Origin: Asanoa hainanensis
GTDB taxonomy: Bacteria > Actinomycetota > Actinomycetes > Mycobacteriales > Micromonosporaceae
Length of the DNA stretch: 64,000 nt
Reading direction: 5' to 3'
Assembly (NCBI RefSeq): GCF_900188485.1
Contig: NZ_FZPH01000008.1
Coordinates: 62,001 to 126,000 of the forward strand
In this document: positions 1 through 64,000 of the stretch, one piece after another
Numbering within the stretch: position 1 is the first letter of the stretch
How the letters are laid out: every line of letters begins with the position of its first letter
Notes under the pieces: generated by a model
What the model saw: only the letters and a program-made list of their open reading frames with translations
The model's database searches: none
What the model was told of the DNA's origin: nothing
Program-made: the position numbers and the translations under genes

Positions 1-1131
1 GTCCAGATCGTCGTCACCGACCCCGACCTGCGCGACAAGCTCGAAGAGCTGACCGAGGAGACGGTCGTCGAGGTCACCGGCACGGTGACGATCAACAGCG
101 CCGCGCCGTTGGGCGTGGAGCTCACCCAGCCGGTGGTACGCGCACTGAGCGCGCCAGCCGCGCCGCCCCCGTTCGACCTCTACCGGCCGCTGCTCACGGC
201 GAACCTGCCGACCCAGCTCGACCACGCCTCCGTGGCGCTGCGGCACGCCACCCGCCGCCGTGCGGTCACGGCCGCCGCGGCCGCCGCCGAGGGGTTCCGC
301 GCGACCCTCGACGCGCGCGGCTTCACCGAGATCTTCACACCCAAGATCGTCGCCTCGGCCACCGAGAGCGGGGCCAACGTCTTCGGCATCGACTACTTCG
401 GCAGCCGGGCCTTCCTCGCCCAGAGCCCGCAGTTCTACAAGCAGCTCATGGTCGGGGTCTTCGAGCAGGTCTACGAGGTCGGCCCCGTGTTCCGCGCCGA
501 GCCGCACGACACGGCCCGCCACCTGGCCCAGTACACGTCGCTCGACGTCGAGCTGGGCTTCATCGAGGACCACCTCGACGTGATGGCGGTGCTGCGCGAC
601 GTCGTGGCCGGCATGACCGAGGCGGTCGCCGACCGGCTGCCCGGCGTGAAGATGCCGATCGTGCCGGCCGAGATCCCGGCCGTCCACTTCACGACCGCGC
701 TGGAGATCGCCGGTGCGCCGGCCGACGAGCCCGACCTGGCCCCCGCGCACGAGCGGGCGCTGGGCGAGTGGGCGCTGCGCGAGCACGGCTCGGACTTCCT
801 CTTCGTGACGGGCTACCCGATGCGCAAGCGGCCGTTCTACACGCACCCCGAGCCGGGCCGCCCGACCCACTCGAACTCGTTCGACCTGCTGTTCCGCGGC
901 TTGGAGATGGTCACGGGCGGGCAGCGGCTGCACGAGCACGCCGACTACGTGGCCGCGTTGAACGGCGACCTGACCGGGGTCGAGACCTACGTCGAGGCGT
1001 TCCGACACGGCATGCCGCCGCATGGCGGCTTCGCGATCGGCCTGGAGCGCTTCGTGGCCCGCCTGCTGGGCGCGACCAACGTCCGCGAGGTCGCGGTCTT
1101 CCCGCGCGACCTGCACCGCCTCACGCCGTAG
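1..1131 (+). CDS. aspS: Aspartate--tRNA ligase, archaeal/non-discriminating type (5' partial)
   Basis: Class II aminoacyl-tRNA synthetase that charges tRNA with aspartate in the cytoplasm. The reading frame is already open at base 1 and the GTG at 85 is internal, so the gene begins upstream; 376 residues are visible and roughly the first 50, with part of the anticodon-binding OB fold, are missing. Motif 2 reads VFRAEPHDTARHL near codons 163-175, and motif 3 is GFAIGLERFVARLLG near the end. The absence of the long bacterial insertion domain and the short length point to the archaeal-like type often named aspartate--tRNA(Asn) ligase. That form can mischarge tRNA-Asn where the GatCAB route is used; whether it does so here cannot be seen. 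A perfect palindrome follows the stop. Confidence 0.93.
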   Translation, partial: VQIVVTDPDLRDKLEELTEETVVEVTGTVTINSAAPLGVELTQPVVRALSAPAAPPPFDLYRPLLTANLPTQLDHASVALRHATRRRAVTAAAAAAEGFRATLDARGFTEIFTPKIVASATESGANVFGIDYFGSRAFLAQSPQFYKQLMVGVFEQVYEVGPVFRAEPHDTARHLAQYTSLDVELGFIEDHLDVMAVLRDVVAGMTEAVADRLPGVKMPIVPAEIPAVHFTTALEIAGAPADEPDLAPAHERALGEWALREHGSDFLFVTGYPMRKRPFYTHPEPGRPTHSNSFDLLFRGLEMVTGGQRLHEHADYVAALNGDLTGVETYVEAFRHGMPPHGGFAIGLERFVARLLGATNVREVAVFPRDLHRLTP

Positions 1132-1133
1132 AA

Positions 1134-1167
1134 AAGAAGGGTCCCTTCCTAGGAAGGGACCCTTCTT
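1134..1167. terminator. Perfect 34-bp palindromic terminator between aspS and lipB
   Basis: The half-site AAGAAGGGTCCCTTCCT (1134-1150) is followed directly by its exact reverse complement (1151-1167), with no loop base. It begins three bases after the aspS stop and lies 44 bases from the convergent lipB stop, so it can act for both strands. Each arm carries its own internal complementarity (AAGGG/CCCTT), so alternative folds are possible. I recall similar AAGAAGGG-type hairpins as common terminators in Micromonospora-like genomes. Confidence 0.8.
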
Positions 1168-1211
1168 GGCAAACCAGCCTCAGCCCAGCGGCGGCGAAAG
1201 TCGCCCCCTGC

Positions 1212-1850
1212 TCAGCCCAGGAGCGTCGGCAGGCGACGCTCCACGATCGGGAGCACGTCGTCGACGGTGATCCGGCGGCCGAGCTCGGCGGTCAGGGACG
1301 TCGTCGTGGCGTCGCGGATGCCGCAGGCCACGATGTGGTCGTACGCGGCGAGGTCGCAGTCGGCGTTGATCGAGAAGCCGTGCTGGGTGACGCCGCGCGA
1401 GACGCGGATGCCGATCGCGGCGACCTTGCGGGCCGGCCCGCGGTCGTCCTCGGCCACCCAGACGCCGCTGCGGCCCTCGATGCGGGTGGTGGCCAGGCCC
1501 AGCTCGGCGCACGTGTCGATGAGCAGCTGCTCGGTGCGCCGCACGTAGGCGACCACGTCGATCGGCGCCGGCAGGCGCAGGATCGGGTAACCGACGAGCT
1601 GCCCCGGCCCATGCCAAGTGATCTTGCCGCCGCGGTCGACGTCGATCACCGGGCTGCCGTCGGTCGGACGGTCCCAGGGCTCGGTGCGCTTGCCGGCGGT
1701 GTAGACGAAGGGGTGTTCCAGGAGCAGCACGGTGTCAGGAGTGACGCCGTCGGCCACCTCGTCGTGGAGGCGGCGCTGCTCGTCCCAGGCGACCTGGTAG
1801 TCGACGGTGCCGAGACGGCGGGCCTGGAGCTTCGGAAGCACGCTGGTCAC
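1212..1850 (-). CDS. lipB: Octanoyltransferase (lipoate biosynthesis)
   Basis: Transfers the octanoyl group from acyl carrier protein to lipoyl domains, the first step of de novo lipoate attachment; the E2 protein encoded at 19341-21152 is a natural target. The protein has 212 residues, normal for LipB. Visible family signatures are [17 protein letters not shown], the lysine in [11 protein letters not shown], the QHGFSINAD stretch and the catalytic cysteine in [14 protein letters not shown] chose the GTG at 1850 because the protein then begins [14 protein letters not shown], in line with homologues; the frame stays open further upstream without family similarity. LipA is not in the window. 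The gene diverges from a small membrane protein gene. Confidence 0.95.
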
Positions 1851-1892
1851 GCCCCAAAGCGTAGCCCTCGCCCGGCGGCCCGGCCCCCTGAC

Positions 1893-2321
1893 ATGATTCG
1901 CGTCATGGTGACCCGGGCGCTGGTCCTGATCCACGCGGGGGTCGCCGCGCTCTGGCTCGGCTCGATGGCCTACAGCCTGTTCGTGGTGCAGCCGAAGCTG
2001 CCAGCGATCGCGACCGACCAGGAGGACGCCCAGCGCACCCTGGCCCACGGCAACCGCCGCCCGGTCGTCGCCATGATCACTGTGCTCTGGGTCACCGGGA
2101 TCATTCTCACCATCAGCGAGCCCAGTCCCGCCGCGGCAGTCAAGATCGTCCTGCTCGCCGCCGCCACTGTCCTCTTCTGGTGGGTCTCCTGGCGCGGCTG
2201 GCCACGCAGGGTGTTCGCCCTGCCGGCCGAGCTACCCGCCCTCCGACGCCGGTTCCGGGCCGCCGCTATCGCGATGTTCGCGCTGGTCGCTGCCGCTTTC
2301 GCGGTCGGCTATCTCTGGTGA
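1893..2321 (+). CDS. Small four-helix membrane protein, CopD-like
   Basis: About 142 residues from the ATG at 1893; a second in-frame ATG at 1905 gives [12 protein letters not shown] and is equally likely. Four hydrophobic segments are visible: [54 protein letters not shown] and [19 protein letters not shown]. The arrangement, with a histidine in the first helix and another in the loop before the second, recalls the CopD copper-resistance/DUF4149 superfamily, but no metal-binding set is clear enough to claim copper transport. The start lies 42 bases from the divergent lipB start, so the two share a promoter region. Confidence 0.7.
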
Positions 2322-2353
2322 GACGAGCGCCACCGGGATCGGCGCAGGAGTCC

Positions 2354-2383
2354 TTGACGATGGTCATTGCGTCTGACTTAATT
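2354..2383 (+). promoter_or_regulatory. Possible sigma-70-like promoter upstream of the 2430 gene
   Basis: TTGACG (2354-2359) is followed 18 bases later by TTAATT (2378-2383) in an unusually AT-rich patch. The downstream gene starts at 2430 with a GGAG ribosome-binding site. The -35 matches the consensus well, the -10 only in part. Confidence 0.35.
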
Positions 2384-2429
2384 TGGTAAGAAAAACTCTG
2401 CTCTTCGGTGACGTTGCGAGGGATGGAGC

Positions 2430-3077
2430 ATGCGGTCCATTAGCGCGAGCGTCAGGGACGCGTCCGGAGACTTGGAAGACCGGGAAACGCTGCGATTCTT
2501 CGTGGAATCACTGCTGGCCGAGTATCGCGCCGTCGAATCGAAGATTGCCCGGGCCTATCTTCTGTTGTTGTCCATCGGCGCCGTCTACGTTTTCCTGCGC
2601 ATTGGCGTGGTCGGGGAATTGAGCATGGGCCCGGTCAAGATTTCCAAGCTGGAGCCAATCCGCCTGGGCATACCGCCGGTTCTCGCGTACCTCGCCTACA
2701 GCGTGTCCGCTCTGATCGGTCGCTCGGTCATGATCGATGCCATCTGTGACGAGGTCTTCAGGAAATTTCTCCCCGGCGTCTACCGGCAACAGCTCCATAC
2801 CTCGTTGACGCCCTCCAGCACCATTGTGTCGAGTGACGTGGAAATGGTCGACTTCATCGGCGGTCCCACCCTGCTCGCCTGGGGTGTCGCGTTGAAGAAC
2901 ACCGTCGTGGTCTGCATTCCGTACGTCATTGCCATTGCCGCGGTCGTCTACCTCTTCCTGGATCCGGGCGCCCCGGGCCCGGCGGTTTGGATAGGCGCCG
3001 CGGTGAGCGCACTCTTCGTCGTATTCGGCGCCGTCCACTTGGTGGTTGCGTTCGTGGTCGAGCTGAACAAGGGCTGA
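2430..3077 (+). CDS. Hypothetical polytopic membrane protein
   Basis: A 215-residue protein that I do not recognise. The first 40 residues are charged and cytoplasmic-looking, followed by hydrophobic segments near 41-60 (RAYLLLLSIGAVYVFLRIGV), 80-95, 157-177 (NTVVVCIPYVIAIAAVVYL) and 187-210. Four membrane helices are the best reading. A GGATGGAG ribosome-binding site precedes the ATG. Third-codon GC is visibly lower than in the neighbours, with many ATT, AAA and GAA codons, so recent acquisition is possible. It ends two bases before the convergent GT-C-like gene. No catalytic motif is evident. Confidence 0.75.
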   Translation: MRSISASVRDASGDLEDRETLRFFVESLLAEYRAVESKIARAYLLLLSIGAVYVFLRIGVVGELSMGPVKISKLEPIRLGIPPVLAYLAYSVSALIGRSVMIDAICDEVFRKFLPGVYRQQLHTSLTPSSTIVSSDVEMVDFIGGPTLLAWGVALKNTVVVCIPYVIAIAAVVYLFLDPGAPGPAVWIGAAVSALFVVFGAVHLVVAFVVELNKG

Positions 3078-3079
3078 GG

Positions 3080-4876
3080 TCACGACCCTTTGACGCGCCA
3101 CACCCACACGTCGTCGATCCGCTCGCCCGGGCCGAACAACTGTTGGGTCGCGGACAGCAGCGCGTCGTGTTGGACCGGCCACTTCGAGCCGTGGATCTGG
3201 TCCGCCAGCACCAGGGCGTCGAGCCGCCAGTAGGCCACGTCCGCGCGCGCCTGGGCCTGTTCTGCCGGGCCGATCGGTGGGATCACGCCCGTCTGGGCCA
3301 CCTCGTAGAGCATCCCGTCCGTGTATCGCGGCACCGGGCCGATCCGGCCCCGTCCGTCCGGCCCGCCGGGGCCCAGGTAGAAGCCAGACGCCAGGGAGAA
3401 CTCGCCCTGACCATGCGTCCATGCGTACGCCTGCCAGCGTTGTCCGTCCGGAACGGTGTCCAGGGTGAACGGCACCGTCGCGAGCACCCCACCCGGCGGG
3501 ACCACCGAGGTCCAGTTCCCCGACGTGATGAAGGTCGGGATCGGCTCGCGGGCGACCGTCAGCAGGTTGACCGGCAGGATCGGCACCAGCGCCACCGCGA
3601 AGGCCGCCACCCAGGCCCGTCCGCGTGGCCGCGCGTCGACCAGCAGGGCCAGCAGCAGTCCGACGATCGGCGTGACCACCAGCGCCAGCCGTTGCGGCAA
3701 CGCCGCGTTGAAGACCGGCAGCGGGTTCAGCAGCGCGTACGGCAGGGGGAAGTCGGTGTAGTTCTTGAAGATCTTCACCGCCGGACCCCACGACAGCACG
3801 GTGAAGACCAGCGCGGTCACCCCGAGTGCGCGCAGCGTGGCGCGGCGGCCCGGCGTGGCGACTCGCCAGAGGTACCAGAACGCGCCGATCGCCAGCAGCA
3901 CCAGCGGCAGCCCGAAGAACGAGTTCTCCTCGGTCTCGTTCGGCGCCAAAGAGGTGTCCAGGCCGAGAACGCCGGCCAGCGAGCGCTGCGGGAACGCGAA
4001 GTACCCCGCGATGTCCTCGCTGTGCACGCGCGCGTCGAAGCCCGTGCCGTGGAACCGCTGCGGACCCAGGAAGTGCATCCAGATGGGGTACGCGAGCAGG
4101 GCGAACCCGACGACCGCGGTGACGCCCAGGCCGCGCAGCATCGCCGGCAGCGCGGCGCGGGCCTCGGCCCGGGTGGCCTTCGACAGCGACCAGACGCCCA
4201 GGAACACCAGGCAGGCCAGGGCGATGAAGAACAGCCCCTCGGCCGCGATGGAGAAGGCGATGGCCACCAGCACGCCCAGCAGAGCGCCGTCGCGCAGCCA
4301 GCGCCCGTCGCGCAGCCGCAGCACCCGCCAGACCACGATCGGCACCAGCCAGCCGGCCGTCCAGTTCAGGTGGGCGTTGGCGTGCGAGACCATGCTCGGC
4401 GCGAAGGCGATGAACAGCGCACCGGTCGCCGCCGCGAGCGGAGAGCGGACCAGGTGGCGGGAGAGCAGCCAGAACCAGGCGTACGCCGTCGCGACCAGGT
4501 TGAGAGTGAGGATCACCAGGAACGTGGCGGGCGCTCCGACCAGGAACGTCAACGGCGCGAACAGCACCGCGTACACGGTGATCGAGGTGTTGACGGCCAG
4601 GTTGGCGCCGTCCGGGAATCCGATCAGGTGGGTGAAGAACGGGTTCTCGCCATGGGTGATCGCCCGGGCGCCGTAGGAGAGCAACCACTCGAACAGGGCC
4701 TGGTCGCTGGAGTTGACCTTGATGGCGCGGCCGTTCGGGTCGATCCACAGGCCGCTGGTCACCCAGACCGCCAGGACCAGCGCTATGCCCGTGACCAGCA
4801 GGTCCGCCCGCCACCGGGAGGTGCGGGCCGGCGAGACCGGAGCGACGTCTGGGGGAGCGGGGGACGCGATCGACAC
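3080..4876 (-). CDS. GT-C-fold-like polytopic membrane protein (putative glycosyltransferase)
   Basis: A 598-residue integral membrane protein with about eleven hydrophobic helices between residues 25 and 430 and a soluble C-terminal domain of about 170 residues. The first periplasmic loop contains SSDQALFEWLLSYGARAI and GENPFFTHLIGFPDGANL, the acidic-loop-plus-membrane arrangement seen in lipid-linked-sugar GT-C glycosyltransferases. That assignment rests on fold style, not on a diagnostic motif. The end, GERIDDVWVWRVKGS, is typical of actinobacterial proteins annotated as hypothetical membrane proteins or glycosyltransferases. Start taken at the GTG at 4876. It is divergent from the CooC-like gene. 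Confidence 0.75.
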   Translation of the reverse strand: MSIASPAPPDVAPVSPARTSRWRADLLVTGIALVLAVWVTSGLWIDPNGRAIKVNSSDQALFEWLLSYGARAITHGENPFFTHLIGFPDGANLAVNTSITVYAVLFAPLTFLVGAPATFLVILTLNLVATAYAWFWLLSRHLVRSPLAAATGALFIAFAPSMVSHANAHLNWTAGWLVPIVVWRVLRLRDGRWLRDGALLGVLVAIAFSIAAEGLFFIALACLVFLGVWSLSKATRAEARAALPAMLRGLGVTAVVGFALLAYPIWMHFLGPQRFHGTGFDARVHSEDIAGYFAFPQRSLAGVLGLDTSLAPNETEENSFFGLPLVLLAIGAFWYLWRVATPGRRATLRALGVTALVFTVLSWGPAVKIFKNYTDFPLPYALLNPLPVFNAALPQRLALVVTPIVGLLLALLVDARPRGRAWVAAFAVALVPILPVNLLTVAREPIPTFITSGNWTSVVPPGGVLATVPFTLDTVPDGQRWQAYAWTHGQGEFSLASGFYLGPGGPDGRGRIGPVPRYTDGMLYEVAQTGVIPPIGPAEQAQARADVAYWRLDALVLADQIHGSKWPVQHDALLSATQQLFGPGERIDDVWVWRVKGS

Positions 4877-4936
4877 GGGCGGAGGCTACCAATCGGGACG
4901 ACACGCCCAGGAAGCGCCCGTTGTTTGTGATCTTAT

Positions 4937-4951
4937 TGAAAATGACTTCCA
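4937..4951. promoter_or_regulatory. Candidate Zur (zinc uptake regulator) operator
   Basis: TGAAAATGACTTCCA is a 7-1-7 imperfect inverted repeat that matches the actinobacterial Zur-box consensus as I recall it (TGAAAATGATTTTCA) at 13 of 15 positions. It lies in a low-GC island immediately upstream of, or overlapping, the start of the CooC-like gene, where a repressor would block transcription. No other copy was seen in the window. Position and sequence are observed; zinc control is inferred. Confidence 0.55.
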
Positions 4952-4959
4952 ATGTCAGC

Positions 4960-5922
4960 ATGAAAATCGCCTTTGTCGGGAAGGGCGGGAGCGGCAAGAC
5001 GACGCTGGCCGCCCTGCTCGCCCGCCACCTGGCCGCGGCGCCGGACCGCCCGCCGCTGCTCGCCGTCGACGCCGACATCAACCAGCACCTGGCCGCCGCG
5101 CTCGGCGGGGGCGAGGACGCGGTGCTCCCGGCGCTGGGTGACCACCTGACGGAGCTCAAGGAGTACCTGCGCGGCGACAACCCCCGGATCGCGTCCGCCG
5201 CCGCGATGGTCAAGACCACGCCGCCGGGTCGCGGCTCGCGGCTGCTCACCGTCGCCGGGACCAATCCCGTGTACGACGCGACGGTGCGCCAGGTGCGCGG
5301 CGTGCGGCTGGCCGTGACCGGCCCGTTCGCGGAGCGGGACCTCGGCGTCGCCTGCTACCACAGCAAGGTCGGCGCGGTGGAGCTCCTGCTCAACCACCTG
5401 GTCGACGGCCCGGGGGAGTACGTCGTGGTCGACATGACCGCCGGCGCCGACTCGTTCGCGTCGGGCCTGTTCACGCGCTTCGACGCGACGTTCCTGGTCT
5501 GCGAGCCGACCCTGCGCAGCGTCGGGGTCTACCGGCAGTACTTGGGCTACGCCCGCGACCACGACGTGCGCGTGCACGTGGTCGGGAACAAGGTGACCGA
5601 CGAGTCGGACGTCGATTTCCTCCGCACGCACGTCGGGGCCGATCTGCTGACCGTCCTCGGCCGCTCCGACTGGGTGCGGGCGGCCGAGCGCGGTGAGGTC
5701 CGGTCGCTGGACGCCCTCGAACCCGCCAACCACGCGGCCCTGGACCTGCTGCGCCAAGCGGCCGACGCCGCGGAGAAGGACTGGCCCCGGTACGCCCGGC
5801 AGGCCGCCGAGTTCCACCGCCGCAACGCCGTCGCCTGGGCCAACGACCGGGCCGGCGCCGACCTGACCGACCAGATCGACCCGGACTTCGTCCTGGGTGA
5901 CCACCACCTGCTCGTCCACTGA
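4960..5922 (+). CDS. CooC-like / MinD-type P-loop ATPase (putative metal-insertion or maturation ATPase)
   Basis: A 320-residue SIMIBI-class ATPase. Residues 1-15 (MKIAFVGKGGSGKTT) carry the deviant Walker A with the signature lysine; LLAVDADIN (33-41) supplies the switch aspartate and VVVDMTAGAD (155-164) Walker B. CooC proteins insert nickel into carbon monoxide dehydrogenase, but no such enzyme is in the window and the CooC CxC pair is not seen; Cys132 and Cys181 are the visible cysteines. I chose the ATG at 4960 because the P-loop normally starts at residue 1; ATG 4942 and TTG 4921 are in frame but overlap the candidate Zur box. No Shine-Dalgarno precedes 4960, so the message may be leaderless. 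The partner gene begins ten bases after the stop. Confidence 0.85.
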   Translation: MKIAFVGKGGSGKTTLAALLARHLAAAPDRPPLLAVDADINQHLAAALGGGEDAVLPALGDHLTELKEYLRGDNPRIASAAAMVKTTPPGRGSRLLTVAGTNPVYDATVRQVRGVRLAVTGPFAERDLGVACYHSKVGAVELLLNHLVDGPGEYVVVDMTAGADSFASGLFTRFDATFLVCEPTLRSVGVYRQYLGYARDHDVRVHVVGNKVTDESDVDFLRTHVGADLLTVLGRSDWVRAAERGEVRSLDALEPANHAALDLLRQAADAAEKDWPRYARQAAEFHRRNAVAWANDRAGADLTDQIDPDFVLGDHHLLVH

Positions 5923-5932
5923 GGAGAGAGTC

Positions 5933-6316
5933 ATGTCCCTGACCGTGAATGCTGACCTGCTCGACCGCGCCGAGGCCGGCCCCGTCGACGACGCGGACTT
6001 CGTCGACTGCGTCCGCACCTCCCTGCCGTACGCCTGGGAGGTCGTCTCCGACGTCGCCACCCGGGCCGCCGACGAGGTGGCCGAGCACGCGGTGCCGCCG
6101 CCGAGCGAGGCCGAGCGTGGCCAGTTGCTGCGCGCGCTGGCCAGCGACGCCATCCGGGGTGCGCTGGAGCGCCACTTCGGCGTCAAGCTGGCCTTCCAGA
6201 ACTGCCACCGGGTCGCCGCGTTCCCACCGGCGGCGGTCGACGGTGCCGGCTACCGGGAGTTCGTCTCGCCCCGCGAACAGCTCCGTAACCAGTCCCCTGA
6301 GCTCCGGGACTGTTAG
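5933..6316 (+). CDS. Small Cys/His protein co-transcribed with the CooC-like ATPase
   Basis: A 127-residue soluble protein that I do not recognise. A GAGGAGAG ribosome-binding site sits just before the ATG and the gap to the upstream ATPase gene is ten bases, so the two are almost certainly one operon. The first half is acidic and helical; residues 85-127 include KLAFQNCHRVAAF (Cys91-His92) and end in a terminal cysteine (SPELRDC). Cys26, Cys91, His92 and Cys127 are candidate metal ligands. Together with the upstream Zur-box candidate this suggests a role in zinc homeostasis or metalloprotein maturation; that is inference only. Confidence 0.75.
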   Translation: MSLTVNADLLDRAEAGPVDDADFVDCVRTSLPYAWEVVSDVATRAADEVAEHAVPPPSEAERGQLLRALASDAIRGALERHFGVKLAFQNCHRVAAFPPAAVDGAGYREFVSPREQLRNQSPELRDC

Positions 6317-6416
6317 CCGCGCCACATTGACGCACGGCGAAGTGTGGGCTCGTCGACCATGTCAGATCGATGGTCGCGAATCGTAGCCTCCCTGAAACAC
6401 CTCGAGGGAGGTCGCC

Positions 6417-7619
6417 GTGACGAAACGAATCCTGTCCCTCTGTGCCGCCGGCGCGGCGCTGGTCGTCGCGGCTGTGCTCGCGCTGGCCGCGCCCGCGCAG
6501 GCGGCACAGCTCTCCCAGGTCAGCGGCTTCGGGTCCAACCCCGGAAACCTGGCCATGTACGCGTACCGCCCAGACGGCCTGCCCAGCGGCGCGCCGGCCG
6601 TGGTGCTGCTGCACGGCTGCGGCCAGGACGCCAACGGCTACTTCACCAACAGCGGCTGGCGTACGTTCGCCGACCGGTGGCGGTTCGCGCTGGTCATCCC
6701 GCAGCAGAGCGGCGGCAACAACTCGACGTCGTGCTTCAACTGGTTCGAGACCGGCGACACCGCGCGGGGGCAGGGCGAGGCGGCCTCGATCCGCACCATG
6801 GTCGCGTACGCGGTGAGCACCTGGGGCATCGCGGCCAACCGGGTCTACGTCAGCGGGTTGTCGGCCGGCGGCGCGATGAGCGCGGTCATGCTGGCCACGT
6901 ATCCGGACGTGTTCGCGGCGGGGTCGGTGATCGCCGGCATTCCGTATCGCTGCGCGACCAGCATGGTCAACGCGTTCAGCTGCATGAACCCGGGCGTCGA
7001 CAAGACCCCGGCGCAGTGGGGCGACCTGGTCCGGGGCGCGTACTCCGGCTACACCGGTCCCCGGCCGAAGGTCGCCGTCTGGCACGGCACGTCCGACTAC
7101 ACCGTCGCGACCGCGAACGCCAACGAGTCGCGGGACCAGTGGACCAACGTGCTCGGCATCTCGGCCAGCCCGACCGGCACCGCCTCGCTGTCCGGCGGGA
7201 CCACGTTGGAGCGCTACGGCAACGACCAGGTGCGCGTCTACCGGGTGTCCGGGATGGGGCACGGCACGCCGGTCGATCCCGGGAGCGCGGCCGACCAGTG
7301 CGGCACGGCGGCGGCGTACTTCCTGGACACCATCTGCTCGGCGTACCACGACGCGACTTTCTTCGGGTTGAACACGGGCGGACCGACGACGCCGCCAACG
7401 AGCGCGCCGCCGACGACGGGGCCGCCGACGACTCCGCCGCCGACGACCGGGCCGTGCATCACCGCGACGAACTACGCCCACGTCTCCGCCGGGCGGGCCT
7501 ACCAACAGCTCGGCTACGTGTACGCCCGCGGCTCGAACCAGGCGATGGGCCTCTACAACGTGTTCCAGACCAACGCCCTCAAGCAGACCGGCCCGGACTA
7601 CTGGGTCGTGGGCTGCTGA
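6417..7619 (+). CDS. Secreted PHB-depolymerase-family esterase
   Basis: A 400-residue exported alpha/beta-hydrolase. Residues 1-30 form a Sec signal peptide ending APAQAA. The catalytic domain has the oxyanion motif LLHGCGQDANGYF (65-77), nucleophile Ser149 in GLSAGG, Asp227 in HGTSDYTV and His282 in GMGHGTPVD, matching the extracellular PHB depolymerase/feruloyl esterase family. A Pro/Thr linker (about 321-346) leads to a 54-residue C-terminal domain, CITATNYAHVSAGRAYQQLG onward, of the kind attached to secreted esterases and bracketed by cysteines. The substrate may be a polyester or esterified plant polysaccharide. GTG start with a strong GGGAGG site. It is convergent with the next gene, eight bases apart. 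Confidence 0.9.
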   Translation: MTKRILSLCAAGAALVVAAVLALAAPAQAAQLSQVSGFGSNPGNLAMYAYRPDGLPSGAPAVVLLHGCGQDANGYFTNSGWRTFADRWRFALVIPQQSGGNNSTSCFNWFETGDTARGQGEAASIRTMVAYAVSTWGIAANRVYVSGLSAGGAMSAVMLATYPDVFAAGSVIAGIPYRCATSMVNAFSCMNPGVDKTPAQWGDLVRGAYSGYTGPRPKVAVWHGTSDYTVATANANESRDQWTNVLGISASPTGTASLSGGTTLERYGNDQVRVYRVSGMGHGTPVDPGSAADQCGTAAAYFLDTICSAYHDATFFGLNTGGPTTPPTSAPPTTGPPTTPPPTTGPCITATNYAHVSAGRAYQQLGYVYARGSNQAMGLYNVFQTNALKQTGPDYWVVGC

Positions 7620-7627
7620 ACCCCGCT

Positions 7628-9310
7628 TTACGCCGCGCGGTCCCGGTCTCTCGTGCCGGGGCCGCCGAAGCGGCTGCCGTAGGGTCGGCCAGTCTGGTCC
7701 GGCGCGTGCACGATGCCGCCGAGCAGCGCGCATTCCATGCCCTCGACCTCCGGCGGTGACCAGCGCTCCACGTCGGCCCGGGCTGCGGCGAGCGACTGGT
7801 TCGCCAGCGACTCTGCCGCGCGGGCGGCGGCCAGGGCCTCGACCGGCTCGGCCTCGGTGGCCACGGCCGCCTGGCCGAGCTCGCAGCGGGCGGCGAAGAG
7901 CCGGGTACGGGCCCGGGCGCCGACCGCGCCGCGCCGGGTGACCAGGAAGCCGGCCGCCGCGTCGATGGTCGCGCGGGCGGCGAACATCGCCTGGTCGAGC
8001 TGCTCGCGGGCGTGCGCCACCCGCGAGGACGGGTCGCGGACGGCGCCCAGCGACTCGCCGAGCGGCCCGGATACCGCCTCCAGCCGGCGCAGGCCGGCCA
8101 CCGGGTCCGGCTTGGCCTCCGCGAGCTCGGTGGCCAGGGCGCTGGCGGCCTCGTCGGCCCGGGTCACGTCGGCGGCCAGCCCGACCTTGTCGCCCCGGGC
8201 GTTGCCCGGCGGCCGGCCGGCCATCGCCAGCACCGCCTTGCCGGCCGCGACCTCGGCGTGCAGGTCGGCGAGCAGCTCGGCCGCGGCGTCCTCGGCGGTG
8301 GCCAGGTCGGCGGCGTAGGTGTCCAGCGCGTCCAGCAACGCCTCGGCCTGGCCGAGCGCCTGCTGGGCGGTCCGCAGGCCGGTCCGGCGACCGTCCTGCT
8401 CGATCTCCGCGGTGGCGAAGTCGATGCGGGCCGCGGCCTGCGCCAGGTTCTCGGCGACCGGCCTCAGCGCGCTCTCCGCGTACGCCGCCGCCAGCTCTTT
8501 CCAGGTCGTCCCGGCGACCTGGAGCCGCGTGCGGGCCTCGTCCCGGCGGACCGTCAACCGGCCGCCGAGGCGGGCCTCCTCGCTGGAGCGGAGCAGCTCG
8601 AACGGCTCGGCCCGGGCGTCCAGGCGCTGGTTGGCGGCGGCGCAGTGCTCGACGATCGCACGCAGCACCCGCCGCCGGCTGAACTCGTCCTCGGGCTCGT
8701 GGTCGTCGAGGTGCTGCCGGATCCGGAACGCCTCGGCGACGTCGGCCCGCGCGGCGGTGACCGCCTCCACGAACGCCACCGTCGCGTCCCGGCCGTGCTG
8801 GGCCTGCGCGAACGCCAGCTCCTGCTCGCTCGTGCACAGGGCGTTGTCGGCGGCGACCAGTGCCGCGTCCGCCTGCGCGAGCAGGCGGGCCGTGGGCAGG
8901 TCGCCGCCGAGGTCGAGGGTGTCGGCGTCGTCGCGCGGACCGGCGCGTTCGGCCGGACCCGCCGGACCGGCCGGCCGGGTCGGCGGGTCGTCGCTGTCGC
9001 TGGGTGCCCAGCCGCCCTGGTCGGGTGGCGCCCAGGCGGAGGCGGGCGGCTCGTCGAAGACGCGCACGGGCTCGGGCGGGGCGGTCGTGATCGGCTCGGC
9101 CTGTTCCGCGGCGGCTTGTTCCGCGCGTTCGCGCTCGCGGCGGAAGAGGTTCCTGCGGCGGCGGTGGCCGGCGGGACTCCGGTGGCGAGGGGTGACACGG
9201 TCGCCCGCGCGACGGCGGGCCACCGCCAACGCGACTATCACCACTCCCAGGACGAACAACACGCACGCCAACAGCGAAAGCGCGTTGTTGTCGCCCGATG
9301 CCGCCGACAT
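7628..9310 (-). CDS. Membrane-anchored coiled-coil protein related to the C-terminal region of TPM-domain proteins
   Basis: 560 residues. One N-terminal membrane helix (about 11-30, LSLLACVLFVLGVVIVALAV) is followed by an Arg-rich stretch, a Pro/Ala/Asp-rich linker to about residue 140, and a long alanine-rich helical region from 145 to 520. The stretch CTSEQELAFAQAQHG and the later QHLDDHEPEDEFSRRRVLRAI are features I associate with the region that follows the TPM phosphatase-like domain in actinobacterial proteins. The TPM domain itself is absent here. The end is Gly/Arg rich (RPYGSRFGGPGTRDRD). Function unknown; probably attached to the cytoplasmic face. Confidence 0.75.
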   Translation of the reverse strand: MSAASGDNNALSLLACVLFVLGVVIVALAVARRRAGDRVTPRHRSPAGHRRRRNLFRRERERAEQAAAEQAEPITTAPPEPVRVFDEPPASAWAPPDQGGWAPSDSDDPPTRPAGPAGPAERAGPRDDADTLDLGGDLPTARLLAQADAALVAADNALCTSEQELAFAQAQHGRDATVAFVEAVTAARADVAEAFRIRQHLDDHEPEDEFSRRRVLRAIVEHCAAANQRLDARAEPFELLRSSEEARLGGRLTVRRDEARTRLQVAGTTWKELAAAYAESALRPVAENLAQAAARIDFATAEIEQDGRRTGLRTAQQALGQAEALLDALDTYAADLATAEDAAAELLADLHAEVAAGKAVLAMAGRPPGNARGDKVGLAADVTRADEAASALATELAEAKPDPVAGLRRLEAVSGPLGESLGAVRDPSSRVAHAREQLDQAMFAARATIDAAAGFLVTRRGAVGARARTRLFAARCELGQAAVATEAEPVEALAAARAAESLANQSLAAARADVERWSPPEVEGMECALLGGIVHAPDQTGRPYGSRFGGPGTRDRDRAA

Positions 9311-9357
9311 GCGGTCAGGCTATTCGGGCGCGGTTGCGCAGTCTGCCGAATCGGCAG

Positions 9358-10257
9358 TCACCGATCCGCGAGGGCCTCCGCGAGCGCGGAACGGACGTCC
9401 GGGTGGCGGAAGGTGAAACCGGCCCGGCTCAACACGCCCGGCACGGCCCGGGTGCTCATGACCGCCAACTCGGCCACGCCACCCACCACCAGCCGCACGC
9501 CGAACTCTGGCACCGGCAGCACCGCCGGGCGATGCAGCGCCGCCCCGAACGCCTTCGTGAACTCGGCGTTGGTCACCGGAAGGGGAGAGCAGAGGTTGAC
9601 GGGGCCCGCGATGTCGGTGCGCTCGGTGAGCAGGAAGCCGACCGCGCGCAGCCAGTCGTCCAGCGAGATCCACGGAACCCACTGCCGGCCGCCGGCGATC
9701 GGCCCGCCGATGCCGAGCCGGAACGGGAGCATCTGCGGCTTGAGAAAGCCTTCGTTCTTCTCCAGGGGTACGCCGCTGCGCAGCAGGACCACCCGCACCC
9801 CGGCCTCCTCTGCCGGCCGGGTCGACGCCTCCCAGACCCGGCAGAGGTCGGGGAAGAAGCCCTCGCCCGGGGTGTCGGACTCGTCGACGACCCGGTCGCC
9901 GGTGTCGCCGTAGATGTTGATCCCGCTGGCGCTGAGGAACGTTTTTGGGCGCTGGTCGGTCCGCTTGGAGATCGCTTCCGCGAGCGTGCGGGTCGGCTCG
10001 ACCCGGCTGTCCCGCAGCAGGCGGCGGTAGGCCGGGGTCCAGCGCTGGTCGCCGATGTTCGCGCCGGACAGGTTGATCACCGCGTCGACGCCGTCCAGCG
10101 CGGCTGGGTCGAGCTGGCCGGAGGCCGGGGTCCAGCGGATCTCGTCGGCGCCGCGCGGCGCCCGCCGCACCAGCCGGACGATCTCGTGGCCGCGCAGCGG
10201 GCCGGTGATGAGCCGGTTGCCGAGAAAGCCGGACGCGCCGGCCAGGAGAATCCGCAT
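9358..10257 (-). CDS. TIGR01777-family NAD(P)-dependent epimerase (SDR39U1/YfcH-like)
   Basis: A 299-residue extended short-chain dehydrogenase. It opens MRILLAGASGFLGNRL, the Rossmann GxxGxxG, and contains VDAVINLSGANIGDQRW and VLLRSGVPLEKNEGFLK, which are diagnostic of the TIGR01777 group, whose substrate is unknown. Start at ATG 10257, supported by a GGGGAG site upstream; the frame extends further without similarity. In M. tuberculosis the orthologue, as I recall, lies between lipB and the E2 gene, the same relative place as here. It diverges from the LuxR-LAL gene across about 83 bases. Confidence 0.9.
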   Translation of the reverse strand: MRILLAGASGFLGNRLITGPLRGHEIVRLVRRAPRGADEIRWTPASGQLDPAALDGVDAVINLSGANIGDQRWTPAYRRLLRDSRVEPTRTLAEAISKRTDQRPKTFLSASGINIYGDTGDRVVDESDTPGEGFFPDLCRVWEASTRPAEEAGVRVVLLRSGVPLEKNEGFLKPQMLPFRLGIGGPIAGGRQWVPWISLDDWLRAVGFLLTERTDIAGPVNLCSPLPVTNAEFTKAFGAALHRPAVLPVPEFGVRLVVGGVAELAVMSTRAVPGVLSRAGFTFRHPDVRSALAEALADR

Positions 10258-10340
10258 GCCCGCATTCTCCCCTGGCTTCCCTGGGATGCGGAGTTGTCGC
10301 GGGGTGCGGAGTTGTCGGTGCCCGCGGGTAGCCTGTCCGC

Positions 10341-13088
10341 GTGCGGACGACGCGGGGAGGCGCCAGCCCGGTGATGATCGGGCGCGATCGCGAGCTGCGC
10401 CAGCTACGCAAGCTGGTCGCGGCCCGCCGGTCCGGCGTGGCCATGATCGCCGGCGAGCCGGGCGTCGGCAAGACGCGGCTCGTCCGCGAGCTGCTGTCCA
10501 CACTCGACGCCGACACCGTGGTGCTGGTCGGCCAGGCCGAGCCCGGCTCGCTGTCGCGGCCCTACGAGGTGCTGATGGACGCCCTCGATGCGCGCGACGG
10601 TGTCGACCCGGCCCTGCTGGCCGAGCTCGGCGACTCCGCCCGCAGCCCCGTCGAGCGGCTGCACAGCGGCGTCCGCCTGGTCACCGAGCTGATCGCCGGG
10701 CGACCGGCGGTGATCGTCTTCGAAGACCTGCACTGGGCCGACTCCGAGAGCGCGGCGCTGTTCGAGCGCATCGCCGACATCGAGGGCCCGCAGGTGCTGA
10801 TCGGCTCCTTCCGGCCCGCCGAGGTGACCGGCCGCGACCCGGTCACCGCCCTGCTCGCCCGGCTGGGCCGCCGCCACTCGCTGACCCGGCTCGACCTGCA
10901 TCCCTTCGACGAGGCCGACACCGCCACCCTGCTCGCCGCCGTCACCGGCCGGCCCGCGCCGCCGCGCGCGGTCGCCGCCCTGCACCAGCGCACCGGCGGC
11001 AACCCGTTCTTCCTCGAAGAGCTGCTCCGCGGGCACGAGCGCGACGACCTCGAAGCCGTCTACGAGCAACCCCTGCCGTGGAGCCTGGCCGAGGTGCTCC
11101 GCCGCCAGGTCGACGACCTCGAGCCCGAGCAGCGCCGCATCGTCGAGGCGGCCTCCGTGCTCGGCCACCGGGTGCACTTCGACCTGCTGGCCGCGGTGAC
11201 CGGCGCCGGCGAAGACGAGCTGATCCGCGCGCTGGGTGCCCTGGTCGCCCGCGACGTGCTGGTCGAGACCGGCGACGACGAGTTCAGCTTCCGGCACGCC
11301 CTGCTCCGCGAGGCGATCGCCGGCCACCTGATCGGCCGGCAGCGGCGGCGGCTGCACGAGGCGGCCCTGGAGGCCCTGCTCGCCGACACCGCGGGCCGGC
11401 TGCCGCACGACCCGGCGATGCTCGCCCACCACGCCCAGGCGGCCGGCCGCTACGACGACATGCTGGCGGCCGCCCGCAAGGGCGTGGCCCTCTACCTGTC
11501 GATCGGCTCGGCCTACCAGGCGCTCGAGCTGGCCGAGATGGGCCTCGCCGAAGACGCCGAAGACCCGTCGCTGCTGGCCGGCGCCGCCCGTGCCGCCTGG
11601 CTGGCCGGTCTGTTGCCCGACGCGATCGGCTACGCCCGCCGCTGGCGCGACCGGGCCCGCTCGGCCACCGACCGCAACGACGCGCTCTACCTGATGATCC
11701 GGCTCGCCTGGGAGGCCGACGAGGTCGCCGAGATGGACGAGCTGACCCACGAGGTCGAGCTGCTGATCGCCGAGCTGCCACCCGGCGCCGACCAGGCCCT
11801 CGCGATGACCGCCGTGGCCCAGTCGTCGATGCTGCGCGACGAGACCGCCGAGGCGATCGCCTGGGCCGACCGCGCGCTGGCGCTGGCGTCCGAGCTCGAC
11901 CTGCCGCGCGTACGCCTGGCGGCGCTGGTCGAGAAGGGCCTGGCGATGACCGAGTGGCCGTCGTTGGCGGCCGAGGGCCAGGCCATCCTGGCGGGCCTGG
12001 TCGACGAGGCCGAAAAGGCCGGCGAGTGGGTGCTGGCCGCGCGGGCGTTGAACGAGTTGGTCCAGGGCGTGCCACCCAACTCGCCGGCCGAGCACGCCGA
12101 GCTGCTCGAACGCATGCGCGTCGACGCCGAGCGGGCGGGTTTCGAGTCGCTGGCCGTCGCCGCCTACTACCAGGGCCAGGCGCGGATCGCGGTCCGCGAG
12201 GGTGACCTGGCGCGCGCGATCGCCGCGCTGGAGACGGGTCGCGAGCGCGACCGCAGCTATCTGCGTCGTGGTCGCTGGGCCGACTACCACGCGGTCTTCC
12301 TGGCCGGCCTCTACCTGGAGCTGGGGTCGCACGACGGCGTCGCCACCATCATCGAGTCGCTCCGCTCCGGCCCGACGGTCGAGCCGCTGACGGTGCCGGG
12401 CCTGGCCTTCCACCTGGCCTGCCGGCGCCCGGGTTATGGCGATGCTTCCGCGTTGTTCGACGAGGTGCTGGCCGCGGTGGCCGACCAGAGCTGGCGCAGC
12501 GGCTCGCAGGCCCACGACCTGCTGACGGCGGCCATCGAGGGCGGGCTGCCGGAGGAGCGGTTGTCGGAGCTGACGCGTGCGCTGCTCGACGTCAACGTCT
12601 GGGACGACTACCGCAGCCTGATCGACGCGCAACTCGCCGAGGTGGCGGGGCGGCTGCCCGAGGCGCTGGCTGGGTATCAGGCCGTCTGCGGGTCGCAGAT
12701 CCTGCCGCCGTCCATCCGGGGCACCGCGGCGGTGGGTGCGGCACGGTGTGCGCTGGCGCTCGACCGCCCGGCGGAGGCCGCCGCCGACGCGGCGCGGGCT
12801 TCTGAGCTGCTGGCGCGGTGGGGCGGGTGGCGGGTGGCGGCGCTCGACCGGGTCCGCGAACAGCTGGGCCTGACGCCCCGCGACGGCGACCGCGCCGTTA
12901 CGGGTGCGGCCGCGCTGACGCCGCGGGAGCGCGAGGTCGCGCTGCTGATCGCCGACGGCCTGACCAACGCGGAGCTGGCGAAGCGCCTCTACATCTCACC
13001 CAAGACGGCCGCGGTCCACGTCAGCAACATCCTCCACAAGCTCGGCGTCGCCTCGCGCACCCAGGTCGCCGACGTCGTCGGCCGCTAG
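10341..13088 (+). CDS. LuxR-family transcriptional regulator, LAL type with N-terminal AAA ATPase
   Basis: A 915-residue large ATP-binding LuxR regulator. Near the N-terminus are [11 protein letters not shown], Walker [12 protein letters not shown] (about 35-45) and Walker [14 protein letters not shown] (about 118-130). The middle, roughly 330-820, is helical and TPR-like. The C-terminus has a LuxR helix-turn-helix: [20 protein letters not shown], then [23 protein letters not shown] proteins act as signal-dependent activators, often beside transport or catabolic genes. The start may be GTG 10341, GTG 10371 or ATG 10374; the longest is given. The 3' end overlaps the convergent NACHT gene by 93 bases. 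Confidence 0.9.
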
Positions 13089-16000
13089 CGCCGCCCAGCG
13101 CTTCTTGAGGTCGACGCGTCTGGCGAGCGTGGTCGCGACGGCTTCGTGGTGCCAGTCCGACGTCGCGCGCCCCAGAATCGGGATCCCCAGCTCCTGGAAG
13201 CGAATGATCACCTCAACCAGCGGGTCGCGGTCGGCGGGGTTCATCACGTGCAGGTATGCGTCGACGCGATCCGTGAAGAGGTCCCGCAGAACGAGGTCTG
13301 TGTCAGACTCCCGTCCCGCGAAGGCCAGGAAACACCTCACGAAATGAGGCGCGAGAGCGAGCGAGCCGCTGAGGCGTCTGGTCCCCAACAGCCGTTCCAA
13401 CACCTGCACGGCCAGCTCGGGCGACACGAGGTGGTCGGTGGCAAGGCGGTCGAGGACCAGGCCGGCGAAGCGGAGGTCGGTGTCGAAACCCCATAACGGC
13501 GATCTCAGGACCGCGGTTCCGGCGACTCGCTCGTACACGCCGCGCGGCTCGTCGGTGCCGGCATCCTGTAGCGGGAGGAGCCATGCCTCCAGCAGCGTGC
13601 GAACGGCCGAGGAGCAGGCGTCGGGCGACCAGGCCGTGAAGGTGTTGACGCTCGCGTCGAGGGACCGGGCCAGTGGTTCCAGCGCGTGTCCGATGACGTC
13701 GTCGATCCGGTCGCACTCGAAGTTCGCCCTGTGCAGGAAGAAGTCAGGGGACTCCCGCGAGTCCGAGAAACCGTTGGTGGAAGCCGGTCGCAGGTCGTAC
13801 GTCCAATAAGGATCGATGGGCTTGGTGTCCTGTTCGTCGTTGAACCAGCCCAGGCGGATCGCGCGGCGGCCGTCCTGCCATTCCCTGTCGACGCGGATGG
13901 TGAAGAGCAGGCTCGTCCACGCCTCGCCGTAGAGTTGCGAACGCCACAGCAGCGTCTGACGGCGCCATGCGGCCACCACGTCGTCGGTGGTGGGGCACAG
14001 GTCGGCGTACGAGACCTCGCGGACCGCGCACAGGGTCAGCAGGAGCAGGTTCGCGCTGTAGGCGGCGAAGCGGGCCGCGTCGGGCAGGCGCCGCGGTCGG
14101 TAGTCGCCATGGCGGCGCGCGGGTGGGTCTTCGCCGGCTGCCTGGTAGAGGCGGCTCGTGAGCGAGGCCAACTCCGCGCCGATCTTCTCCTCGATGAACC
14201 CGGGGATGGCGGTCGAGAAGGTCAGGGGCGAGAACGAGAGCAACGCGTGGAGAAGGTCGTCGTCGACCGGGGCGGCGGCTACCGACATCATCGTGGCCCG
14301 CTCCTGGGCGGCCATGCTGTCGAGCACCTGGCACGTCAGCCGGGCGATCAGGAACTCGCCGAACGTCGCGTGTAGGAACTCGAAGGTCTCGCGTCGCTCG
14401 TCGGCACCGGTCGCGGCGCGGGCCCGGTGGACGAAGAAGAACCGGCCGATCATCAACTGCGCGGCCCGCAACGGAACCCGCAGGTCGCCACCCGCCGTGG
14501 GAACGCGGGGGATGCCGAACAGCGCCGGGAGATCGGCCTGCAGCTCCTCCTCTGTGACCCAGAGGTTGCCGCGGTTGTGCATCGCGAAAGCAACCACCGA
14601 GAGCGTGCGCAACTCCTCCTCGACGGCGAGGTGAAGATCGGCCTCCGACAGACCTGCGCGGTGCTTCTCGACCTCGCGGCGGGCGAACGTCGTGAGGAGG
14701 CGGTCGTACAGCTCGTACTGGCCGATGTCCGCACCGAGCTTCTGCAGCGCGTTGCCGTCGGCGTCGTAGATGGCGAGCATCAGCAGGAGCAGCGGCTGCT
14801 CCGCCAAGGCACGCTGGGCCAGCACCGACGTGGCCGACAGCGGTGCGACACCCGCCGCGCGGAAAGACTCCGCGTTCGTCTCGTTCCAGATGTCGAGCCA
14901 GGCTTCGATCCTGGGCTCGTCGAACGGCTCCAGCCGGAGCACGACGGTTCCGGCGGGCACGTACGCCCGGTCGGCGACCGCCGTGCGGCTCGTGACCAGC
15001 ACGGCGACGGGACGACCCTGCACCGCCTCGCGGCGTTGGAAGTCGGCCACCTTCCGCAGGTAGTCCGTGTGACTCACGCCGACCGCCTGCAGCAGTTCGT
15101 CGAAGCCGTCGAGCAACGACCGGCAGGGCGTCGCCCGCCGCGGCGGCGAGCGCCGGCCACTCCAGCCGTTCGCCGGTGGCTGCGCGGATGGCCTGCTCCA
15201 GTTGCTCCTGGAGGTCGCCGGCCGCGTGCACCTCACGCAGCGGCACCCGGACCGGCATGAAGTCGTTCGGGGGCAGGCGGGCGGCGAGCACCCTGGTGAG
15301 CACCGATTTGCCGGAACCTGGCTGGCCGAGCACGAGCAGCGGAGCCGTGAGCGCGGCTCTAGAGGTGAGGTGGCCGACCAGGAACTCGTCGAAGTCGTCA
15401 CGGGTCTCGTGCCCGTCCCACCAGCCTTCCTCGTTCGGCTTGTCCGCGGGGTCGGCCTCGCCGACCCGGAACCGTGGCGCGAGGTAGGCGGCGCCGAGCG
15501 TGGGTACCCGGAGCGTGCCGGGCACTTCGCCGCCGGCCACCACCGGAAGATCCAGCTCGGCCCGGTAGGCGCGGGCGAGGCCGTCGCGGCGGGCGTCGGG
15601 GGAGTCGCCGGTGGAGCTTCGGGTCAGCGCGTCCTCGAGCCGCGCCAGGCCGGCCCGCACCTGCGCTCTGGTTTCCGAGTGCTGGCCCAGGTTGATCCAG
15701 AAGCCGACCTCCGGAAAGTCCACGGCCAGCTGCCGCAACAGTTCCGCGTAGCGGCGGCAGGCCGCAGCGGGCAGCGCTTCAAGCCGCGCCTCGGCGTCCG
15801 ACCGGTCGCGGTCGGACATGCGGTCCCAGACCGCGAGTCGGCCGACGAACTGGACCAGGTTCGGGCGCATTTCCTGGTAGAACTCCTTCACGACGGCAAG
15901 GTTGACGTCGTGGCCGTAATGGGCCAACGGAATAGGCGGTTCGGCCGTGAGCAGGCCGCGCAGCAGGTCCGTGGCGGTCGTGCCCCTCGCGATCGTCAGC

Positions 16001-16344
16001 TGCTCCGTCGGGGTCAGCTCAAGCTCGACGGCGCGGAGGGGAAGAGCGGCCTCCGCCAGCGCCTCGAAGAACGCCACGACCATGATCACCGTGTGGGCGG
16101 CCTCGAAGCGTTGGGTGCGGTCGTAGCGGGACAGGCCGCTGCGCCGTTCCGACGCCTTCCGGACCAACTCGTGCGAGAGGCGGATGAACTCGGACTTGGC
16201 GTCGAACAGGCTCAGCACCCCGGGCACGGGGCCGGCCAGGCCGAGCAGCAGGCCGCCGGTCACCGCGTCGAGGGCCTTGACGACCTTGCTCTCGCCGCCG
16301 CCGAGTAGGCGTGCCGCGTACGCGTAGCTCAGCTTCTCCGCCAT
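12996..16344 (-). pseudogene. NACHT-family STAND NTPase interrupted by a one-base frameshift
   Basis: Two overlapping frames together encode one protein of about 1115 residues. The first (from ATG 16344) holds an N-terminal helical domain (LSYAYAARLLGGGESKVVKA onward, about 1-300) and Walker A VLGQPGSGKSVLTRV (about 345). It loses similarity at DALPVVARRLRR, exactly where the other frame picks up SLLDGFDELLQAVG, the NACHT Walker B. Removing one T from GTCGTTGCTC (plus-strand AA at 15115-15116) gives DALPVVLDGFDELL. The second frame continues with typical NACHT helical segments (LAQRALAEQPLLLLMLAIYD, FEFLHATFGEFLIARL) and a long undefined sensor region to 12996. Bacterial NACHT proteins include antiphage effectors. 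Either a recent null allele or a sequencing error. Confidence 0.8.
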
Positions 16345-16351
16345 CCGTCGA

Positions 16352-16894
16352 CTATGGAGCAGTCGGCACGGCCCGCAGAAGTCCCCGAACGGTGGCTGCG
16401 AGGTGCTCCGTGGGTAGTTGGGCGTCCACCACGAGGTCGCAGCGATCGCGCGAGGGCTCTACATGCCGTTCGTAGGCGGCGCGGCGGTGGTTCAGGTAGT
16501 TGGTCAGCAGGATGTGGAGTGGCATGTCGCCCTCGACGCATTGCCGGTAGATCTTGCGGGCCAGCCGTAGGTCCGCCGGCAGGTCGACGAACACGTCGAG
16601 GCGGACACATGGCCGCGTCGGGCGCACGTCTATCGCGAACATTCCTTCCACGATTACGAGCGCCGAGGTTTCCAACGCGTCGCTCACGTCGTGGTCGAGC
16701 CGGGTGAAGTCGACCGATCGCGGATCGCCTACGTCCAGTCGCGGGACACCGTTCTCGTCCGGCATCCATACGCCGCGACCCGGGTCGGCGAAGTGGTAGT
16801 AGTCGTCCTGGTGCACGACGACACCGGCACCGATCGCCGCGGCGAGGGTCGTCTTCCCGGCGCCGGCTCCGCCGGTCAGCGTCACGAGCTTCAC
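16352..16894 (-). CDS. Uridine kinase-like P-loop kinase
   Basis: A 180-residue nucleoside/pantothenate-kinase-type protein. Walker A is LTGGAGAGKTTLAAAI, the acidic substrate motif is HQDDYYHFADPG and VIVEGMFAID corresponds to the second acidic motif of uridine kinases; RLARKIYRQCVEG is lid-like. The start is the GTG at 16894, whose GTGA overlaps the stop codon of the upstream MFS gene, indicating translational coupling. The NACHT gene starts seven bases downstream. The substrate may be a nucleoside; the exact one is not readable from the sequence. Confidence 0.85.
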   Translation of the reverse strand: MKLVTLTGGAGAGKTTLAAAIGAGVVVHQDDYYHFADPGRGVWMPDENGVPRLDVGDPRSVDFTRLDHDVSDALETSALVIVEGMFAIDVRPTRPCVRLDVFVDLPADLRLARKIYRQCVEGDMPLHILLTNYLNHRRAAYERHVEPSRDRCDLVVDAQLPTEHLAATVRGLLRAVPTAP

Positions 16895-18057
16895 GGTGTG
16901 GCTACCTCCAGAGCAGGACGTCCGACGGCCCAGACCGTCAGGCCGGCGGCGCTGAGCAGCAGGCCCGCCGTGACGATGGCGGGCCAGCCGCCGACCGGCC
17001 AGAGGGTGGTGGCGAGGATCGAGCCGGCCGCGCCGCCGGTGAAGCAGGCCACGACGTACGTCGTGTTCAGGCGGCTGCGGGCCGTCGGCGAGACCGCCAG
17101 GATGCGGATCTGGTTGAGGATCGACGCGCTCTGGAAGGCCACGTCCAGCGCGACGATCGCCACGAGCAGCAGCACCGCGGAGTCGGCAGCCACCGCGGAA
17201 ACCCCGAAGGCGACCAGGATGACCAGCCACGCGGCGCCGGTCGCGGGGATGGAGCGGCCCGCGTCGTGCAGGCGGCCGGCGTTCCGGGCGGCGAGCGCGC
17301 CCGCCAGGCCGGCCAGCCCGAACAGGCCGATGACCGAGACCGGGTAGCTGAACGGCGGCGCGCTCAGCAGGAACGTCAGCGCCGTCCAGAACATGCTGAA
17401 GGCGGCGAAGCCGAGCGCGGTCAGGGCCAGCGTCCAGCGGACCGTGCGCTCACCGAGGGCCACGGCGGGGATCGAGGCGATCAGCGCCGGGTACGGGATG
17501 GTCGACTTCGGGGGCAGGGGCGGCAGCGCGCGGCGCAGGACCACCGCGAGGGTCGCCGTGGCCAGCGCCGCGACCGCGAAGACCGCGCGCCAGCCCGCGG
17601 CGGCCGCCAGCAGGCCGCTGATCGTGCGGGCGGCGAGGATGCCGGTCAGCACGCCCGACACCACGACGCCGACCACCTGACCCCGGCGGTCCGGCGGAGC
17701 CAGTTCGCTGGCCAGCGGGATCAGGAGAGGCGCCGACATGGTGGTCAGGCCGAGCACCGTGGTGGCGACCAGGAGGGCGCCGATCGTCGGCGCGACCGCG
17801 CAGGCCAGCAGCGCGGCGGCGCAGCAGAACAGCAGGGCGGGCAGCAGGCGGCGGCGGTCGCGTACGTCGCCCAGCGGGACGATCAGCAGCACGGCGACCG
17901 CGTAGCCGAGTTGGGTGGTGGTGACGAGCCAGCCCGCGGTCGCGGTGGAGACCGACAGGTCGCCGGCGATCAGGTGGAGCAGCGGTTGCGCCCAGTAGAG
18001 GTTCGCGACCGCCGCGCCGGCCGTGACGGCGAACAGGATCGTCAGGCGACGCGTCAT
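16891..18057 (-). CDS. MFS transporter, DHA1 family (copy B of a tandem pair)
   Basis: A 388-residue major facilitator protein with about twelve hydrophobic helices. The loop 2-3 motif is LLIVPLGDVRDRRRLLPALL and motif C-like glycines occur in VVGVVVSGVLTGILAARTISG. It is closely similar over its full length to the upstream copy; FSMFWTALTFLLSAPPFSYP is identical in both. It starts at ATG 18057 inside an ATGA overlap with the upstream stop. The substrate is unknown; members are usually annotated as drug or sugar exporters. Confidence 0.9.
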   Translation of the reverse strand: MTRRLTILFAVTAGAAVANLYWAQPLLHLIAGDLSVSTATAGWLVTTTQLGYAVAVLLIVPLGDVRDRRRLLPALLFCCAAALLACAVAPTIGALLVATTVLGLTTMSAPLLIPLASELAPPDRRGQVVGVVVSGVLTGILAARTISGLLAAAAGWRAVFAVAALATATLAVVLRRALPPLPPKSTIPYPALIASIPAVALGERTVRWTLALTALGFAAFSMFWTALTFLLSAPPFSYPVSVIGLFGLAGLAGALAARNAGRLHDAGRSIPATGAAWLVILVAFGVSAVAADSAVLLLVAIVALDVAFQSASILNQIRILAVSPTARSRLNTTYVVACFTGGAAGSILATTLWPVGGWPAIVTAGLLLSAAGLTVWAVGRPALEVATP

Positions 18058-19229
18058 CGGGTCGCGGTGGCCACGACGAGGGCGCCGCGGCGGCCCAGAG
18101 CCCACACGGTCAGCGCGAAACAGCTCAGCACCACGCCGGTGGTGGTCACCGCCGACCAGCCGCCGGCTTCCCAGAGCGTCGTCGCGGCCGCCGAGCCGAG
18201 GGCGGCGCCGATGAAGTTGCTGACCACGTACGCCGTGTTGATCCGGCTGCGGGCCTCGTGGGAGACAGCGAAGACCCTGGTCTGGTTGAGGATCTGGAGC
18301 GACTGCAGCGCGACGTCCAGGGTGACGACCACGACGAGCACGAGGGCGACGGATCGGCCCGCGAAACCGGCCAGCACGAACGCGACCAGCACGAGCGACC
18401 ACGCCGCGCCCGTGGCGGGCAGCGACCAGCCCCGGTCGTGCAGGCGCCCCGCGCGTTGGGCGGCGAGCGCGCTGGCCAGCCCGGCCAGCCCGAAGAGGCC
18501 GATCACCGAGACCGGGTAGCTGAACGGCGGTGCGGACAGCAGGAACGTCAGCGCCGTCCAGAACATCGAGAACGCCGCGAAGCCGGTCGCGCCGAGGACC
18601 AGGGTCCAGCGGACCGTGCGTTCGCGGAAGGCGACCGAGGCGACCGACGCGATCAGGGCCGGATACGGCAGGCGCGCCTTCGGCTCCAGCGGCGGAAGGG
18701 CCCGGAACAGCAGGACCGCGAACAGGACCGCGACCACCGCCGCGAGGGCGAAGATGGCGCGCCAGCCGGCGATGTCGGCGACCAGGCCGCTCACCGTACG
18801 CGAGGCCAGGATGCCGGTGAGAATGCCGGACGCGACGACGCCGACCACCTGGCCCCGGCGTTCCGGTTGCGCCAGGTCGCCGGCCAGCGGCGTGAGGATC
18901 TGGCCCGACACCGTGGTCAGCCCGACCAGCGTGACGGCGGCCAGCAACAGGCCGATGGTCGGCGCCAGCGCGCAGCACAGCAGCGCGACCGCGGACAGGA
19001 GCAGCATCGCGGGCACCAGGCGGCGCCGGTCGAGGATGTCGCCGAGCGGCACGACGAACAGGACGCCGGTGGCGTAGCCGACCTGGGTGGCGGTGACCAG
19101 CCAACCCGCGCTGGTGGTGGACGCGTGCAGGTCGTCGGCGATGACGTCGAGCAGGGGCTGCGCCCAGTAGAGGTTGCCGACGGCGGCGCCGGCGGCCACG
19201 GCGAACAGGAACGTCAGACGGCGGTCCAT
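18054..19229 (-). CDS. MFS transporter, DHA1 family (copy A of a tandem pair)
   Basis: A 391-residue twelve-helix transporter and first gene of the operon. It opens MDRRLTFLFAVAAGAAVGNL and carries FVVPLGDILDRRRLVPAML and VVGVVASGILTGILASRTVS. Start placed at ATG 19229 to align with copy B (MTRRLTILFAVTAGAAVANL); a GTG at 19250 is possible. The pair arose by tandem duplication and has since diverged, mainly at the C-terminus. Confidence 0.9.
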   Translation of the reverse strand: MDRRLTFLFAVAAGAAVGNLYWAQPLLDVIADDLHASTTSAGWLVTATQVGYATGVLFVVPLGDILDRRRLVPAMLLLSAVALLCCALAPTIGLLLAAVTLVGLTTVSGQILTPLAGDLAQPERRGQVVGVVASGILTGILASRTVSGLVADIAGWRAIFALAAVVAVLFAVLLFRALPPLEPKARLPYPALIASVASVAFRERTVRWTLVLGATGFAAFSMFWTALTFLLSAPPFSYPVSVIGLFGLAGLASALAAQRAGRLHDRGWSLPATGAAWSLVLVAFVLAGFAGRSVALVLVVVVTLDVALQSLQILNQTRVFAVSHEARSRINTAYVVSNFIGAALGSAAATTLWEAGGWSAVTTTGVVLSCFALTVWALGRRGALVVATATR

Positions 19230-19298
19230 GACCGGCGGCGAGGGTTGCACCCCGCCATGCTCGCGTGCCGTCCGGTTACGCGAAAGGCCCTCGAAACG

Positions 19299-19328
19299 CG
19301 GAAGGCCCGGCCGAAGCCGGGCCTTCCG
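19299..19328. terminator. Terminator hairpin after sucB
   Basis: CGGAAGGCCCGGC, loop CGAA, then GCCGGGCCTTCCG: a perfect 13-bp stem with a tetraloop. It lies 12 bases past the sucB stop on the minus strand and upstream of the MFS operon. No T-run, as is common in high-GC actinobacteria. Confidence 0.8.
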
Positions 19329-19340
19329 TCAGCGAACAGC

Positions 19341-21152
19341 TCAGGCGAGACCGAGGTCCGCCTCGAAGTTGCCGGCCTCCAGCCGCTCCTTGACCGCGGT
19401 CAGGAAGCGGGCCGCGTCGGCGCCGTCGACGATCCGGTGGTCGTACGACAGCGACAGGTAGACCATCGAGCGCGGCACGATGACCTCGCCGAGGTCGGGG
19501 TCGTTGATGACGGCCGCCCGCTTGACCACCGCGCCGGTGCCCAGGATGGCCACCTGGGGCTGGTTGATGATCGGGGTGTCGATCAGCGCGCCCCGGCTGC
19601 CCGTGTTGGTCAGCGTGAACGTGCCGCCGGACAGCTCGTCCGGGCTGATCTTGTTGCTGCGGGTGCGGTCGGCCACGTCGGCGATCCGCTTGGCCAGGCC
19701 GGCCAGGTTGAGGTCGCCGGCGTCCTTGATGACCGGGACGACCAGGCCCTTCTCGGTGTCGACCGCGATCGCCAGGTGCTCGGCGTCGTAGTAGGTGACC
19801 TCGCCGGCCTCCATGTCGATCTTCGAGTTGACCGACGGGTGGGTGCGCAGGGCCTCCACCGACGCCAGCGCGAAGAACGGCAGGAACGACAGCTTGACGC
19901 CGTGCTGCGCCAGGAAGTCGTTCTTGGCCCGCTGGCGCAGCTGCGCGATGCGGGTCACGTCGACCTCGACGACCGTGGTGAGCTGGGCCGAGACCTGCAG
20001 CGACTCGACCATGCGCGTCGCGATCGTGCGGCGGATCCGGGACAGCTTCTCGACCCGGCCGCGCAGCGGGCTCGGCGCCGGCTTGGCGGCGGGTGCGGCG
20101 GCCGGCTTGGCGGCGGCCGCGGGTGCGGCCGCGCGGGCCTCCGCCTCGGCCTCGGCCTTGGCCTTGGCGGCGGCGTCCAGGACGTCCTGCTTGCGGATGC
20201 GACCACCGACGCCGGTGCCGCTCAGCGTCGACAGGTCGACGCCCTGGTCGCTGGCGAGCTTGCGGACCAGCGGGGTCACGTAGCCGTTGCTCTCGTCGCC
20301 GCTGGGAGCGGCGGACGGCGCCGGGCGGGCCGCCGCGGGGGCGGGCTCGCGGGCCGGCGCCTGGCGCGGGGCCGGAGCCTTCGCCGGAGCGGGCTCGGGA
20401 GCCTTCTCTGCGGCGGGAGCCGGCTTGGGCTCCTCCTTGGGCTCTTCCTTCGGCTTGGCCTCGGGCTGCACGGTCTCGGCCGGCGCGGAAGCGCCAGCAC
20501 CGGCCGCACCGATCACCGCGAGCGCGGCGCCGACGTCGGCGGTCTCGTCCTGCGGGACCTTGATCTCGAGCAGCGTGCCGGCGACCGGCGACGGGATCTC
20601 GGTGTCGACCTTGTCGGTCGAGACCTCCAGCAGCGGCTCGTCGAGCTCGACGGTGTCACCGACCTCCTTGAGCCAGCGTGTGACCGTGCCCTCGGTGACG
20701 CTCTCACCGAGCGCCGGCATGGTCAGCGTGGTGGACTCGCCACCGCCGGAACCGGAGTTGCCGGACGCGGAAGCGGACGCGGCGGCCGGCTGAGGCTCGG
20801 ACTCCTCGGCGGGCTCGGCCTCGGGCTCGACGCCCTCGGGCTCCTCGGCGGCCGCGGCGGGTGCCGCCTGCTCCGCCGGTGCCGACTCCTGCGCCGGGGC
20901 ACCGCCACCGGAGCCGTCGCCGTCGATCACCGCGAGCTCGCTGCCGACCTCGGCGGTCTCGTCCTCGCGGACGACGATCCGGCTGAGCACGCCGGCGGCG
21001 GGCGACGGGATCTCGGTGTCGACCTTGTCGGTGGAGACCTCCAGCAACGGCTCATCGACCTCGACGGTGTCACCCTCCTGCTTCAACCAGCGGGTGACCG
21101 TGCCCTCGGTGACGCTCTCGCCGAGGCGAGGCATGGTGACCGATACCGGCAT
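19341..21152 (-). CDS. sucB: 2-oxoglutarate dehydrogenase E2, dihydrolipoamide succinyltransferase
   Basis: A 603-residue E2 component of 2-oxo acid dehydrogenase complexes. Two lipoyl domains carry the lipoylation lysine in [14 protein letters not shown] near residues 43 and about 190; Pro/Ala/Glu linkers separate them. A peripheral subunit-binding domain ([14 protein letters not shown] to [11 protein letters not shown], about 288-325) binds E3. The catalytic domain ends in [19 protein letters not shown] with the active histidine near 572. It is most like actinobacterial SucB/DlaT, which can serve both pyruvate and 2-oxoglutarate complexes. The E3 gene is 36 bases upstream on the same strand and LipB (1212-1850) supplies the lipoate precursor. 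Confidence 0.96.
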
Positions 21153-21188
21153 CTCTCTTCAGACTCCTTTGTCGTGCGACCGAGGTCG

Positions 21189-22577
21189 TCAGGCGTGCGC
21201 GTGCAGCGGCTTGCCGGCCAGGGCCAGGTGGGCCTCGCCGAGGGCCTCCGACTGCGTCGGGTGCGGATGGATGAGCTGGGCGACCTCGGCCGGGTAGGCC
21301 TCCCAGTTGTAGATCAGCTGCGCCTCGGCGATCAACTCGCCGACCCGTGCGCCGACCATGTGAATACCCACAACGGGCCCGTCGTCCACCCGGACGACCT
21401 TGATGAACCCCTGGGTCTTGAGGATCGCGCTGCGGCCGTTGCCACCGAGGTTGTAGTTGTAGGCGGTGACCTTGTCGCCGTACTTCTCCTTGGCCTTGGC
21501 CTCGGTGAGCCCGACGGACGCGAGCTCCGGGTCGGAGTAGGTGACCCGGGGGATGCCGGCCTCGTCGATGACCGGCGGGTTGAGGCCGGCGATCTCCTCG
21601 GCCACGAAGATGCCCTGCTGGAAGCCGCGGTGGGCGAGCTGCAGGCCGGGCACGATGTCGCCGACCGCGTAGACGTTGGGGACGCTGGTGCGCAGCCGCT
21701 CGTCGGTGGTGACGAAGCCGCGGTCGAGCGTGACGCCCTGCTCCTCGTAGCCGAGGTTGGCGGTCGTCGGGCCGCGGCCCACGGCGACCAGCATGAGCTC
21801 GGCCTCGATGGTCTCGCCGCCGGCCAGCGTCGCGCGTACGCCGTTCTCGGTGTGCTCGACCTTCTCGAACGGCTTGCCGACCTTGAAGTTGATGCCGCGC
21901 TTGCGGTAGGCCCGCTCCAGCGCCTTCGACAGGTCCTCGTCCTCGGCGGCGACCAGGCGGGGCAGCGCCTCGACGATCGTCACCTCGGCGCCGAACGACT
22001 TCCAGGCGCTGGCGAACTCGACGCCGATCACGCCACCGCCGAGCACGATCGCGGAGGTGGGCACGCGGTCGAGGGTGAGTGCGTGCTCGCTGGAGATGAC
22101 CCGCTTGCCGTCGAGCTCGAGGCCCGGCAGGCTGCGCGAGTAGGAACCCGTCGCCAGGATGACGTTGCGACCGGTGTAGCGGGTGCCGTCGACCTCGACG
22201 GCGTTCGGCGCGACGAGCGTGCCGTGACCCTCGACGTACGTGATCAGCTTGGAGCCCTTGACCAGGCCCTGGAGGCCCTTGTAAAGGCGGCCGACGACGC
22301 CGTCCTTGTAGGTGTTGACGCCGGCCATGTCGACGCCCAGCAGCTCGGCCTTGACGCCGAACGCCTCGGACTCGCGGGTCTGGTCGGCGACCTCGCCGGC
22401 GTGCAGCAGCGCCTTGGTCGGGATGCAGCCCCGGTGCAGGCAGGTGCCGCCGAGCTTGTCCTTCTCGATCAGCACCACGGACAGGTCGAGTTGTGCGGCA
22501 CGCAGCGCGGCCGCGTAGCCGCCGCTGCCACCTCCGAGGATCACGACGTCGAAGGTTGCGTCGTTCGGCTGGCTCAC
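21189..22577 (-). CDS. lpdA: Dihydrolipoyl dehydrogenase (E3)
   Basis: A 462-residue FAD-dependent pyridine nucleotide-disulfide oxidoreductase that reoxidises dihydrolipoamide on E2. Visible are the FAD motif VVILGGGSGGYAAALRAAQL, the redox disulfide GGTCLHRGCIPTKAL, the second dinucleotide site IVLGGGVIGVEFAS, the FAD motif VYAVGDIVPG and the C-terminal interface HPHPTQSEALGEA with the active His-Glu pair. Start chosen at GTG 22577, which gives MSQPNDATFDVV and normal spacing from a GGGAG site; ATG 22583 is in frame but abuts that site. First gene of a two-gene operon with sucB. Confidence 0.96.
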   Translation of the reverse strand: MSQPNDATFDVVILGGGSGGYAAALRAAQLDLSVVLIEKDKLGGTCLHRGCIPTKALLHAGEVADQTRESEAFGVKAELLGVDMAGVNTYKDGVVGRLYKGLQGLVKGSKLITYVEGHGTLVAPNAVEVDGTRYTGRNVILATGSYSRSLPGLELDGKRVISSEHALTLDRVPTSAIVLGGGVIGVEFASAWKSFGAEVTIVEALPRLVAAEDEDLSKALERAYRKRGINFKVGKPFEKVEHTENGVRATLAGGETIEAELMLVAVGRGPTTANLGYEEQGVTLDRGFVTTDERLRTSVPNVYAVGDIVPGLQLAHRGFQQGIFVAEEIAGLNPPVIDEAGIPRVTYSDPELASVGLTEAKAKEKYGDKVTAYNYNLGGNGRSAILKTQGFIKVVRVDDGPVVGIHMVGARVGELIAEAQLIYNWEAYPAEVAQLIHPHPTQSEALGEAHLALAGKPLHAHA

Positions 22578-22717
22578 AGTCATCTCCCAGGTCGCGCGGG
22601 CTACCTCGGCCATCTTGTCACTTGTGGAGCCAGGCCGCGTAACGAGGTACCCGCCGATGTGGCGTTGGGACGTACGCTTGCCGCAGTCTTCGATGTCCGT
22701 TTCGTAGGGGAGGGTCG

Positions 22718-23041
22718 GTGTCCTGGTTCCGGCGGCGGAAGGCAACGCCCGGCAGGCAGGCCGGAAGGCCGACCGCACAGGCCGATCTCGACCATCTTGA
22801 GAACTTTGTCCGGTCCCGACGCGGCGTCGAGGCGTTCATCGAGCCCAAGACGACCGTCACGGAGACCACAGTGATGCTGATCGCACACGACGGCGAGTGG
22901 ACCCGGCGCCGGGTCGACGGCCCCGAGGGCGCGCGGCGGTTCGCGCACCGGATGGCGATCCCCATTTACGACGTGCGACTGGTCGGATACCCGCAGCGCA
23001 TGCGTGACTACAACGAGCGACGCAAGCGCGCCGCCAACTGA
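22718..23041 (+). CDS. Conserved hypothetical protein
   Basis: A 107-residue soluble protein beginning MSWFRRRKATPGRQAG, with a GGAGGGTCG ribosome-binding site before the GTG. The core LENFVRSRRGVEAFIEPKTT, then TVMLIAHDGEWTRRRV and MAIPIYDVRLVGYPQRMRDY, looks like a small alpha/beta fold that I associate with a widespread uncharacterised actinobacterial family placed beside lpd and pepA. No catalytic residues are obvious. Divergent from lpdA, convergent with pepA. Confidence 0.8.
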   Translation: MSWFRRRKATPGRQAGRPTAQADLDHLENFVRSRRGVEAFIEPKTTVTETTVMLIAHDGEWTRRRVDGPEGARRFAHRMAIPIYDVRLVGYPQRMRDYNERRKRAAN

Positions 23042-23050
23042 CCCCCTTAG

Positions 23051-23097
23051 AAACGGACAGGCCCCACCGCCGTACGCGATGGGGCCTGAAACCGTTT
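23051..23097. terminator. Bidirectional terminator between the 22718 gene and pepA
   Basis: CAGGCCCCA (23058-23066) pairs with TGGGGCCTG (23080-23088), extended by AAACGG (23051-23056) with CCGTTT (23092-23097). The outer A/T arms give a U-tract on either strand, so it can serve both convergent genes. Confidence 0.8.
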
Positions 23098-24664
23098 ATT
23101 CGGCGGCGATCCGGTCGACCAGCTCCAGCAGGGTGCGGACCGGCACCCCGGTGCCGCCCTTCGACCAGTGCCCGGTCGGCTCGCCGGAGTGGTAGCTCGG
23201 CCCGGCGATGTCGATGTGCGCCCACGGCACGCCGTCGGCCACGAACTCGCGCAGGAACACGCCGCCCTGCAGCATGTGCCCGGCCCGGTCCATCCCGGCG
23301 TTGACCTGCGAGATGTCGGCCACGTCGGAGTCCATGCCGGTGCGCACGTCGTCGGGCAGCGGCATCGGCCAGGCCGCCTCGCCGACCGCGTCGCCGGCGT
23401 CGCGCACCCGATCGCACATCTCCTGCGTGCCCATCACGCCCGCCACCCGCTTGCCCAGCGCGATCACCTGGCCGCCGGTCAGCGTGGAGGTCTCGAACAG
23501 GTAGTCGCAGCCGTCGGCACAGGCTCGCGCCATCGCGTCGCCGAGGATCATCCGGCCCTCGGCGTCGGTGTTGAGCACCTCGACGTTCTTGCCGTTGAAC
23601 ATCGTCACGACGTCACCGGGGCGGTAGGCCGTGGCCGACGGCATGTTCTCGGCCATCGGCAGGTAGCCGGAGACCTCGACGTCGGGCTTGAGCTCGGCGA
23701 CGGCGAGCAGCGTCGCGGCGACGGCGGCCGCGCCGGCCATGTCGCTCTTCATCTCCCACATGCCCTGTGCGGGCTTGATGGACACGCCGCCGGTGTCGAA
23801 GGTGATGCCCTTGCCGACCAGCGCGACCCGCTTGCGGGCACCGTCGCCGACCGGCTTGTAGGTCAGCTTGACCAGCCGCGGCGGGGCGGACGAGCCCAGG
23901 CCGACGGCCAGGATGCCGCCGTAGCCGCCCGCCTCGAGCTGCTCCTCGTCGAGCACCTCGACCTCGAGGCCGGCCGCGGTCGCGGCCGCGTCGACCGCGT
24001 CGGCGAACTGCGGCGGGCGCAGGTCGTTGGGTGCGGTGTTGACCCAGTCGCGGCAGAGCCCGACGACGCGGGCCACCACCTGGGCGCGGGTGAGCTCGTC
24101 CTGAGCGGTCTTGTCGGCGGCGTCCGGGACGTGCACGGCGATGTCGCCGACCGGCCCGCGGGGAGCCGGCTTGGTCTTGTAACCGGCGAACTTGTAGGCG
24201 CCGAGCAGCGCGCCCTCGGCGACGGCGCGCAGCGCGGCCGGGCCGTCCTCGTCGTCCGGCAGCGGCAGCGAGACCGCGACCGACGCGTTGCCGGCCAGCG
24301 AGCGGATCGCGGCGGCGGCGCCGCGGCGCAGCGTCTCGGGCGCGGGGGCCGCTCCGGACGGCTCCGGGCCGAGGCCGACGACCGCGACCACGGGCGCGGC
24401 GACGGTGCCGAGCGTGGCGACCTTGGTTACCTCGCCGGCCGCGCCGGACGCACCGAGCCGGGCCAGCGTCTCCGTGAGCTTGCCGTCGAACGCGGCGGCG
24501 ATGCTCTCGGCGCCGCTGGCCAGCAGCAGTGTGCCGGCCAGCCCCGGCGGGCCGTCGCCACCCGCGTCCGCGACGCTGTGCACACCGATCACGATCGCAT
24601 CGGTGGTCAGCTCGGCGGGATCGGTGTCGACGAGGCGAAGGTCGGTGGTCAAGGGCGCGGTCAC
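23096..24664 (-). CDS. pepA: Leucyl aminopeptidase (M17 family)
   Basis: A 522-residue cytosolic two-metal aminopeptidase that releases N-terminal residues. The C-terminal catalytic half shows [16 protein letters not shown] with the metal and catalytic lysines, [14 protein letters not shown], and [16 protein letters not shown] with the Asp/Glu ligands and the catalytic arginine. The N-terminal domain (about 1-190) is alanine rich and variable as usual. GTG start. A homologue occupies the same neighbourhood in M. tuberculosis (pepB beside dlaT), from memory. Confidence 0.95.
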
Positions 24665-24811
24665 GCGGCGGCTCCGGGCTGGGCTGCGGGTCGGCCGCTC
24701 ATGACGGCCGGCCGGTCGATGGACGGTCTCTGCGGCCGAAACCTACCGACCCGGAGCCGTCTTGTCCCGCCGATGCTAACCATCCGGACCGATCCCGGTA
24801 AGTTGCCACCC

Positions 24812-25921
24812 ATGACCGACGCCGTACCGCTCCTTTCTCCCTTCCACGACCGGCACGTCGCGCTGGGCGCGAAGTTCGCGCCGTTCGGCGGGTGGGAGAT
24901 GCCCCTGGAGTACCCGGGCGGCGGCGTGATCCGCGAGCACACGGCCGTCCGCACGGGCGTCGGCATCTTCGATGTGTCACACCTGGGCAAGGCGCGGGTA
25001 CGCGGCGCGGGCGCGGCGGCGTTCGTCAACAGCTGCCTGGCCAACGACCTGGACCGGATCGGCGCGGGGCAGGCGCAGTACACGCTGTGCTGCGAGCCGG
25101 CGACCGGCGGCGTGGTGGACGACATCATCGCCTACCGCTACGCCGACGACCACGTCTTCCTCATCCCCAACGCGGCCAACACCGCCGAGGTCGTCCGCCG
25201 CCTGGCCGCCGCGGCGCCGGCCGGGCTGACCGTGACCGACGAGCACACCGGGCACGCGATCTTCGCGGTGCAGGGCCCGTCGTCGGCTGCGGTGCTCGCG
25301 GCGCTGGGCCTGCCGACCGAGCACGACTACATGAGCTTCGAGCCGGCCACCCTCGACGGCGTCGACCTCGTCGTCTGCCGCACCGGCTACACCGGCGAGC
25401 ACGGCTACGAGCTGGTCGTGCCGGCTGACGGCGCCGGGGCGGTGTGGGACGCGGTGCTCGCGGCCGGCGCGCCCTTCGACATCCTGCCGTGCGGGCTCGG
25501 CGCCCGCGACACGCTGCGCACCGAGATGGGGTACGCGCTGCACGGCCAGGACCTCGGCCCGGACATCACGCCCCTGCAGGGCCGGGTCGGCTGGGCCGTC
25601 GGCTGGAACAAGCCGGAGTTCTGGGGCCGCGAGCCGCTGCTGGCCGAGAAGGCCGAAGGACCCCGCCGCACCCTGCGCGGGCTGGAGGCGGTCGGCCGGG
25701 CGATTCCCCGCCCGCACATGACCGTGTACGTGGGCGACGAGGCGATCGGCGAGATTACCAGCGGGACGTTCTCCCCGACCAAGAAGGTCGGCATCGCGCT
25801 GGCCCTGCTCGACACGGCCGCCGGGCTCAAGGACGGTGACACCGTCGAGGTCGACATCCGCGGCCGCCGGGCCGAGATGAAGGTGGTCAAGCCGCCGTTC
25901 GTGACGCCGTCCGTGCGCTAA
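24812..25921 (+). CDS. gcvT: Glycine cleavage system aminomethyltransferase (T protein)
   Basis: A 369-residue tetrahydrofolate-dependent T protein that takes the aminomethyl group from lipoylated H protein. It opens [20 protein letters not shown], followed by [19 protein letters not shown] and [13 protein letters not shown] with the catalytic aspartate; [20 protein letters not shown] and [19 protein letters not shown] are further family signatures. Start at ATG 24812, where similarity begins; the open frame runs far upstream only because of antisense coding bias. The other gcv genes are not nearby. Its stop overlaps the convergent cobS stop by three bases. Confidence 0.95.
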
Positions 25922-26667
25922 GCCCGTAACACCAGCACCACGAGCGCCACGCTGGTGGCGGTCTCCACGGCGGCGCCGAGCACGTCTCCGGTGATCCCGC
26001 CGAAGCGGCGCACGGCGTGCCGCACCAGCAGCAGGCTCGCCGCGAGCCCGAGGGCGACCGCCAGCGGTCCCTGCCAGGGGCGCCCGGGCACGGCGGGCAC
26101 CGCGACGGCGGTGGTCAGCAGGGTTCCCAGGACCAACACCGGGGCACCCACCGTGCCGGCGACCAGCGCGCCCAGCCCGTCCGGCCGGGCCGCGGGCACG
26201 CCTCGGCGGCAGGCCCAGCTCACCGCGAGCCGTCCGGTGGCGAACGCGGCCGTGCCGGCCAGCACCGCCGCCGCGCCGGACAGTCCGCCCAGCGCGCCCG
26301 CCTGGAGCAGCAGGGTGACGACCAGCGCGACCACGCCGAACGGGCCGATGTCCGGGCGTTTCATGATCTCCAGCGCGGCCGGACCGGACCGGTAGGAGCC
26401 GAGCCCGTCGACGGTGTCGGCGAGCCCGTCCAGGTGCAGGCCGCGGGTCAGCAGGGCGGCCAGCCCGACGGCGGCCGCGCCCGCGACCACGCCGGGCGCG
26501 CCGGCGGCGTGCAGCAGGGCGGCCGTGCCGCCGGCCGCGGCGCCGAGTCCGGCGCCGACCAGCGGGGCCAGGCCCATCGCGGTCGCTGCGGCGGACCGGT
26601 CGACCCGGCCGGCGCGGACCGGCAGGACGGTGAGGGTGGTCAGCGCGAGCCGCAGGCCGTCAGGCAC
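25918..26667 (-). CDS. cobS: Adenosylcobinamide-GDP ribazoletransferase (cobalamin synthase)
   Basis: A 249-residue integral membrane enzyme that joins adenosylcobinamide-GDP and alpha-ribazole, the last assembly step of cobalamin. Diagnostic stretches are [20 protein letters not shown] and [19 protein letters not shown], with about six hydrophobic helices. Start at GTG 26667, overlapping the cobUT stop by eight bases, so it is translationally coupled to the fusion that makes its two substrates. Confidence 0.94.
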
Positions 26668-28828
26668 CGCGGGTCGGCTGGTCCGTTTCGGTGTCGGCGG
26701 GCTTGAACCAGCTCTCCAGCGCCGACGGCCGCGGCTCCGGCTCGACGGAGGCCGATGTGCCGTTGCCGGTCGCGTGGTCGTCGCCGCCGTCGCGCGGCGC
26801 GGGCACCGCGTCGCCCGAGGAAGCGGGCGAGGTCGTGGCCGGGTCGGGGTCCGAGGTGCCCGGCCACGCCGTGGCGGGCTTCTCGACCGGGTCCGGAGCC
26901 GGGCTGACCGGCCAGGCCGGCGCCGCTTCGGGGGCCGGGTCCGACCAGGTCGCGGCCGACGCGTCGACCGGATCCGACCAGGTCGTGGCGGCCGGGTCCG
27001 GCTCCGGGTGGCCCTGCCACGCCGACGGCGGCAGCTCGGCCGGGTCGGCCGGCTCGTCGAAGGAGTCGGCGGCGGCCAGCGTCTCGTCGTCGGGTGCCAC
27101 GGCCGGGTGCACCGGCAGCCCGGCGGCCAGCGTGAGCGCCGAGACCAGCAGCGGCAGCGCGGCCAGCGAGGTGGCTCCCTCACCGAGCCCGAGTCGCAGG
27201 TCGAGCACCGGGGTCAGGCCGAGCACGTCGGCGCCCAGCTTGACCGCCGGGTCGTTGCCGTGGTCGGGCAGCAGGCACCAGTGCCGGGCCTGGCCGGCCA
27301 GGTCGCGGGTGACCAGGCCGGCGGCGACGCCGACCGGCCCGTCGAGCAGCACGGGGACGCGGCGGGCGGCGGCGCCGAGGATCAAGCCGGTGGCCACGGC
27401 GATGTCGCCGCCGCCGACGTCTACCAGGACCTGCTTTGCGCTGCGGGCGCTGCGCCGCACGCGGTGCATCGCGTCGCGGACGGCCGCGCAGCGGATCATC
27501 CAGGCGTCGTCGTCGATCTCGGCCCCGGGCACGACGACCCGGCCGAGGACGGCGGCCGGCTCGGCGCCGGTGGTCGCGGCCAGGACGGCCGCGGCGGCCG
27601 CCTCGGAGCCGCTGCCCAGGGCGCCCAGCACGAGCACGTCGACGCCGTCGTCCGAGGCCTCTTCGGCCAGCCGCCAGCCGTAGCGCAGCGCCGAGTCGAC
27701 CTCTTCCAGCGTTAGGACCTCGCGCTCCTCCATGGCGGCGCAGGCGGGCGCGTCGACGACCTGGAGCGTGGCGCCGGCGGCGGCGGCCAGCCGGGCGATC
27801 GGGCCCTCGCCGGCGCGGGCCTGGTCGGCGCGCCGGCGGGACTCGCCGGGCAGCGTGCCGGCCGCGGCGCCGCCGTTGTGGTCGCCCCGGATCAGCACCA
27901 CGCGCGGTTTCTGCCAGGGCTGCGGCAGCGCGCGCCCCTGGGTCGCGGCGGCGAACTCGACGACCCGCTGCAACCCGCCGAAGCCGGCGCCGCCCAGGTC
28001 GAGGGTGCCGAGCCGCTCGCGGGCGTGCGGCGGGGTGTACTCGTCGGGCATCGGCAGGGACATGCCCTGCTGGATGATCAGCCCGGTGGCCAGCGCGGGC
28101 AGCGTCATGGTCGGCTGGGACCAGGCCGGCTGCCCGGCCGCCCCGGCACCGTTGACGTCCGCCGCCGGCGCCGGCGCGGGCGTGAGCACCTCGGGCGACG
28201 TGGCCGGAACCACCGGCGCGGCGGCGGGCTCGGCCGAAACCGGGGCGGCGGCGAGCGCGGGGGCCGGGGAGGCGGCGGCAAAGGGCTGCTTGAGCCACGC
28301 GACCTGACCGGCCACCACGAGGGCCACCGCGTCGGCCGCCTCGGCGACCGCCTGGTTCGTGGCGCCCAGGGCGTCGGTGTAGGCGCGCCCGACCGGGGTC
28401 AGCGGCACCAGGGACAGGCCGACCTCGGAGCTGACCAGGATCAGCCGCGCCTTGCTCTCGCGTACCGTGGTGGCCAGATCGGTGATCGTCGCCACGTCGT
28501 CGGCCGGCTGCCGCTCGGGGTCGATCAGCGCGGTCACCCAGCCGCCGAGGTCGTCGACCAGCAGCGTCTCGCCCTCGTCGGCCCCGGACAGGAGCTCCAG
28601 CAGGCGCGTCACGTCGGCACCCGCCTCCTCGGTCGGCCAGGAGGCCGGCCGGCGTTCCCGGTGCGCGGTGACCCGGGCGTCCCAATCGGGATCGTCGGGG
28701 CCGGCGGGGGAGCCGGTTGCGACATAACGGACAGGGCCGTCCTCGCCAACCAAGGACTCAGCGAGTTCGGACTTACCAGACCGGATCCCGCCGAGGACGA
28801 GAACGGAGCGCCAGCCGTCTACGGACAT
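26660..28828 (-). CDS. cobUT: CobU-CobT fusion: adenosylcobinamide kinase/guanylyltransferase and DMB phosphoribosyltransferase
   Basis: A 722-residue fusion. Residues 1-185 are CobU: Walker A LGGIRSGKSELAESL, LLVDDLGGWVTALI and LILVSSEVGLSLVPL. A Pro/Ala linker (about 190-235) leads to CobT (about 235-575) with GRALPQPWQKPRVVLIRGDH, VLTLEEVDSALRYGW, VLVLGALGSGSEAAAA and VLVDVGGGDIAVATGLILGA. The final 144 residues form a low-complexity tail of Pro, Ala, Asp and periodic Trp (TWSDP repeats) ending LESWFKP. The first activity makes adenosylcobinamide-GDP; the second makes alpha-ribazole phosphate. The downstream membrane protein CobS combines the products. Confidence 0.93.
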   Translation of the reverse strand: MSVDGWRSVLVLGGIRSGKSELAESLVGEDGPVRYVATGSPAGPDDPDWDARVTAHRERRPASWPTEEAGADVTRLLELLSGADEGETLLVDDLGGWVTALIDPERQPADDVATITDLATTVRESKARLILVSSEVGLSLVPLTPVGRAYTDALGATNQAVAEAADAVALVVAGQVAWLKQPFAAASPAPALAAAPVSAEPAAAPVVPATSPEVLTPAPAPAADVNGAGAAGQPAWSQPTMTLPALATGLIIQQGMSLPMPDEYTPPHARERLGTLDLGGAGFGGLQRVVEFAAATQGRALPQPWQKPRVVLIRGDHNGGAAAGTLPGESRRRADQARAGEGPIARLAAAAGATLQVVDAPACAAMEEREVLTLEEVDSALRYGWRLAEEASDDGVDVLVLGALGSGSEAAAAAVLAATTGAEPAAVLGRVVVPGAEIDDDAWMIRCAAVRDAMHRVRRSARSAKQVLVDVGGGDIAVATGLILGAAARRVPVLLDGPVGVAAGLVTRDLAGQARHWCLLPDHGNDPAVKLGADVLGLTPVLDLRLGLGEGATSLAALPLLVSALTLAAGLPVHPAVAPDDETLAAADSFDEPADPAELPPSAWQGHPEPDPAATTWSDPVDASAATWSDPAPEAAPAWPVSPAPDPVEKPATAWPGTSDPDPATTSPASSGDAVPAPRDGGDDHATGNGTSASVEPEPRPSALESWFKPADTETDQPTRGA

Positions 28829-28924
28829 GCCCCGTACCTTACGGCCGCGCGCTATGCCTCGGGGTAGCGGTGGTCGCCCGACTAGGCTGTGTGCTGTTCC
28901 GGGATCACGAGGGGAGTCGACACG

Positions 28925-29125
28925 ATGCCGTGGAGCTGGCGGTACGAGGGAGCGGACGGCAAGCCGGTCACCGGTCCTGCCGAGACGTTCGGGAGTCAGG
29001 CCGATGCCGAGTCCTGGATCGGGCAGACCTGGCGCGACCTCGCCGGCGCCGGTGTGGCCACCGTCGCGCTCGCCGAGGACGACCGGGTCGAATACCGGAT
29101 GCCGCTGGCACCGGCGGGCGAATGA
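28925..29125 (+). CDS. Small conserved hypothetical protein coupled to the site-2 protease gene
   Basis: 66 residues (MPWSWRYEGADGKPVTGPAE onward) with two tryptophans in the N-terminal motif and SWIGQTWRDLAGAGVATVAL in the middle. A GAGGGGAG site precedes the ATG and the TGA overlaps the next ATG (ATGA). Many actinobacteria encode similar 65-70-residue proteins annotated as hypothetical. No function proposed. Confidence 0.75.
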   Translation: MPWSWRYEGADGKPVTGPAETFGSQADAESWIGQTWRDLAGAGVATVALAEDDRVEYRMPLAPAGE

Positions 29126-29913
29126 CCGATTGGCGCCGGGGCGACCCGTTGGTGCTCGGCCTGCCCCGTGCGGCGTTCCGGCCGAGCGGCATCTTCCTCG
29201 CGCTGGTGGCGATCTTCGCCGCCAGCGGGTTCATGGCGTGGCACCAGGTCACCCCGCGCTTCGCGGTGTTCCTGTTCGTCATCTCGGGCTGGCTGGTCTC
29301 GCTGTGCCTTCATGAATACGCACACGCCCTGGTCGCCTACCGCTCCGGTGACACGGACGTGGCCCACCGCGGCTACCTGACGCTCAACCCGCTCAAATAC
29401 AGCAACGTCCTGCTGTCGATCGTCCTGCCGCTGGTGGTGGTGCTGCTCGGCGGCATCGGCCTGCCCGGCGGAGCGGTCTGGGTCGACCACGCGGCGATCC
29501 GGGGCCGGCTGCGCAAGTCGCTGATCAGCCTGTCCGGCCCGGCGGTCAACCTGCTCTTCACGCTCCTGCTGCTGATCCCGTTCGCGTTCGACCCGGACGT
29601 CTGGCTGCACCTGGAGTTCTGGTCGGGTGTCGCGCTGCTGGCCTTCCTGCAGCTCACCGCGACCGTGCTCAACCTGCTCCCGGTGCCCGGGCTCGACGGC
29701 GGCAACGCGCTGGCGCCGTGGCTCAAGCCCAACACCCAGCGGATGTACAACGTCCTGGCGCCGTACGGCTTCATCTTGCTGTTCGTGCTGCTCTGGCAGT
29801 CGGAGATCAACCGCTACTTCTTCGACTTCGTGTTCTTCGTGGGCGACGGGCTCGGGCTACCCGACCAGCTCTACGCGCTGGGCCGCGAGCTGATCCGGTT
29901 CTGGGAACGGTGA
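29122..29913 (+). CDS. Site-2 protease family intramembrane metalloprotease
   Basis: A 263-residue polytopic membrane protein of the M50 type. The zinc motif is LHEYAHA (His64, Glu65, His68); SLSGPAVNLLFTLLL follows near 137-151, and the third ligand aspartate is Asp192 in LNLLPVPGLDGGNALAP. It lacks PDZ and CBS domains, matching the minimal Rip/YwhC-like group. Such proteases cut transmembrane anti-sigma factors or signal-peptide remnants; the substrate here is unknown. Translationally coupled to the preceding 66-residue gene. Confidence 0.9.
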   Translation: MTDWRRGDPLVLGLPRAAFRPSGIFLALVAIFAASGFMAWHQVTPRFAVFLFVISGWLVSLCLHEYAHALVAYRSGDTDVAHRGYLTLNPLKYSNVLLSIVLPLVVVLLGGIGLPGGAVWVDHAAIRGRLRKSLISLSGPAVNLLFTLLLLIPFAFDPDVWLHLEFWSGVALLAFLQLTATVLNLLPVPGLDGGNALAPWLKPNTQRMYNVLAPYGFILLFVLLWQSEINRYFFDFVFFVGDGLGLPDQLYALGRELIRFWER

Positions 29914-29917
29914 CGGC

Positions 29918-29948
29918 GGCGGCGCGGCCAGGACCTGGCCGCGCCGCC
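29918..29948. terminator. Bidirectional terminator
   Basis: GGCGGCGCGGCCA (29918-29930), loop GGACC, then TGGCCGCGCCGCC (29936-29948): a perfect 13-bp stem between the convergent protease and aldo/keto reductase genes. Confidence 0.8.
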
Positions 29949-29956
29949 ACCTGACA

Positions 29957-30985
29957 TCACGCGCGGATGTTGCGCGGCGACTCGGTCTTGGCCGCGTCGC
30001 GCTCGACCAGGCCGCCCAGCGCCTCGTCGATCTGCTTGAGGAGACCCTCCTCCAGCTTCACGCCGGCCGCCTTGACGTTGTCGTGCACCTGCTCCGGGCG
30101 GGTGGCGCCGACGATCGCCGAGGCCACGTTCGGGTTCTGCAGCACCCAGGCGACCGCGAGCTGGGCCATCGTCAGCCCGGCCTGCTCGGCCAGCGGCTTG
30201 AGCTTCTGCACGGCGGTCAGCACCTCGTCGGACATGAACCGGGAGATGAAGTTGGCGCCCGACTTCTCGTCGGTCGCCCGCGAGCCGGCCGGCGGCGGCT
30301 GGCCCGGCAGGTACTTGCCGGTCAGCACGCCCTGGGCGATCGGAGACCAGACGATCTGGCTGATGCCGAGCTCCTCGGAGGTCGGCACGACCTCGGTCTC
30401 GATGACCCGCCACAGCATCGAATATTGCGGCTGGTTCGAGACGAGCGGGATGCGCAGCTCACGGGCCAGCTCGTGGGCCGCCCGCAGCTCCTCCGCCCGC
30501 CACTCGGAGACGCCGATGTAGTGCGCCTTGCCGGAGTGCACGACGTCGGCGAACGCCGACATTGTCTCCTCCAGCGGCGTGCCGTAGTCGAACCGGTGCG
30601 CCTGGTAGAGGTCCACGTAGTCGGTCTGCAGCCGACGCAGCGAGCCGTCGATGGAGGCCATGATGTGCTTGCGCGACAGGCCGCGGTCGTTGTGGCCGGG
30701 GGTGGCGGTGTCGTCCGGTCCGGTGGGGACGGCCGGCCAGTACACCTTGGTGAAGATCTCGAGGCCCTCGCGGCGCTGGCCCTTGAGGGCGCGCCCGAGC
30801 ACGGCCTCCGCACGGGTGCCGGCGTAGACGTCGGCGGTGTCGAACGTGGTGATGCCCGCGTCGAGTGCGGCACTGACGCAGGCGACCGCGGCGTCCTCCT
30901 CGACCTGGGAGCCGTGGGTGATCCAGTTGCCGTACGAGATCGCGCTGACCTGAAGGCCCGATCGGCCTAGGTGACGGAATTCCAT
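29957..30985 (-). CDS. Aldo/keto reductase, AKR6 (Kv-beta-like) group
   Basis: A 342-residue NADPH-dependent oxidoreductase. It opens MEFRHLGRSGLQVSAISYGN; the catalytic tetrad is seen as Asp and Tyr in TTFDTADVYAG, Lys in EIFTKVYWP and His in YQAHRFDYG. The C-terminal cofactor motif is SAIVGATRPEQVHDNVKA. Overall style matches the voltage-gated potassium channel beta-subunit-like bacterial AKRs. Start at ATG 30985 in accord with the family; an upstream GTG extension to 31009 is unlikely. Substrate unknown. Confidence 0.9.
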   Translation of the reverse strand: MEFRHLGRSGLQVSAISYGNWITHGSQVEEDAAVACVSAALDAGITTFDTADVYAGTRAEAVLGRALKGQRREGLEIFTKVYWPAVPTGPDDTATPGHNDRGLSRKHIMASIDGSLRRLQTDYVDLYQAHRFDYGTPLEETMSAFADVVHSGKAHYIGVSEWRAEELRAAHELARELRIPLVSNQPQYSMLWRVIETEVVPTSEELGISQIVWSPIAQGVLTGKYLPGQPPPAGSRATDEKSGANFISRFMSDEVLTAVQKLKPLAEQAGLTMAQLAVAWVLQNPNVASAIVGATRPEQVHDNVKAAGVKLEEGLLKQIDEALGGLVERDAAKTESPRNIRA

Positions 30986-31037
30986 GTGGGACACATTAAC
31001 CCCGACCAAACGCGGTGACCCAAGCGGATGATCCTGC

Positions 31038-34000
31038 TTAGAGTACGGGTTTGGTGTCCGCGAGTAACCGGTCGATCTCCTCGGTCACCGCGGCCCGGCT
31101 GCCGTGGATGATGTCGATCAGTGGCTCGCCGCGCCGGTCGAGCGCTCCCCACAGGCCCTGCCCGCCACCGACGAGGAACGCGACCGGGTGGATGACCAGC
31201 GCGGGGAAGCGCGGCGGCACCAGCACCCGGCCGTTGCGGTCGACCACGCCCTTGCGCCCGCCGGAGTCCACGACGGCCAGTCCCTCGTCGGTGAAACCGT
31301 CCACATAGCGGCCGTCGGTCAGCGCCGTCGCGAACCCGGTGTACTGCGGCGGCAACACGGTGCGACCGGCCTTGTCGATCGCGCCCCAGGCGCCCCGCTT
31401 GACCGCCGCGACCCCGCCGCGGAACGGGCGTACGTCCTCGAAGCCGATGTTGATGACGACGTCGCCCGACTTCTCGATCGCCAGCCAGTTGCCCCGGCCG
31501 TTGTGCGAGACCCAGGCGAGCCCGTCGTGGAACGAGCCGACGCCGAGGTAGCCCAGCGACGCGAAGAGCAGCACCTCACCGGACTCGTCGATCAGCTCCC
31601 ACGGCTCGGTCTCCGGCCGGCGCACCCAGGCGACACCCTCCCGGAACGGCTGCACCTCGGCGTAGCTCGGTGCGATCGCCCACTCACCCTCCGCGTCCAC
31701 GTACCCCCAGCGCTGCACCTTCTCGCTGAACCGGGGCTTGGGCGGCTTGTGGATCTGGAGGATCTCGTCCTCGTCGCGCGGGTACGGGCCGAGGCCGTTC
31801 GTCGCCACCTTGGCCAGCACCGCGTCGAGCGCCTGCTCGGTCCGGGCGATCAGCTCCGGATCGTCGACCTTGCGCAGGTCGAGCGCCTTCTCGAAGTGGT
31901 TGCAGGCCTCGATGTAGCGGCCCTGGTCGTAGCAGGAGCGCCCGGCGTGCTCGTGCATCGTCGCCCGCAGCCGGTCCGGGAGCTCGGGGGAGTTGGCCAG
32001 CGCGTTGAGCCGGTCCGCCTCCGCGAAGTCGCCGCGCCACTGCAGCACGTGGGCCAGGCGGGCCTGCGCGATCGAGATCCGGCGCAGCTCGCCGGTCGCC
32101 TCGGCGTGGGCCAGCGCCAGCTTGCCGTCGGCCAGCGCCTTGCCGAGGTCACCGAGGATCCGCGAGACGACCGCGCGCAGGCTGAGCAGCCGCGCCCGCG
32201 AGGCGTTGTCGGTCGCGGCGTCCACCTTCACGGTGAGCTGGTCGCGGATCGTCCGCAGCTCCTCCGGATCCTCGACAAGCTCCCGCAACGTCTCGCGATG
32301 GAAACGCCATTGGTAACCAGCGAGCACTTGTTCCGGGTCCTTGGGTGAATCCGGCTTCTCGTCCTCGTCGGCTTCGGTCGTGACGACTGGGTGAAGCATC
32401 GTGGGCGCGCGCAGAGCCGTCGCCGCGCCGGCCGCGGTGCCTTCCGGCACCGGCAGCACGGTATCGGCGGACGCCTTCTGCTCGGGTTCTGCTTCGTCGG
32501 CCGGTTCCGGCTCGGGGGCGGGTTCTGGCTCGGTCGTCGGGCCGGGCTCGGCGGTCGGAACAGGGTCCGCGGCAGCTTCCGGCTCTTCCGGGGATACGGG
32601 CGACGGTGCCGGACCGGTGTCGTCGGTCGTGCTGTCGTCCGGGGTCGCCTCCGCCTCGTCCGTCTCGGTGGTGTCCTCGGGCTCCGCCGTTTCCTCGGCG
32701 ACCGGCTCGTCCACGGGTGCCGGGGTGGCGTCCGGTTCGGTGGTCGCGGCGTTTTCCGCCACCGCGATCGGCTCGGGGGCCGGCTCCGGCTCTGCGGGTT
32801 CGGTGGCCGCCGGAGTCTCGTCCTGCGGCGCGTCCTCCGCTGGCTCGGCCTGCTCAGCCGTTTCGGCCGGGGCTTCGGCCTCGACCGGCTCGGGCTCCGC
32901 GGTGGGTTCGGGTTCAACGACGGGCTCGGGCTCCGTGATGGGCTCGGGCTCGGGTTCCGCGACGGCCTCGGGTTCGGGTTCGACGACGGGCTCGGGCTCG
33001 ACGACGGGTTCGGGCTCCGCGACCGGTTCGGGTTCGGCGACCGGCTCGACCGTCGGCGCCGCGACCTCGGCGACCGGCTCGGCGGGCTCGGTCGGTGTGG
33101 TCGGTTCGGTGAGGGCGGCCGCGAACCAGCCCGTGTCGGTGCGGGGCTCGGCGGGAGCAGGCGTCGGCGGCTCGTCCGTCGGTGCGGCGTGGAGCTCGTC
33201 GTCGGAGACCCGGCGTGGGTAGGCGGGTGCGGAGTCCGGTGTGCGCGGTGCCGGCACGCGGATGCCCGTGGCGGCCTCGGCCGCCGGTGGCACCTCGGCC
33301 ACCGGCAGCGGGGCGGCCGGCACCTCGGCCGGCGGCGGAACCTCGGCGCGCACCGGCTCCGGTGCCGCTTCGGGCGCGGCCGGTCGGGACCCGCCGAACT
33401 CCGGTACGGACGGCGGCGGCGGTGCCACCAGCCACGGCTCGGGCGTGCCGCCGTCGCGGGCGGCCCGGGTCGGGGCGTCGCCCAGCCGCTCCGGCTGGCG
33501 CGGCGGAGGCGGCGACAGCGGCGCGGTCGGCAGGTCGTCGACCAGCGGCGGACGCGGAGCGACCCGCTCCTCGTGCCGGGCGGCCGGACGCTGCTCCACC
33601 CGGGACGCCTCGCTGAACGGCACCGGCTCGCGGAACGCGGCCGGCCGCTCGTCGCGGCGCGGGGGCTCGGCGTGCGGCGGGACCTGCTCGCGGCGCGGCG
33701 GCTCGTGCCGGGCGGCTGGACGTTCGTCGCGGCGCCGCTCGTCGGGCTCGCGGAACGGCGCGACGCGCTCGTCGCGGCCCGGCGCGTGGCGCGGTGGCGC
33801 CTGGTCGCGGTAGGCGGCAGGCCGCTCGTCGCGGCGCGGTCCGTCGGGCGCGTCGGAGTACCCCGGCGGCGGACCGGGCTGGCGGAACGCGGCCGGGCGC
33901 TCGTCGCGGCGCGGCCGGCGGTCCGGCTCGCCCCGCCGGACCGGCTCGTCGGGGTAGGCGGGCGAGATCGGCTCGGCCGGCCGGTCGCGGTAGCCCGGGG

Positions 34001-35219
34001 GAGGCCCGCCGCGGCGCTCGTCCCAGCCACCGGGGCGGTCCGCGCGGCGCGGCCCGTCGCGGTCGTCGTGCGGCGCGCGATCGTCGTAGGGACGCCCGCG
34101 CCGGGTCTCGTCGTGCAGCGCCGCGGGCCGGTCCACCTGACGCGGCGGCCCCGCCGGGCGCCGGCGCTCGTCCGGGAACTGCTCGTGCGGGTAGCCCGGC
34201 GACACCGGCCCGGCCGGCCCGCGCCGCGCGCCGTCGACCGGCGGCCGACCGCCGCGGTCCCACGGCTCGGCTCCGCGCTCGTCGTGGAACGCGGCCTCAC
34301 GCCCGGGCGGCGCACCACGCCGACCGGGCTGCGACTGCGGCCGGTCGTCCCAGCCGGGTCCGGCCGGCGACTGCGGCCGTCCGGCCCAGCCGGGTCCGGC
34401 GGGGGACTGCGGCCGTCCGGCCCAGTCGGGCCCCGCCGGCGACTGCGGTCGCGCGGCCCAGCCGGGAGCGGGCGCGCGGCGGTCGTCGGCCGGGTGCTGC
34501 GGCCGGCCGCCACGCGGGTCGTCGTGGGCCGGGCCGCGCCCGCGCTCGTCGTGGAAGGCGGCCTCGCGCCCGGCCGGTGCGCCCCGGCGGGCCGGCGGGC
34601 CGTCGAGGTCGGCAGCCCGGCCGCGCCGGCCGACGCCGTCGACCGGCGAGATCGGGTGCGGCGCACGGGGATCCGGCATGTGTGGGTCGGTGGCGCTCGG
34701 GTCGGCCTTGCGCGGGTCCGCGTTGTAGGACTCGTCGACCGGGTCCGGTGCGGCACCGGCCCGGCCGCGCACCACGGCGCGCCCGGACGAGCGCCCGGAG
34801 CGCGGCTGGGGCTGGTCGCCCGGGTAGCGCTCGCCGCCCGAGGCCGCCCACTCGTCGGTGCGCTCGCTGACCCAGGAGGGCTCGGTCGACGCGACCCGTC
34901 GAGGTCCGGGGCCGAAGCCGCCGGTCTGGCCAGGAGCCTGGCCGGGTCCGTCGTCCCAGCCGGGTCCGCCCGGGCCGGCCGGCACACCGGTGGGCTCCCA
35001 GCCCGGCGCCGGTGGGCGGTCCTTGGCCCAGGCCCACGGGTCGTTGGGGTCGCGGTATCCGCCGCCGCCGGTGGTGCCGGTGTCACTGCGGCCGAGCTCG
35101 CGCAGCCAGCCGTCCTCGTCGCCCCAACCGCTGTCTAGTCGGTCGTCGTCGCCGCGCCGATCGCGGTCGCGACCCCGGCCGCCGTCGCGACGCCGGCGGT
35201 CTGCCCGTTCGTTGCTCAT
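31038..35219 (-). CDS. Giant WG-repeat protein with disordered N-terminal half and TPR-like domain
   Basis: A 1393-residue protein. Residues 1 to about 960 are low complexity: Arg/Asp/Gly-rich start (MSNERADRRRRDGGRGRDRD), 12-residue repeats (GRPQSPAGP, about 245-296), RRDERPAAFR repeats (about 420-560) and a Glu-Pro-Val tract (about 720-930). Residues about 990-1145 are helical and TPR-like (LARLAHVLQWRGDFAEADRL style). The C-terminus has at least four WG repeats: RWGYVDAEGEWAI, AWGAIDKAGRTVLPP, RKGVVDRNGRVLVPP and LWGALDRRGEPLI. No signal peptide is visible. WG repeats form beta-propeller-like scaffolds of unknown ligand. Start at ATG 35219; an open frame continues upstream to 35447 without clear support. 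Similar proteins occur across Micromonosporaceae, as I recall. Confidence 0.85.
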   Translation of the reverse strand: MSNERADRRRRDGGRGRDRDRRGDDDRLDSGWGDEDGWLRELGRSDTGTTGGGGYRDPNDPWAWAKDRPPAPGWEPTGVPAGPGGPGWDDGPGQAPGQTGGFGPGPRRVASTEPSWVSERTDEWAASGGERYPGDQPQPRSGRSSGRAVVRGRAGAAPDPVDESYNADPRKADPSATDPHMPDPRAPHPISPVDGVGRRGRAADLDGPPARRGAPAGREAAFHDERGRGPAHDDPRGGRPQHPADDRRAPAPGWAARPQSPAGPDWAGRPQSPAGPGWAGRPQSPAGPGWDDRPQSQPGRRGAPPGREAAFHDERGAEPWDRGGRPPVDGARRGPAGPVSPGYPHEQFPDERRRPAGPPRQVDRPAALHDETRRGRPYDDRAPHDDRDGPRRADRPGGWDERRGGPPPGYRDRPAEPISPAYPDEPVRRGEPDRRPRRDERPAAFRQPGPPPGYSDAPDGPRRDERPAAYRDQAPPRHAPGRDERVAPFREPDERRRDERPAARHEPPRREQVPPHAEPPRRDERPAAFREPVPFSEASRVEQRPAARHEERVAPRPPLVDDLPTAPLSPPPPRQPERLGDAPTRAARDGGTPEPWLVAPPPPSVPEFGGSRPAAPEAAPEPVRAEVPPPAEVPAAPLPVAEVPPAAEAATGIRVPAPRTPDSAPAYPRRVSDDELHAAPTDEPPTPAPAEPRTDTGWFAAALTEPTTPTEPAEPVAEVAAPTVEPVAEPEPVAEPEPVVEPEPVVEPEPEAVAEPEPEPITEPEPVVEPEPTAEPEPVEAEAPAETAEQAEPAEDAPQDETPAATEPAEPEPAPEPIAVAENAATTEPDATPAPVDEPVAEETAEPEDTTETDEAEATPDDSTTDDTGPAPSPVSPEEPEAAADPVPTAEPGPTTEPEPAPEPEPADEAEPEQKASADTVLPVPEGTAAGAATALRAPTMLHPVVTTEADEDEKPDSPKDPEQVLAGYQWRFHRETLRELVEDPEELRTIRDQLTVKVDAATDNASRARLLSLRAVVSRILGDLGKALADGKLALAHAEATGELRRISIAQARLAHVLQWRGDFAEADRLNALANSPELPDRLRATMHEHAGRSCYDQGRYIEACNHFEKALDLRKVDDPELIARTEQALDAVLAKVATNGLGPYPRDEDEILQIHKPPKPRFSEKVQRWGYVDAEGEWAIAPSYAEVQPFREGVAWVRRPETEPWELIDESGEVLLFASLGYLGVGSFHDGLAWVSHNGRGNWLAIEKSGDVVINIGFEDVRPFRGGVAAVKRGAWGAIDKAGRTVLPPQYTGFATALTDGRYVDGFTDEGLAVVDSGGRKGVVDRNGRVLVPPRFPALVIHPVAFLVGGGQGLWGALDRRGEPLIDIIHGSRAAVTEEIDRLLADTKPVL
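34332..34475. repeat. 36-bp tandem repeat, four copies, inside the WG-repeat gene
   Basis: Units start at 34332, 34368, 34404 and 34440, each beginning CGACTGCGG or GGACTGCGG. Each encodes a 12-residue unit of the form GPGWAGRPQSPA on the minus strand. The period is a multiple of three, so copy-number change keeps the frame. Confidence 0.85.
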
Positions 35220-35391
35220 CCGGGCACACCGATCCGCTGTGCGCAACCCGCGCGCGAGCCGCTGGAGCGCGGTTCGCGTCGATCGTTCACGGCGGGTCAC
35301 CTCGTCGGAATTTGTGTCGCGCGGCATCCGCCGGCACCCGATACTGTCATGCGGCCGGATACGGCGTATGTCGCGGATGGAGGGTAACGGC

Positions 35392-36249
35392 GTGGACTTG
35401 GTCACCGCCACTGTCCCTCGCCAGCGTTCTGCGAATGTCGCCAGCAATATCAGGACATTTTTGGCGCTAATGGGCGCTGGATTCCGCCGATACTCGACCT
35501 ATCGGCAGGCAACTGTCGCGGGCGCGTTCACCAACACCGTTTTTGGCTTCCTCCGCTGCTACGTGTTGCTGGCCGTGGCGGCCGGCGCCGGCACCGCGAC
35601 GGTCGCCGGCTACGACCCCGCCCGTCTCGCCACGTTCGTCTGGTTCGGACAGGGTTTGCTGGCTGTCGTCCTGCTCTGGGGCTGGACCGAGCTCGCCGAC
35701 CGGATCCGCACCGGCGACGTGGTCGCCGACCTGCTCCGCCCGGTCCACCCCGTGACCCGTTATCTGGCCACGGATCTGGGCCGGGCCGGTCACGCGGTGG
35801 TGACGCGATTCGTACCCCCGGTGCTCATCGGTCCGTTGTTCTTCCCGTTCTATGTCCCGCATCGCTGGACGACCGTGCCGTTGTTCGCCGTCTCGGTGCT
35901 GCTGGCCACCGTGCTCTGCTTCGGCTGCCGCTATCTGGTCAATGCGACCGGCTACTGGCTGCTGGACATCCGCGGACCGATGATCCTGTGGGCGCTGGTC
36001 TCCGGCGTCCTCGGTGGGCTCTACTTCCCGTTGCGCTTCCTGCCCGACGCTCTCGTGGTGCCGCTGTGGGTGCTCACGCCGCTGCCGAGCCTGTTCCAGA
36101 CGCCGCTCGACGTGCTGGTCGAGATCGACCCGACGCCGCGCCAGCTCTGGCTCGTGGTGCTGCAGGCCGCCTGGGTGGTGCTGGTGCTCGTGCTCTGCCG
36201 GGTGGTGCAACGCCGGGCGGAGCGCCGGTTGGTCGTGCAGGGTGGTTGA
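35392..36249 (+). CDS. ABC-2 type transporter permease (first of two)
   Basis: A 285-residue membrane protein with six predicted helices, of the uncharacterised exporter group whose permeases are encoded in pairs beside one ATPase (COG4587/COG3694-like). Typical stretches are YRQATVAGAFTNTVFGFLRC, GDVVADLLRPVHPVTRYLA and GLYFPLRFLPDALVVPLWVL. Start at GTG 35392 because a GGAGGG site lies eight bases upstream; ATG 35377 is in frame but overlaps that site. Operon with the next two genes; divergent from the WG-repeat gene. Confidence 0.85.
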   Translation: MDLVTATVPRQRSANVASNIRTFLALMGAGFRRYSTYRQATVAGAFTNTVFGFLRCYVLLAVAAGAGTATVAGYDPARLATFVWFGQGLLAVVLLWGWTELADRIRTGDVVADLLRPVHPVTRYLATDLGRAGHAVVTRFVPPVLIGPLFFPFYVPHRWTTVPLFAVSVLLATVLCFGCRYLVNATGYWLLDIRGPMILWALVSGVLGGLYFPLRFLPDALVVPLWVLTPLPSLFQTPLDVLVEIDPTPRQLWLVVLQAAWVVLVLVLCRVVQRRAERRLVVQGG

Positions 36250-36259
36250 GCCCGGCGCC

Positions 36260-37051
36260 ATGCGCGCCTACTGGGCCCTGTTGCGCGGCCAGGCCCGCAG
36301 CCAGACCTCGTACCGGCTGTCCTTCGGCATCGACCTCGTCTCCAACGTCTGGGCCACCGCGCTCGACGTGTTCACCGTGTTCGTGCTGTTCGCGGTGACC
36401 CGCACGCTCGGCGGCCTCGACCTGCACGAGGCGCTGGTGGTCACGGGCATGTCCGCGTGCGCGTTCGCGACCGGCGACATGCTGGTCGGCAACATCGAGC
36501 GGATCACCTTGTACGTGCGCACGGGCCGCTTCGACGCCGTGCTGGTCCGCCCGCTGCCGGCGCTGCCGCAGCTCGTGCTGCTCGACCTGCCGCTGCACAA
36601 GCTTTCCCGCGCGGCCTTCGGGGCCACCGTCTACCTGGTCGCGCTCGGCGCGGCCGACATCGCCTGGACGCCCGGCCGGGCGCTGCTGGCCGTCATCGCC
36701 CCGGTCGGCGGGGTCGTGTTCTTCGGCGCGGTGTTCGTCGTCACGGCCTCGGTCGCGTTCTGGTGGACGGAGTCGGGCGAGTTCGGCAACGCCTTCACCT
36801 ACGGTGGCCGGGATTTCACCAGCTATCCGGTCAGCGTCTACAGTGGATGGTTTCGGAACGCCTTCGCGTACGGGCTGGGATTCGCCTTCGTCTCCTACTA
36901 CCCGGCGCTGGCGTTGCTGGGCAAGCCCGACCCGATCGGCCTGCCCGGCTGGGTCGGCTGGATCGCGCCGCTGGTCGCCCTGCCGGCCACCGGCGCGGCG
37001 GCGCTGATCTGGCGGGCGGGCATTCGGCGCTACACGAGCACGGGGTCCTGA
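36260..37051 (+). CDS. ABC-2 type transporter permease (second of two)
   Basis: A 263-residue polytopic protein that should pair with the upstream permease as a heterodimer. It contains SYRLSFGIDLVSNVWATALD, GNIERITLYVRTGRFDAVLV and SGEFGNAFTYGGRDFTSYPV, the last a stretch typical of this permease family. Start at ATG 36260, ten bases after the previous stop; GTG 36242 is in frame and would overlap. The TGA overlaps the ATG of the ATPase gene (TGATG). Confidence 0.87.
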   Translation: MRAYWALLRGQARSQTSYRLSFGIDLVSNVWATALDVFTVFVLFAVTRTLGGLDLHEALVVTGMSACAFATGDMLVGNIERITLYVRTGRFDAVLVRPLPALPQLVLLDLPLHKLSRAAFGATVYLVALGAADIAWTPGRALLAVIAPVGGVVFFGAVFVVTASVAFWWTESGEFGNAFTYGGRDFTSYPVSVYSGWFRNAFAYGLGFAFVSYYPALALLGKPDPIGLPGWVGWIAPLVALPATGAAALIWRAGIRRYTSTGS

Positions 37052-38013
37052 TGACGGTCATATCGGCGCGCGGGTTGCGCAAGGAGTTCACGGTCCGGGT
37101 CAAGGTCGGGCGGCTGCGCCGCGACCGGCGCACGGTCGCCGCGGTCGACGGCGTCGACCTCGCGATCGAGCGGGGCGAGATGGTCGGCTACATCGGCCCC
37201 AACGGCGCCGGCAAGTCGACCACGCTCAAGATGCTCACCGGCGTGCTGACCCCGACCGCCGGCGACATCAGCGTGTGCGGGCTCTCGCCGGTGCGGCAGC
37301 GCACCCGGCTGGCCCGCCGGATCGGGGTGGTCTTCGGCCAGCGCAGCCAGCTCTGGTGGGACCTGCCCCTGCGCGAGTCGTTCGAGCTGCTCCGGCACAT
37401 CTACCGGGTGCCGCCGGCCGAGCACGCCGCCCGGCTGCTGCGATGCCGGGCGCTGCTCGACCTCGACGAGTTCCTCGACACACCGGTCCGCCAGCTCTCG
37501 CTCGGCCAACGGATGCGCGGCGAGCTGACCGCGGCGCTGCTGCACGGTCCCGAGGTGCTCTTCCTGGACGAGCCGACGATCGGCCTCGACGTGGTCAGCA
37601 AGCAGGCGGTCCGCGGCTTCCTGGCGGAGCTCGGCGCGACCGGCGACGTGACGCTGATGCTCACCACCCACGACCTGGCCGACATCGAGAAGCTGTGCCG
37701 GCGGCTGCTGGTCATCGACCACGGCCGGGTGGTGCACGACGGCACGATCGAGGCGCTGCACGCCCGCTACGGCTCGCGCCGGCGGGTGGTGGTCGAGCTC
37801 GAGTCGCCGGCGGCGCCACCCGAGGTGATCGGCGCGACGCTGGTCACGGTCACCCCACTGCGTTTCGAGTACGACCTGACCGGTGCGACCGCCGGCGAGC
37901 TGCTGGTCCGGCTGGCCGGCCTGCCGATCCGCGATGTGTCCATCGTGGAGCCCGACATCGAGGACGTGGTGGCCCGCCTCTACACCGGCGTGCCGGTCAC
38001 GGATGCTCCATGA
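37051..38013 (+). CDS. ABC transporter ATP-binding protein
   Basis: A 320-residue ATPase energising the two upstream permeases. Walker A is YIGPNGAGKSTTLKML, the Q-loop region VVFGQRSQLWWDLP, the ABC signature LSLGQRMRGELTAALL, Walker B VLFLDEPTIGLD and the H-loop LTTHDLADIEKL. The FGQRSQLWWDLP stretch marks the COG4586 group. The roughly 80-residue C-terminal extension is characteristic of exporter ATPases. The substrate is unknown. The last 17 bases overlap the convergent regulator gene. Confidence 0.93.
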   Translation: MTVISARGLRKEFTVRVKVGRLRRDRRTVAAVDGVDLAIERGEMVGYIGPNGAGKSTTLKMLTGVLTPTAGDISVCGLSPVRQRTRLARRIGVVFGQRSQLWWDLPLRESFELLRHIYRVPPAEHAARLLRCRALLDLDEFLDTPVRQLSLGQRMRGELTAALLHGPEVLFLDEPTIGLDVVSKQAVRGFLAELGATGDVTLMLTTHDLADIEKLCRRLLVIDHGRVVHDGTIEALHARYGSRRRVVVELESPAAPPEVIGATLVTVTPLRFEYDLTGATAGELLVRLAGLPIRDVSIVEPDIEDVVARLYTGVPVTDAP

Positions 38014-38566
38014 CGAGCACCGCGAACGTGCCGGGCGCCAGCGCCTCGTAGGTGTGCGGCACGTCGCCCGCGAACGTCACGTAGTCGCCCGGGTCCAGGT
38101 CGACGGTGTCGCCGGCCGGCCCGGTGCGCAGCCGGCCCGCGGCCACCACGATGTGCTCGACGCTGCGGGGGATGTGCGCCTCGGCGTGCCGCGCCGCGCC
38201 GGGCTCGATGGTCAGCACGTAGATGTCCCGCCGCGCGGCCCGGGAGCCGGCCGCGACCAGGGTGCCCGTGTAGTCGAGCTGGTCCGACTTGATCCGCGGC
38301 CCGTCGCCGGCCCGGATCACCCGCAGCGCCGGCGCGGGCGGCTCGACGAGCCGGCTGAACGGCACGTCGAGGGCGACCCCGAGCGACCAGAGCGTCTCGA
38401 CGCTGGGGTTGCCGACGCCGCTCTCGAGCTGGGAGAGCGTCGACTTGGCGATGCCGGCGCGGCGGGCGAGCTCGGTCAGCGAGATGCCGGCCCGCTCCCG
38501 CTCGTGGCGCAGCGCGGCGGCGATGGTGGCGGCGATGGTGGGCTCGGTCACGCTCGTTCGCTCCAT
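37997..38566 (-). CDS. XRE-family regulator with C-terminal cupin domain
   Basis: A 189-residue DNA-binding protein. Residues about 12-70 form the helix-turn-helix (AGISLTELARRAGIAKSTLS, then QLESGVGNPSVETLWSLG); residues about 110-185 form a cupin (HAEAHIPRSVEHIVVAAGRL, LDPGDYVTFAGDVPHTYEAL). Such regulators often sense a small metabolite and repress a divergent exporter. The divergent azlCD genes and the inverted repeat at 38576-38593 fit that arrangement. ATG 38566 is used; GTG 38551 is also possible. Confidence 0.9.
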   Translation of the reverse strand: MERTSVTEPTIAATIAAALRHERERAGISLTELARRAGIAKSTLSQLESGVGNPSVETLWSLGVALDVPFSRLVEPPAPALRVIRAGDGPRIKSDQLDYTGTLVAAGSRAARRDIYVLTIEPGAARHAEAHIPRSVEHIVVAAGRLRTGPAGDTVDLDPGDYVTFAGDVPHTYEALAPGTFAVLVMEHP

Positions 38567-38575
38567 CGGTCGAGT

Positions 38576-38593
38576 TGTTCGGCTTGACGAACA
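38576..38593. promoter_or_regulatory. Candidate operator for the XRE-cupin regulator
   Basis: TGTTCGGCTTGACGAACA is a perfect 6-6-6 inverted repeat (TGTTCG/CGAACA) in the 55-base divergent gap between the regulator and azlC. It includes TTGACG, a possible -35 for azlC, so binding would plausibly block the exporter and autoregulate. Confidence 0.55.
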
Positions 38594-38621
38594 CTACCCC
38601 GCGCGGGCACGATCGGTAACC

Positions 38622-39299
38622 ATGACTGTCGGGTCCATCCTTGGCGATCGCTCGCTGGTGCGCGACGTCGGGGCGCTGGGCCTGGCGGTGTTCGCCGTGA
38701 GCATCTCGTTCGGCGCGATCGCGGTCGCGGCCGGCATCCCCGCCGGGCTGACCATCCTCATGTCGCTGCTGGTCTTCGCCGGCGGCTCCCAGTTCCTGGC
38801 GGTGGGCCTGATCGCGGCCGGCAACCCGTTCGCGGCGATCTTCGCGGGCCTGCTGCTCAACGCCCGGCACCTCCCGTTCGGCCTGGCGATCGGCGAGGTG
38901 ATCGGCACCCGCTGGTGGCAGCGGCTGGTCGGCGCCCACCTGCTGATCGACGAGTCGGTCGCGTTCGCCCTGGCCCAGCCGGACCCCGCCCGCCGCCGCC
39001 GGGCCTACTGGGCGACCGGCTGCACGCTGTTCGTCCTGTGGAACATCGGAGCGGCGCTCGGGGTCCTACTCGGCAACGTGGGCGATCCAGCGCGCCTGGG
39101 CCTCGACGCCGCGTTCCCCGCGGGCCTGATCGCGCTGCTGCTGCCCCCGCTGCGCGATCCGACCGTCCGGCTGGTCGCGCTGACCGGCGCCCTGGTGGCC
39201 CTGGTCACCACCCCGATCCTGCCCGCCGGCCTACCGGTCCTCCTGGCCCTGACGGGCCTGGTCATGGTGGCGGTACGACCGCGGAAGGCCGCGTCGTGA
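38622..39299 (+). CDS. azlC: AzlC family branched-chain amino acid exporter, large subunit
   Basis: A 225-residue membrane protein with about seven hydrophobic segments. Signatures include AVSISFGAIAVAAGIPAGLT, LLVFAGGSQFLAVGLIAAG and LLLNARHLPFGLAIGEV. AzlC with AzlD exports branched-chain amino acids or analogues. It is divergent from the XRE-cupin regulator, and azlD follows after 124 bases. Start at ATG 38622. Confidence 0.93.
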   Translation: MTVGSILGDRSLVRDVGALGLAVFAVSISFGAIAVAAGIPAGLTILMSLLVFAGGSQFLAVGLIAAGNPFAAIFAGLLLNARHLPFGLAIGEVIGTRWWQRLVGAHLLIDESVAFALAQPDPARRRRAYWATGCTLFVLWNIGAALGVLLGNVGDPARLGLDAAFPAGLIALLLPPLRDPTVRLVALTGALVALVTTPILPAGLPVLLALTGLVMVAVRPRKAAS

Positions 39300-39423
39300 T
39301 TACCGGCGCAGCGCTGCCGGGTGGCCGCCGAACGGCGTCACGCCGGGGCGGAGGCCGCGCCATGCCGCTCGCGGTGCTCGTCGGCCGCGCGCAGGCGCGG
39401 TGCGCGGTGGGGGAGGTCTCGTC

Positions 39424-39732
39424 ATGATCCTCGCTGTGATCGTCGGGCTGGCGATCGGCACGTACGCGTTCCGGCTGGCCGGGGTCGTCCTGCGGGAGCG
39501 GGTCGCGCTGCCCGAGCGGGTCCAGGTCCTGCTGCCGATGGCCGCCGCAGCCCTGCTGGCCGCGCTGGCGGCCACGGCGACGTTCTACGACTCGGGCGTC
39601 TTCGCGGGCGTGGCCCGGCCCACCGGCGTCGCGGTGGGCGCGGTCCTGGCCTGGCGCCGGGCCCCGTTCGTGCTGGTCGTGGTCGCGGCCGCCGCCACCG
39701 CCGCGCTACTCCGCCTGGCGGGCCTCGAGTAA
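39424..39732 (+). CDS. azlD: AzlD family small exporter subunit
   Basis: A 102-residue protein with four hydrophobic segments (AVIVGLAIGTYAFRLAGVVL, MAAAALLAALAATATFY), the usual AzlC partner. Start at ATG 39424 because a GGGGAGG site lies just upstream; GTG 39400 is in frame. The 124-base gap after azlC is longer than usual for this pair and contains no convincing gene. Confidence 0.87.
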   Translation: MILAVIVGLAIGTYAFRLAGVVLRERVALPERVQVLLPMAAAALLAALAATATFYDSGVFAGVARPTGVAVGAVLAWRRAPFVLVVVAAAATAALLRLAGLE

Positions 39733-39737
39733 AGCGA

Positions 39738-39765
39738 CGACCCCCTGGCCAGCGCCAGGGGGTCG
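39738..39765. terminator. Bidirectional terminator after azlD
   Basis: CGACCCCCTGGC, loop CAGC, GCCAGGGGGTCG: a perfect 12-bp stem followed by GTTTC. It lies between convergent azlD and the DUF3043 gene. Confidence 0.85.
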
Positions 39766-39782
39766 GTTTCGCAGGAGCGGCG

Positions 39783-40373
39783 TCAGACCTTCTCGCCGAG
39801 TTTCACGGCCGGGCCGGGCACGCGCATGCGGCGGAAGGTGAGCGACCGCATGATCGCGTACATGTAGAGCGAGCCCATCTTCTGCTCGGTCTTGGGGTAG
39901 CGCTCGTTGACCAGTCGCTTGATCTTGCGTGCGATCAGCACCGCGTCGACGATCACGGCCAGCAGCAGGACGCCCCACAGCGAGGTGGCGACCGTGCGCA
40001 CGAGGTCCGGCATGGCGCCGTTCGAGCCGATCAGCACGATCAGCGCGCCGCCGAAGAAGTAGGTGCCGGCCGTGCGGCGGGAGTCGACCACGTTGCGGGC
40101 GAGCTGGCGCTCCGGGCCGCGGTCACGGGGGCCGCCCTCACGGCGGTATTCTGCGGCGGCCTCCTGGCGCAGCGTGCGCTTGCGCTCCTTGGCCTCTTCC
40201 TTGGTCAGCGCCTTGGCGTTGCCGGCGGGCTGGCGGCCGGCGTTCGGGCGCTTCGGGGTCTCCCGTCCCTTGGCGGGCGTATAGCCCTTGGGACGGCCGG
40301 ACTCCACGGTCTCGGGAGCCTCAACGGTCTCCTCGACCACGTCGGATGACTTGCGTCGGAACAGCGACTGCAC
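39783..40373 (-). CDS. DUF3043 family membrane protein
   Basis: A 196-residue protein. The N-terminal third is charged and contains KGRETPKRPNAGRQ, the family hallmark; two adjacent hydrophobic helices follow (about 107-122 and 132-148: YFFGGALIVLIGSN and SLWGVLLLAVIVDAVLIARK). The end is ERYPKTEQKMGSLYMYAIMR and onward. DUF3043 proteins are conserved in actinobacteria and of unknown function. Confidence 0.9.
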   Translation of the reverse strand: MQSLFRRKSSDVVEETVEAPETVESGRPKGYTPAKGRETPKRPNAGRQPAGNAKALTKEEAKERKRTLRQEAAAEYRREGGPRDRGPERQLARNVVDSRRTAGTYFFGGALIVLIGSNGAMPDLVRTVATSLWGVLLLAVIVDAVLIARKIKRLVNERYPKTEQKMGSLYMYAIMRSLTFRRMRVPGPAVKLGEKV

Positions 40374-40427
40374 GGGATGCCCTTCTGCGGCGCGGCGCTT
40401 ACCAGAAGGTTAACCGGCCCGGACGCG

Positions 40428-40463
40428 CCGGGACGAGCCGACCCCAAGATCAGCTCGTCCCGG
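40428..40463. terminator. Terminator after murA
   Basis: CCGGGACGAGC (40428-40438) pairs perfectly with GCTCGTCCCGG (40453-40463) around a 14-base loop. It lies 12 bases beyond the murA stop on the minus strand. Confidence 0.7.
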
Positions 40464-40475
40464 CATCGACCAGGG

Positions 40476-41831
40476 TCAGGGCCGCTCGACGTGGGCGCCC
40501 AGCGCGGAGAGCTTGCTCTCGAAGTCCTCGTAGCCCCGGTTGATCAGGTCGACACCGTAGACCCGCGAGGTGCCCTCGGCGGCCAGCGCGGCGATCAGGT
40601 GGCTGAACCCGGCCCGCAGGTCGGGGATCACCAGGTCGGCCGCGTGCAGCTTGGACGGGCCGGCGATCACCGCGGAGTGCTTGAAGTTGCGGCGCCCGAA
40701 CCGGCACGGCGTGCCGCCGAGGCAGTCCCGGTAGACCTGGATCGTCGCGCCCATCGTGTTGAGCGCCTCGGTGTAGCCCAGGCGCTGCTCGTACACGGTC
40801 TCGTGGACGATCGACAGCCCGCGCGCCTGGGTCAGGGCGACCACCAGCGGCTGCTGCCAGTCGGTCATGAACCCCGGGTGCACGTCGGTCTCCAGCGCGA
40901 CGGCACGAAGCTCGCCGCCCGGGTGCCAGAAGCGGATGCCGCCCTCGGTGCCGCCGGACCCGCCACGCGGCGGCAGGGTGTCGGTGACCTTGTATTCGCC
41001 ACCGATGGAACGAAAGACGTTGAGGAAGGTCATCATGTCGACCTGCTGCGCGCCGAGGACCTCGATCTCGCCGCGGGTGGCCAGCGCAGCCGCCGCCCAG
41101 GAGGCCGCCTCGATCCGGTCGGGGATCGGCCGGTGGGTGTAGCCGCCGAGCCGCGGCACGCCCTCGATCTCGATCACCCGGTCGGTGTGCACGGTGATGA
41201 TCGCGCCCATCTTCTGCAGCACGCAGATGAGGTCGATGATCTCCGGCTCGACGGCCGCGTTGCGCAGCTCGGTGACGCCGTTGGCCAGCACCGCGGTCAG
41301 CAGCACCTGCTCGGTCGCGCCGACACTCGGGTACGGCAGCTCGAACTTGGTGCCGTGCAGGCCCGCGGGCGCGGTCAGGTGCATGCCCTCGGGGGTCTTG
41401 TCGACCACCGCGCCGAACTCGCGCAGCGCCTGGATGTGGAAGTCGATCGGGCGCGGGCCGATGTGGCAGCCGCCCAGGTCGGGGATGAACGCGTGGCCGA
41501 GCCGGTGCAGCAGCGGTCCGCACAGCAGGATCGGGATCCGGCTGGAGCCCGCGTGCACGTTGATCTCGTCGGTCGACGCCCGCTCGACGTTGGCCGGGTC
41601 GAGGACCAGCTCGCCGTCCTCCGCGCCGTCGGTGACCTTGACGCCGTGCAGGCCGAGCAGTCCGCGGACCACCTCGACGTCGCGGATCCGGGGCACGTCG
41701 AACAACCGGCTGGGCTCGTCACCGAGCAGGGCCGCGACCATCGCCTTGGAGACGAGGTTCTTGGCTCCGCGTACCCGGATCTGACCATGCAGGGGCGTGC
41801 CGCCGTGTACGACCAGGACGTCATCGGGCAA
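40476..41831 (-). CDS. murA: UDP-N-acetylglucosamine 1-carboxyvinyltransferase
   Basis: A 451-residue enolpyruvyl transferase for the first committed step of peptidoglycan synthesis. VRGAKNLVSKAMVAALL carries the active lysine (Lys24); the catalytic loop LGGCHIGPRPIDFHI keeps cysteine at Cys122, so fosfomycin would be expected to react, unlike the Asp variant of mycobacteria. A short Gly-rich insertion (PRGGSGGTEGGIRFWHPGG) sits in the middle. I placed the start at TTG 41831 because a GGAGG site lies six bases upstream and similarity begins there; the frame continues upstream to 41951 without similarity. Confidence 0.92.
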   Translation of the reverse strand: MPDDVLVVHGGTPLHGQIRVRGAKNLVSKAMVAALLGDEPSRLFDVPRIRDVEVVRGLLGLHGVKVTDGAEDGELVLDPANVERASTDEINVHAGSSRIPILLCGPLLHRLGHAFIPDLGGCHIGPRPIDFHIQALREFGAVVDKTPEGMHLTAPAGLHGTKFELPYPSVGATEQVLLTAVLANGVTELRNAAVEPEIIDLICVLQKMGAIITVHTDRVIEIEGVPRLGGYTHRPIPDRIEAASWAAAALATRGEIEVLGAQQVDMMTFLNVFRSIGGEYKVTDTLPPRGGSGGTEGGIRFWHPGGELRAVALETDVHPGFMTDWQQPLVVALTQARGLSIVHETVYEQRLGYTEALNTMGATIQVYRDCLGGTPCRFGRRNFKHSAVIAGPSKLHAADLVIPDLRAGFSHLIAALAAEGTSRVYGVDLINRGYEDFESKLSALGAHVERP

Positions 41832-41985
41832 GGCAACCTCCGGGGCGGGCAGCGATTCGACACGTAGGCCGTAACCAATGCGCGGAATCGCGGGTTGATC
41901 GGGAGTGGCGCCCGGGCAGCATAGCGCTCGGTGATGGGCGTGGGGCCACACACACCGGGTTGTCTGGCACGAAATCAGGACGACT

Positions 41986-42012
41986 GTGGCACCCGGTAAC
42001 GCCGGGCGCCAC
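41986..42012. terminator. Hairpin after nadA
   Basis: GTGGC-A-CCCGG, loop TAACG, CCGGG-C-GCCAC: an 11-position stem with one A/C mismatch, 18 bases downstream of the nadA stop on the minus strand. No T-run follows. Confidence 0.5.
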
Positions 42013-42029
42013 GAAGAGTCACGGGAAGA

Positions 42030-43199
42030 TCAGGGCAGGGCGAGCATCTGGTCCAATGCGGACCTGGCCTCGGCCGAGGTCTTCGGATCGACCGTGATCT
42101 GGTTCACCAAGCGGCCCTCGGCGAGCTCCTCGAGCGCCCACACGAGGTGCGGCAGGTCGATCCGGTTCATCGTCGAGCAGTAGCAGACCTGCCGGTCGAG
42201 GAACATGACCTGCTTGTCGGGGTGGGCCAGGGCGAGCCGGCGGACCAGGTTGAGCTCGGTGCCGACGGCCCAGGCCGAGCCGGCGGGCGCGTTCTCGATG
42301 GTCTTGATGATGTATTCGGTCGAGCCGACGTAGTCGGCGGCGGTCACCACGTCGTAGCGGCACTCGGGGTGGACCAGCACGTTGACGCCCGGCACCCGCA
42401 TCCGCACCTCGTCGACGGCCGACTTGGTGAACCGGCCGTGCACCGAGCAGTGCCCGCGCCAGAGCAGCATCTTCGCCTCGCCGAGCTGCGCCTGGGTCAA
42501 GCCGCCGTTGGGCTTGTGCGGGTCGTAGAGCAGGCAGTCGTCGGCGTCGAAGCCCATCTCCAGGACGGCGGTGTTGCGGCCGAGGTGCTGGTCGGGCAGG
42601 AACAGCACGCGCTGCCCGCGCTCGAACGCCCAGGTCAAAGCCGTCTTGGCGTTGGACGACGTGCAGACCACACCGCCGTGGCGACCCACGAAGCCCTTGA
42701 TGTCGGCCGACGAGTTCATGTAGGTCACGGGGACCGTGGAGTCGGCCACGCCCGCGTCGACGAGCGCGTCCCAGGCCGCCTCGACCTGCTGGAGCTGCGC
42801 CATGTCGGCCATCGAACAGCCGGCCGCGAGGTCGGGCAGGATCACCTTCTGCGCGTCGGTGGTCAGGATGTCGGCGGACTCGGCCATGAAGTGCACGCCG
42901 CAGAACACGATGTATTCGGCGTCGGGGCGGGCCGCGGCCTCGCGCGCCAGCTTGAACGAGTCACCCGTCACGTCGGCGAACTGGATGACCTCGTCGCGCT
43001 GGTAGTGGTGGCCGAGCACGAACACCTTCGAGCCGAGCTTGGCCTTCGCGGCGGTGGCGCGGGCCACGAGATCGGGGTCGCTCGGCGCGGGCAGATCACC
43101 CGGGCAGTCGACACCCTTCTCCGACGACGGGTCGGCGCCACGCCCGAGGAGCAGCAGGGCGGTCGCCGTGTTGGTGGGTTCGGTCCAGGTCGACGTCAC
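42030..43199 (-). CDS. nadA: Quinolinate synthase
   Basis: A 389-residue 4Fe-4S enzyme that condenses iminoaspartate with dihydroxyacetone phosphate in NAD biosynthesis. Seen are VFVLGHHYQRDEVIQFADVT, the cluster cysteines in LAAGCSMADM, WRGHCSVHGRF and RQVCYCSTMNRID, and MNSSADIKGFVGRHGGVVCT. Length is normal for the long actinobacterial form. nadB and nadC are not in the window, so this copy stands alone. Confidence 0.95.
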   Translation of the reverse strand: MTSTWTEPTNTATALLLLGRGADPSSEKGVDCPGDLPAPSDPDLVARATAAKAKLGSKVFVLGHHYQRDEVIQFADVTGDSFKLAREAAARPDAEYIVFCGVHFMAESADILTTDAQKVILPDLAAGCSMADMAQLQQVEAAWDALVDAGVADSTVPVTYMNSSADIKGFVGRHGGVVCTSSNAKTALTWAFERGQRVLFLPDQHLGRNTAVLEMGFDADDCLLYDPHKPNGGLTQAQLGEAKMLLWRGHCSVHGRFTKSAVDEVRMRVPGVNVLVHPECRYDVVTAADYVGSTEYIIKTIENAPAGSAWAVGTELNLVRRLALAHPDKQVMFLDRQVCYCSTMNRIDLPHLVWALEELAEGRLVNQITVDPKTSAEARSALDQMLALP

Positions 43200-43267
43200 C
43201 GATCAATCTTCCCACCGTCACGCCCGCCCCCAGCGGCCTGGTGACTGTGGGCTGTCACACTGCCGAC

Positions 43268-44395
43268 ATGCGGATTCTGGTCTGTCCCGACAAGTTCGCC
43301 GGCACGATCTCGGCCCCGGCGGTGGCCGAGGCGGTCGCCGCGGGCTGGCGGGAGCACGCACCCGGCGACGAGCTCACCCTGCGGCCACTCTCCGACGGGG
43401 GGCCGGGCTTCGTCGAGGTGCTCGCCGTTCCCGTCAACGGCACCAGGATCCCGGTGCGCACCACCGACCCGCTCGGCCGCCCGGTCGACGCCGAGGTGCT
43501 GCTGACCCCCGACCGGGCGACCGCGTATGTGGAGAGCGCCCAGGCCTGCGGCCTGCACCTGCTGAAAAGCGACGAACGGGACCCCAAGGCCACCACGTCG
43601 TACGGGCTGGGCGTGCTGGTCCTGGCCGCGGTCGAGGCCGGGGCCCGGACCGTGGTCATCGGCCTGGGCGGCTCGGCGACCAACGACGCCGGCGCCGGCA
43701 TGCTGGCCGCGCTGGGTGCCGCGCCGCTGGACGAGCACGGTGCCGCGCTGCCCTACGGCGGCGCCGCGCTGGCCCACGCGGCCGGGCTCGGCGGCCTCCC
43801 GATGACGCGCGGCGCCACCCTCGTCGCGGCCACCGACGTCGACAACCCGCTCACCGGCCTGCACGGCGCGTCCAGCGTCTACGGGCCGCAGAAGGGCGCC
43901 GACCGCGCCGACGTCCTGCTGCTGGACGCCGCGCTGGAGCGGTTCGCCGGCGTACTCGTGAAGGCCCTTCCGACCTGCCCACCGGATGTCGCGGCGCTCC
44001 CGGGCGCGGGTGCCGCCGGTGGCCTCGGCGCCGCCGTCCTCGCGCTCGGCGGACGCTGCGAATCGGGCATCGGGCTCGTCACGGGGATGATCGGGCTGGA
44101 AGCGGCCCTCGACGCCGCCGACCTGGTGATCACGGGGGAGGGCTCGTTCGACCACCAGTCGCTGCGCGGCAAGGTGGTCGCCGGGGTGGCCGGCGGCGCC
44201 CGGGACCGCGGCGTGCCCTGCGTGGTGCTGGCCGGCCGGGTCAGCACCGGCCGCCGGGAGGCCGCCAACGCGGGTGTGACCGAGACCTACAGCCTGGTGG
44301 ACCACTTCGGCGACGAGGCGCGAGCGCTCGCTGAACCCGCCGCTGGCCTGCGTGAACTGGCGCGTCGACTCGCGGGTCAGTGGTCACGGCAGTGA
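43268..44395 (+). CDS. Glycerate kinase (GlxK family)
   Basis: A 375-residue kinase phosphorylating glycerate. It opens MRILVCPDKFAGTISAPAVA; LRPLSDGGPGFVEVLA, VIGLGGSATNDAGAGMLAAL and VITGEGSFDHQSLRGKVV are family hallmarks. The orthologue in M. tuberculosis (Rv2205c, from memory) likewise neighbours the ErpA-like and AdoK genes. Start at ATG 43268; an earlier GTG at 43241 is possible. The gap to divergent nadA is short. Confidence 0.92.
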   Translation: MRILVCPDKFAGTISAPAVAEAVAAGWREHAPGDELTLRPLSDGGPGFVEVLAVPVNGTRIPVRTTDPLGRPVDAEVLLTPDRATAYVESAQACGLHLLKSDERDPKATTSYGLGVLVLAAVEAGARTVVIGLGGSATNDAGAGMLAALGAAPLDEHGAALPYGGAALAHAAGLGGLPMTRGATLVAATDVDNPLTGLHGASSVYGPQKGADRADVLLLDAALERFAGVLVKALPTCPPDVAALPGAGAAGGLGAAVLALGGRCESGIGLVTGMIGLEAALDAADLVITGEGSFDHQSLRGKVVAGVAGGARDRGVPCVVLAGRVSTGRREAANAGVTETYSLVDHFGDEARALAEPAAGLRELARRLAGQWSRQ

Positions 44396-44543
44396 CATTG
44401 GCCTCACCAGGCCCGAGAACGGCGACAGGGGTAGAATTTGCTGGCGACCCTGATGGGGAATGCCCGGCCGACGGGCTAGCGTTGGCCCGAGAGACCACGT
44501 TGGTCCCAGGGGCCGGCGATCGCAGCGAGCAGGGAGATCCCAC

Positions 44544-44909
44544 GTGACCACTTCAGCGCAGACCGGGTCGGCCGAGACCGCGGCTACGACCGTTGTCCTC
44601 ACCGACGTCGCGGCGGTGAAGGTGAAGGCCCTGATCGAGCAGGAAGGCCGCGACGACCTGCGGCTCCGCGTGGCCGTCCAGCCGGGTGGCTGCTCGGGCC
44701 TGCGTTACCAGCTCTTCTTCGACGAGCGCTCGCTTGACGGCGACATCGTCAACGCCTTCGGCGGCGTCGAGGTCGTCATCGACCGGATGAGCGCCCCCTA
44801 CCTGACCGGCGCGACGATCGACTTCGCGGACCGGATCGACGCCCAGGGCTTCACGATCGACAACCCCAACGCGCAGAACTCCTGCGCCTGCGGCGACTCG
44901 TTCCACTAA
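44544..44909 (+). CDS. erpA: Iron-sulfur cluster insertion protein, ErpA/HesB family
   Basis: A 121-residue A-type Fe-S carrier. The three ligand cysteines are in QPGGCSGLRYQLFFD and NSCACGDSFH. It delivers clusters to apoproteins, possibly including NadA (42030-43199) and the Rieske protein (53763-54899). GTG start with an AGGGAG site. TAGAAT at 44432-44437 is a possible -10 element but has no clear -35. Confidence 0.94.
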   Translation: MTTSAQTGSAETAATTVVLTDVAAVKVKALIEQEGRDDLRLRVAVQPGGCSGLRYQLFFDERSLDGDIVNAFGGVEVVIDRMSAPYLTGATIDFADRIDAQGFTIDNPNAQNSCACGDSFH

Positions 44910-44943
44910 GCCGCACGCTGAGCAAGCCGCAACATAGCTGTTT

Positions 44944-44981
44944 GACGAACGGGGCCGCCTCCTCCGGCGGTCCCGTTCGTC
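44944..44981. terminator. Terminator after erpA
   Basis: GACGAACGGG (44944-44953) pairs with CCCGTTCGTC (44972-44981); an inner CCGCC/GGCGG stem closes the loop, giving a 15-bp imperfect hairpin followed by GTGTCT. Confidence 0.85.
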
Positions 44982-45059
44982 GTGTCTGACCGGCCGGTAA
45001 GCTACCCCGCGCACCGCAGCCCGGTGTGCCCATCTGTCCACCGACCCCCGAGGGCCGAC

Positions 45060-46037
45060 ATGAAGATCGCCGTTAGCGGCTCGATCGCCACCGACCACCT
45101 GATGCACTTCCCCGGTCGGTTCGCCGACCAGCTGATCGCCGACCAGCTCCACAAGGTCTCGCTCTCGTTCCTGATCGACGACCTGGTGGTCCGGCGCGGC
45201 GGGGTGGCCGCCAACATCGCCTTCGGGATGGCCCGGCTCGGGCTGCGACCGGTGCTGATCGGCGCCGTCGGCACGGACTTCGACGACTACCGGTCCTGGC
45301 TCGAGCGCCACGGCGTCGACTGCGACTCGGTGCACGTCTCCGAGGTGCTGCACACCGCGCGCTTCGTCTGCACCACCGACGAGGACATGTGCCAGATCGC
45401 CTCGTTCTACGCGGGTGCGATGAGCGAGGCCCGCAACATCGAGCTCGCCCCGGCCAACGACCGGGTGGGCGGCTTCGACCTGGTCCTGATCAGCGCCGAC
45501 GACCCGCAGGGCATGGTGCGCCACTCGCAGGAGTGCCGGGACCGCGGCTACCGCTTCGCGGCCGACCCGTCGCAGCAGCTCGCCCGGATGGACGGCGACG
45601 ACATCGTCTCGCTCATCGACGGCGCCGCCTACCTGCTCACCAACGACTACGAGAAGTCGCTGCTGGAGAGCAAGACCGGCCTGTCCGACGCCGAGGTGCT
45701 CGACAAGGTCGCGATCCGGGTGACCACGCTGGGCAAGAACGGCGTCGAGATCACCGGCAAGGACATCGAGCGCATCCACGTGCCGATCGCCGCCGACGTG
45801 CAGCCGATCGACCCGACCGGCGTCGGCGACGGCTTCCGCGCCGGCTTCTTCGCCGGCCTGTCGTGGGGCCTCGGCCTCGAGCGCTCCGCCCAGATCGGCT
45901 CGCTGCTCGCCGGGCTCGTCCTCGAGGGCGCCGGCGGCCAGGAGTACGACCTGCGCGCCGACACCTTCCTCAAGCGGCTCGGCGACTCGTACGGGCAGGA
46001 AGCGGCCGACGAGGTGCGGCCGCACCTGAAGGGGTGA
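45060..46037 (+). CDS. adoK: PfkB family sugar/nucleoside kinase (AdoK/CbhK-like)
   Basis: A 325-residue ribokinase-fold enzyme. It opens MKIAVSGSIATDHLMHFPGR; RRGGVAANIAFGMARLG is PfkB motif 1 and DPTGVGDGFRAGFFAGLSWG motif 2 with the catalytic aspartate. The start of the protein and its place near ctaC match M. tuberculosis AdoK, an adenosine kinase, and streptomycete CbhK; the substrate here is inferred from that. ATG 45060 is used because similarity begins there. Confidence 0.88.
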   Translation: MKIAVSGSIATDHLMHFPGRFADQLIADQLHKVSLSFLIDDLVVRRGGVAANIAFGMARLGLRPVLIGAVGTDFDDYRSWLERHGVDCDSVHVSEVLHTARFVCTTDEDMCQIASFYAGAMSEARNIELAPANDRVGGFDLVLISADDPQGMVRHSQECRDRGYRFAADPSQQLARMDGDDIVSLIDGAAYLLTNDYEKSLLESKTGLSDAEVLDKVAIRVTTLGKNGVEITGKDIERIHVPIAADVQPIDPTGVGDGFRAGFFAGLSWGLGLERSAQIGSLLAGLVLEGAGGQEYDLRADTFLKRLGDSYGQEAADEVRPHLKG

Positions 46038-46540
46038 CTCCCCGCCTGGTCGTCTTCGCCGGCCTGCCCGGGGTCGGCAAGAGCACCCTGGCCGCCCGGG
46101 TGGGCACGGCGCTGGCCGCGCCCGTGCTGACCGTCGACCACGTCGACCGCGTGCTGCGCGCCCACGACGTGGTCGAGCCGGCGCCGGGCGTCACCGCGTA
46201 CGACGTGGTCGCCGCGCTGGCCGAGGCCCAGCTCGCGATGGGGCTGACCGTCGTGGTCGACGCCGTCAACGCGGTCGCCGCGGCCCGCGCGACCTGGCCG
46301 GCCCTGTGCGAACGCAGCGGGGCGGCGCTGCGCGTGGTCGAGGTCTGGTGCAACGACATGACCGAGCACCGGCGCCGGGTCGAGACGCGCCACGCCGCCG
46401 CGCCCGACGGCCACCCGACGTGGGAGCAGACGGTGCTGCGGATGGCCGAGTACGAGCCGTACATCGGCCGCCGCCTGGTCGTCGACACGGCGATCGCCGG
46501 GGACCCGCTGCCGGGCACCCTCTCCTGGATCAACGACTAG
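46034..46540 (+). CDS. Small P-loop kinase/AAA-type protein
   Basis: A 168-residue P-loop protein: VVFAGLPGVGKSTLAARVGT near the start, DHVDRVLRAHDV as likely substrate loop, TVVVDAVNAVAAARATW as Walker B-like segment and lid arginines in EHRRRVETRH. It resembles gluconate/shikimate-kinase-like proteins annotated as AAA family ATPase. The GTG start overlaps the adoK stop (GTGA), so the two are co-translated. The substrate cannot be told. Confidence 0.82.
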   Translation: MTPRLVVFAGLPGVGKSTLAARVGTALAAPVLTVDHVDRVLRAHDVVEPAPGVTAYDVVAALAEAQLAMGLTVVVDAVNAVAAARATWPALCERSGAALRVVEVWCNDMTEHRRRVETRHAAAPDGHPTWEQTVLRMAEYEPYIGRRLVVDTAIAGDPLPGTLSWIND

Positions 46541-46548
46541 GGCGCGGC

Positions 46549-46764
46549 TCAGACATCGCGCCGCACGTCGAACGCGTGCGTTTCCGGGGAGCCCAGGTAG
46601 TGCTGGCCGCGCATCCGGCACCAGGCCGGGATGTCGGTCGCCGCGGCCGGGTCGTCGGCCAGCACCCGCAGCGTCGCGCCGACCGGTAGTTCCGGAAGGC
46701 GCCGGGCCAGCGCGATGACCGGCAGCGGGCAGCGCTGGCCCCGGCAGTCGAGGATCTCGGTCAC
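46549..46764 (-). CDS. TusA-family sulfur carrier protein
   Basis: A 71-residue SirA/TusA fold protein with the CPxP motif in LDCRGQRCPLPVIALARRL. It accepts persulfide sulfur from a cysteine desulfurase. Its GTG start overlaps the stop of the adjacent desulfurase gene (GTGA), a strong sign that the two proteins are partners. Confidence 0.9.
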   Translation of the reverse strand: MTEILDCRGQRCPLPVIALARRLPELPVGATLRVLADDPAAATDIPAWCRMRGQHYLGSPETHAFDVRRDV

Positions 46765-47900
46765 AGGTCCACCACCCCCGCCTCGGCGCGCAGGTCCGCC
46801 ACGATGCCGGGCAGCTCCGCCAGGAAGCGGTCGACGTCGGCCTCCGTGCTGTCGCGGTGCAGCGAGACCCGCACGTTGCCGTGCGACAGCACGCCCATCG
46901 CGACCAGCACGTGGCTCGGCGTCAGCGTCGACGACGTGCACGACGAGCCGGACGAGACCGCGAACCCGCGCCGGTCCAGCGCGTGCAGCAGCGCCTCGCC
47001 GTCGACGTAGAGGCACGAGAACGTCACCAGGTGCGGCAGCCGGTCGGCCGGGTCGCCGACGACCTCGACGTCGGGTACGGTCGCGGCCACCGTCGCGCGG
47101 ATCCGGTCGACCAGCACGCGGTGCCGCTCGGCTAGCGCCGCGGCCTCCGCCTGGGCCGCTCGCAGGGACGCCGCGGCCGCCACGATCGCCGGCAGGTCGG
47201 TGGACCGGTCGGTGCGCTCCTCGGACGGGCCGGTCTGGACGAAGCGGGTGCCCTTGCGCACCACCAACAGCCCGACTCCGGGTGGTCCGCCCCATTTGTG
47301 GGCACTGGCCGTGAGCAAAGACCAGCCGAACGGCAACGGCACGCGTCCGACCGACTGCGCAGCGTCCACATAGAGCGGCACGCCGTGCTGCGCGCAGGCC
47401 TCGCCGGCCGCCTCGACCGGCTGCACCGTGCCGACCTCGTGGCTGGCGCTGATCAGCGCGGCCAACGCGGTGCCGGGCTGCGCGGCCGCGTCAGCGAACG
47501 CCGCCAGGTCGACCCGGCCGAGCCGGTCCACACCCACCTCATGGGCCGTGCCACCAGCCGCGACGTGCCGTTCCGCGGCGTGCAGGACGGCCGAGTGCTC
47601 GATCGCCGAGTGCACGAGCCCGCGGCCGACGCGTTCCCGGGCGGCGAGCGCGCCGAGCACGGCCGCGTGCGCCGCCGCCGTGCCGCCCGCGGTGAACGAC
47701 AGCTCGTCCGGACGCACCCCGAGCACCTCGGCGGTCGCGCCGCGGGCGGCGTCCAGCAGCTGCCGGGCCCGCCGCGCTCGTGAGTAGAGCCGGGCCGGAT
47801 CGGCCCAGCCGTCGTCCAGCGCCGCGGCCAGTGCCTGCCTGGCCGCCGGGTGCAGCGGAGCGGCGCTCGCGGTGTCGAAATAGGCTTCGGAAACCCCCAC
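46761..47900 (-). CDS. Cysteine desulfurase (class V aminotransferase)
   Basis: A 379-residue PLP enzyme that mobilises sulfur from cysteine. The PLP lysine is in LTASAHKWGGPPGVGLLV, and the active cysteine loop is FAVSSGSSCTSSTLTPSHVL; IEHSAVLHAAERH and LYVDAAQSVGRVPLPFGW are further family motifs. It is coupled to the TusA-like gene. GTG 47900 (MGVSEAYFDTASAAPLHP) is used; TTG 47906 is also in frame. Likely a sulfur relay for tRNA thiolation or cofactor synthesis rather than the main SUF pathway. Confidence 0.88.
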   Translation of the reverse strand: MGVSEAYFDTASAAPLHPAARQALAAALDDGWADPARLYSRARRARQLLDAARGATAEVLGVRPDELSFTAGGTAAAHAAVLGALAARERVGRGLVHSAIEHSAVLHAAERHVAAGGTAHEVGVDRLGRVDLAAFADAAAQPGTALAALISASHEVGTVQPVEAAGEACAQHGVPLYVDAAQSVGRVPLPFGWSLLTASAHKWGGPPGVGLLVVRKGTRFVQTGPSEERTDRSTDLPAIVAAAASLRAAQAEAAALAERHRVLVDRIRATVAATVPDVEVVGDPADRLPHLVTFSCLYVDGEALLHALDRRGFAVSSGSSCTSSTLTPSHVLVAMGVLSHGNVRVSLHRDSTEADVDRFLAELPGIVADLRAEAGVVDL

Positions 47901-48012
47901 GATCAAACGTTATCCCCGGACGGCGCGCCGACCCCCGGAGCGGTGTGACGACCTTGGTCGAGTAATGTGCGACCGTCGGTGACGGCAGGTGCGAGAGGGG
48001 CAGGACCACAAC

Positions 48013-48936
48013 GTGTCCGCAGTGCGTTCGAAAGCGCGGTCGACGGCCGTCCGGTTGGCCGGTGTCGGCGTCGGCGGTGCGCTGCTGTTGCTGCTCTCCG
48101 GTTGCGACGTCGGCAGTCACGTCGACGGCTTCGGGTGGCCGCAGAACGGCATCACCGAGCAGTCCAAGCGGATGTACGACCTCTGGATCGGGTCGACCGT
48201 CGCCGCTCTGATCGTCGGCGTGTTCGTCTGGGCGCTGATCTTCTGGTGCGTCATCCGCTACCGCAAGCGGGGCGACAAGCTGCCGGTGCAGACCCGCTTC
48301 AACATGCCGATGGAGTTCCTCTACACCATCGCGCCGGTGCTGGTCGTCTCCGTGCTGTTCTACTACACGGCGATCGTGCAGACCGACGTCGACAAGACCA
48401 CCGCGAACCCGGCCGTGACCGTCGAGGTCGAGGCGTTCAAGTGGAACTGGCAGTTCAACTACCAGTCCGGCCCGACCGAGGGTGGCCGGGTCGGCGAGAC
48501 GGTCACGTCCACGCTGGGCACCACCGAGATCATCCCGATCCTCGTGCTGCCGACCGGTCGCACGATCCGGTTCGAGGAGACCAGCCGCGACGTCATCCAC
48601 TCGTTCTGGGTGCCGGAGCTCCTGTTCAAGCGCGACGTCTTCCCGGGCAACGTGCGCAACGTCTTCGAGGTCACCATCGACCAGGAGGGCGCGTACGTCG
48701 GCCGCTGCGCCGAGCTGTGCGGCACGTACCACTCGATGATGAACTTCGAGCTGCGCGCCGTCTCGGGCGACAAGTACGACCAGTTCCTGGCCGCGAAGCA
48801 GGCCGGGCAGACGACGCAGCAGGCGCTCGAGACGATCGGTGAGGACCCGCTGGCGTCGACCACGTCACCGTTCCCGACGCGGCGTGACCTCTCGAACTTC
48901 AACCCGGGCGGCACCGCCGCCGGCACGGGCAACTGA
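48013..48936 (+). CDS. ctaC: Cytochrome c oxidase subunit II
   Basis: A 307-residue aa3 oxidase subunit that receives electrons at CuA. The N-terminus is a lipoprotein-type signal (GALLLLLSGCDVG, lipobox LSGC). Two membrane helices (about 58-80 and 105-125) precede a cupredoxin domain with the CuA site RCAELCGTYHSMMNF and the invariant VEVEAFKWNWQFNY. GTG start. ctaF follows after ten bases; no ctaD lies beside it. Confidence 0.96.
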   Translation: MSAVRSKARSTAVRLAGVGVGGALLLLLSGCDVGSHVDGFGWPQNGITEQSKRMYDLWIGSTVAALIVGVFVWALIFWCVIRYRKRGDKLPVQTRFNMPMEFLYTIAPVLVVSVLFYYTAIVQTDVDKTTANPAVTVEVEAFKWNWQFNYQSGPTEGGRVGETVTSTLGTTEIIPILVLPTGRTIRFEETSRDVIHSFWVPELLFKRDVFPGNVRNVFEVTIDQEGAYVGRCAELCGTYHSMMNFELRAVSGDKYDQFLAAKQAGQTTQQALETIGEDPLASTTSPFPTRRDLSNFNPGGTAAGTGN

Positions 48937-48946
48937 AAGGCCGGCC

Positions 48947-49372
48947 ATGCGCACCGAATGGAAACTGTTCAGCGTCATCTCCGCCTTCCTGTTCGTCGCC
49001 ACGTTCGTCTACGCCTTCTGGACCAACGCGCAGACCCAGGGCATCGACTGGGTCGGCACGGTCGCCCTCGCGCTGAGCTTCCTGCTCACCACGATGTGCG
49101 GCGGCTTCTTCTGGTTCGTCAGCCGACGCATCGAGCCGCGCCCGGAAGACCGCTCGGACGGCGAGATCGCCGACGGTGCGGGTGAGATCGGCTTCTTCAG
49201 CCCGGGCAGCTACTGGCCGTTCGGCATCGCCCTGGCCGCCACGATCGCGGGCCTCGGCCTGGTGTTCTGGCAGGTCTGGCTGCTGGCCATCGGCCTGGTC
49301 TGCGTCGTCCTCGCCGCCTGCGGCCTGCTCTTCGAGTACTACACCGGCACCCGCCGCACCGCCGAACACTGA
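48947..49372 (+). CDS. ctaF: Cytochrome c oxidase subunit IV (actinobacterial)
   Basis: A 141-residue membrane protein with four hydrophobic helices, beginning MRTEWKLFSVISAFLFVATF and containing SRRIEPRPEDRSDGEIADGA and GEIGFFSPGSYWPFGIALA, hallmarks of the actinobacterial subunit IV. It stabilises the oxidase in the bcc-aa3 supercomplex. Ten bases downstream of ctaC, one operon. Confidence 0.94.
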   Translation: MRTEWKLFSVISAFLFVATFVYAFWTNAQTQGIDWVGTVALALSFLLTTMCGGFFWFVSRRIEPRPEDRSDGEIADGAGEIGFFSPGSYWPFGIALAATIAGLGLVFWQVWLLAIGLVCVVLAACGLLFEYYTGTRRTAEH

Positions 49373-49391
49373 TAACTTTTTCTTCGCGTAG

Positions 49392-49418
49392 GGCCGGCCC
49401 GGTTCGTCCGGGTCGGCC
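49392..49418 (+). terminator. Rho-independent terminator after ctaF
   Basis: GGCCGGCCCGG, loop TTCGT, CCGGGTCGGCC: an 11-bp stem with one G-T wobble, followed by TTATTTTTTG. One of the few classical T-run terminators in the window. Confidence 0.9.
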
Positions 49419-49518
49419 TTATTTTTTGCCCGGGTTCGCGATGGTCCGGACCGTTGCTCCCGCCGGGGACCGCTCCGCTTCGCTCCGCTGCCAGGCCCGC
49501 GCTGGGTCGCGCCCACGA

Positions 49519-49566
49519 GATCTAGGTAAGGGATTGCTGCTGGAGCAGCACCCGTTTACCCAGATC
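49519..49566. repeat. Imperfect inverted repeat of 48 bases (possible structured RNA or cruciform)
   Basis: GATCT-A-GGTAA (49519-49529) pairs with TTACC-C-AGATC (49556-49566), and an inner TGCTGCT-GG-AGCAGCA hairpin (49535-49550) closes it. It is separate from both neighbouring terminators and has no T-run. The role is unknown. Confidence 0.5.
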
Positions 49567-49652
49567 CGCGCCGCGTCGGCGCGTCGGCGAGCGACGCGCC
49601 GAAACGCGGCGCGCTGCCGGTCGGCGTGGTGCGGCGATTGCGCGCAAGCGCG

Positions 49653-49681
49653 AACGAGGCCGCCCGTAGGGCGGCCTCGTT
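49653..49681 (-). terminator. Terminator after trpD
   Basis: AACGAGGCCGCCC, loop GTA, GGGCGGCCTCGTT: a perfect 13-bp stem, 15 bases past the trpD stop on the minus strand. Confidence 0.85.
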
Positions 49682-49696
49682 GCGTTGGATCTCGGG

Positions 49697-50758
49697 TTAC
49701 AGACCGTCGGCCTTAGCGGCTTGGGCGACCGTTACCCAGCGGTCCAGGAGGGCTGCTGCGGCGCCGCTGTCTACGGCGTTGGCGGCGCGTTCGTACGCCG
49801 TGCTCAGGGCCGGTAGGAGGTCGTCCGTGCCGCCTGCGTGGGCTACCAGGGCCGCTGCGGCGTTGACCAGGGTGGCGTCGCGGACCGGGCCGGTCTCGCC
49901 GGCCAGGACGCGGCGGGCCGCGTCGGCGTTGAAGGTCGCGTCGCCGCCGCGTAGGTCGCCCGGTGCCGAGCGGGGGAGGCCCAGGTCGACCGTGTCGAGG
50001 CGGGTCTCGCGGACCGCCCCGGAATGGGCCAGCCAGACCCGGGTCGGCGCGGCCGTGCTGATCTCGTCGAGGCCGTCCTCGCCGCGGACCACGAGCACCG
50101 AGTCGCCGCGGCCCGCGAACACCGCGGCCATCACCGGCGCCATGCGCTCGTCGAAGCAGCCGACCAGGCCGGAGCGGGGGCGCGCCGGGTTGCTCAGCGG
50201 GCCGAGGAAGTTGAAGGCGGTCGGCACGCCGATCTCGCGCCTGGTCGGGCCGGCGTGCCGCATGCCCGGGTGGAACCGGGCGGCGAAGCAGAAGCCGATG
50301 CCCGCCTCTTCGACGGTGCGGGCCACGCCGGCCGGGCCGAGCTCCAGCGGGATGCCGAAGTGCTCCAGCAGGTCGGCGGTGCCGCACAGCGACGACGCCG
50401 CGCGGTTGCCGTGCTTGACCACCCGCACGCCGCACGCGGCGACCACCATCGCCGCCATCGTCGAGATGTTGACCGTGTGCGCGCGGTCGCCGCCGGTGCC
50501 CACCACGTCCACCGCGTCGGCGCGGACGGACTCGGGCAGGTCGACCGTGACCGCCGCGGTGAGCATCGCCTCGACCAGGCCGCCGAGCTCGGCCGGGGTC
50601 TCGCCCTTGGCCCGCAGCGCCATCATGAACGCGGCGATCTGGGCGGGCGTGGCCGAGCCGGCCATGATCTCGCCCATCGCCCAGGCCGTGTCGGGCGTGG
50701 CGAGGTCCTCGTCGCGCAGCAGCGCGGCGAGCAGGTTGGGCCAGGTCCGATCGCCCAT
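49697..50758 (-). CDS. trpD: Anthranilate phosphoribosyltransferase
   Basis: A 353-residue enzyme of tryptophan biosynthesis, joining anthranilate and PRPP. The PRPP-binding loop is [40 protein letters not shown] and [18 protein letters not shown] are family signatures. GGGAGG precedes the ATG. No other trp gene is present; its place beside ctaE and qcr matches M. tuberculosis Rv2192c as I recall. Confidence 0.96.
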
Positions 50759-50797
50759 GCCGGGCCTCCCGTGTCGGGCCGGAGGTGTGGGGGGAAC

Positions 50798-51214
50798 TCA
50801 GGCGGTGGTGACCGGCCCGCCGGAGGCGTACGAGCGGAGCATGGCCGCGACGGTGCGGCCGGTCTCGATCGGGTCGAGCGGGAACATCAGGGTGCCCTCG
50901 ACCTGGGCGTAGGCGGCCAGCCAGCGATCCGCGGCCCGGGCCAGCACCAGGCAGACCGGCGGCGCGGCGTTGGGGCGGTCGTCCTTGATCTGCCGGGCCA
51001 GGCCCAGGCCACCGGCCGGGGTCGCCTCGCCGTCGAGCAGCATCAGGTCGATCTCGTAGTCGTCGACCAGGCGTACGCAGGCGTCGTAGTCGTCGGCCTC
51101 GACGAACTCGACCTGGAGGTCGGCGGCCGGTCGGGTGCCCACGGCCAGGCGCATCCGGTCGCGCACCTTCGGGTCGTCGCTGTAGAGCAGGACGGTGTAC
51201 GTGCGGTCGGTCAT
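50798..51214 (-). CDS. Response-regulator receiver-like protein
   Basis: A 138-residue single-domain protein with a CheY-like pattern: TVLLYSDDPKVRDRMR supplies the acidic pair Asp13-Asp14, and LMLLDGEATPAGGLGLA the phosphoacceptor Asp61. The usual conserved lysine is missing; the equivalent position reads GTLMFPLDP. It may be an atypical receiver that is not phosphorylated. Lies between trpD and ctaG, same strand. Confidence 0.8.
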   Translation of the reverse strand: MTDRTYTVLLYSDDPKVRDRMRLAVGTRPAADLQVEFVEADDYDACVRLVDDYEIDLMLLDGEATPAGGLGLARQIKDDRPNAAPPVCLVLARAADRWLAAYAQVEGTLMFPLDPIETGRTVAAMLRSYASGGPVTTA

Positions 51215-51232
51215 CGAAAGGCTCCCACGTCG

Positions 51233-52159
51233 TTAGTCGTGCGCCGCCGATCGTACCGTCGCATCGTTTTGATCTTGAGCCCGCTCCCGGGCCTCCTGCC
51301 GGTCGAGCTCGCGGTCGATCCGGCGGGCCTCCCGCTCGGAGGCACGAATCCACTGCACCACCAGCACCGCGATCATCGTCACACTGACGAACTCGCCGCC
51401 CGCCCAGAGGATGCCGCCGGCCGCCCGCTGGTCGTCGAACGGGTTGGCCCAGGCCAGGTGCAGCGACGGGTACCAGTCGCCGCCCAGCAGCGTCTTGCTC
51501 TGCATGATGGTCAGCCCCAGCACCGTGTGGAACGGCACGGAGAGCAGCATCAGCAGGGCCCGGGCCGGGTACGGCCAGCGGCCGGGCAGCGGGTCCAGGC
51601 CGAGCAGCGGCCAGAAGAACAGGCAGCCGACCAGGATGAAGTGCGCGTGGGTGAGCTCGTGCAGCCACTCGTGCCGCAGGGTCTGCTCGTAGAGGCCGGT
51701 GAAGTAGAGCGCGAACGGCGTGGCCACGAACAGGCCGAACGCCACCAGCGGGAACGTGAGGACCTTCGCCACGTGGCTGTGCACCACGGCGAGCAGGCGG
51801 CTGCGGGGCGCTCCCTGGAGCGTACGCAGGGCCAGCGTCATCGGGGCGCCGAGCGCGAGGAAGATCGGCGCGCCCATGGACAACACCATGTGTTGCACCA
51901 TGTGGACCGAGAGCAACGTCGTGTCGTACGCGTGCAGGCCACTGACCGTAACCGAGGCGATACCGCCGAGGCCCGGGAAGAGGAACAGCAGCGTGCGGGA
52001 GAGCGGCCAGCTGTCGCCGCGTGCGCGCAGCCGGTGCACGCCGTACAGGTAGAGGCCGGCCGCCACGACGAGGAGCACCGTCAGCCAGCTGTCGAGCTGG
52101 ATCTCGGTGAACACCGACGCGATGGTGAACGGCGGGGGCGTCGCTTCTGCCAGGACCAC
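51233..52159 (-). CDS. ctaG: Cytochrome c oxidase assembly protein CtaG (caa3 type)
   Basis: A 308-residue membrane protein with seven to eight helices. HMVQHMVLSMGAPIFLALGA and LHELTHAHFILVGCLFFWPL hold the conserved histidines, and WGGEFVSV-like AGGEFVSVTMIAVL is near the end. It assists oxidase copper-centre assembly. Divergent from ctaE across about 103 bases. GTG start. Confidence 0.92.
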   Translation of the reverse strand: MVLAEATPPPFTIASVFTEIQLDSWLTVLLVVAAGLYLYGVHRLRARGDSWPLSRTLLFLFPGLGGIASVTVSGLHAYDTTLLSVHMVQHMVLSMGAPIFLALGAPMTLALRTLQGAPRSRLLAVVHSHVAKVLTFPLVAFGLFVATPFALYFTGLYEQTLRHEWLHELTHAHFILVGCLFFWPLLGLDPLPGRWPYPARALLMLLSVPFHTVLGLTIMQSKTLLGGDWYPSLHLAWANPFDDQRAAGGILWAGGEFVSVTMIAVLVVQWIRASEREARRIDRELDRQEARERAQDQNDATVRSAAHD

Positions 52160-52262
52160 GCAGCCAGGTTAGTCCCGGGTAGGTTGGTGGCATTTGCCGG
52201 GCCACGGCGCGCCGGACGCACCCCCGCGATCGTCTTCGGTGGTGGAGCGCAATAATGACCGC

Positions 52263-52862
52263 GTGACTGCGGCCCCAGCGATCGACAAGAGCCGGATCCA
52301 TTCCCTGACGAGACCAAACATGGTCTCCGTGGGAACGATCGTCTGGCTCTCCAGTGAACTGATGTTCTTCGCGGCTTTGTTCGCGATGTACTTCTCCATT
52401 CGCGCTGCGGCGCCTGAGCTCTGGGCCGAACACACGCCCGAGCTCAACATCCCGTACGCGACGACGTTCACGGTGATCCTGGTGCTCTCGTCGATCACCT
52501 GCCAGATGGGTGTGTTCGCCGCCGAGCGCGGCGACGTCTACAAGCTGCGGCAGTGGTTCACGCTGACGTTCTTCATGGGCCTGACGTTCCTGTGCGGCCA
52601 GCTGTTCGAGTACCACACGCTGGTCGGCGAAGGCGTCAAGATCAACCAGGACGGCTACGGCTCCATGTTCTACCTGACCACCGGCTTCCACGGCCTGCAC
52701 GTGGCCGGCGGTCTCCTCGCCTTCATCATCTACATGATCCGGACGACGATGGGGCGCTTCACCCCGGCGCAGGCGACGTCGGCGATCGTCGTGTCGTACT
52801 ACTGGCACTTCGTCGACGTCGTGTGGATCGGTCTGTTCCTCATGATCTACGGTCTCCAGTGA
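52263..52862 (+). CDS. ctaE: Cytochrome c oxidase subunit III
   Basis: A 199-residue protein with five membrane helices. [36 protein letters not shown] and [19 protein letters not shown] are subunit III hallmarks, and [19 protein letters not shown] ends the protein. GTG 52263 gives the usual [11 protein letters not shown] start; the frame is open to 52194. First gene of ctaE-qcrCAB. Confidence 0.96.
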
Positions 52863-52935
52863 TCATGAACGTCACGTTTCCGACCCCCGCATCGTCCCAG
52901 GGACAAGGTCGCACACCCGTGAAGGACAAAGCCTG

Positions 52936-53766
52936 ATGACATCTCCGCACCGGTCCGGCGGTTTGCTCGCCCGGATGCGCAGGAGGCGCGCCGTGCCGCG
53001 GAGCCGGGCCCGTCGCCGAGTCGCTTCGGCGCTCCGGCTGATCGCTGCCCTCGTCTTCGCCGGCGGCCTCTACACGGCGTTCGCGCCGGCCATCTCCGCC
53101 CAGGACGCACCGCTGTCCCCGGCCGCCATGGAGGGCAAGGCACTCTTCGACACGAGCTGCATCAGCTGCCATGGCATGAACGCCCAGGGCATCGAGGGCC
53201 GCGGCCCGAGCCTGATCGGCGTTGGCGGGGCCTCGGTCGAGTTCCAGGTCGGCACCGGCCGCATGCCGCTCGGCTCGCAGGGCGCGCAGGCGGTGGAGAA
53301 GCCCCCGGTGTTCAACGAGGAGCAGACCCGCCAGCTCGCGCAGTACGTGCAGGAGCTCGGCGGCGGTCCGCAGCTGCCGGAGGGCAACGACCTGCACTCG
53401 GGCGGCGACGTCGCCGCGGGCGGCCAGATCTTCCGCCTCAACTGCTCGTCCTGCCACGCCTTCGGCGGTGGCGGCGGTGCGCTGTCCTCGGGCAAGTTCG
53501 CCCCGCGGATCAGCGACACCGACGACCGGGTCATCTGGGCCGCGATGCTCTCCGGCCCGCAGAACATGCCCGTGTTCGGTGACAACCAGCTCACCCCGGA
53601 CCAGAAGCGCGACGTGATCGCCTACATCCAGGAGACGCTGAAGGACCGCGACCCGGGCGGCTTCAACCTCGGCCGGCTCGGCCCGACGACCGAAGGCCTC
53701 GCGGTCTTCGTGGTGGGCATCACCGCGCTGATCTTCACGGCACTGTGGATTGCGGGGAAGTCATGA
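52936..53766 (+). CDS. qcrC: Cytochrome bc1 complex diheme cytochrome c subunit
   Basis: A 276-residue cytochrome cc with two CxxCH haem sites, Cys75-His79 (SCISCHG) and Cys170-His174 (CSSCHAF). An N-terminal uncleaved helix or signal (about 33-52) and a C-terminal anchor (about 252-272) flank the periplasmic domains. The second haem domain passes electrons directly to CtaC CuA, replacing a soluble cytochrome c. AAGGA site before the ATG. Its TGA overlaps the qcrA ATG. Confidence 0.97.
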   Translation: MTSPHRSGGLLARMRRRRAVPRSRARRRVASALRLIAALVFAGGLYTAFAPAISAQDAPLSPAAMEGKALFDTSCISCHGMNAQGIEGRGPSLIGVGGASVEFQVGTGRMPLGSQGAQAVEKPPVFNEEQTRQLAQYVQELGGGPQLPEGNDLHSGGDVAAGGQIFRLNCSSCHAFGGGGGALSSGKFAPRISDTDDRVIWAAMLSGPQNMPVFGDNQLTPDQKRDVIAYIQETLKDRDPGGFNLGRLGPTTEGLAVFVVGITALIFTALWIAGKS

Positions 53767-54899
53767 CCGTCCAGACCACCGGATCCAACGGCAACGGCCA
53801 CGGGTCGTCCGTTCCGGAGGAGATCGACTACGACGACCCGCGTACGACCCGGTTCGAGAAGGTCAAGGCCGCCGCCCGGCAGGACGGCGTCGACATCGTG
53901 CACTACGAGCCGCAGTTCCCCGAGCGGGGCTCGCGGCTCGAGAAGCGGATGTCCCGCAGCGTCGCGTTCATGTTCCTGCTGGTCGGGCTCTTCGGCACCG
54001 CGTTCGTCGTGCTCTACATCGTGTGGCCCTGGCGCTACGAGCAGGGCGACGTGATGATGAAGTACTACACGCCGCTGCTCGGTGCCACGCTCGGCCTGGC
54101 GCTGCTGTTCCTCGCCTTCGCGATCCTCACCTGGGGCAAGAAGCTGCTGCCCAAGGAGGTCTCGATCCAGGACCGGCACGACGGCGGGGCGCCCGAGGGC
54201 GATCGCCGGGCGGTCGGCCAGACCCTGGCCTACATGGTCGAGGAGCTCGGCGTGAAGCGGCGGCCCCTGCTCGGCCTCGCGGCCGCGGCGGGCCTCGCGC
54301 CGGTGGCCGTGGTCGTGGCGGCGCCGCTGGTCGGTGGGTTGATCAAGAACCCGCACGCCGACAACCAGATGTTCACCACCGGCTGGTCGCCGATCAAGGA
54401 GCCCAACGGCGGCACCCGGCTGGTCCGGCTGACCCGCGACGACGGCACCCCGATCCGGCCCGCCGACGTGAGCGCCGGTGGCCAGATGACGGTGTTCCCC
54501 GGCATCCCCGAGGGCGCCACCAACGCGCACGCCGACTCGCCGACGCTGCTGATCCACCTGCGGCCGGACGACGCGGCCGTGGCGCGGGCCAACAACGTCA
54601 AGGGCACCGGGCACGACAAGTTCGACCGCAGCGACTTCATGTACGGCGACTACATCGCGTACTCGAAGATCTGCACCCACGCGGGCTGCCCGGCGAGCCT
54701 CTACGAGCAGCAGACCAACCGGCTGCTCTGCCCCTGCCACCAGTCGCAGTTCCTCATCACCGACAACGCCAAGCCCGTCTTCGGTCCGGCAAGCCGCAGC
54801 CTGCCGCAGCTTCCGCTGGACGTCGACGAAGAGGGATACTTCGTGGCGAGGTCGGACTACCAGGCCACCGTCGGACCTGACTTCTGGGAGCGGCCGTGA
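53763..54899 (+). CDS. qcrA: Cytochrome bc1 complex Rieske iron-sulfur subunit
   Basis: A 378-residue Rieske protein. Three hydrophobic helices (about 65-90, 102-122 and 175-195) precede the cluster domain, as in actinobacterial QcrA. The 2Fe-2S ligands lie in ICTHAGCPASLYEQ and LLCPCHQSQFLITD (about 302-326). It oxidises menaquinol with QcrB. Starts in an ATGA overlap with qcrC. Confidence 0.97.
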   Translation: MTVQTTGSNGNGHGSSVPEEIDYDDPRTTRFEKVKAAARQDGVDIVHYEPQFPERGSRLEKRMSRSVAFMFLLVGLFGTAFVVLYIVWPWRYEQGDVMMKYYTPLLGATLGLALLFLAFAILTWGKKLLPKEVSIQDRHDGGAPEGDRRAVGQTLAYMVEELGVKRRPLLGLAAAAGLAPVAVVVAAPLVGGLIKNPHADNQMFTTGWSPIKEPNGGTRLVRLTRDDGTPIRPADVSAGGQMTVFPGIPEGATNAHADSPTLLIHLRPDDAAVARANNVKGTGHDKFDRSDFMYGDYIAYSKICTHAGCPASLYEQQTNRLLCPCHQSQFLITDNAKPVFGPASRSLPQLPLDVDEEGYFVARSDYQATVGPDFWERP

Positions 54900-56500
54900 A
54901 GCGCCGAAAGATTGACCTGAAGACCCTGCCGGCCAAGGCGGGCAACGAGGTCGAGGACCGGCTCGGCGTAGCCACCCCGCTGCGCAGCATCATCAACAAG
55001 GTCTTCCCCGACCACTGGTCGTTCCTGCTGGGCGAGATCGCGCTGTTCTCGTTCATCGTGCTGCTGCTGACCGGCACGTTCCTGACCCTCTTCTTCGAGC
55101 CTTCGCTCAAGGAGGTCACGTACGACGGCAGCTACACCCCGCTGCGGGGTGTGCACATGTCGGCGGCGTACGCGTCGTCGCTGGACCTGTCGTTCGACGT
55201 CCGTGGCGGTCTGGTCATGCGCCAGATGCACCACTGGTCGGCGCTGGTCTTCATGGCCGCGATCATCGTGCACATGCTGCGCATCTTCTTCACGGGTGCG
55301 TACCGCAAGCCGCGCGAGGTCAACTGGATCATCGGCTCGCTGCTGTTCTGGATCGGCTTCCTCGCCGGCTTCACCGGCTACTCGCTCCCGGACGACGCGC
55401 TCTCCGGCACGGGCCTGCGGATCGCCTCGGCGATCATGCTGTCCATCCCGCTGATCGGCACCTGGCTCACCTCGTCGATCTTCAACGGGGAGTTCCCGGG
55501 CGACATCATCATCAGCCGGTTCTTCATCGCGCACGTACTGCTGATCCCGGCGTTGCTGGTCGCGCTGATATCCGTGCACCTCGCGCTGGTGTTCAAGCAG
55601 AAGCACACGCAGTGGCCCGGCCCCGGCCGCACCAACACCAACGTGGTCGGCGAGCGGTTCTTCCCCCGCTACACGATCAAGCAGGCCGGCTTCTTCATGG
55701 CCGTGGCCGGCGTGATCGCGGTGCTGGCCGGTGCGCTCCAGATCAACCCGATCTGGCTGTTCGGCCCGTACGAGGCCGGTGTCGTGTCGGCGGCGTCGCA
55801 GCCCGACTGGTACGTCATGTTCCTCGACGGCTCGACCCGTCTGATGCCCGCCTGGCAGATCAACATCGGGATCGGCAACGGGTACGTCATCCCGCCGATC
55901 TTCTGGCCGACGGTGGTGCTGCCCGGAATCCTGACCACCTTGCCGCTGCTCTATCCGTTCATAGAGGCGCGGCTCAACAAGGACAACAAGATCCACAACC
56001 TGCTGCAGCGCCCGCGTGACGTGCCCCAGCGCACCGCACTCGGCGCCATGGCGGTGTCGTTCTTCCTGGTGCTGACGCTGTCCGGCGGCAACGACGTGAT
56101 CGCCGACAAGTTCAACATCAGCCTGAACGCGATGACCTGGGCCGGCCGGATCGGGTTGCTGATCGTGCCGCCGATCGCCTACTGGGTCACCTACCGGATC
56201 TGCCTGGGCCTCCAGCAGCACGACCGCGAGGTGCTCGCACACGGCGTCGAGACGGGCATCATCCGGCGCTCGCCGGACGGGCGCTTCTACGAGGTGCACC
56301 AGCCGCTGGGCCACGACCACGAGGCTCTTCCTTATGCGGGTTGGGTCGTCCCGAAGAAGATGAACCGCCTGGGCGCGCTCGGCCCGGCGCTCAAGGGCTT
56401 CTTCCGGCCGCTCGAACGCCCCGCCGAGGCTCCGGTCTCACCGGGCCACCCGCCGGTCGAGGCGGCGCCGGAGCGGCGCGAGATCGAGTCCAAGCACTGA
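54896..56500 (+). CDS. qcrB: Cytochrome bc1 complex cytochrome b subunit
   Basis: A 534-residue membrane protein with eight or more helices. Haem-ligand histidines occur in QMHHWSALVFMAAIIVHMLR (helix B) and in FFIAHVLLIPALLVALISVH (helix D). QPDWYVMFLDGSTRLMPAWQ replaces the PEWY motif of proteobacteria, as is usual in actinobacteria. A cytoplasmic Pro-rich tail of about 100 residues follows the last helix. QcrB is the target of bcc inhibitors. GTG start overlapping the qcrA stop. Confidence 0.97.
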   Translation: MKRRKIDLKTLPAKAGNEVEDRLGVATPLRSIINKVFPDHWSFLLGEIALFSFIVLLLTGTFLTLFFEPSLKEVTYDGSYTPLRGVHMSAAYASSLDLSFDVRGGLVMRQMHHWSALVFMAAIIVHMLRIFFTGAYRKPREVNWIIGSLLFWIGFLAGFTGYSLPDDALSGTGLRIASAIMLSIPLIGTWLTSSIFNGEFPGDIIISRFFIAHVLLIPALLVALISVHLALVFKQKHTQWPGPGRTNTNVVGERFFPRYTIKQAGFFMAVAGVIAVLAGALQINPIWLFGPYEAGVVSAASQPDWYVMFLDGSTRLMPAWQINIGIGNGYVIPPIFWPTVVLPGILTTLPLLYPFIEARLNKDNKIHNLLQRPRDVPQRTALGAMAVSFFLVLTLSGGNDVIADKFNISLNAMTWAGRIGLLIVPPIAYWVTYRICLGLQQHDREVLAHGVETGIIRRSPDGRFYEVHQPLGHDHEALPYAGWVVPKKMNRLGALGPALKGFFRPLERPAEAPVSPGHPPVEAAPERREIESKH

Positions 56501-56511
56501 GGTTGTTTCGT

Positions 56512-56548
56512 CGAAGGGCGAGGATCCCACTGGGGTCCTCGCCCTTCG
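56512..56548. terminator. Terminator after qcrB
   Basis: CGAAGGGCGAGGATCCC, loop ACT, GGGGTCCTCGCCCTTCG: a 17-position stem with one mismatch, 11 bases past the qcrB stop; no T-run. Confidence 0.85.
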
Positions 56549-56667
56549 CGCGTACGGCGACACGCCGACGCACTTCCCACGGTGCGACCACGGAGCGTGG
56601 CAGCGTGACCCGTGAGTGGTGATGACGGCCACTCGCGTTCGGGTTCCGCTCTTCGAAAGGAGACGCC

Positions 56668-56853
56668 ATGCGTGGCGAGGAGGAACTCACCTGCTCGGTG
56701 TGTGGCACCCAGCTGCCGCCCGCACGGCCGGGCGACGCACCTGAGCTGATGTGCGAGGGCTGCGGCACGGCCGTGGTGGTCGCCCCGATCACGGTCTGGC
56801 TCCGCTCCAGCCGCAAGGGCGGCGTAGCCCCGGTCCAACGCACCGCGGCCTAG
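56668..56853 (+). CDS. Small zinc-ribbon-like protein
   Basis: 61 residues with two CxxC pairs, LTCSVCGTQ and LMCEGCGTA, spaced as in a treble-clef or zinc ribbon; the tail VVVAPITVWLRSSRKGG is basic. A GAAAGGAG site lies six bases before the ATG. It may be regulatory or a metal-binding accessory; nothing more can be said. Confidence 0.65.
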   Translation: MRGEEELTCSVCGTQLPPARPGDAPELMCEGCGTAVVVAPITVWLRSSRKGGVAPVQRTAA

Positions 56854-56911
56854 CACCGCTTAGCGCCGATCCGGTCGGGGGTGGCGCCCTCGCGGGGGTG
56901 GGTGGCGGCGG

Positions 56912-57739
56912 TTAGCGGTGGGGCGGGAGGGTGTCGAACCAGTCGCGGATCAGTGTGGTGACCGGCTCGGGTGCGCGTACCCATGCGAAATGGGCCGGTC
57001 GTCCCTCGGCCTCGATCCGCGCGATGCGCTCGCGGCGCACGGTGGCCCGGCGCAGCTTGGCGGTCGTGTGGTCGACCGCCTCGTGCGGTGTGTAGACGTC
57101 GTCGTCGATGCTGACCGCCAGCACGGGGGTGGTCACCTCGGTCATCGCGGCGTCGGCGCCCGGGAACGCGCCGGTGCGGGCGGAACGAGCCCAGTCCCGC
57201 ATGACGCCGCTGGCCTGCCGGCCGCCGAAGGTCCAGCCGGGCCAGAAGCCCAGCACGCTCGCGACCGCGCCGATCGCCTGCGTGTATGCCCGGATGACCT
57301 GGCCGTGCCGCGGATAGGACCGCCAGTAGGGGATCGCGGCCGCCACCAGGGCGATGCCGTCGACCGGCGCGCCGGGTGCGGTCGCCAGGTGGAGCAAGCC
57401 GGCCTGGCCGCCGAGCGAATGGCCGACCAGCACGATCCGGCGGTCGTCGGCCTTGAGCTCGTCGAGCACAGCGCCGACGTCGCCGGCCAGGTCCGTGTAG
57501 CCGTAGCGGGACGAGCGGCTCGGCCGCGGTGTGCTGTCGCCGGTGCCGCGCAGGTCCGCGACCACCACCTCGAAGCCGGCGGCACCCAGGGACTCCGCCA
57601 GCGGGCGGTAGAACCGGGCGGCGGCGCCCATCGCGGGCAGCACCACGGCGACCGGCGCGGTGGGGGAGGGCGAGGGGTAGTGGTGCAGCGCGAGCCGGTC
57701 GGACCCGCGGTCGACGAACCGCTGCTCAGTCGGACTCAC
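56912..57739 (-). CDS. Alpha/beta hydrolase
   Basis: A 275-residue serine hydrolase of the alpha/beta fold. The nucleophile elbow is VLVGHSLGGQAGLLHLA; DLRGTGDST contributes the strand-4 turn; SIDDDVYTPHEAVDH carries the likely acid and PAHFAWVRAPEP the histidine. GTG 57739 starts within the end of the upstream Lrp-like gene (14-base overlap). Substrate unknown. Confidence 0.85.
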   Translation of the reverse strand: MSPTEQRFVDRGSDRLALHHYPSPSPTAPVAVVLPAMGAAARFYRPLAESLGAAGFEVVVADLRGTGDSTPRPSRSSRYGYTDLAGDVGAVLDELKADDRRIVLVGHSLGGQAGLLHLATAPGAPVDGIALVAAAIPYWRSYPRHGQVIRAYTQAIGAVASVLGFWPGWTFGGRQASGVMRDWARSARTGAFPGADAAMTEVTTPVLAVSIDDDVYTPHEAVDHTTAKLRRATVRRERIARIEAEGRPAHFAWVRAPEPVTTLIRDWFDTLPPHR

Positions 57740-58013
57740 GGAGACCGATCGCGAACGCCTCTTCGAGGTCGTGCTGCGAGTAGGCCCGGAACGCGATGTG
57801 GGTGTCGGTGCTGACCACACCGTCGACCTTGGAGATGCCGCCCGCGATCACGTCGGCGATCTGGTCGAACTCGCGGACCCGGACGATCGCGATCAGGTCG
57901 ACGCCGCCGGCGACGGAGTAGACCTCGCTGACGCCGTCGATGTCGGCCAGCTTCTCGGCCACCTCGGGGATCGAGTCGGCGGCGCAGTCGATCAGGACGA
58001 TCGCGGTGATCAC
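57726..58013 (-). CDS. Stand-alone Lrp/AsnC ligand-binding (RAM) domain protein
   Basis: A 95-residue protein consisting only of the effector-binding and oligomerisation domain (GVSEVYSVAGGVDLIAIVRV). There is no helix-turn-helix, so it cannot bind DNA by itself in the usual way. Such proteins form decamer-like rings and bind amino acids in other bacteria. Overlaps the hydrolase gene downstream. Confidence 0.9.
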   Translation of the reverse strand: MITAIVLIDCAADSIPEVAEKLADIDGVSEVYSVAGGVDLIAIVRVREFDQIADVIAGGISKVDGVVSTDTHIAFRAYSQHDLEEAFAIGLRESD

Positions 58014-58046
58014 CGATGGGCTCCTCTCGTCGTGCCTGGGGGCATG

Positions 58047-58859
58047 CTATCGGCCCGGGACGGTCAGCTGCTGGCCCGCCCGGATCACGTGGTCGAGCCG
58101 CTCGCCCGCCGCGACGACGGCACCCGGCCAGACGACGCTGTCGGTGACGTCGCCGGCCACGATGGCACCGTCACCGACCACGGACCGCACGCAGCGCCCG
58201 GTGACGGTGCCGGCGACCAGGTTGCCGCCGGCCGCGGCGTGCAGGTTGGCGGCCAGGTAGTCGCGCGGCGTACCCGTGTCGAAGAAGACCCCGTCGAACG
58301 GCACCACGTCGAGCTCACCGTCGGCCTCGGCCGGTCGCCAGACCGTGTGGACGAGCTCGGCCGGGGTGGCGGCGAGGTCGCGCACGCGGCGCCACGGCAG
58401 CAGCGAGAGCCCGACGAACCGGTGCCCGCTGAACAGTCCCGGCCGGTGCTCGCTGACGGGTTGGCCGAGCAGCCGGACGGTCTCGCCGTCCCAGCCGTCC
58501 AGGATTCTTCGCGGGTCACCGCCGGCGAGGTACGCGTCGGCGTTGGCGACCATTACCCCGCGGCCCCCGATCCAGTCGCGCAGGTTGCCGAGGCCGCCGG
58601 AGGTGCCCAGCGGGTGGTCGGGCTCGACGGAGAGGTGGGCCCGGTCGCCGGTGTGCGCGACCACCTGGTCGCCGAGGTAGCTGGCGTTGACGGCGACGTC
58701 GGCCGGCCCGCTCAGCCCGAACCCGGCGACGCGGGCGAGGGCGAGGTCGAGCAGGGGTACGTTGCCGACCGGGCAGAGCGCCTTGGGCACCGTGCCGGTC
58801 AGCGGCCGCAGCCGTTGCCCTTCGCCGGCCGCCAGCACGACGGCGCAGAGGTCACCCAT
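58047..58859 (-). CDS. Sugar-phosphate nucleotidyltransferase-like protein
   Basis: A 270-residue NTP-transferase. The nucleotide loop is VVLAAGEGQRLRPLTGTVPK with the catalytic Arg/Lys; GTSGGLGNLRDWI and VMVANADAYLAG mark the substrate and metal sites. The C-terminus has a short left-handed-helix-like repeat (VVGDGAIVAGDVTDSVVWPG). Likely mannose-1-phosphate guanylyltransferase-like. It overlaps the NUDIX gene by eight bases and is co-translated. Confidence 0.87.
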   Translation of the reverse strand: MGDLCAVVLAAGEGQRLRPLTGTVPKALCPVGNVPLLDLALARVAGFGLSGPADVAVNASYLGDQVVAHTGDRAHLSVEPDHPLGTSGGLGNLRDWIGGRGVMVANADAYLAGGDPRRILDGWDGETVRLLGQPVSEHRPGLFSGHRFVGLSLLPWRRVRDLAATPAELVHTVWRPAEADGELDVVPFDGVFFDTGTPRDYLAANLHAAAGGNLVAGTVTGRCVRSVVGDGAIVAGDVTDSVVWPGAVVAAGERLDHVIRAGQQLTVPGR

Positions 58860-59409
58860 CGTGGCTCGGCGCCGACGGCCGGTCCCAGCTGGTCGGGTCG
58901 TCCGGCGCGACGAGCGGGCCGATGCCGTAGTACGCGAGGAGCCGCTGGGTCGACAGGGTCAGCCGCGGCAGGTCGTCGATCGGGTGGAAGGCCGCCTCGT
59001 ACACCTCGGCGCCGTCGACCTCCAGCACGGTGGTCGACGCCGGGACCTCCAGTTCGAACACCATGTCGACCCAACCCTTGGCGTGTACGACCGCGTTGGG
59101 CACGGCCGGCGTCAGGGCCCGAGGGTCCACTGTGATGCCGGACTCCTCGGCGAGCTCGCGGGCCGCACCGACGATCGGCGGCTCACCGCGTTGCAGCAAC
59201 CCGGCCGGCAACCCCCACCCCTTGCCGGGCGGCTGGCGCAGCAGCAGCAACCGCCCAGGAGCGGGCGCTTCGGAGTCGCGGACGAGGACCACACCGCCGA
59301 CGATGTACTTGGGCACGAACGTCCGCACGATCCGCCTGCGCACCGGATGCGGAAGCCGGTAGAAAACTCCGTAGACGAAAGCACGCATCACGCGGCGGCG
59401 GGGTTCCAC
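58852..59409 (-). CDS. NUDIX hydrolase
   Basis: A 185-residue nucleotide pyrophosphohydrolase-like protein. The NUDIX box runs from GLLQRGE to RELAEESGI, complete with Gly, Glu and the REUxEExGU core. The N-terminal basic segment (YRLPHPVRRRIVRTFVPKYI) is seen in a family common in actinobacteria. GTG 59409 is given; ATG 59388 (MRAFVYGVFYRLP) is equally likely. Substrate unknown. Confidence 0.87.
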   Translation of the reverse strand: MEPRRRVMRAFVYGVFYRLPHPVRRRIVRTFVPKYIVGGVVLVRDSEAPAPGRLLLLRQPPGKGWGLPAGLLQRGEPPIVGAARELAEESGITVDPRALTPAVPNAVVHAKGWVDMVFELEVPASTTVLEVDGAEVYEAAFHPIDDLPRLTLSTQRLLAYYGIGPLVAPDDPTSWDRPSAPSHDG

Positions 59410-59504
59410 AAAGCAAGGCTAGAGGCAGCCCATCGCAAGAGGCTCGCCGACTGCCGACACAGGCGGACGGGCACGGGGTCCGCCGTCTGCGGCCGGCGTC
59501 GGAC

Positions 59505-59819
59505 TTAGGCTTCTAGCAGCTCTCGGACCTTGTGATCCGTTGCTTCGAAGACCGGCCATCCGGCGGTGTGGCAACCGGCGGCGTGCAGCGCCGTCCGAAG
59601 GTCCATGAGGAAAGCCGCGGCTGCCATCGTGAAGTCGTTGGCGGTGACGCTGGCCGCGAAGTCGGCCACGCGATCCCCTAGGCGGGCCGCCAGGTTGGCC
59701 TCGCGACCGATGTTGTCGAGCTGCAGGACGACTTCGTCGAGGAACTCTTCGAACTGTTCGTCGGTGCCGTGGGGGGTGCTGACGAAGGTCATCTCCACCG
59801 CGAGATGAAACTCGTTCAT
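59505..59819 (-). CDS. Partner protein of the HicA-like gene (putative antitoxin)
   Basis: A 104-residue soluble protein that I do not recognise by name. It alternates strand-like and helical parts: MNEFHLAVEMTFVS, QFEEFLDEVVLQLDNIG, DFAASVTANDFTMAAAAFLM, LRTALHAAGCHTAGWPVFE. This could be a ferredoxin-like fold reminiscent of HicB partners, but without their typical DNA-binding tail. A GGGAGGAAG site precedes ATG 59819, which overlaps the upstream stop (ATGA). The locus is less GC-rich than its surroundings. Confidence 0.72.
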   Translation of the reverse strand: MNEFHLAVEMTFVSTPHGTDEQFEEFLDEVVLQLDNIGREANLAARLGDRVADFAASVTANDFTMAAAAFLMDLRTALHAAGCHTAGWPVFEATDHKVRELLEA

Positions 59820-60040
59820 TCTTCCTCCCAGCAGGTCGCACGCTTCAGTTGAAGCCTGAAGTTTCGAAGGTAGTACCTTCCCGACGGGGTGGTTGCCATC
59901 ATGATCATGCACTTACACTCATTCGGACATTTGAGCTTAAAGTGCCTGTTTCCTCCGCCGTTGATCGTCCACTTCGCTGCTTCCAGCTTCTTTAGCAGCT
60001 CCTCGTAGTCACCACCGTAAGCGTGACGAGGACGTGACAC
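59816..60040 (-). CDS. HicA-like small protein (putative mRNA interferase toxin)
   Basis: 74 residues with a HicA-type layout: helix DYEELLKKLEAAKWTI, then the GGGNRHFKLK segment where HicA toxins keep the catalytic histidine (His33), then strand and TTPSGRYYLRNFRLQLKRA. HicA toxins cleave mRNA. Unusual are Cys38, Cys42 and Cys44 (KCPNECKCM), which could bind metal. GTG start; GAGGAG lies rather far upstream (about 12 bases). Assigned by eye only. Confidence 0.68.
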   Translation of the reverse strand: MSRPRHAYGGDYEELLKKLEAAKWTINGGGNRHFKLKCPNECKCMIMMATTPSGRYYLRNFRLQLKRATCWEEE

Positions 60041-60213
60041 CTGGTAAACGCTCCTCGTGAGTAGAGGTTACCGACCTGTAAGACGGCGCGTAACCCCCGC
60101 GAGTTCGCCTGGGCAGTCCGTCCAGTGAGCACTTTGCCGCAGGCTGTAGCGAGCGATCGGACAATTCGTCCGGGTTGATGGTGTCAGGTGGCCGACCGTC
60201 GGGCCGGAGGCTG

Positions 60214-61995
60214 CTATTCCCGGCGGTCGACGAGGGCGACCAGGCGGTCGACCACGGACTCCGGTGTGATGGCGCGGTCGAAGACCGCCACCAGCAGGGT
60301 TTCCAGGTCGGGGTAGCCCATCTCGTCGGCGAGTTGGCGCAGCGGCTGGTCGTTGGCCAGGCCCCGGTCGTGGCGGCGTAGGGCCAGGCCGATCGTGGCC
60401 CGGCCCAGGCGGACCTTGTCGGGGATGCTGATGCCGGGCTCGTCGTGGTCGGCGAACCAGCGGTTGATCTGCATCTGGGCCTGGGGCGACTTGACGAAGC
60501 CGAGCCACTCCTTGCGGGGCCCGGCCGGCACGGCCGCGCTCTCGGTCGAGTCGGCCTCGGTGAAGATCTCGACCACGTCGCCGTCGTTGAGCTCCGATGA
60601 CAGGGGGGCCAGACGGCCGTTGATGGTGGCGGCCAGGCAGTGGTCGCCGCGCTCGGTGGCCAGCTCGTAGGCCAGGTCGACCGGGGTCGAGCCCGACGGC
60701 AGGACGATCTGGCGGCTCTCGGCGAACACCTGGATCTGCGACTCGGCGAGGTCGCAGCGCAGCGACTCGAGGAACTGCGCGGCGTCGGAGGTGGCCTGTT
60801 CCCAGTCGAGTACGCGGCGCAGCCAGGCGAGCTGCTCCATCCGGGACTCGGCCATGGCGGCCGGGGTCTTGGGATAGCGGAAGTGCGCGGCGATGCCGTA
60901 TTCGGCCAGCTGGTGCATCGACTCGGTGCGGATCAGCACCTCGACCGAACGGTCGTCGGGGCCGATCACCGTGGTGTGCAGCGAGCGGTAGAGGTTGTTC
61001 TTCGGCGACGCGATGAAGTCTTTGAACCGGCCCGGGACCGGCCGCCAACAACCGTGGATCGCGCCGAGCGCGGCGTAGCAGTCGGTGTCGGTGCCGTCGA
61101 CGACGACCGCGATCCGGGGCAGGTCGTGCGGCACCGCGTAGCCGGCCTCGACCGTGTCCTTCCAGATCGAGTAGTAGTGCCGGGGTCGGGCCGTGACGGT
61201 CGCGGTCACCCGGCTGCGGCGCAGCGTCGTCTTGGCGCGGAGCGCGACCTCCGTCACGTATTCGTCCCAGCCGGTGCGGGCCTGGACGTGCTCGTCGACC
61301 GTCGCGTAGCCCTCGGGCTCCAGGTGGTAGAGCACCACGTCGTCGAGCTCGCGCTTGAGCAGCTGGATGCCGAGCCGGTCGCAGAGGGGCACCAGCACGT
61401 CGAGGGTCGCCTTGGCGATCCGGGCCCGCGAGGAGGGGGAGCGGGCGTCGAGGGTGCGCATGTTGTGCAGCCGGTCGGCCAGCTTGATGATCAGCACCCG
61501 GACGTCTTTGCCGGCGGCGACCAGCATCTTGCGGATCGTCTCGGCCTCGGCCGCCTTGCCGTAGAACGCCTTGTCGAACTTGGTCACGCCGTCGACCAGG
61601 TGGGCCACCTCGGGACCGAAGTCGCCGTCGAGCGCCTGGAGCGTGTAGCGGGTGTCTTCGACCGTGTCGTGCAGCAGCGCCGCCACCAGGGTGGTGGTGT
61701 CCATGCCCAGCTCGGCGAGGATCTGCGCGACCGCGAGCGGGTGCGTGATGAACGGCTCGCCGCTCTTGCGGAACTGGCCGCGGTGCATGCTCTCGGCGAT
61801 GCCGTACGCCCGGCGGAGCACACCGGCGTCGCCCGCGTGCACCTCGCGGTGGGTGCGGACCAGCCGCCCGACCGGGTCGTCGTCGGACGCGGGCCAGGAC
61901 AGGAACGTCCGTAGCCGGCGGGAGATGGGCAGGTCGCTGGATTGGACAGGCACCACACGACCCAGCGCGGCGCCGTGACCGGCGTCGACATCCAC
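60214..61995 (-). CDS. RelA/SpoT homologue, short form without ACT domain
   Basis: A 593-residue (p)ppGpp enzyme. The HD hydrolase domain is intact: ITHPLAVAQIL with His85, LLHDTVEDT with His109-Asp110 and Glu113-Asp114, LADRLHNMRTL. The synthetase domain keeps Asp291, the PKNNLYRSLHTTVIG segment and Glu352 (VEVLIRT), but the RxKxxxS motif reads RPRHYYSIWKD, with Arg272 and Asp280 where long RSHs usually have lysine. A TGS domain (about 420-475) follows; the zinc-finger and ACT regions of long RSHs are missing. AGGAGGT precedes GTG 61995. Likely a second RSH; the full-length one should be elsewhere. Confidence 0.88.
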   Translation of the reverse strand: MDVDAGHGAALGRVVPVQSSDLPISRRLRTFLSWPASDDDPVGRLVRTHREVHAGDAGVLRRAYGIAESMHRGQFRKSGEPFITHPLAVAQILAELGMDTTTLVAALLHDTVEDTRYTLQALDGDFGPEVAHLVDGVTKFDKAFYGKAAEAETIRKMLVAAGKDVRVLIIKLADRLHNMRTLDARSPSSRARIAKATLDVLVPLCDRLGIQLLKRELDDVVLYHLEPEGYATVDEHVQARTGWDEYVTEVALRAKTTLRRSRVTATVTARPRHYYSIWKDTVEAGYAVPHDLPRIAVVVDGTDTDCYAALGAIHGCWRPVPGRFKDFIASPKNNLYRSLHTTVIGPDDRSVEVLIRTESMHQLAEYGIAAHFRYPKTPAAMAESRMEQLAWLRRVLDWEQATSDAAQFLESLRCDLAESQIQVFAESRQIVLPSGSTPVDLAYELATERGDHCLAATINGRLAPLSSELNDGDVVEIFTEADSTESAAVPAGPRKEWLGFVKSPQAQMQINRWFADHDEPGISIPDKVRLGRATIGLALRRHDRGLANDQPLRQLADEMGYPDLETLLVAVFDRAITPESVVDRLVALVDRRE

Positions 61996-62150
61996 GCCCG
62001 CACACCTCCTGACGAGGCCAGCACCCGCGAATCGTGCCTTCGCCCGGGAAATCGGGCGAGACAGTCACGAGTGCATTTCTCTACCAGACTAAGTCACGCA
62101 CCGTAGTCCAAATGGTCAGTTGCTTCTGTGCGAACGGGTGAGTCTGCCGA

Positions 62151-63893
62151 TTAGGCCAGGGCTTCCGCCTTTCGGAGCAACTCCCGGTAGCGGCCTGCTC
62201 CACGGACGGGCGACGCCCAGCCGGCGGACGCCTCCACCAGTCGGGTGTCGGGTTTCTCCAACCAGGACAAAATTCGCTCGGTCTCCTCGGCGGTCGCGCT
62301 CGGAACCGGGCCGTGGCCGGGCAGCACCGTCTCGGCCGTCGCGCGGAGCATCTCGATCGTCGCGCGTGGATGCACCCGGGGTGGCGAGTTGCCGGCCGCG
62401 GCCAGCCGCCCCTGCCGCACGATCGCGAGCTCCCACCCGCCGTCGCCGGCCCGCCGCGCCGCGACGAGCTCGGTGATCGAGGTGAGGCCGAAGAGCCGCT
62501 GCATCCGGACGGCCGCCCGTAGCACCGCGGCCAGCCGGCCGCGGATCACCGCCGCGTCTTCGTAGCGGCGCGCGTCGGACAGCACCGAGATGCGGCTGAG
62601 CAGCGCCTCGACCACCGCCCGCGGGTCGCCCGTGGTCGCCGAGCGAAAGGGTGCGGCGGCGGCCTCCTCGTACGCCTCCGGACTGATCTTGTGCTCGCAC
62701 GGCGCCGCGCATTTGCCCAGCTCGGCCAGCGCGCACGCGGGCGTCGTGGTCTTGGCCGAGAGGCGCAGGGTGCACTGCCGGAGCGGGATCGCGTCGTGCA
62801 CCGCCGCCGCGGCCAGGTCGGCGGCCCGCTTGGAGGTGAAGGGCCCGAGGTAGGCGGTGTCGCCCTCGGCCAGCGCGCGCACCACCGACAGCCGCGGGTA
62901 GGGCTCGTCGGTGAGCTTGAGCCAGACCACCCGCTCCGGGAACTTCGAGCGCCGGTTGTAGGGCGGGGCATGCGCAGCGATCAGCCGGAGCTCACGGATC
63001 TCGGCCTCCAGCCCGTGCGCGCACTCGACGGCGTCGACCCGCTCCGCGGCGTTGAGCATCTCGGACATCCGGGCGCGCTTCTCGGCGGCGGTGAAGTAGC
63101 TGCGGACCCGGGTGGCGATGTCGACCGAGGTGCCGACGTAGAGCGGGCGGTCGTCGGCGGCCCGGAAGATGTAGACCCCGGGACCGTGCGGCAGTCCCTC
63201 GGCCAGGTGTCGCTTGCGCCGCTGGGTCGGGGTGACCGCCTTCTGGAACTCGATCGCGTCGCCGACCGTGGTCACGTTGTGGCTGCCCAGCCGGCCGATC
63301 ATGGCGTGCAGCACGTCGACCGTGGCCAGGGCGTCGTCGAGCGCCCGGTGGGTGGGCTGGCGGGCGGTGCGGAAGTGCGCGGCCAGCGTGCCCAGCTTGC
63401 GGTTGGGCACCTCGTCGCGGAGGAGCACCCGGCGGGCCAGCGCGGCGGTGTCGAGGACCCGCGGGTTGGGCCAGGTGTAGCCGAACTTGGCGCACGCCGC
63501 CTTGAGGAAGCCCACGTCGTAGGGCGCGTTGTGGGCCACCAACACGGCGCCCTGGATGAACTCGAGGAACGGCGGCAGCACCTCTTCGATCGGCGGCGCG
63601 GGCAGCACCATCGCCTCGGTGATGCCGGTCAGCACCGTGATGAACGGCGGGATCGGCTGGCCCGGGTTGACCAGCGTGGCCAGCACGCCCAGCTCGTCGC
63701 CGCCGCGCACCTTGACCGCACCGACCTCGGTGATGCCCCCGCCGTCGGGCGCGCCGCCGGTGGTCTCGAGGTCGACCACCACGAAGGTCGTGTCGCGCAG
63801 GCTGGTCGCGGCAGCGGTCAGCACGCCGTCGAGCGTGCCCTGGACGAAGAGCGGTTCCACCACGTGCAGGACGTTAGAACGCCGGTACGACAC
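62151..63893 (-). CDS. DEDDh exonuclease / GIY-YIG (UvrC-like) fusion nuclease
   Basis: A 580-residue fusion. Residues about 35-200 are a DnaQ-type 3'-5' exonuclease: FVVVDLETTGG (Exo I), VLVAHNAPYDVGFLKAA (Exo II) and HRALDDALATVDVL (Exo III). Residues about 235-310 are a GIY-YIG endonuclease: GPGVYIFRAADDRPLYVGTS and RVRSYF. UvrC-like helical segments follow (CTLRLSAKTTTPACALAELG, KCAAPCEHKIS with cysteines). Known across actinobacteria (M. tuberculosis Rv2191, from memory) and implicated in DNA repair. GTG 63893 is used; GTG 63863 or 63860 are alternatives. Confidence 0.92.
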   Translation of the reverse strand: MSYRRSNVLHVVEPLFVQGTLDGVLTAAATSLRDTTFVVVDLETTGGAPDGGGITEVGAVKVRGGDELGVLATLVNPGQPIPPFITVLTGITEAMVLPAPPIEEVLPPFLEFIQGAVLVAHNAPYDVGFLKAACAKFGYTWPNPRVLDTAALARRVLLRDEVPNRKLGTLAAHFRTARQPTHRALDDALATVDVLHAMIGRLGSHNVTTVGDAIEFQKAVTPTQRRKRHLAEGLPHGPGVYIFRAADDRPLYVGTSVDIATRVRSYFTAAEKRARMSEMLNAAERVDAVECAHGLEAEIRELRLIAAHAPPYNRRSKFPERVVWLKLTDEPYPRLSVVRALAEGDTAYLGPFTSKRAADLAAAAVHDAIPLRQCTLRLSAKTTTPACALAELGKCAAPCEHKISPEAYEEAAAAPFRSATTGDPRAVVEALLSRISVLSDARRYEDAAVIRGRLAAVLRAAVRMQRLFGLTSITELVAARRAGDGGWELAIVRQGRLAAAGNSPPRVHPRATIEMLRATAETVLPGHGPVPSATAEETERILSWLEKPDTRLVEASAGWASPVRGAGRYRELLRKAEALA

Positions 63894-63991
63894 TTCTGTC
63901 GCACGGGCCCCAGGCGTTTCGCCGTACCCGGTGAGAAAAGATCGACTACATCGACGGGCGCCGGAGTGGCGGTCGGTGGGAGACTTGCTCC

Positions 63992-64000
63992 ATGTCCGAG
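63992..64000 (+). CDS. Possible start of a gene cut by the window end
   Basis: ATGTCCGAG at the edge is preceded by GGGAG about ten bases upstream. Only three codons (Met-Ser-Glu) are visible, so the product cannot be named. Confidence 0.35.

Follow-up and report, generated by a model that had tools for sequence, protein, structure and literature searches.

An ATPase of the CooC/MinD class and a small, cysteine-ending protein of the SCO5389 family are encoded side by side in Asanoa hainanensis, and comparison with related genomes makes it very likely that this two-gene operon is controlled by Zur. The pair probably handles zinc when zinc is scarce. How zinc is steered to essential proteins during scarcity is an open question, which has been studied largely through the COG0523 GTPases. 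A conserved pair of ATPase and carrier under a Zur-type box would offer a second, testable route of zinc steering, and the module would provide a first clue to what the SCO5389/PF20704 family does. The genes are situated in a window of 64,000 nucleotides, i.e., the whole stretch of DNA analysed here, which corresponds to C16:62001-126000 of the 44-contig, 8.64-Mb genome.

The first-pass annotation of this DNA had reported a 13-of-15 match to the Zur box directly upstream of the ATPase gene. This was confirmed, as TGAAAATGACTTCCA at 4937-4951 differs from TGAAAATGATTTTCA in 2 of 15 positions. It was the sole place in the window matching TGAAAATGATTTTCA with three or fewer mismatches, while 100 dinucleotide shuffles gave an average of 0.01 such places. 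Only 8 bp separate the palindrome from the ATPase gene. The published 21-bp actinobacterial Zur motif, quoted as taaTGaNAANNNTTNtCANta in a part of PMC5472717, is matched by the window operator in 11 of its 15 specified positions, and the S. coelicolor ChIP motif tGaNNatSatNNtCa in 9 of 11 (counted by eye). The right half-site (TTCCAAT) is weak. The predicted -10 hexamer overlaps the operator, which fits repression, and since the start codon follows this hexamer by only 6 bp the mRNA of the pair may be leaderless. Of 115 genes in relatives whose box scores at least 10, 29 have TTG(AC/AA/TG) starting 9-10 bp ahead of the 21-bp box. Neither neighbour of the pair in the window points to zinc: the divergent gene has a weak GT87-like match (8.2e-5, below the cut-off), and the downstream gene encodes a PHB-depolymerase-like esterase. 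The window also contains tandem repeats at 34324-34466 and 32882-33048 (36 bp x 4.0; 18 bp x 9.6), with periods that are multiples of three. The features of the locus are listed in Table 1.

Table 1. Features of the ATPase-SCO5389 locus, in window coordinates.
Feature	Position	Strand	Remarks
-35-like hexamer TTGTGA	4925-4930	+	17 bp before TCCAAT; putative promoter element
21-bp Zur-type operator TATTGAAAATGACTTCCAATG	4934-4954	.	15-bp core 4937-4951; 11/15 of published motif; kept upstream of orthologues
-10-like hexamer TCCAAT	4948-4953	+	inside right half of operator; putative
ATPase gene, CooC/MinD-class (SIMIBI), 320 aa	4960-5922	+	ATG 4960; Pfam CbiA, CooC1 profile and fold matches
Cys132-Tyr133-His134 codons	5353-5361	+	aligned with CooC Cys-x-Cys motif
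Shine-Dalgarno-like GGAGAG	5923-5928	+	in 10-base gap between ATPase and partner genes
Partner gene, SCO5389 family, 127 aa	5933-6316	+	ATG 5933; PF20704 / NF040488
Partner Cys91-His92 codons	6203-6208	+	N-C-H in 129/129 distinct family members
Partner C-terminal Cys127 codon	6311-6313	+	last residue Cys in 129/129 distinct members

The check proposed with the first annotation was whether orthologous pairs also have the box upstream, and they do. Among the 30 nearest Micromonosporaceae loci fetched, the start of the ATPase gene was readable in 29, and all 29 had a similar palindrome upstream and the partner gene downstream. For a full recount, 189 ATPase placements were taken from tblastn starts with none dropped, giving 163 distinct 120-bp upstream regions, and a box was defined as a score of at least 10 of the 15 specified positions of taaTGaNAANNNTTNtCANta. 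Such a box preceded 71 of the 76 ATPase genes directly followed by the partner, 51 of the 57 other genes without a partner directly behind, and 0 of the 30 ATPase genes in Streptomyces context; these counts, like those of ATPase-partner co-occurrence below, are raw numbers that ignore kinship between genomes. Five of the paired genes and six of the other unpaired ones scored below 10; among the latter, L106, L253, and L254 lay clearly under the threshold. Shuffled upstream regions reached the threshold in 47 of 1560 cases (3%). Two earlier counts had both taken gene starts by a text pattern, and thereby lost L041, L105, L114, L128, and L134, among others, together with genes having less than 130 bp upstream. 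One of them gave 88/96 and 0/25 against 20/440 upstream regions of other genes (Mann-Whitney p = 1.6e-49), where the 440 controls were other genes in 55 named loci outside the Streptomyces context, including some genuine zinc genes that raise the control count. The other, which additionally required C[YF]H in the ATPase, found the box at 68 of 73 paired genes and at 47 of 83 genes that have no partner beside them. A conserved element, GTGATGTGCTC or GTGGTGTGCTC, was observed ahead of the Zur box upstream of the SCO5389 gene in L087, L089, L130, L135, L136, L137, and L168, all with Micromonospora-type promoters.

The Streptomyces-context group comprised 25 named loci defined by gene order, to which the recount added L220, L223, L226, L229, and L233; L154, from a record labelled Microtetraspora glauca NRRL B-3735, also has Streptomyces gene context and was counted here. 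In these copies the box and the adjacent partner are both absent, so that the basic function there is not tied to zinc shortage. Four genomes, G317, G489, G505, and G522, hold two ATPase genes each and belong to one genus, taken as Streptomyces from gene context. In each of them the partner-paired copy scored 11, against 8, 8, 8, and 9 for the respective unpaired copies. This contrast was absent from the two-copy genomes outside the Streptomyces type, G244 and G115, where both copies are boxed (L088 10, L089 10, L090 12, L091 11). Partner genes were also found apart from the ATPase, namely 52 of 129 distinct ones, 21 of which have a box of their own scoring at least 10. The best of these reaches 14/15 (L073), in a genome (G065) without an ATPase match. 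The remaining 31 box-less genes consist of 25 main copies in the Streptomyces-type genus g66, L232 (the second copy of G558), and five from Micromonosporaceae, whose genomes hold another copy behind an ATPase with the exception of L069 (G053).

Neighbouring genes were surveyed in 80 named loci (55 outside the Streptomyces context and 25 others) with flanks of up to 5 kb. Genes for zur, znuA/ABC-3 or surface anchors occurred near 9 of the 55 ATPases, versus none of the 25. The Dactylosporangium siamense locus (L133) runs ATPase, SCO5389, luciferase-like monooxygenase, Zur, ZnuA, ABC, and ABC-3; L116 has ATPase, SCO5389, and a ZnuA-type gene; and in L257, which belongs to a different family of the class, ATPase and SCO5389 are followed by a protein resembling ZnuA (34% identity) and by what looks, on visual inspection, like an ABC ATPase. 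For the two Fur-type neighbours tested, the closest PDB sequence was S. coelicolor Zur, 3mwm (1e-49 and 6.7e-48). Together with the conserved box, this neighbourhood in part of the relatives argues for the Zur regulation proposed at first pass. The luciferase-like monooxygenase (PF00296 in L133) adjoins the partner in many loci and is a common third member, present within the fetched stretch in 14 of the 55 loci. Genes like the one for the secreted protein of L131, which we take to be choice-of-anchor-M-like, were seen near the ATPase in L122, L130, L131, L134, and L136, and resemble surface partners of zinc ABC systems.

Both genes are concentrated in few families. In 296 genomes of the class, an SCO5389-family gene was found in 75 and a strong ATPase match (E < 1e-40, nine weaker matches set aside) in 58; 57 of these 58 contain both, G494 being without the partner, and 18 genomes have the partner alone, a co-occurrence that does not amount to statistically independent evidence, due to the concentration in few families. 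In the family of the window, 171 of 300 genomes have the ATPase when weak matches down to an E of 0.001 are counted. The partner was present in 127 of 150.

The partner has the 127 residues, the Cys91-His92 pair and the C-terminal cysteine that were first read from it, as well as Cys26. Its family name is an addition to the first reading, as are the common monooxygenase and a second partner copy in the genome: the protein matches PF20704 over its full length (2.5e-62, 209 bits against a cut-off of 27) and likewise NF040488 (3.7e-60, 201.7 bits against 75). PF20704 is named KH_NucS_shadow, and the function of this family is not known; within the open-licence PMC literature the name SCO5389 occurs in one paper, where a proteomics table lists it as hypothetical. 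In one Streptomyces-type genome (L190:563-1890) the housekeeping SCO5389 gene is divergent to nucS (Pfam NucS_N/NucS_C), a layout which may explain the Pfam name. Asn-Cys-His and a cysteine as the exact C-terminal residue were present in all 129 distinct partner proteins examined. The AF2 model is a well-ordered alpha/beta fold (pLDDT 93.0, last seven residues 76). None of its 412 Foldseek matches had an E of 0.001 or better, no metal-carrier fold was recognisable among them, and no confident sequence relative was found in the PDB.

The ATPase, whose closest named relative is from Asanoa iriomotensis (88% identity), matches Pfam CbiA (2.6e-6), and no cobW/HypB/UreG family is among the 22 Pfam families at an E of 1 or less. 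The CooC-like character claimed for it holds at the level of both profile, with CooC1 (PDB 3kje) coming first at 8.9e-20, and fold: the AF2 model (pLDDT 93.4) retrieved CooC1 first in Foldseek (6.9e-11), followed by MinD, the nitrogenase Fe protein and the ATPase-type HypB. It does not extend to the metal site. The profile alignment sets Cys132-Tyr-His134, in a loop around which the model is less certain (block pLDDT 74-77), on the Cys-Tyr-Cys of CooC ('GSQCYC'), so that Cys-x-His stands in place of Cys-x-Cys. Cys-Tyr-His was invariant in 78 aligned ATPases, and in a set of 156 sequences (CYH in 152, CFH in 3, one KCYH) Cys-x-His occurred in all. The genome gave no match to Ni-CODH (TIGR01702), in agreement with the carbon monoxide dehydrogenase reported as missing. 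A part of PMC3792862 reports metal chelation at the dimer interface for both CooC1 and UreG, through Cys-x-Cys in the former and Cys-Pro-His in the latter.

Metal insertion or zinc sparing was the function suggested for the pair in the first annotation, and it stays hypothetical. ATP-driven zinc allocation by the ATPase and its partner is the mechanism that fits best, and we give it an even chance of being correct. Zur bound at the operator would cover the -10 region and repress the two genes, and zinc shortage would switch them on. The ATPase dimer would then probably bind Zn2+ through two Cys132/His134 pairs at the dimer interface, and ATP turnover would pass the zinc from or to the small partner upon contact. 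The SCO5389-family protein would be a dedicated metal carrier or acceptor, employing Cys91-His92 and the C-terminal Cys127. UreG and HypB are likewise NTPases with a small partner, UreE and HypA, respectively, a logic similar to that of the window pair, and the SCO5389-family protein may play the part that UreE plays for UreG or HypA for HypB. In its own genome the pair might act in parallel to the COG0523-type (CobW) GTPase of a Zur-type cluster. The monooxygenase could be a client or a separate part of the zinc response; a pure chaperone model leaves it unexplained, which counts against such a model. Our wider proposal is tentative and has less than an even chance of holding: that actinobacteria possess a separate ATP-driven zinc-allocation machine beside the COG0523 GTPases, built of a Cys-x-His CooC-related ATPase and a Cys-ending carrier. 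Zur control over it would have been gained repeatedly, in Streptomyces-type genomes through a duplication that left a constitutive set in place.

The module has parts in common with several known systems. With CooC1, the maturation ATPase of Ni-CODH, it shares the SIMIBI ATPase fold, the deviant Walker A GKGGxGKTT and, at the corresponding place in the alignment, a metal-type motif, but it differs in the Cys-Tyr-His, in the Zur-type operator, in the SCO5389-family partner and in the genome's lack of a Ni-CODH match. The dimer-interface Cys-Pro-His described for UreG in that part of PMC3792862 offers the same ligand pair as the ATPase Cys-x-His, although UreG and HypB are G3E GTPases and the window ATPase has no match to their Pfam families. 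The Zur-regulated COG0523 GTPases (YciC/ZNG1-type) are also Zur-controlled SIMIBI NTPases, proposed for zinc allocation in a part of PMC2770081 which places CooC in the MinD-type branch; they are G3E GTPases with a CobW_C domain, whereas here a MinD/CooC-branch ATPase has a dedicated partner. SCO5389 itself is box-less in the Streptomyces-type housekeeping version, while its full-length relative in the window belongs to a Zur-type operon. The Cys-less ribosomal protein paralogues of Zur regulons resemble the module in that a second copy of a housekeeping gene stands under a Zur-type box, with fewer cysteines in the four two-copy genomes; unlike them, the partner keeps its core Cys/His and is not ribosomal. 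In parts of PMC6103462 and PMC7174638 that include regulon-table sections, no CooC-like ATPase is named. The open-licence PMC literature yielded nothing tying Zur to CooC-like ATPases, to luciferase-like monooxygenases or to the ATPase-partner module, nor a description of the module, which appears to belong with the Zur-regulated, metal-handling SIMIBI NTPases.

The likeness to these paralogues leads to the foremost alternative, according to which the operon is a zinc-poorer backup of a housekeeping pathway (ATPase, SCO5389 and monooxygenase) whose normal copies fail in zinc scarcity. We regard this as unlikely. In the four two-set Streptomyces-type genomes residue 26 is Thr in the partner accompanying the boxed ATPase but Cys in the housekeeping partner. 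The boxed ATPases contain one cysteine each, as opposed to three in the two housekeeping ATPases of similar length; in L231, however, the boxed ATPase has two. A second SCO5389-family gene in the A. hainanensis genome (L002:1442-2828, C42), without an adjacent ATPase, adjoins a luciferase-like monooxygenase. It has no box (8/15), and Zur control of this copy was rejected. Against a zinc-poor backup, all 129 distinct partners retain Cys91, His92 and Cys127, and only 8 of them have another residue in place of Cys26; one of these 8, L232, lacks both a box and an ATPase beside it. Moreover, 111 of the 127 partner-containing genomes of the window's family have a single match, which leaves most of them without a housekeeping copy that a backup could stand in for. 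A Cys-less backup was rejected for the window copy, where Cys26, Cys91, and Cys127 are all present, and may hold in the two-copy Streptomyces-type genomes.

Another alternative gives the monooxygenase the central role. The trio would make or load a small zinc-binding product or modification, zincophore- or cofactor-like, with the monooxygenase acting on the C-terminal cysteine of the partner and the ATPase assisting. The invariance of this cysteine and the frequent adjacency of monooxygenase and partner, box-less copies included, speak for it. Yet the monooxygenase was found in only about a quarter of the loci outside the Streptomyces context, clustering of the neighbours revealed no transporter, peptidase or ligase as a constant neighbour, and the partner is predicted to be a well-ordered conserved domain, unlike a precursor peptide. 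We consider this reading improbable.

Zinc allocation by the ATPase presupposes that it handles metal at all, and its strong structural neighbours include the MinD and FlhG/FleN folds. The ATPase might be a ParA/MinD-type positioning or regulatory ATPase that is zinc-regulated by chance and handles no metal, a prospect made very improbable by CooC1 being the best match in both profile and fold, and by Cys-x-His sitting at the CooC metal motif throughout the ATPases.

There remains the identity of the regulator. The pattern TGAAAATNATTTTCA was found at 30 places with up to three mismatches, versus 3 for the reversed-pattern control, and at 8 places with up to two, the window site among these. 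Two of the eight precede ZnuA genes (L012 and L015), one is in the cluster with the CobW gene (L014), and one lies before a Peripla_BP_2 protein (L009); near L010, L013, and L016 no zinc gene was recognised on inspection. On the published 21-bp motif the sites score 12 (L012), 13 (L015), 13 (L014), and 13 (L009) of 15, and the window site 11. A 19-mer version, ATTGRAAATGACWWYCAAT, matched with up to three mismatches only the window site and the L015 ZnuA site. That the palindrome serves a Fur-type regulator other than Zur is the least probable of the alternatives, since, although many Micromonosporaceae boxes (of the ATTGGAAATGACTTCCAAT type) reach only 9-10/15 and the genome encodes a further protein of the Fur type (40% identical to the query), more canonical boxes of 13/15 stand upstream of the same ATPase gene in other genera, zur and znuABC adjoin it in some loci, and a Zur orthologue at C18:291875-292252 (71% identical to the L137 Zur-like protein) is encoded about 2 kb from the L012 znuA. 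One boxed locus, L126, comes from a record labelled Rhodococcus rhodnii NRRL B-16535, and its box and partner C-terminus resemble those of Kibdelosporangium (L127), pointing to either a mislabelled record or a transfer.
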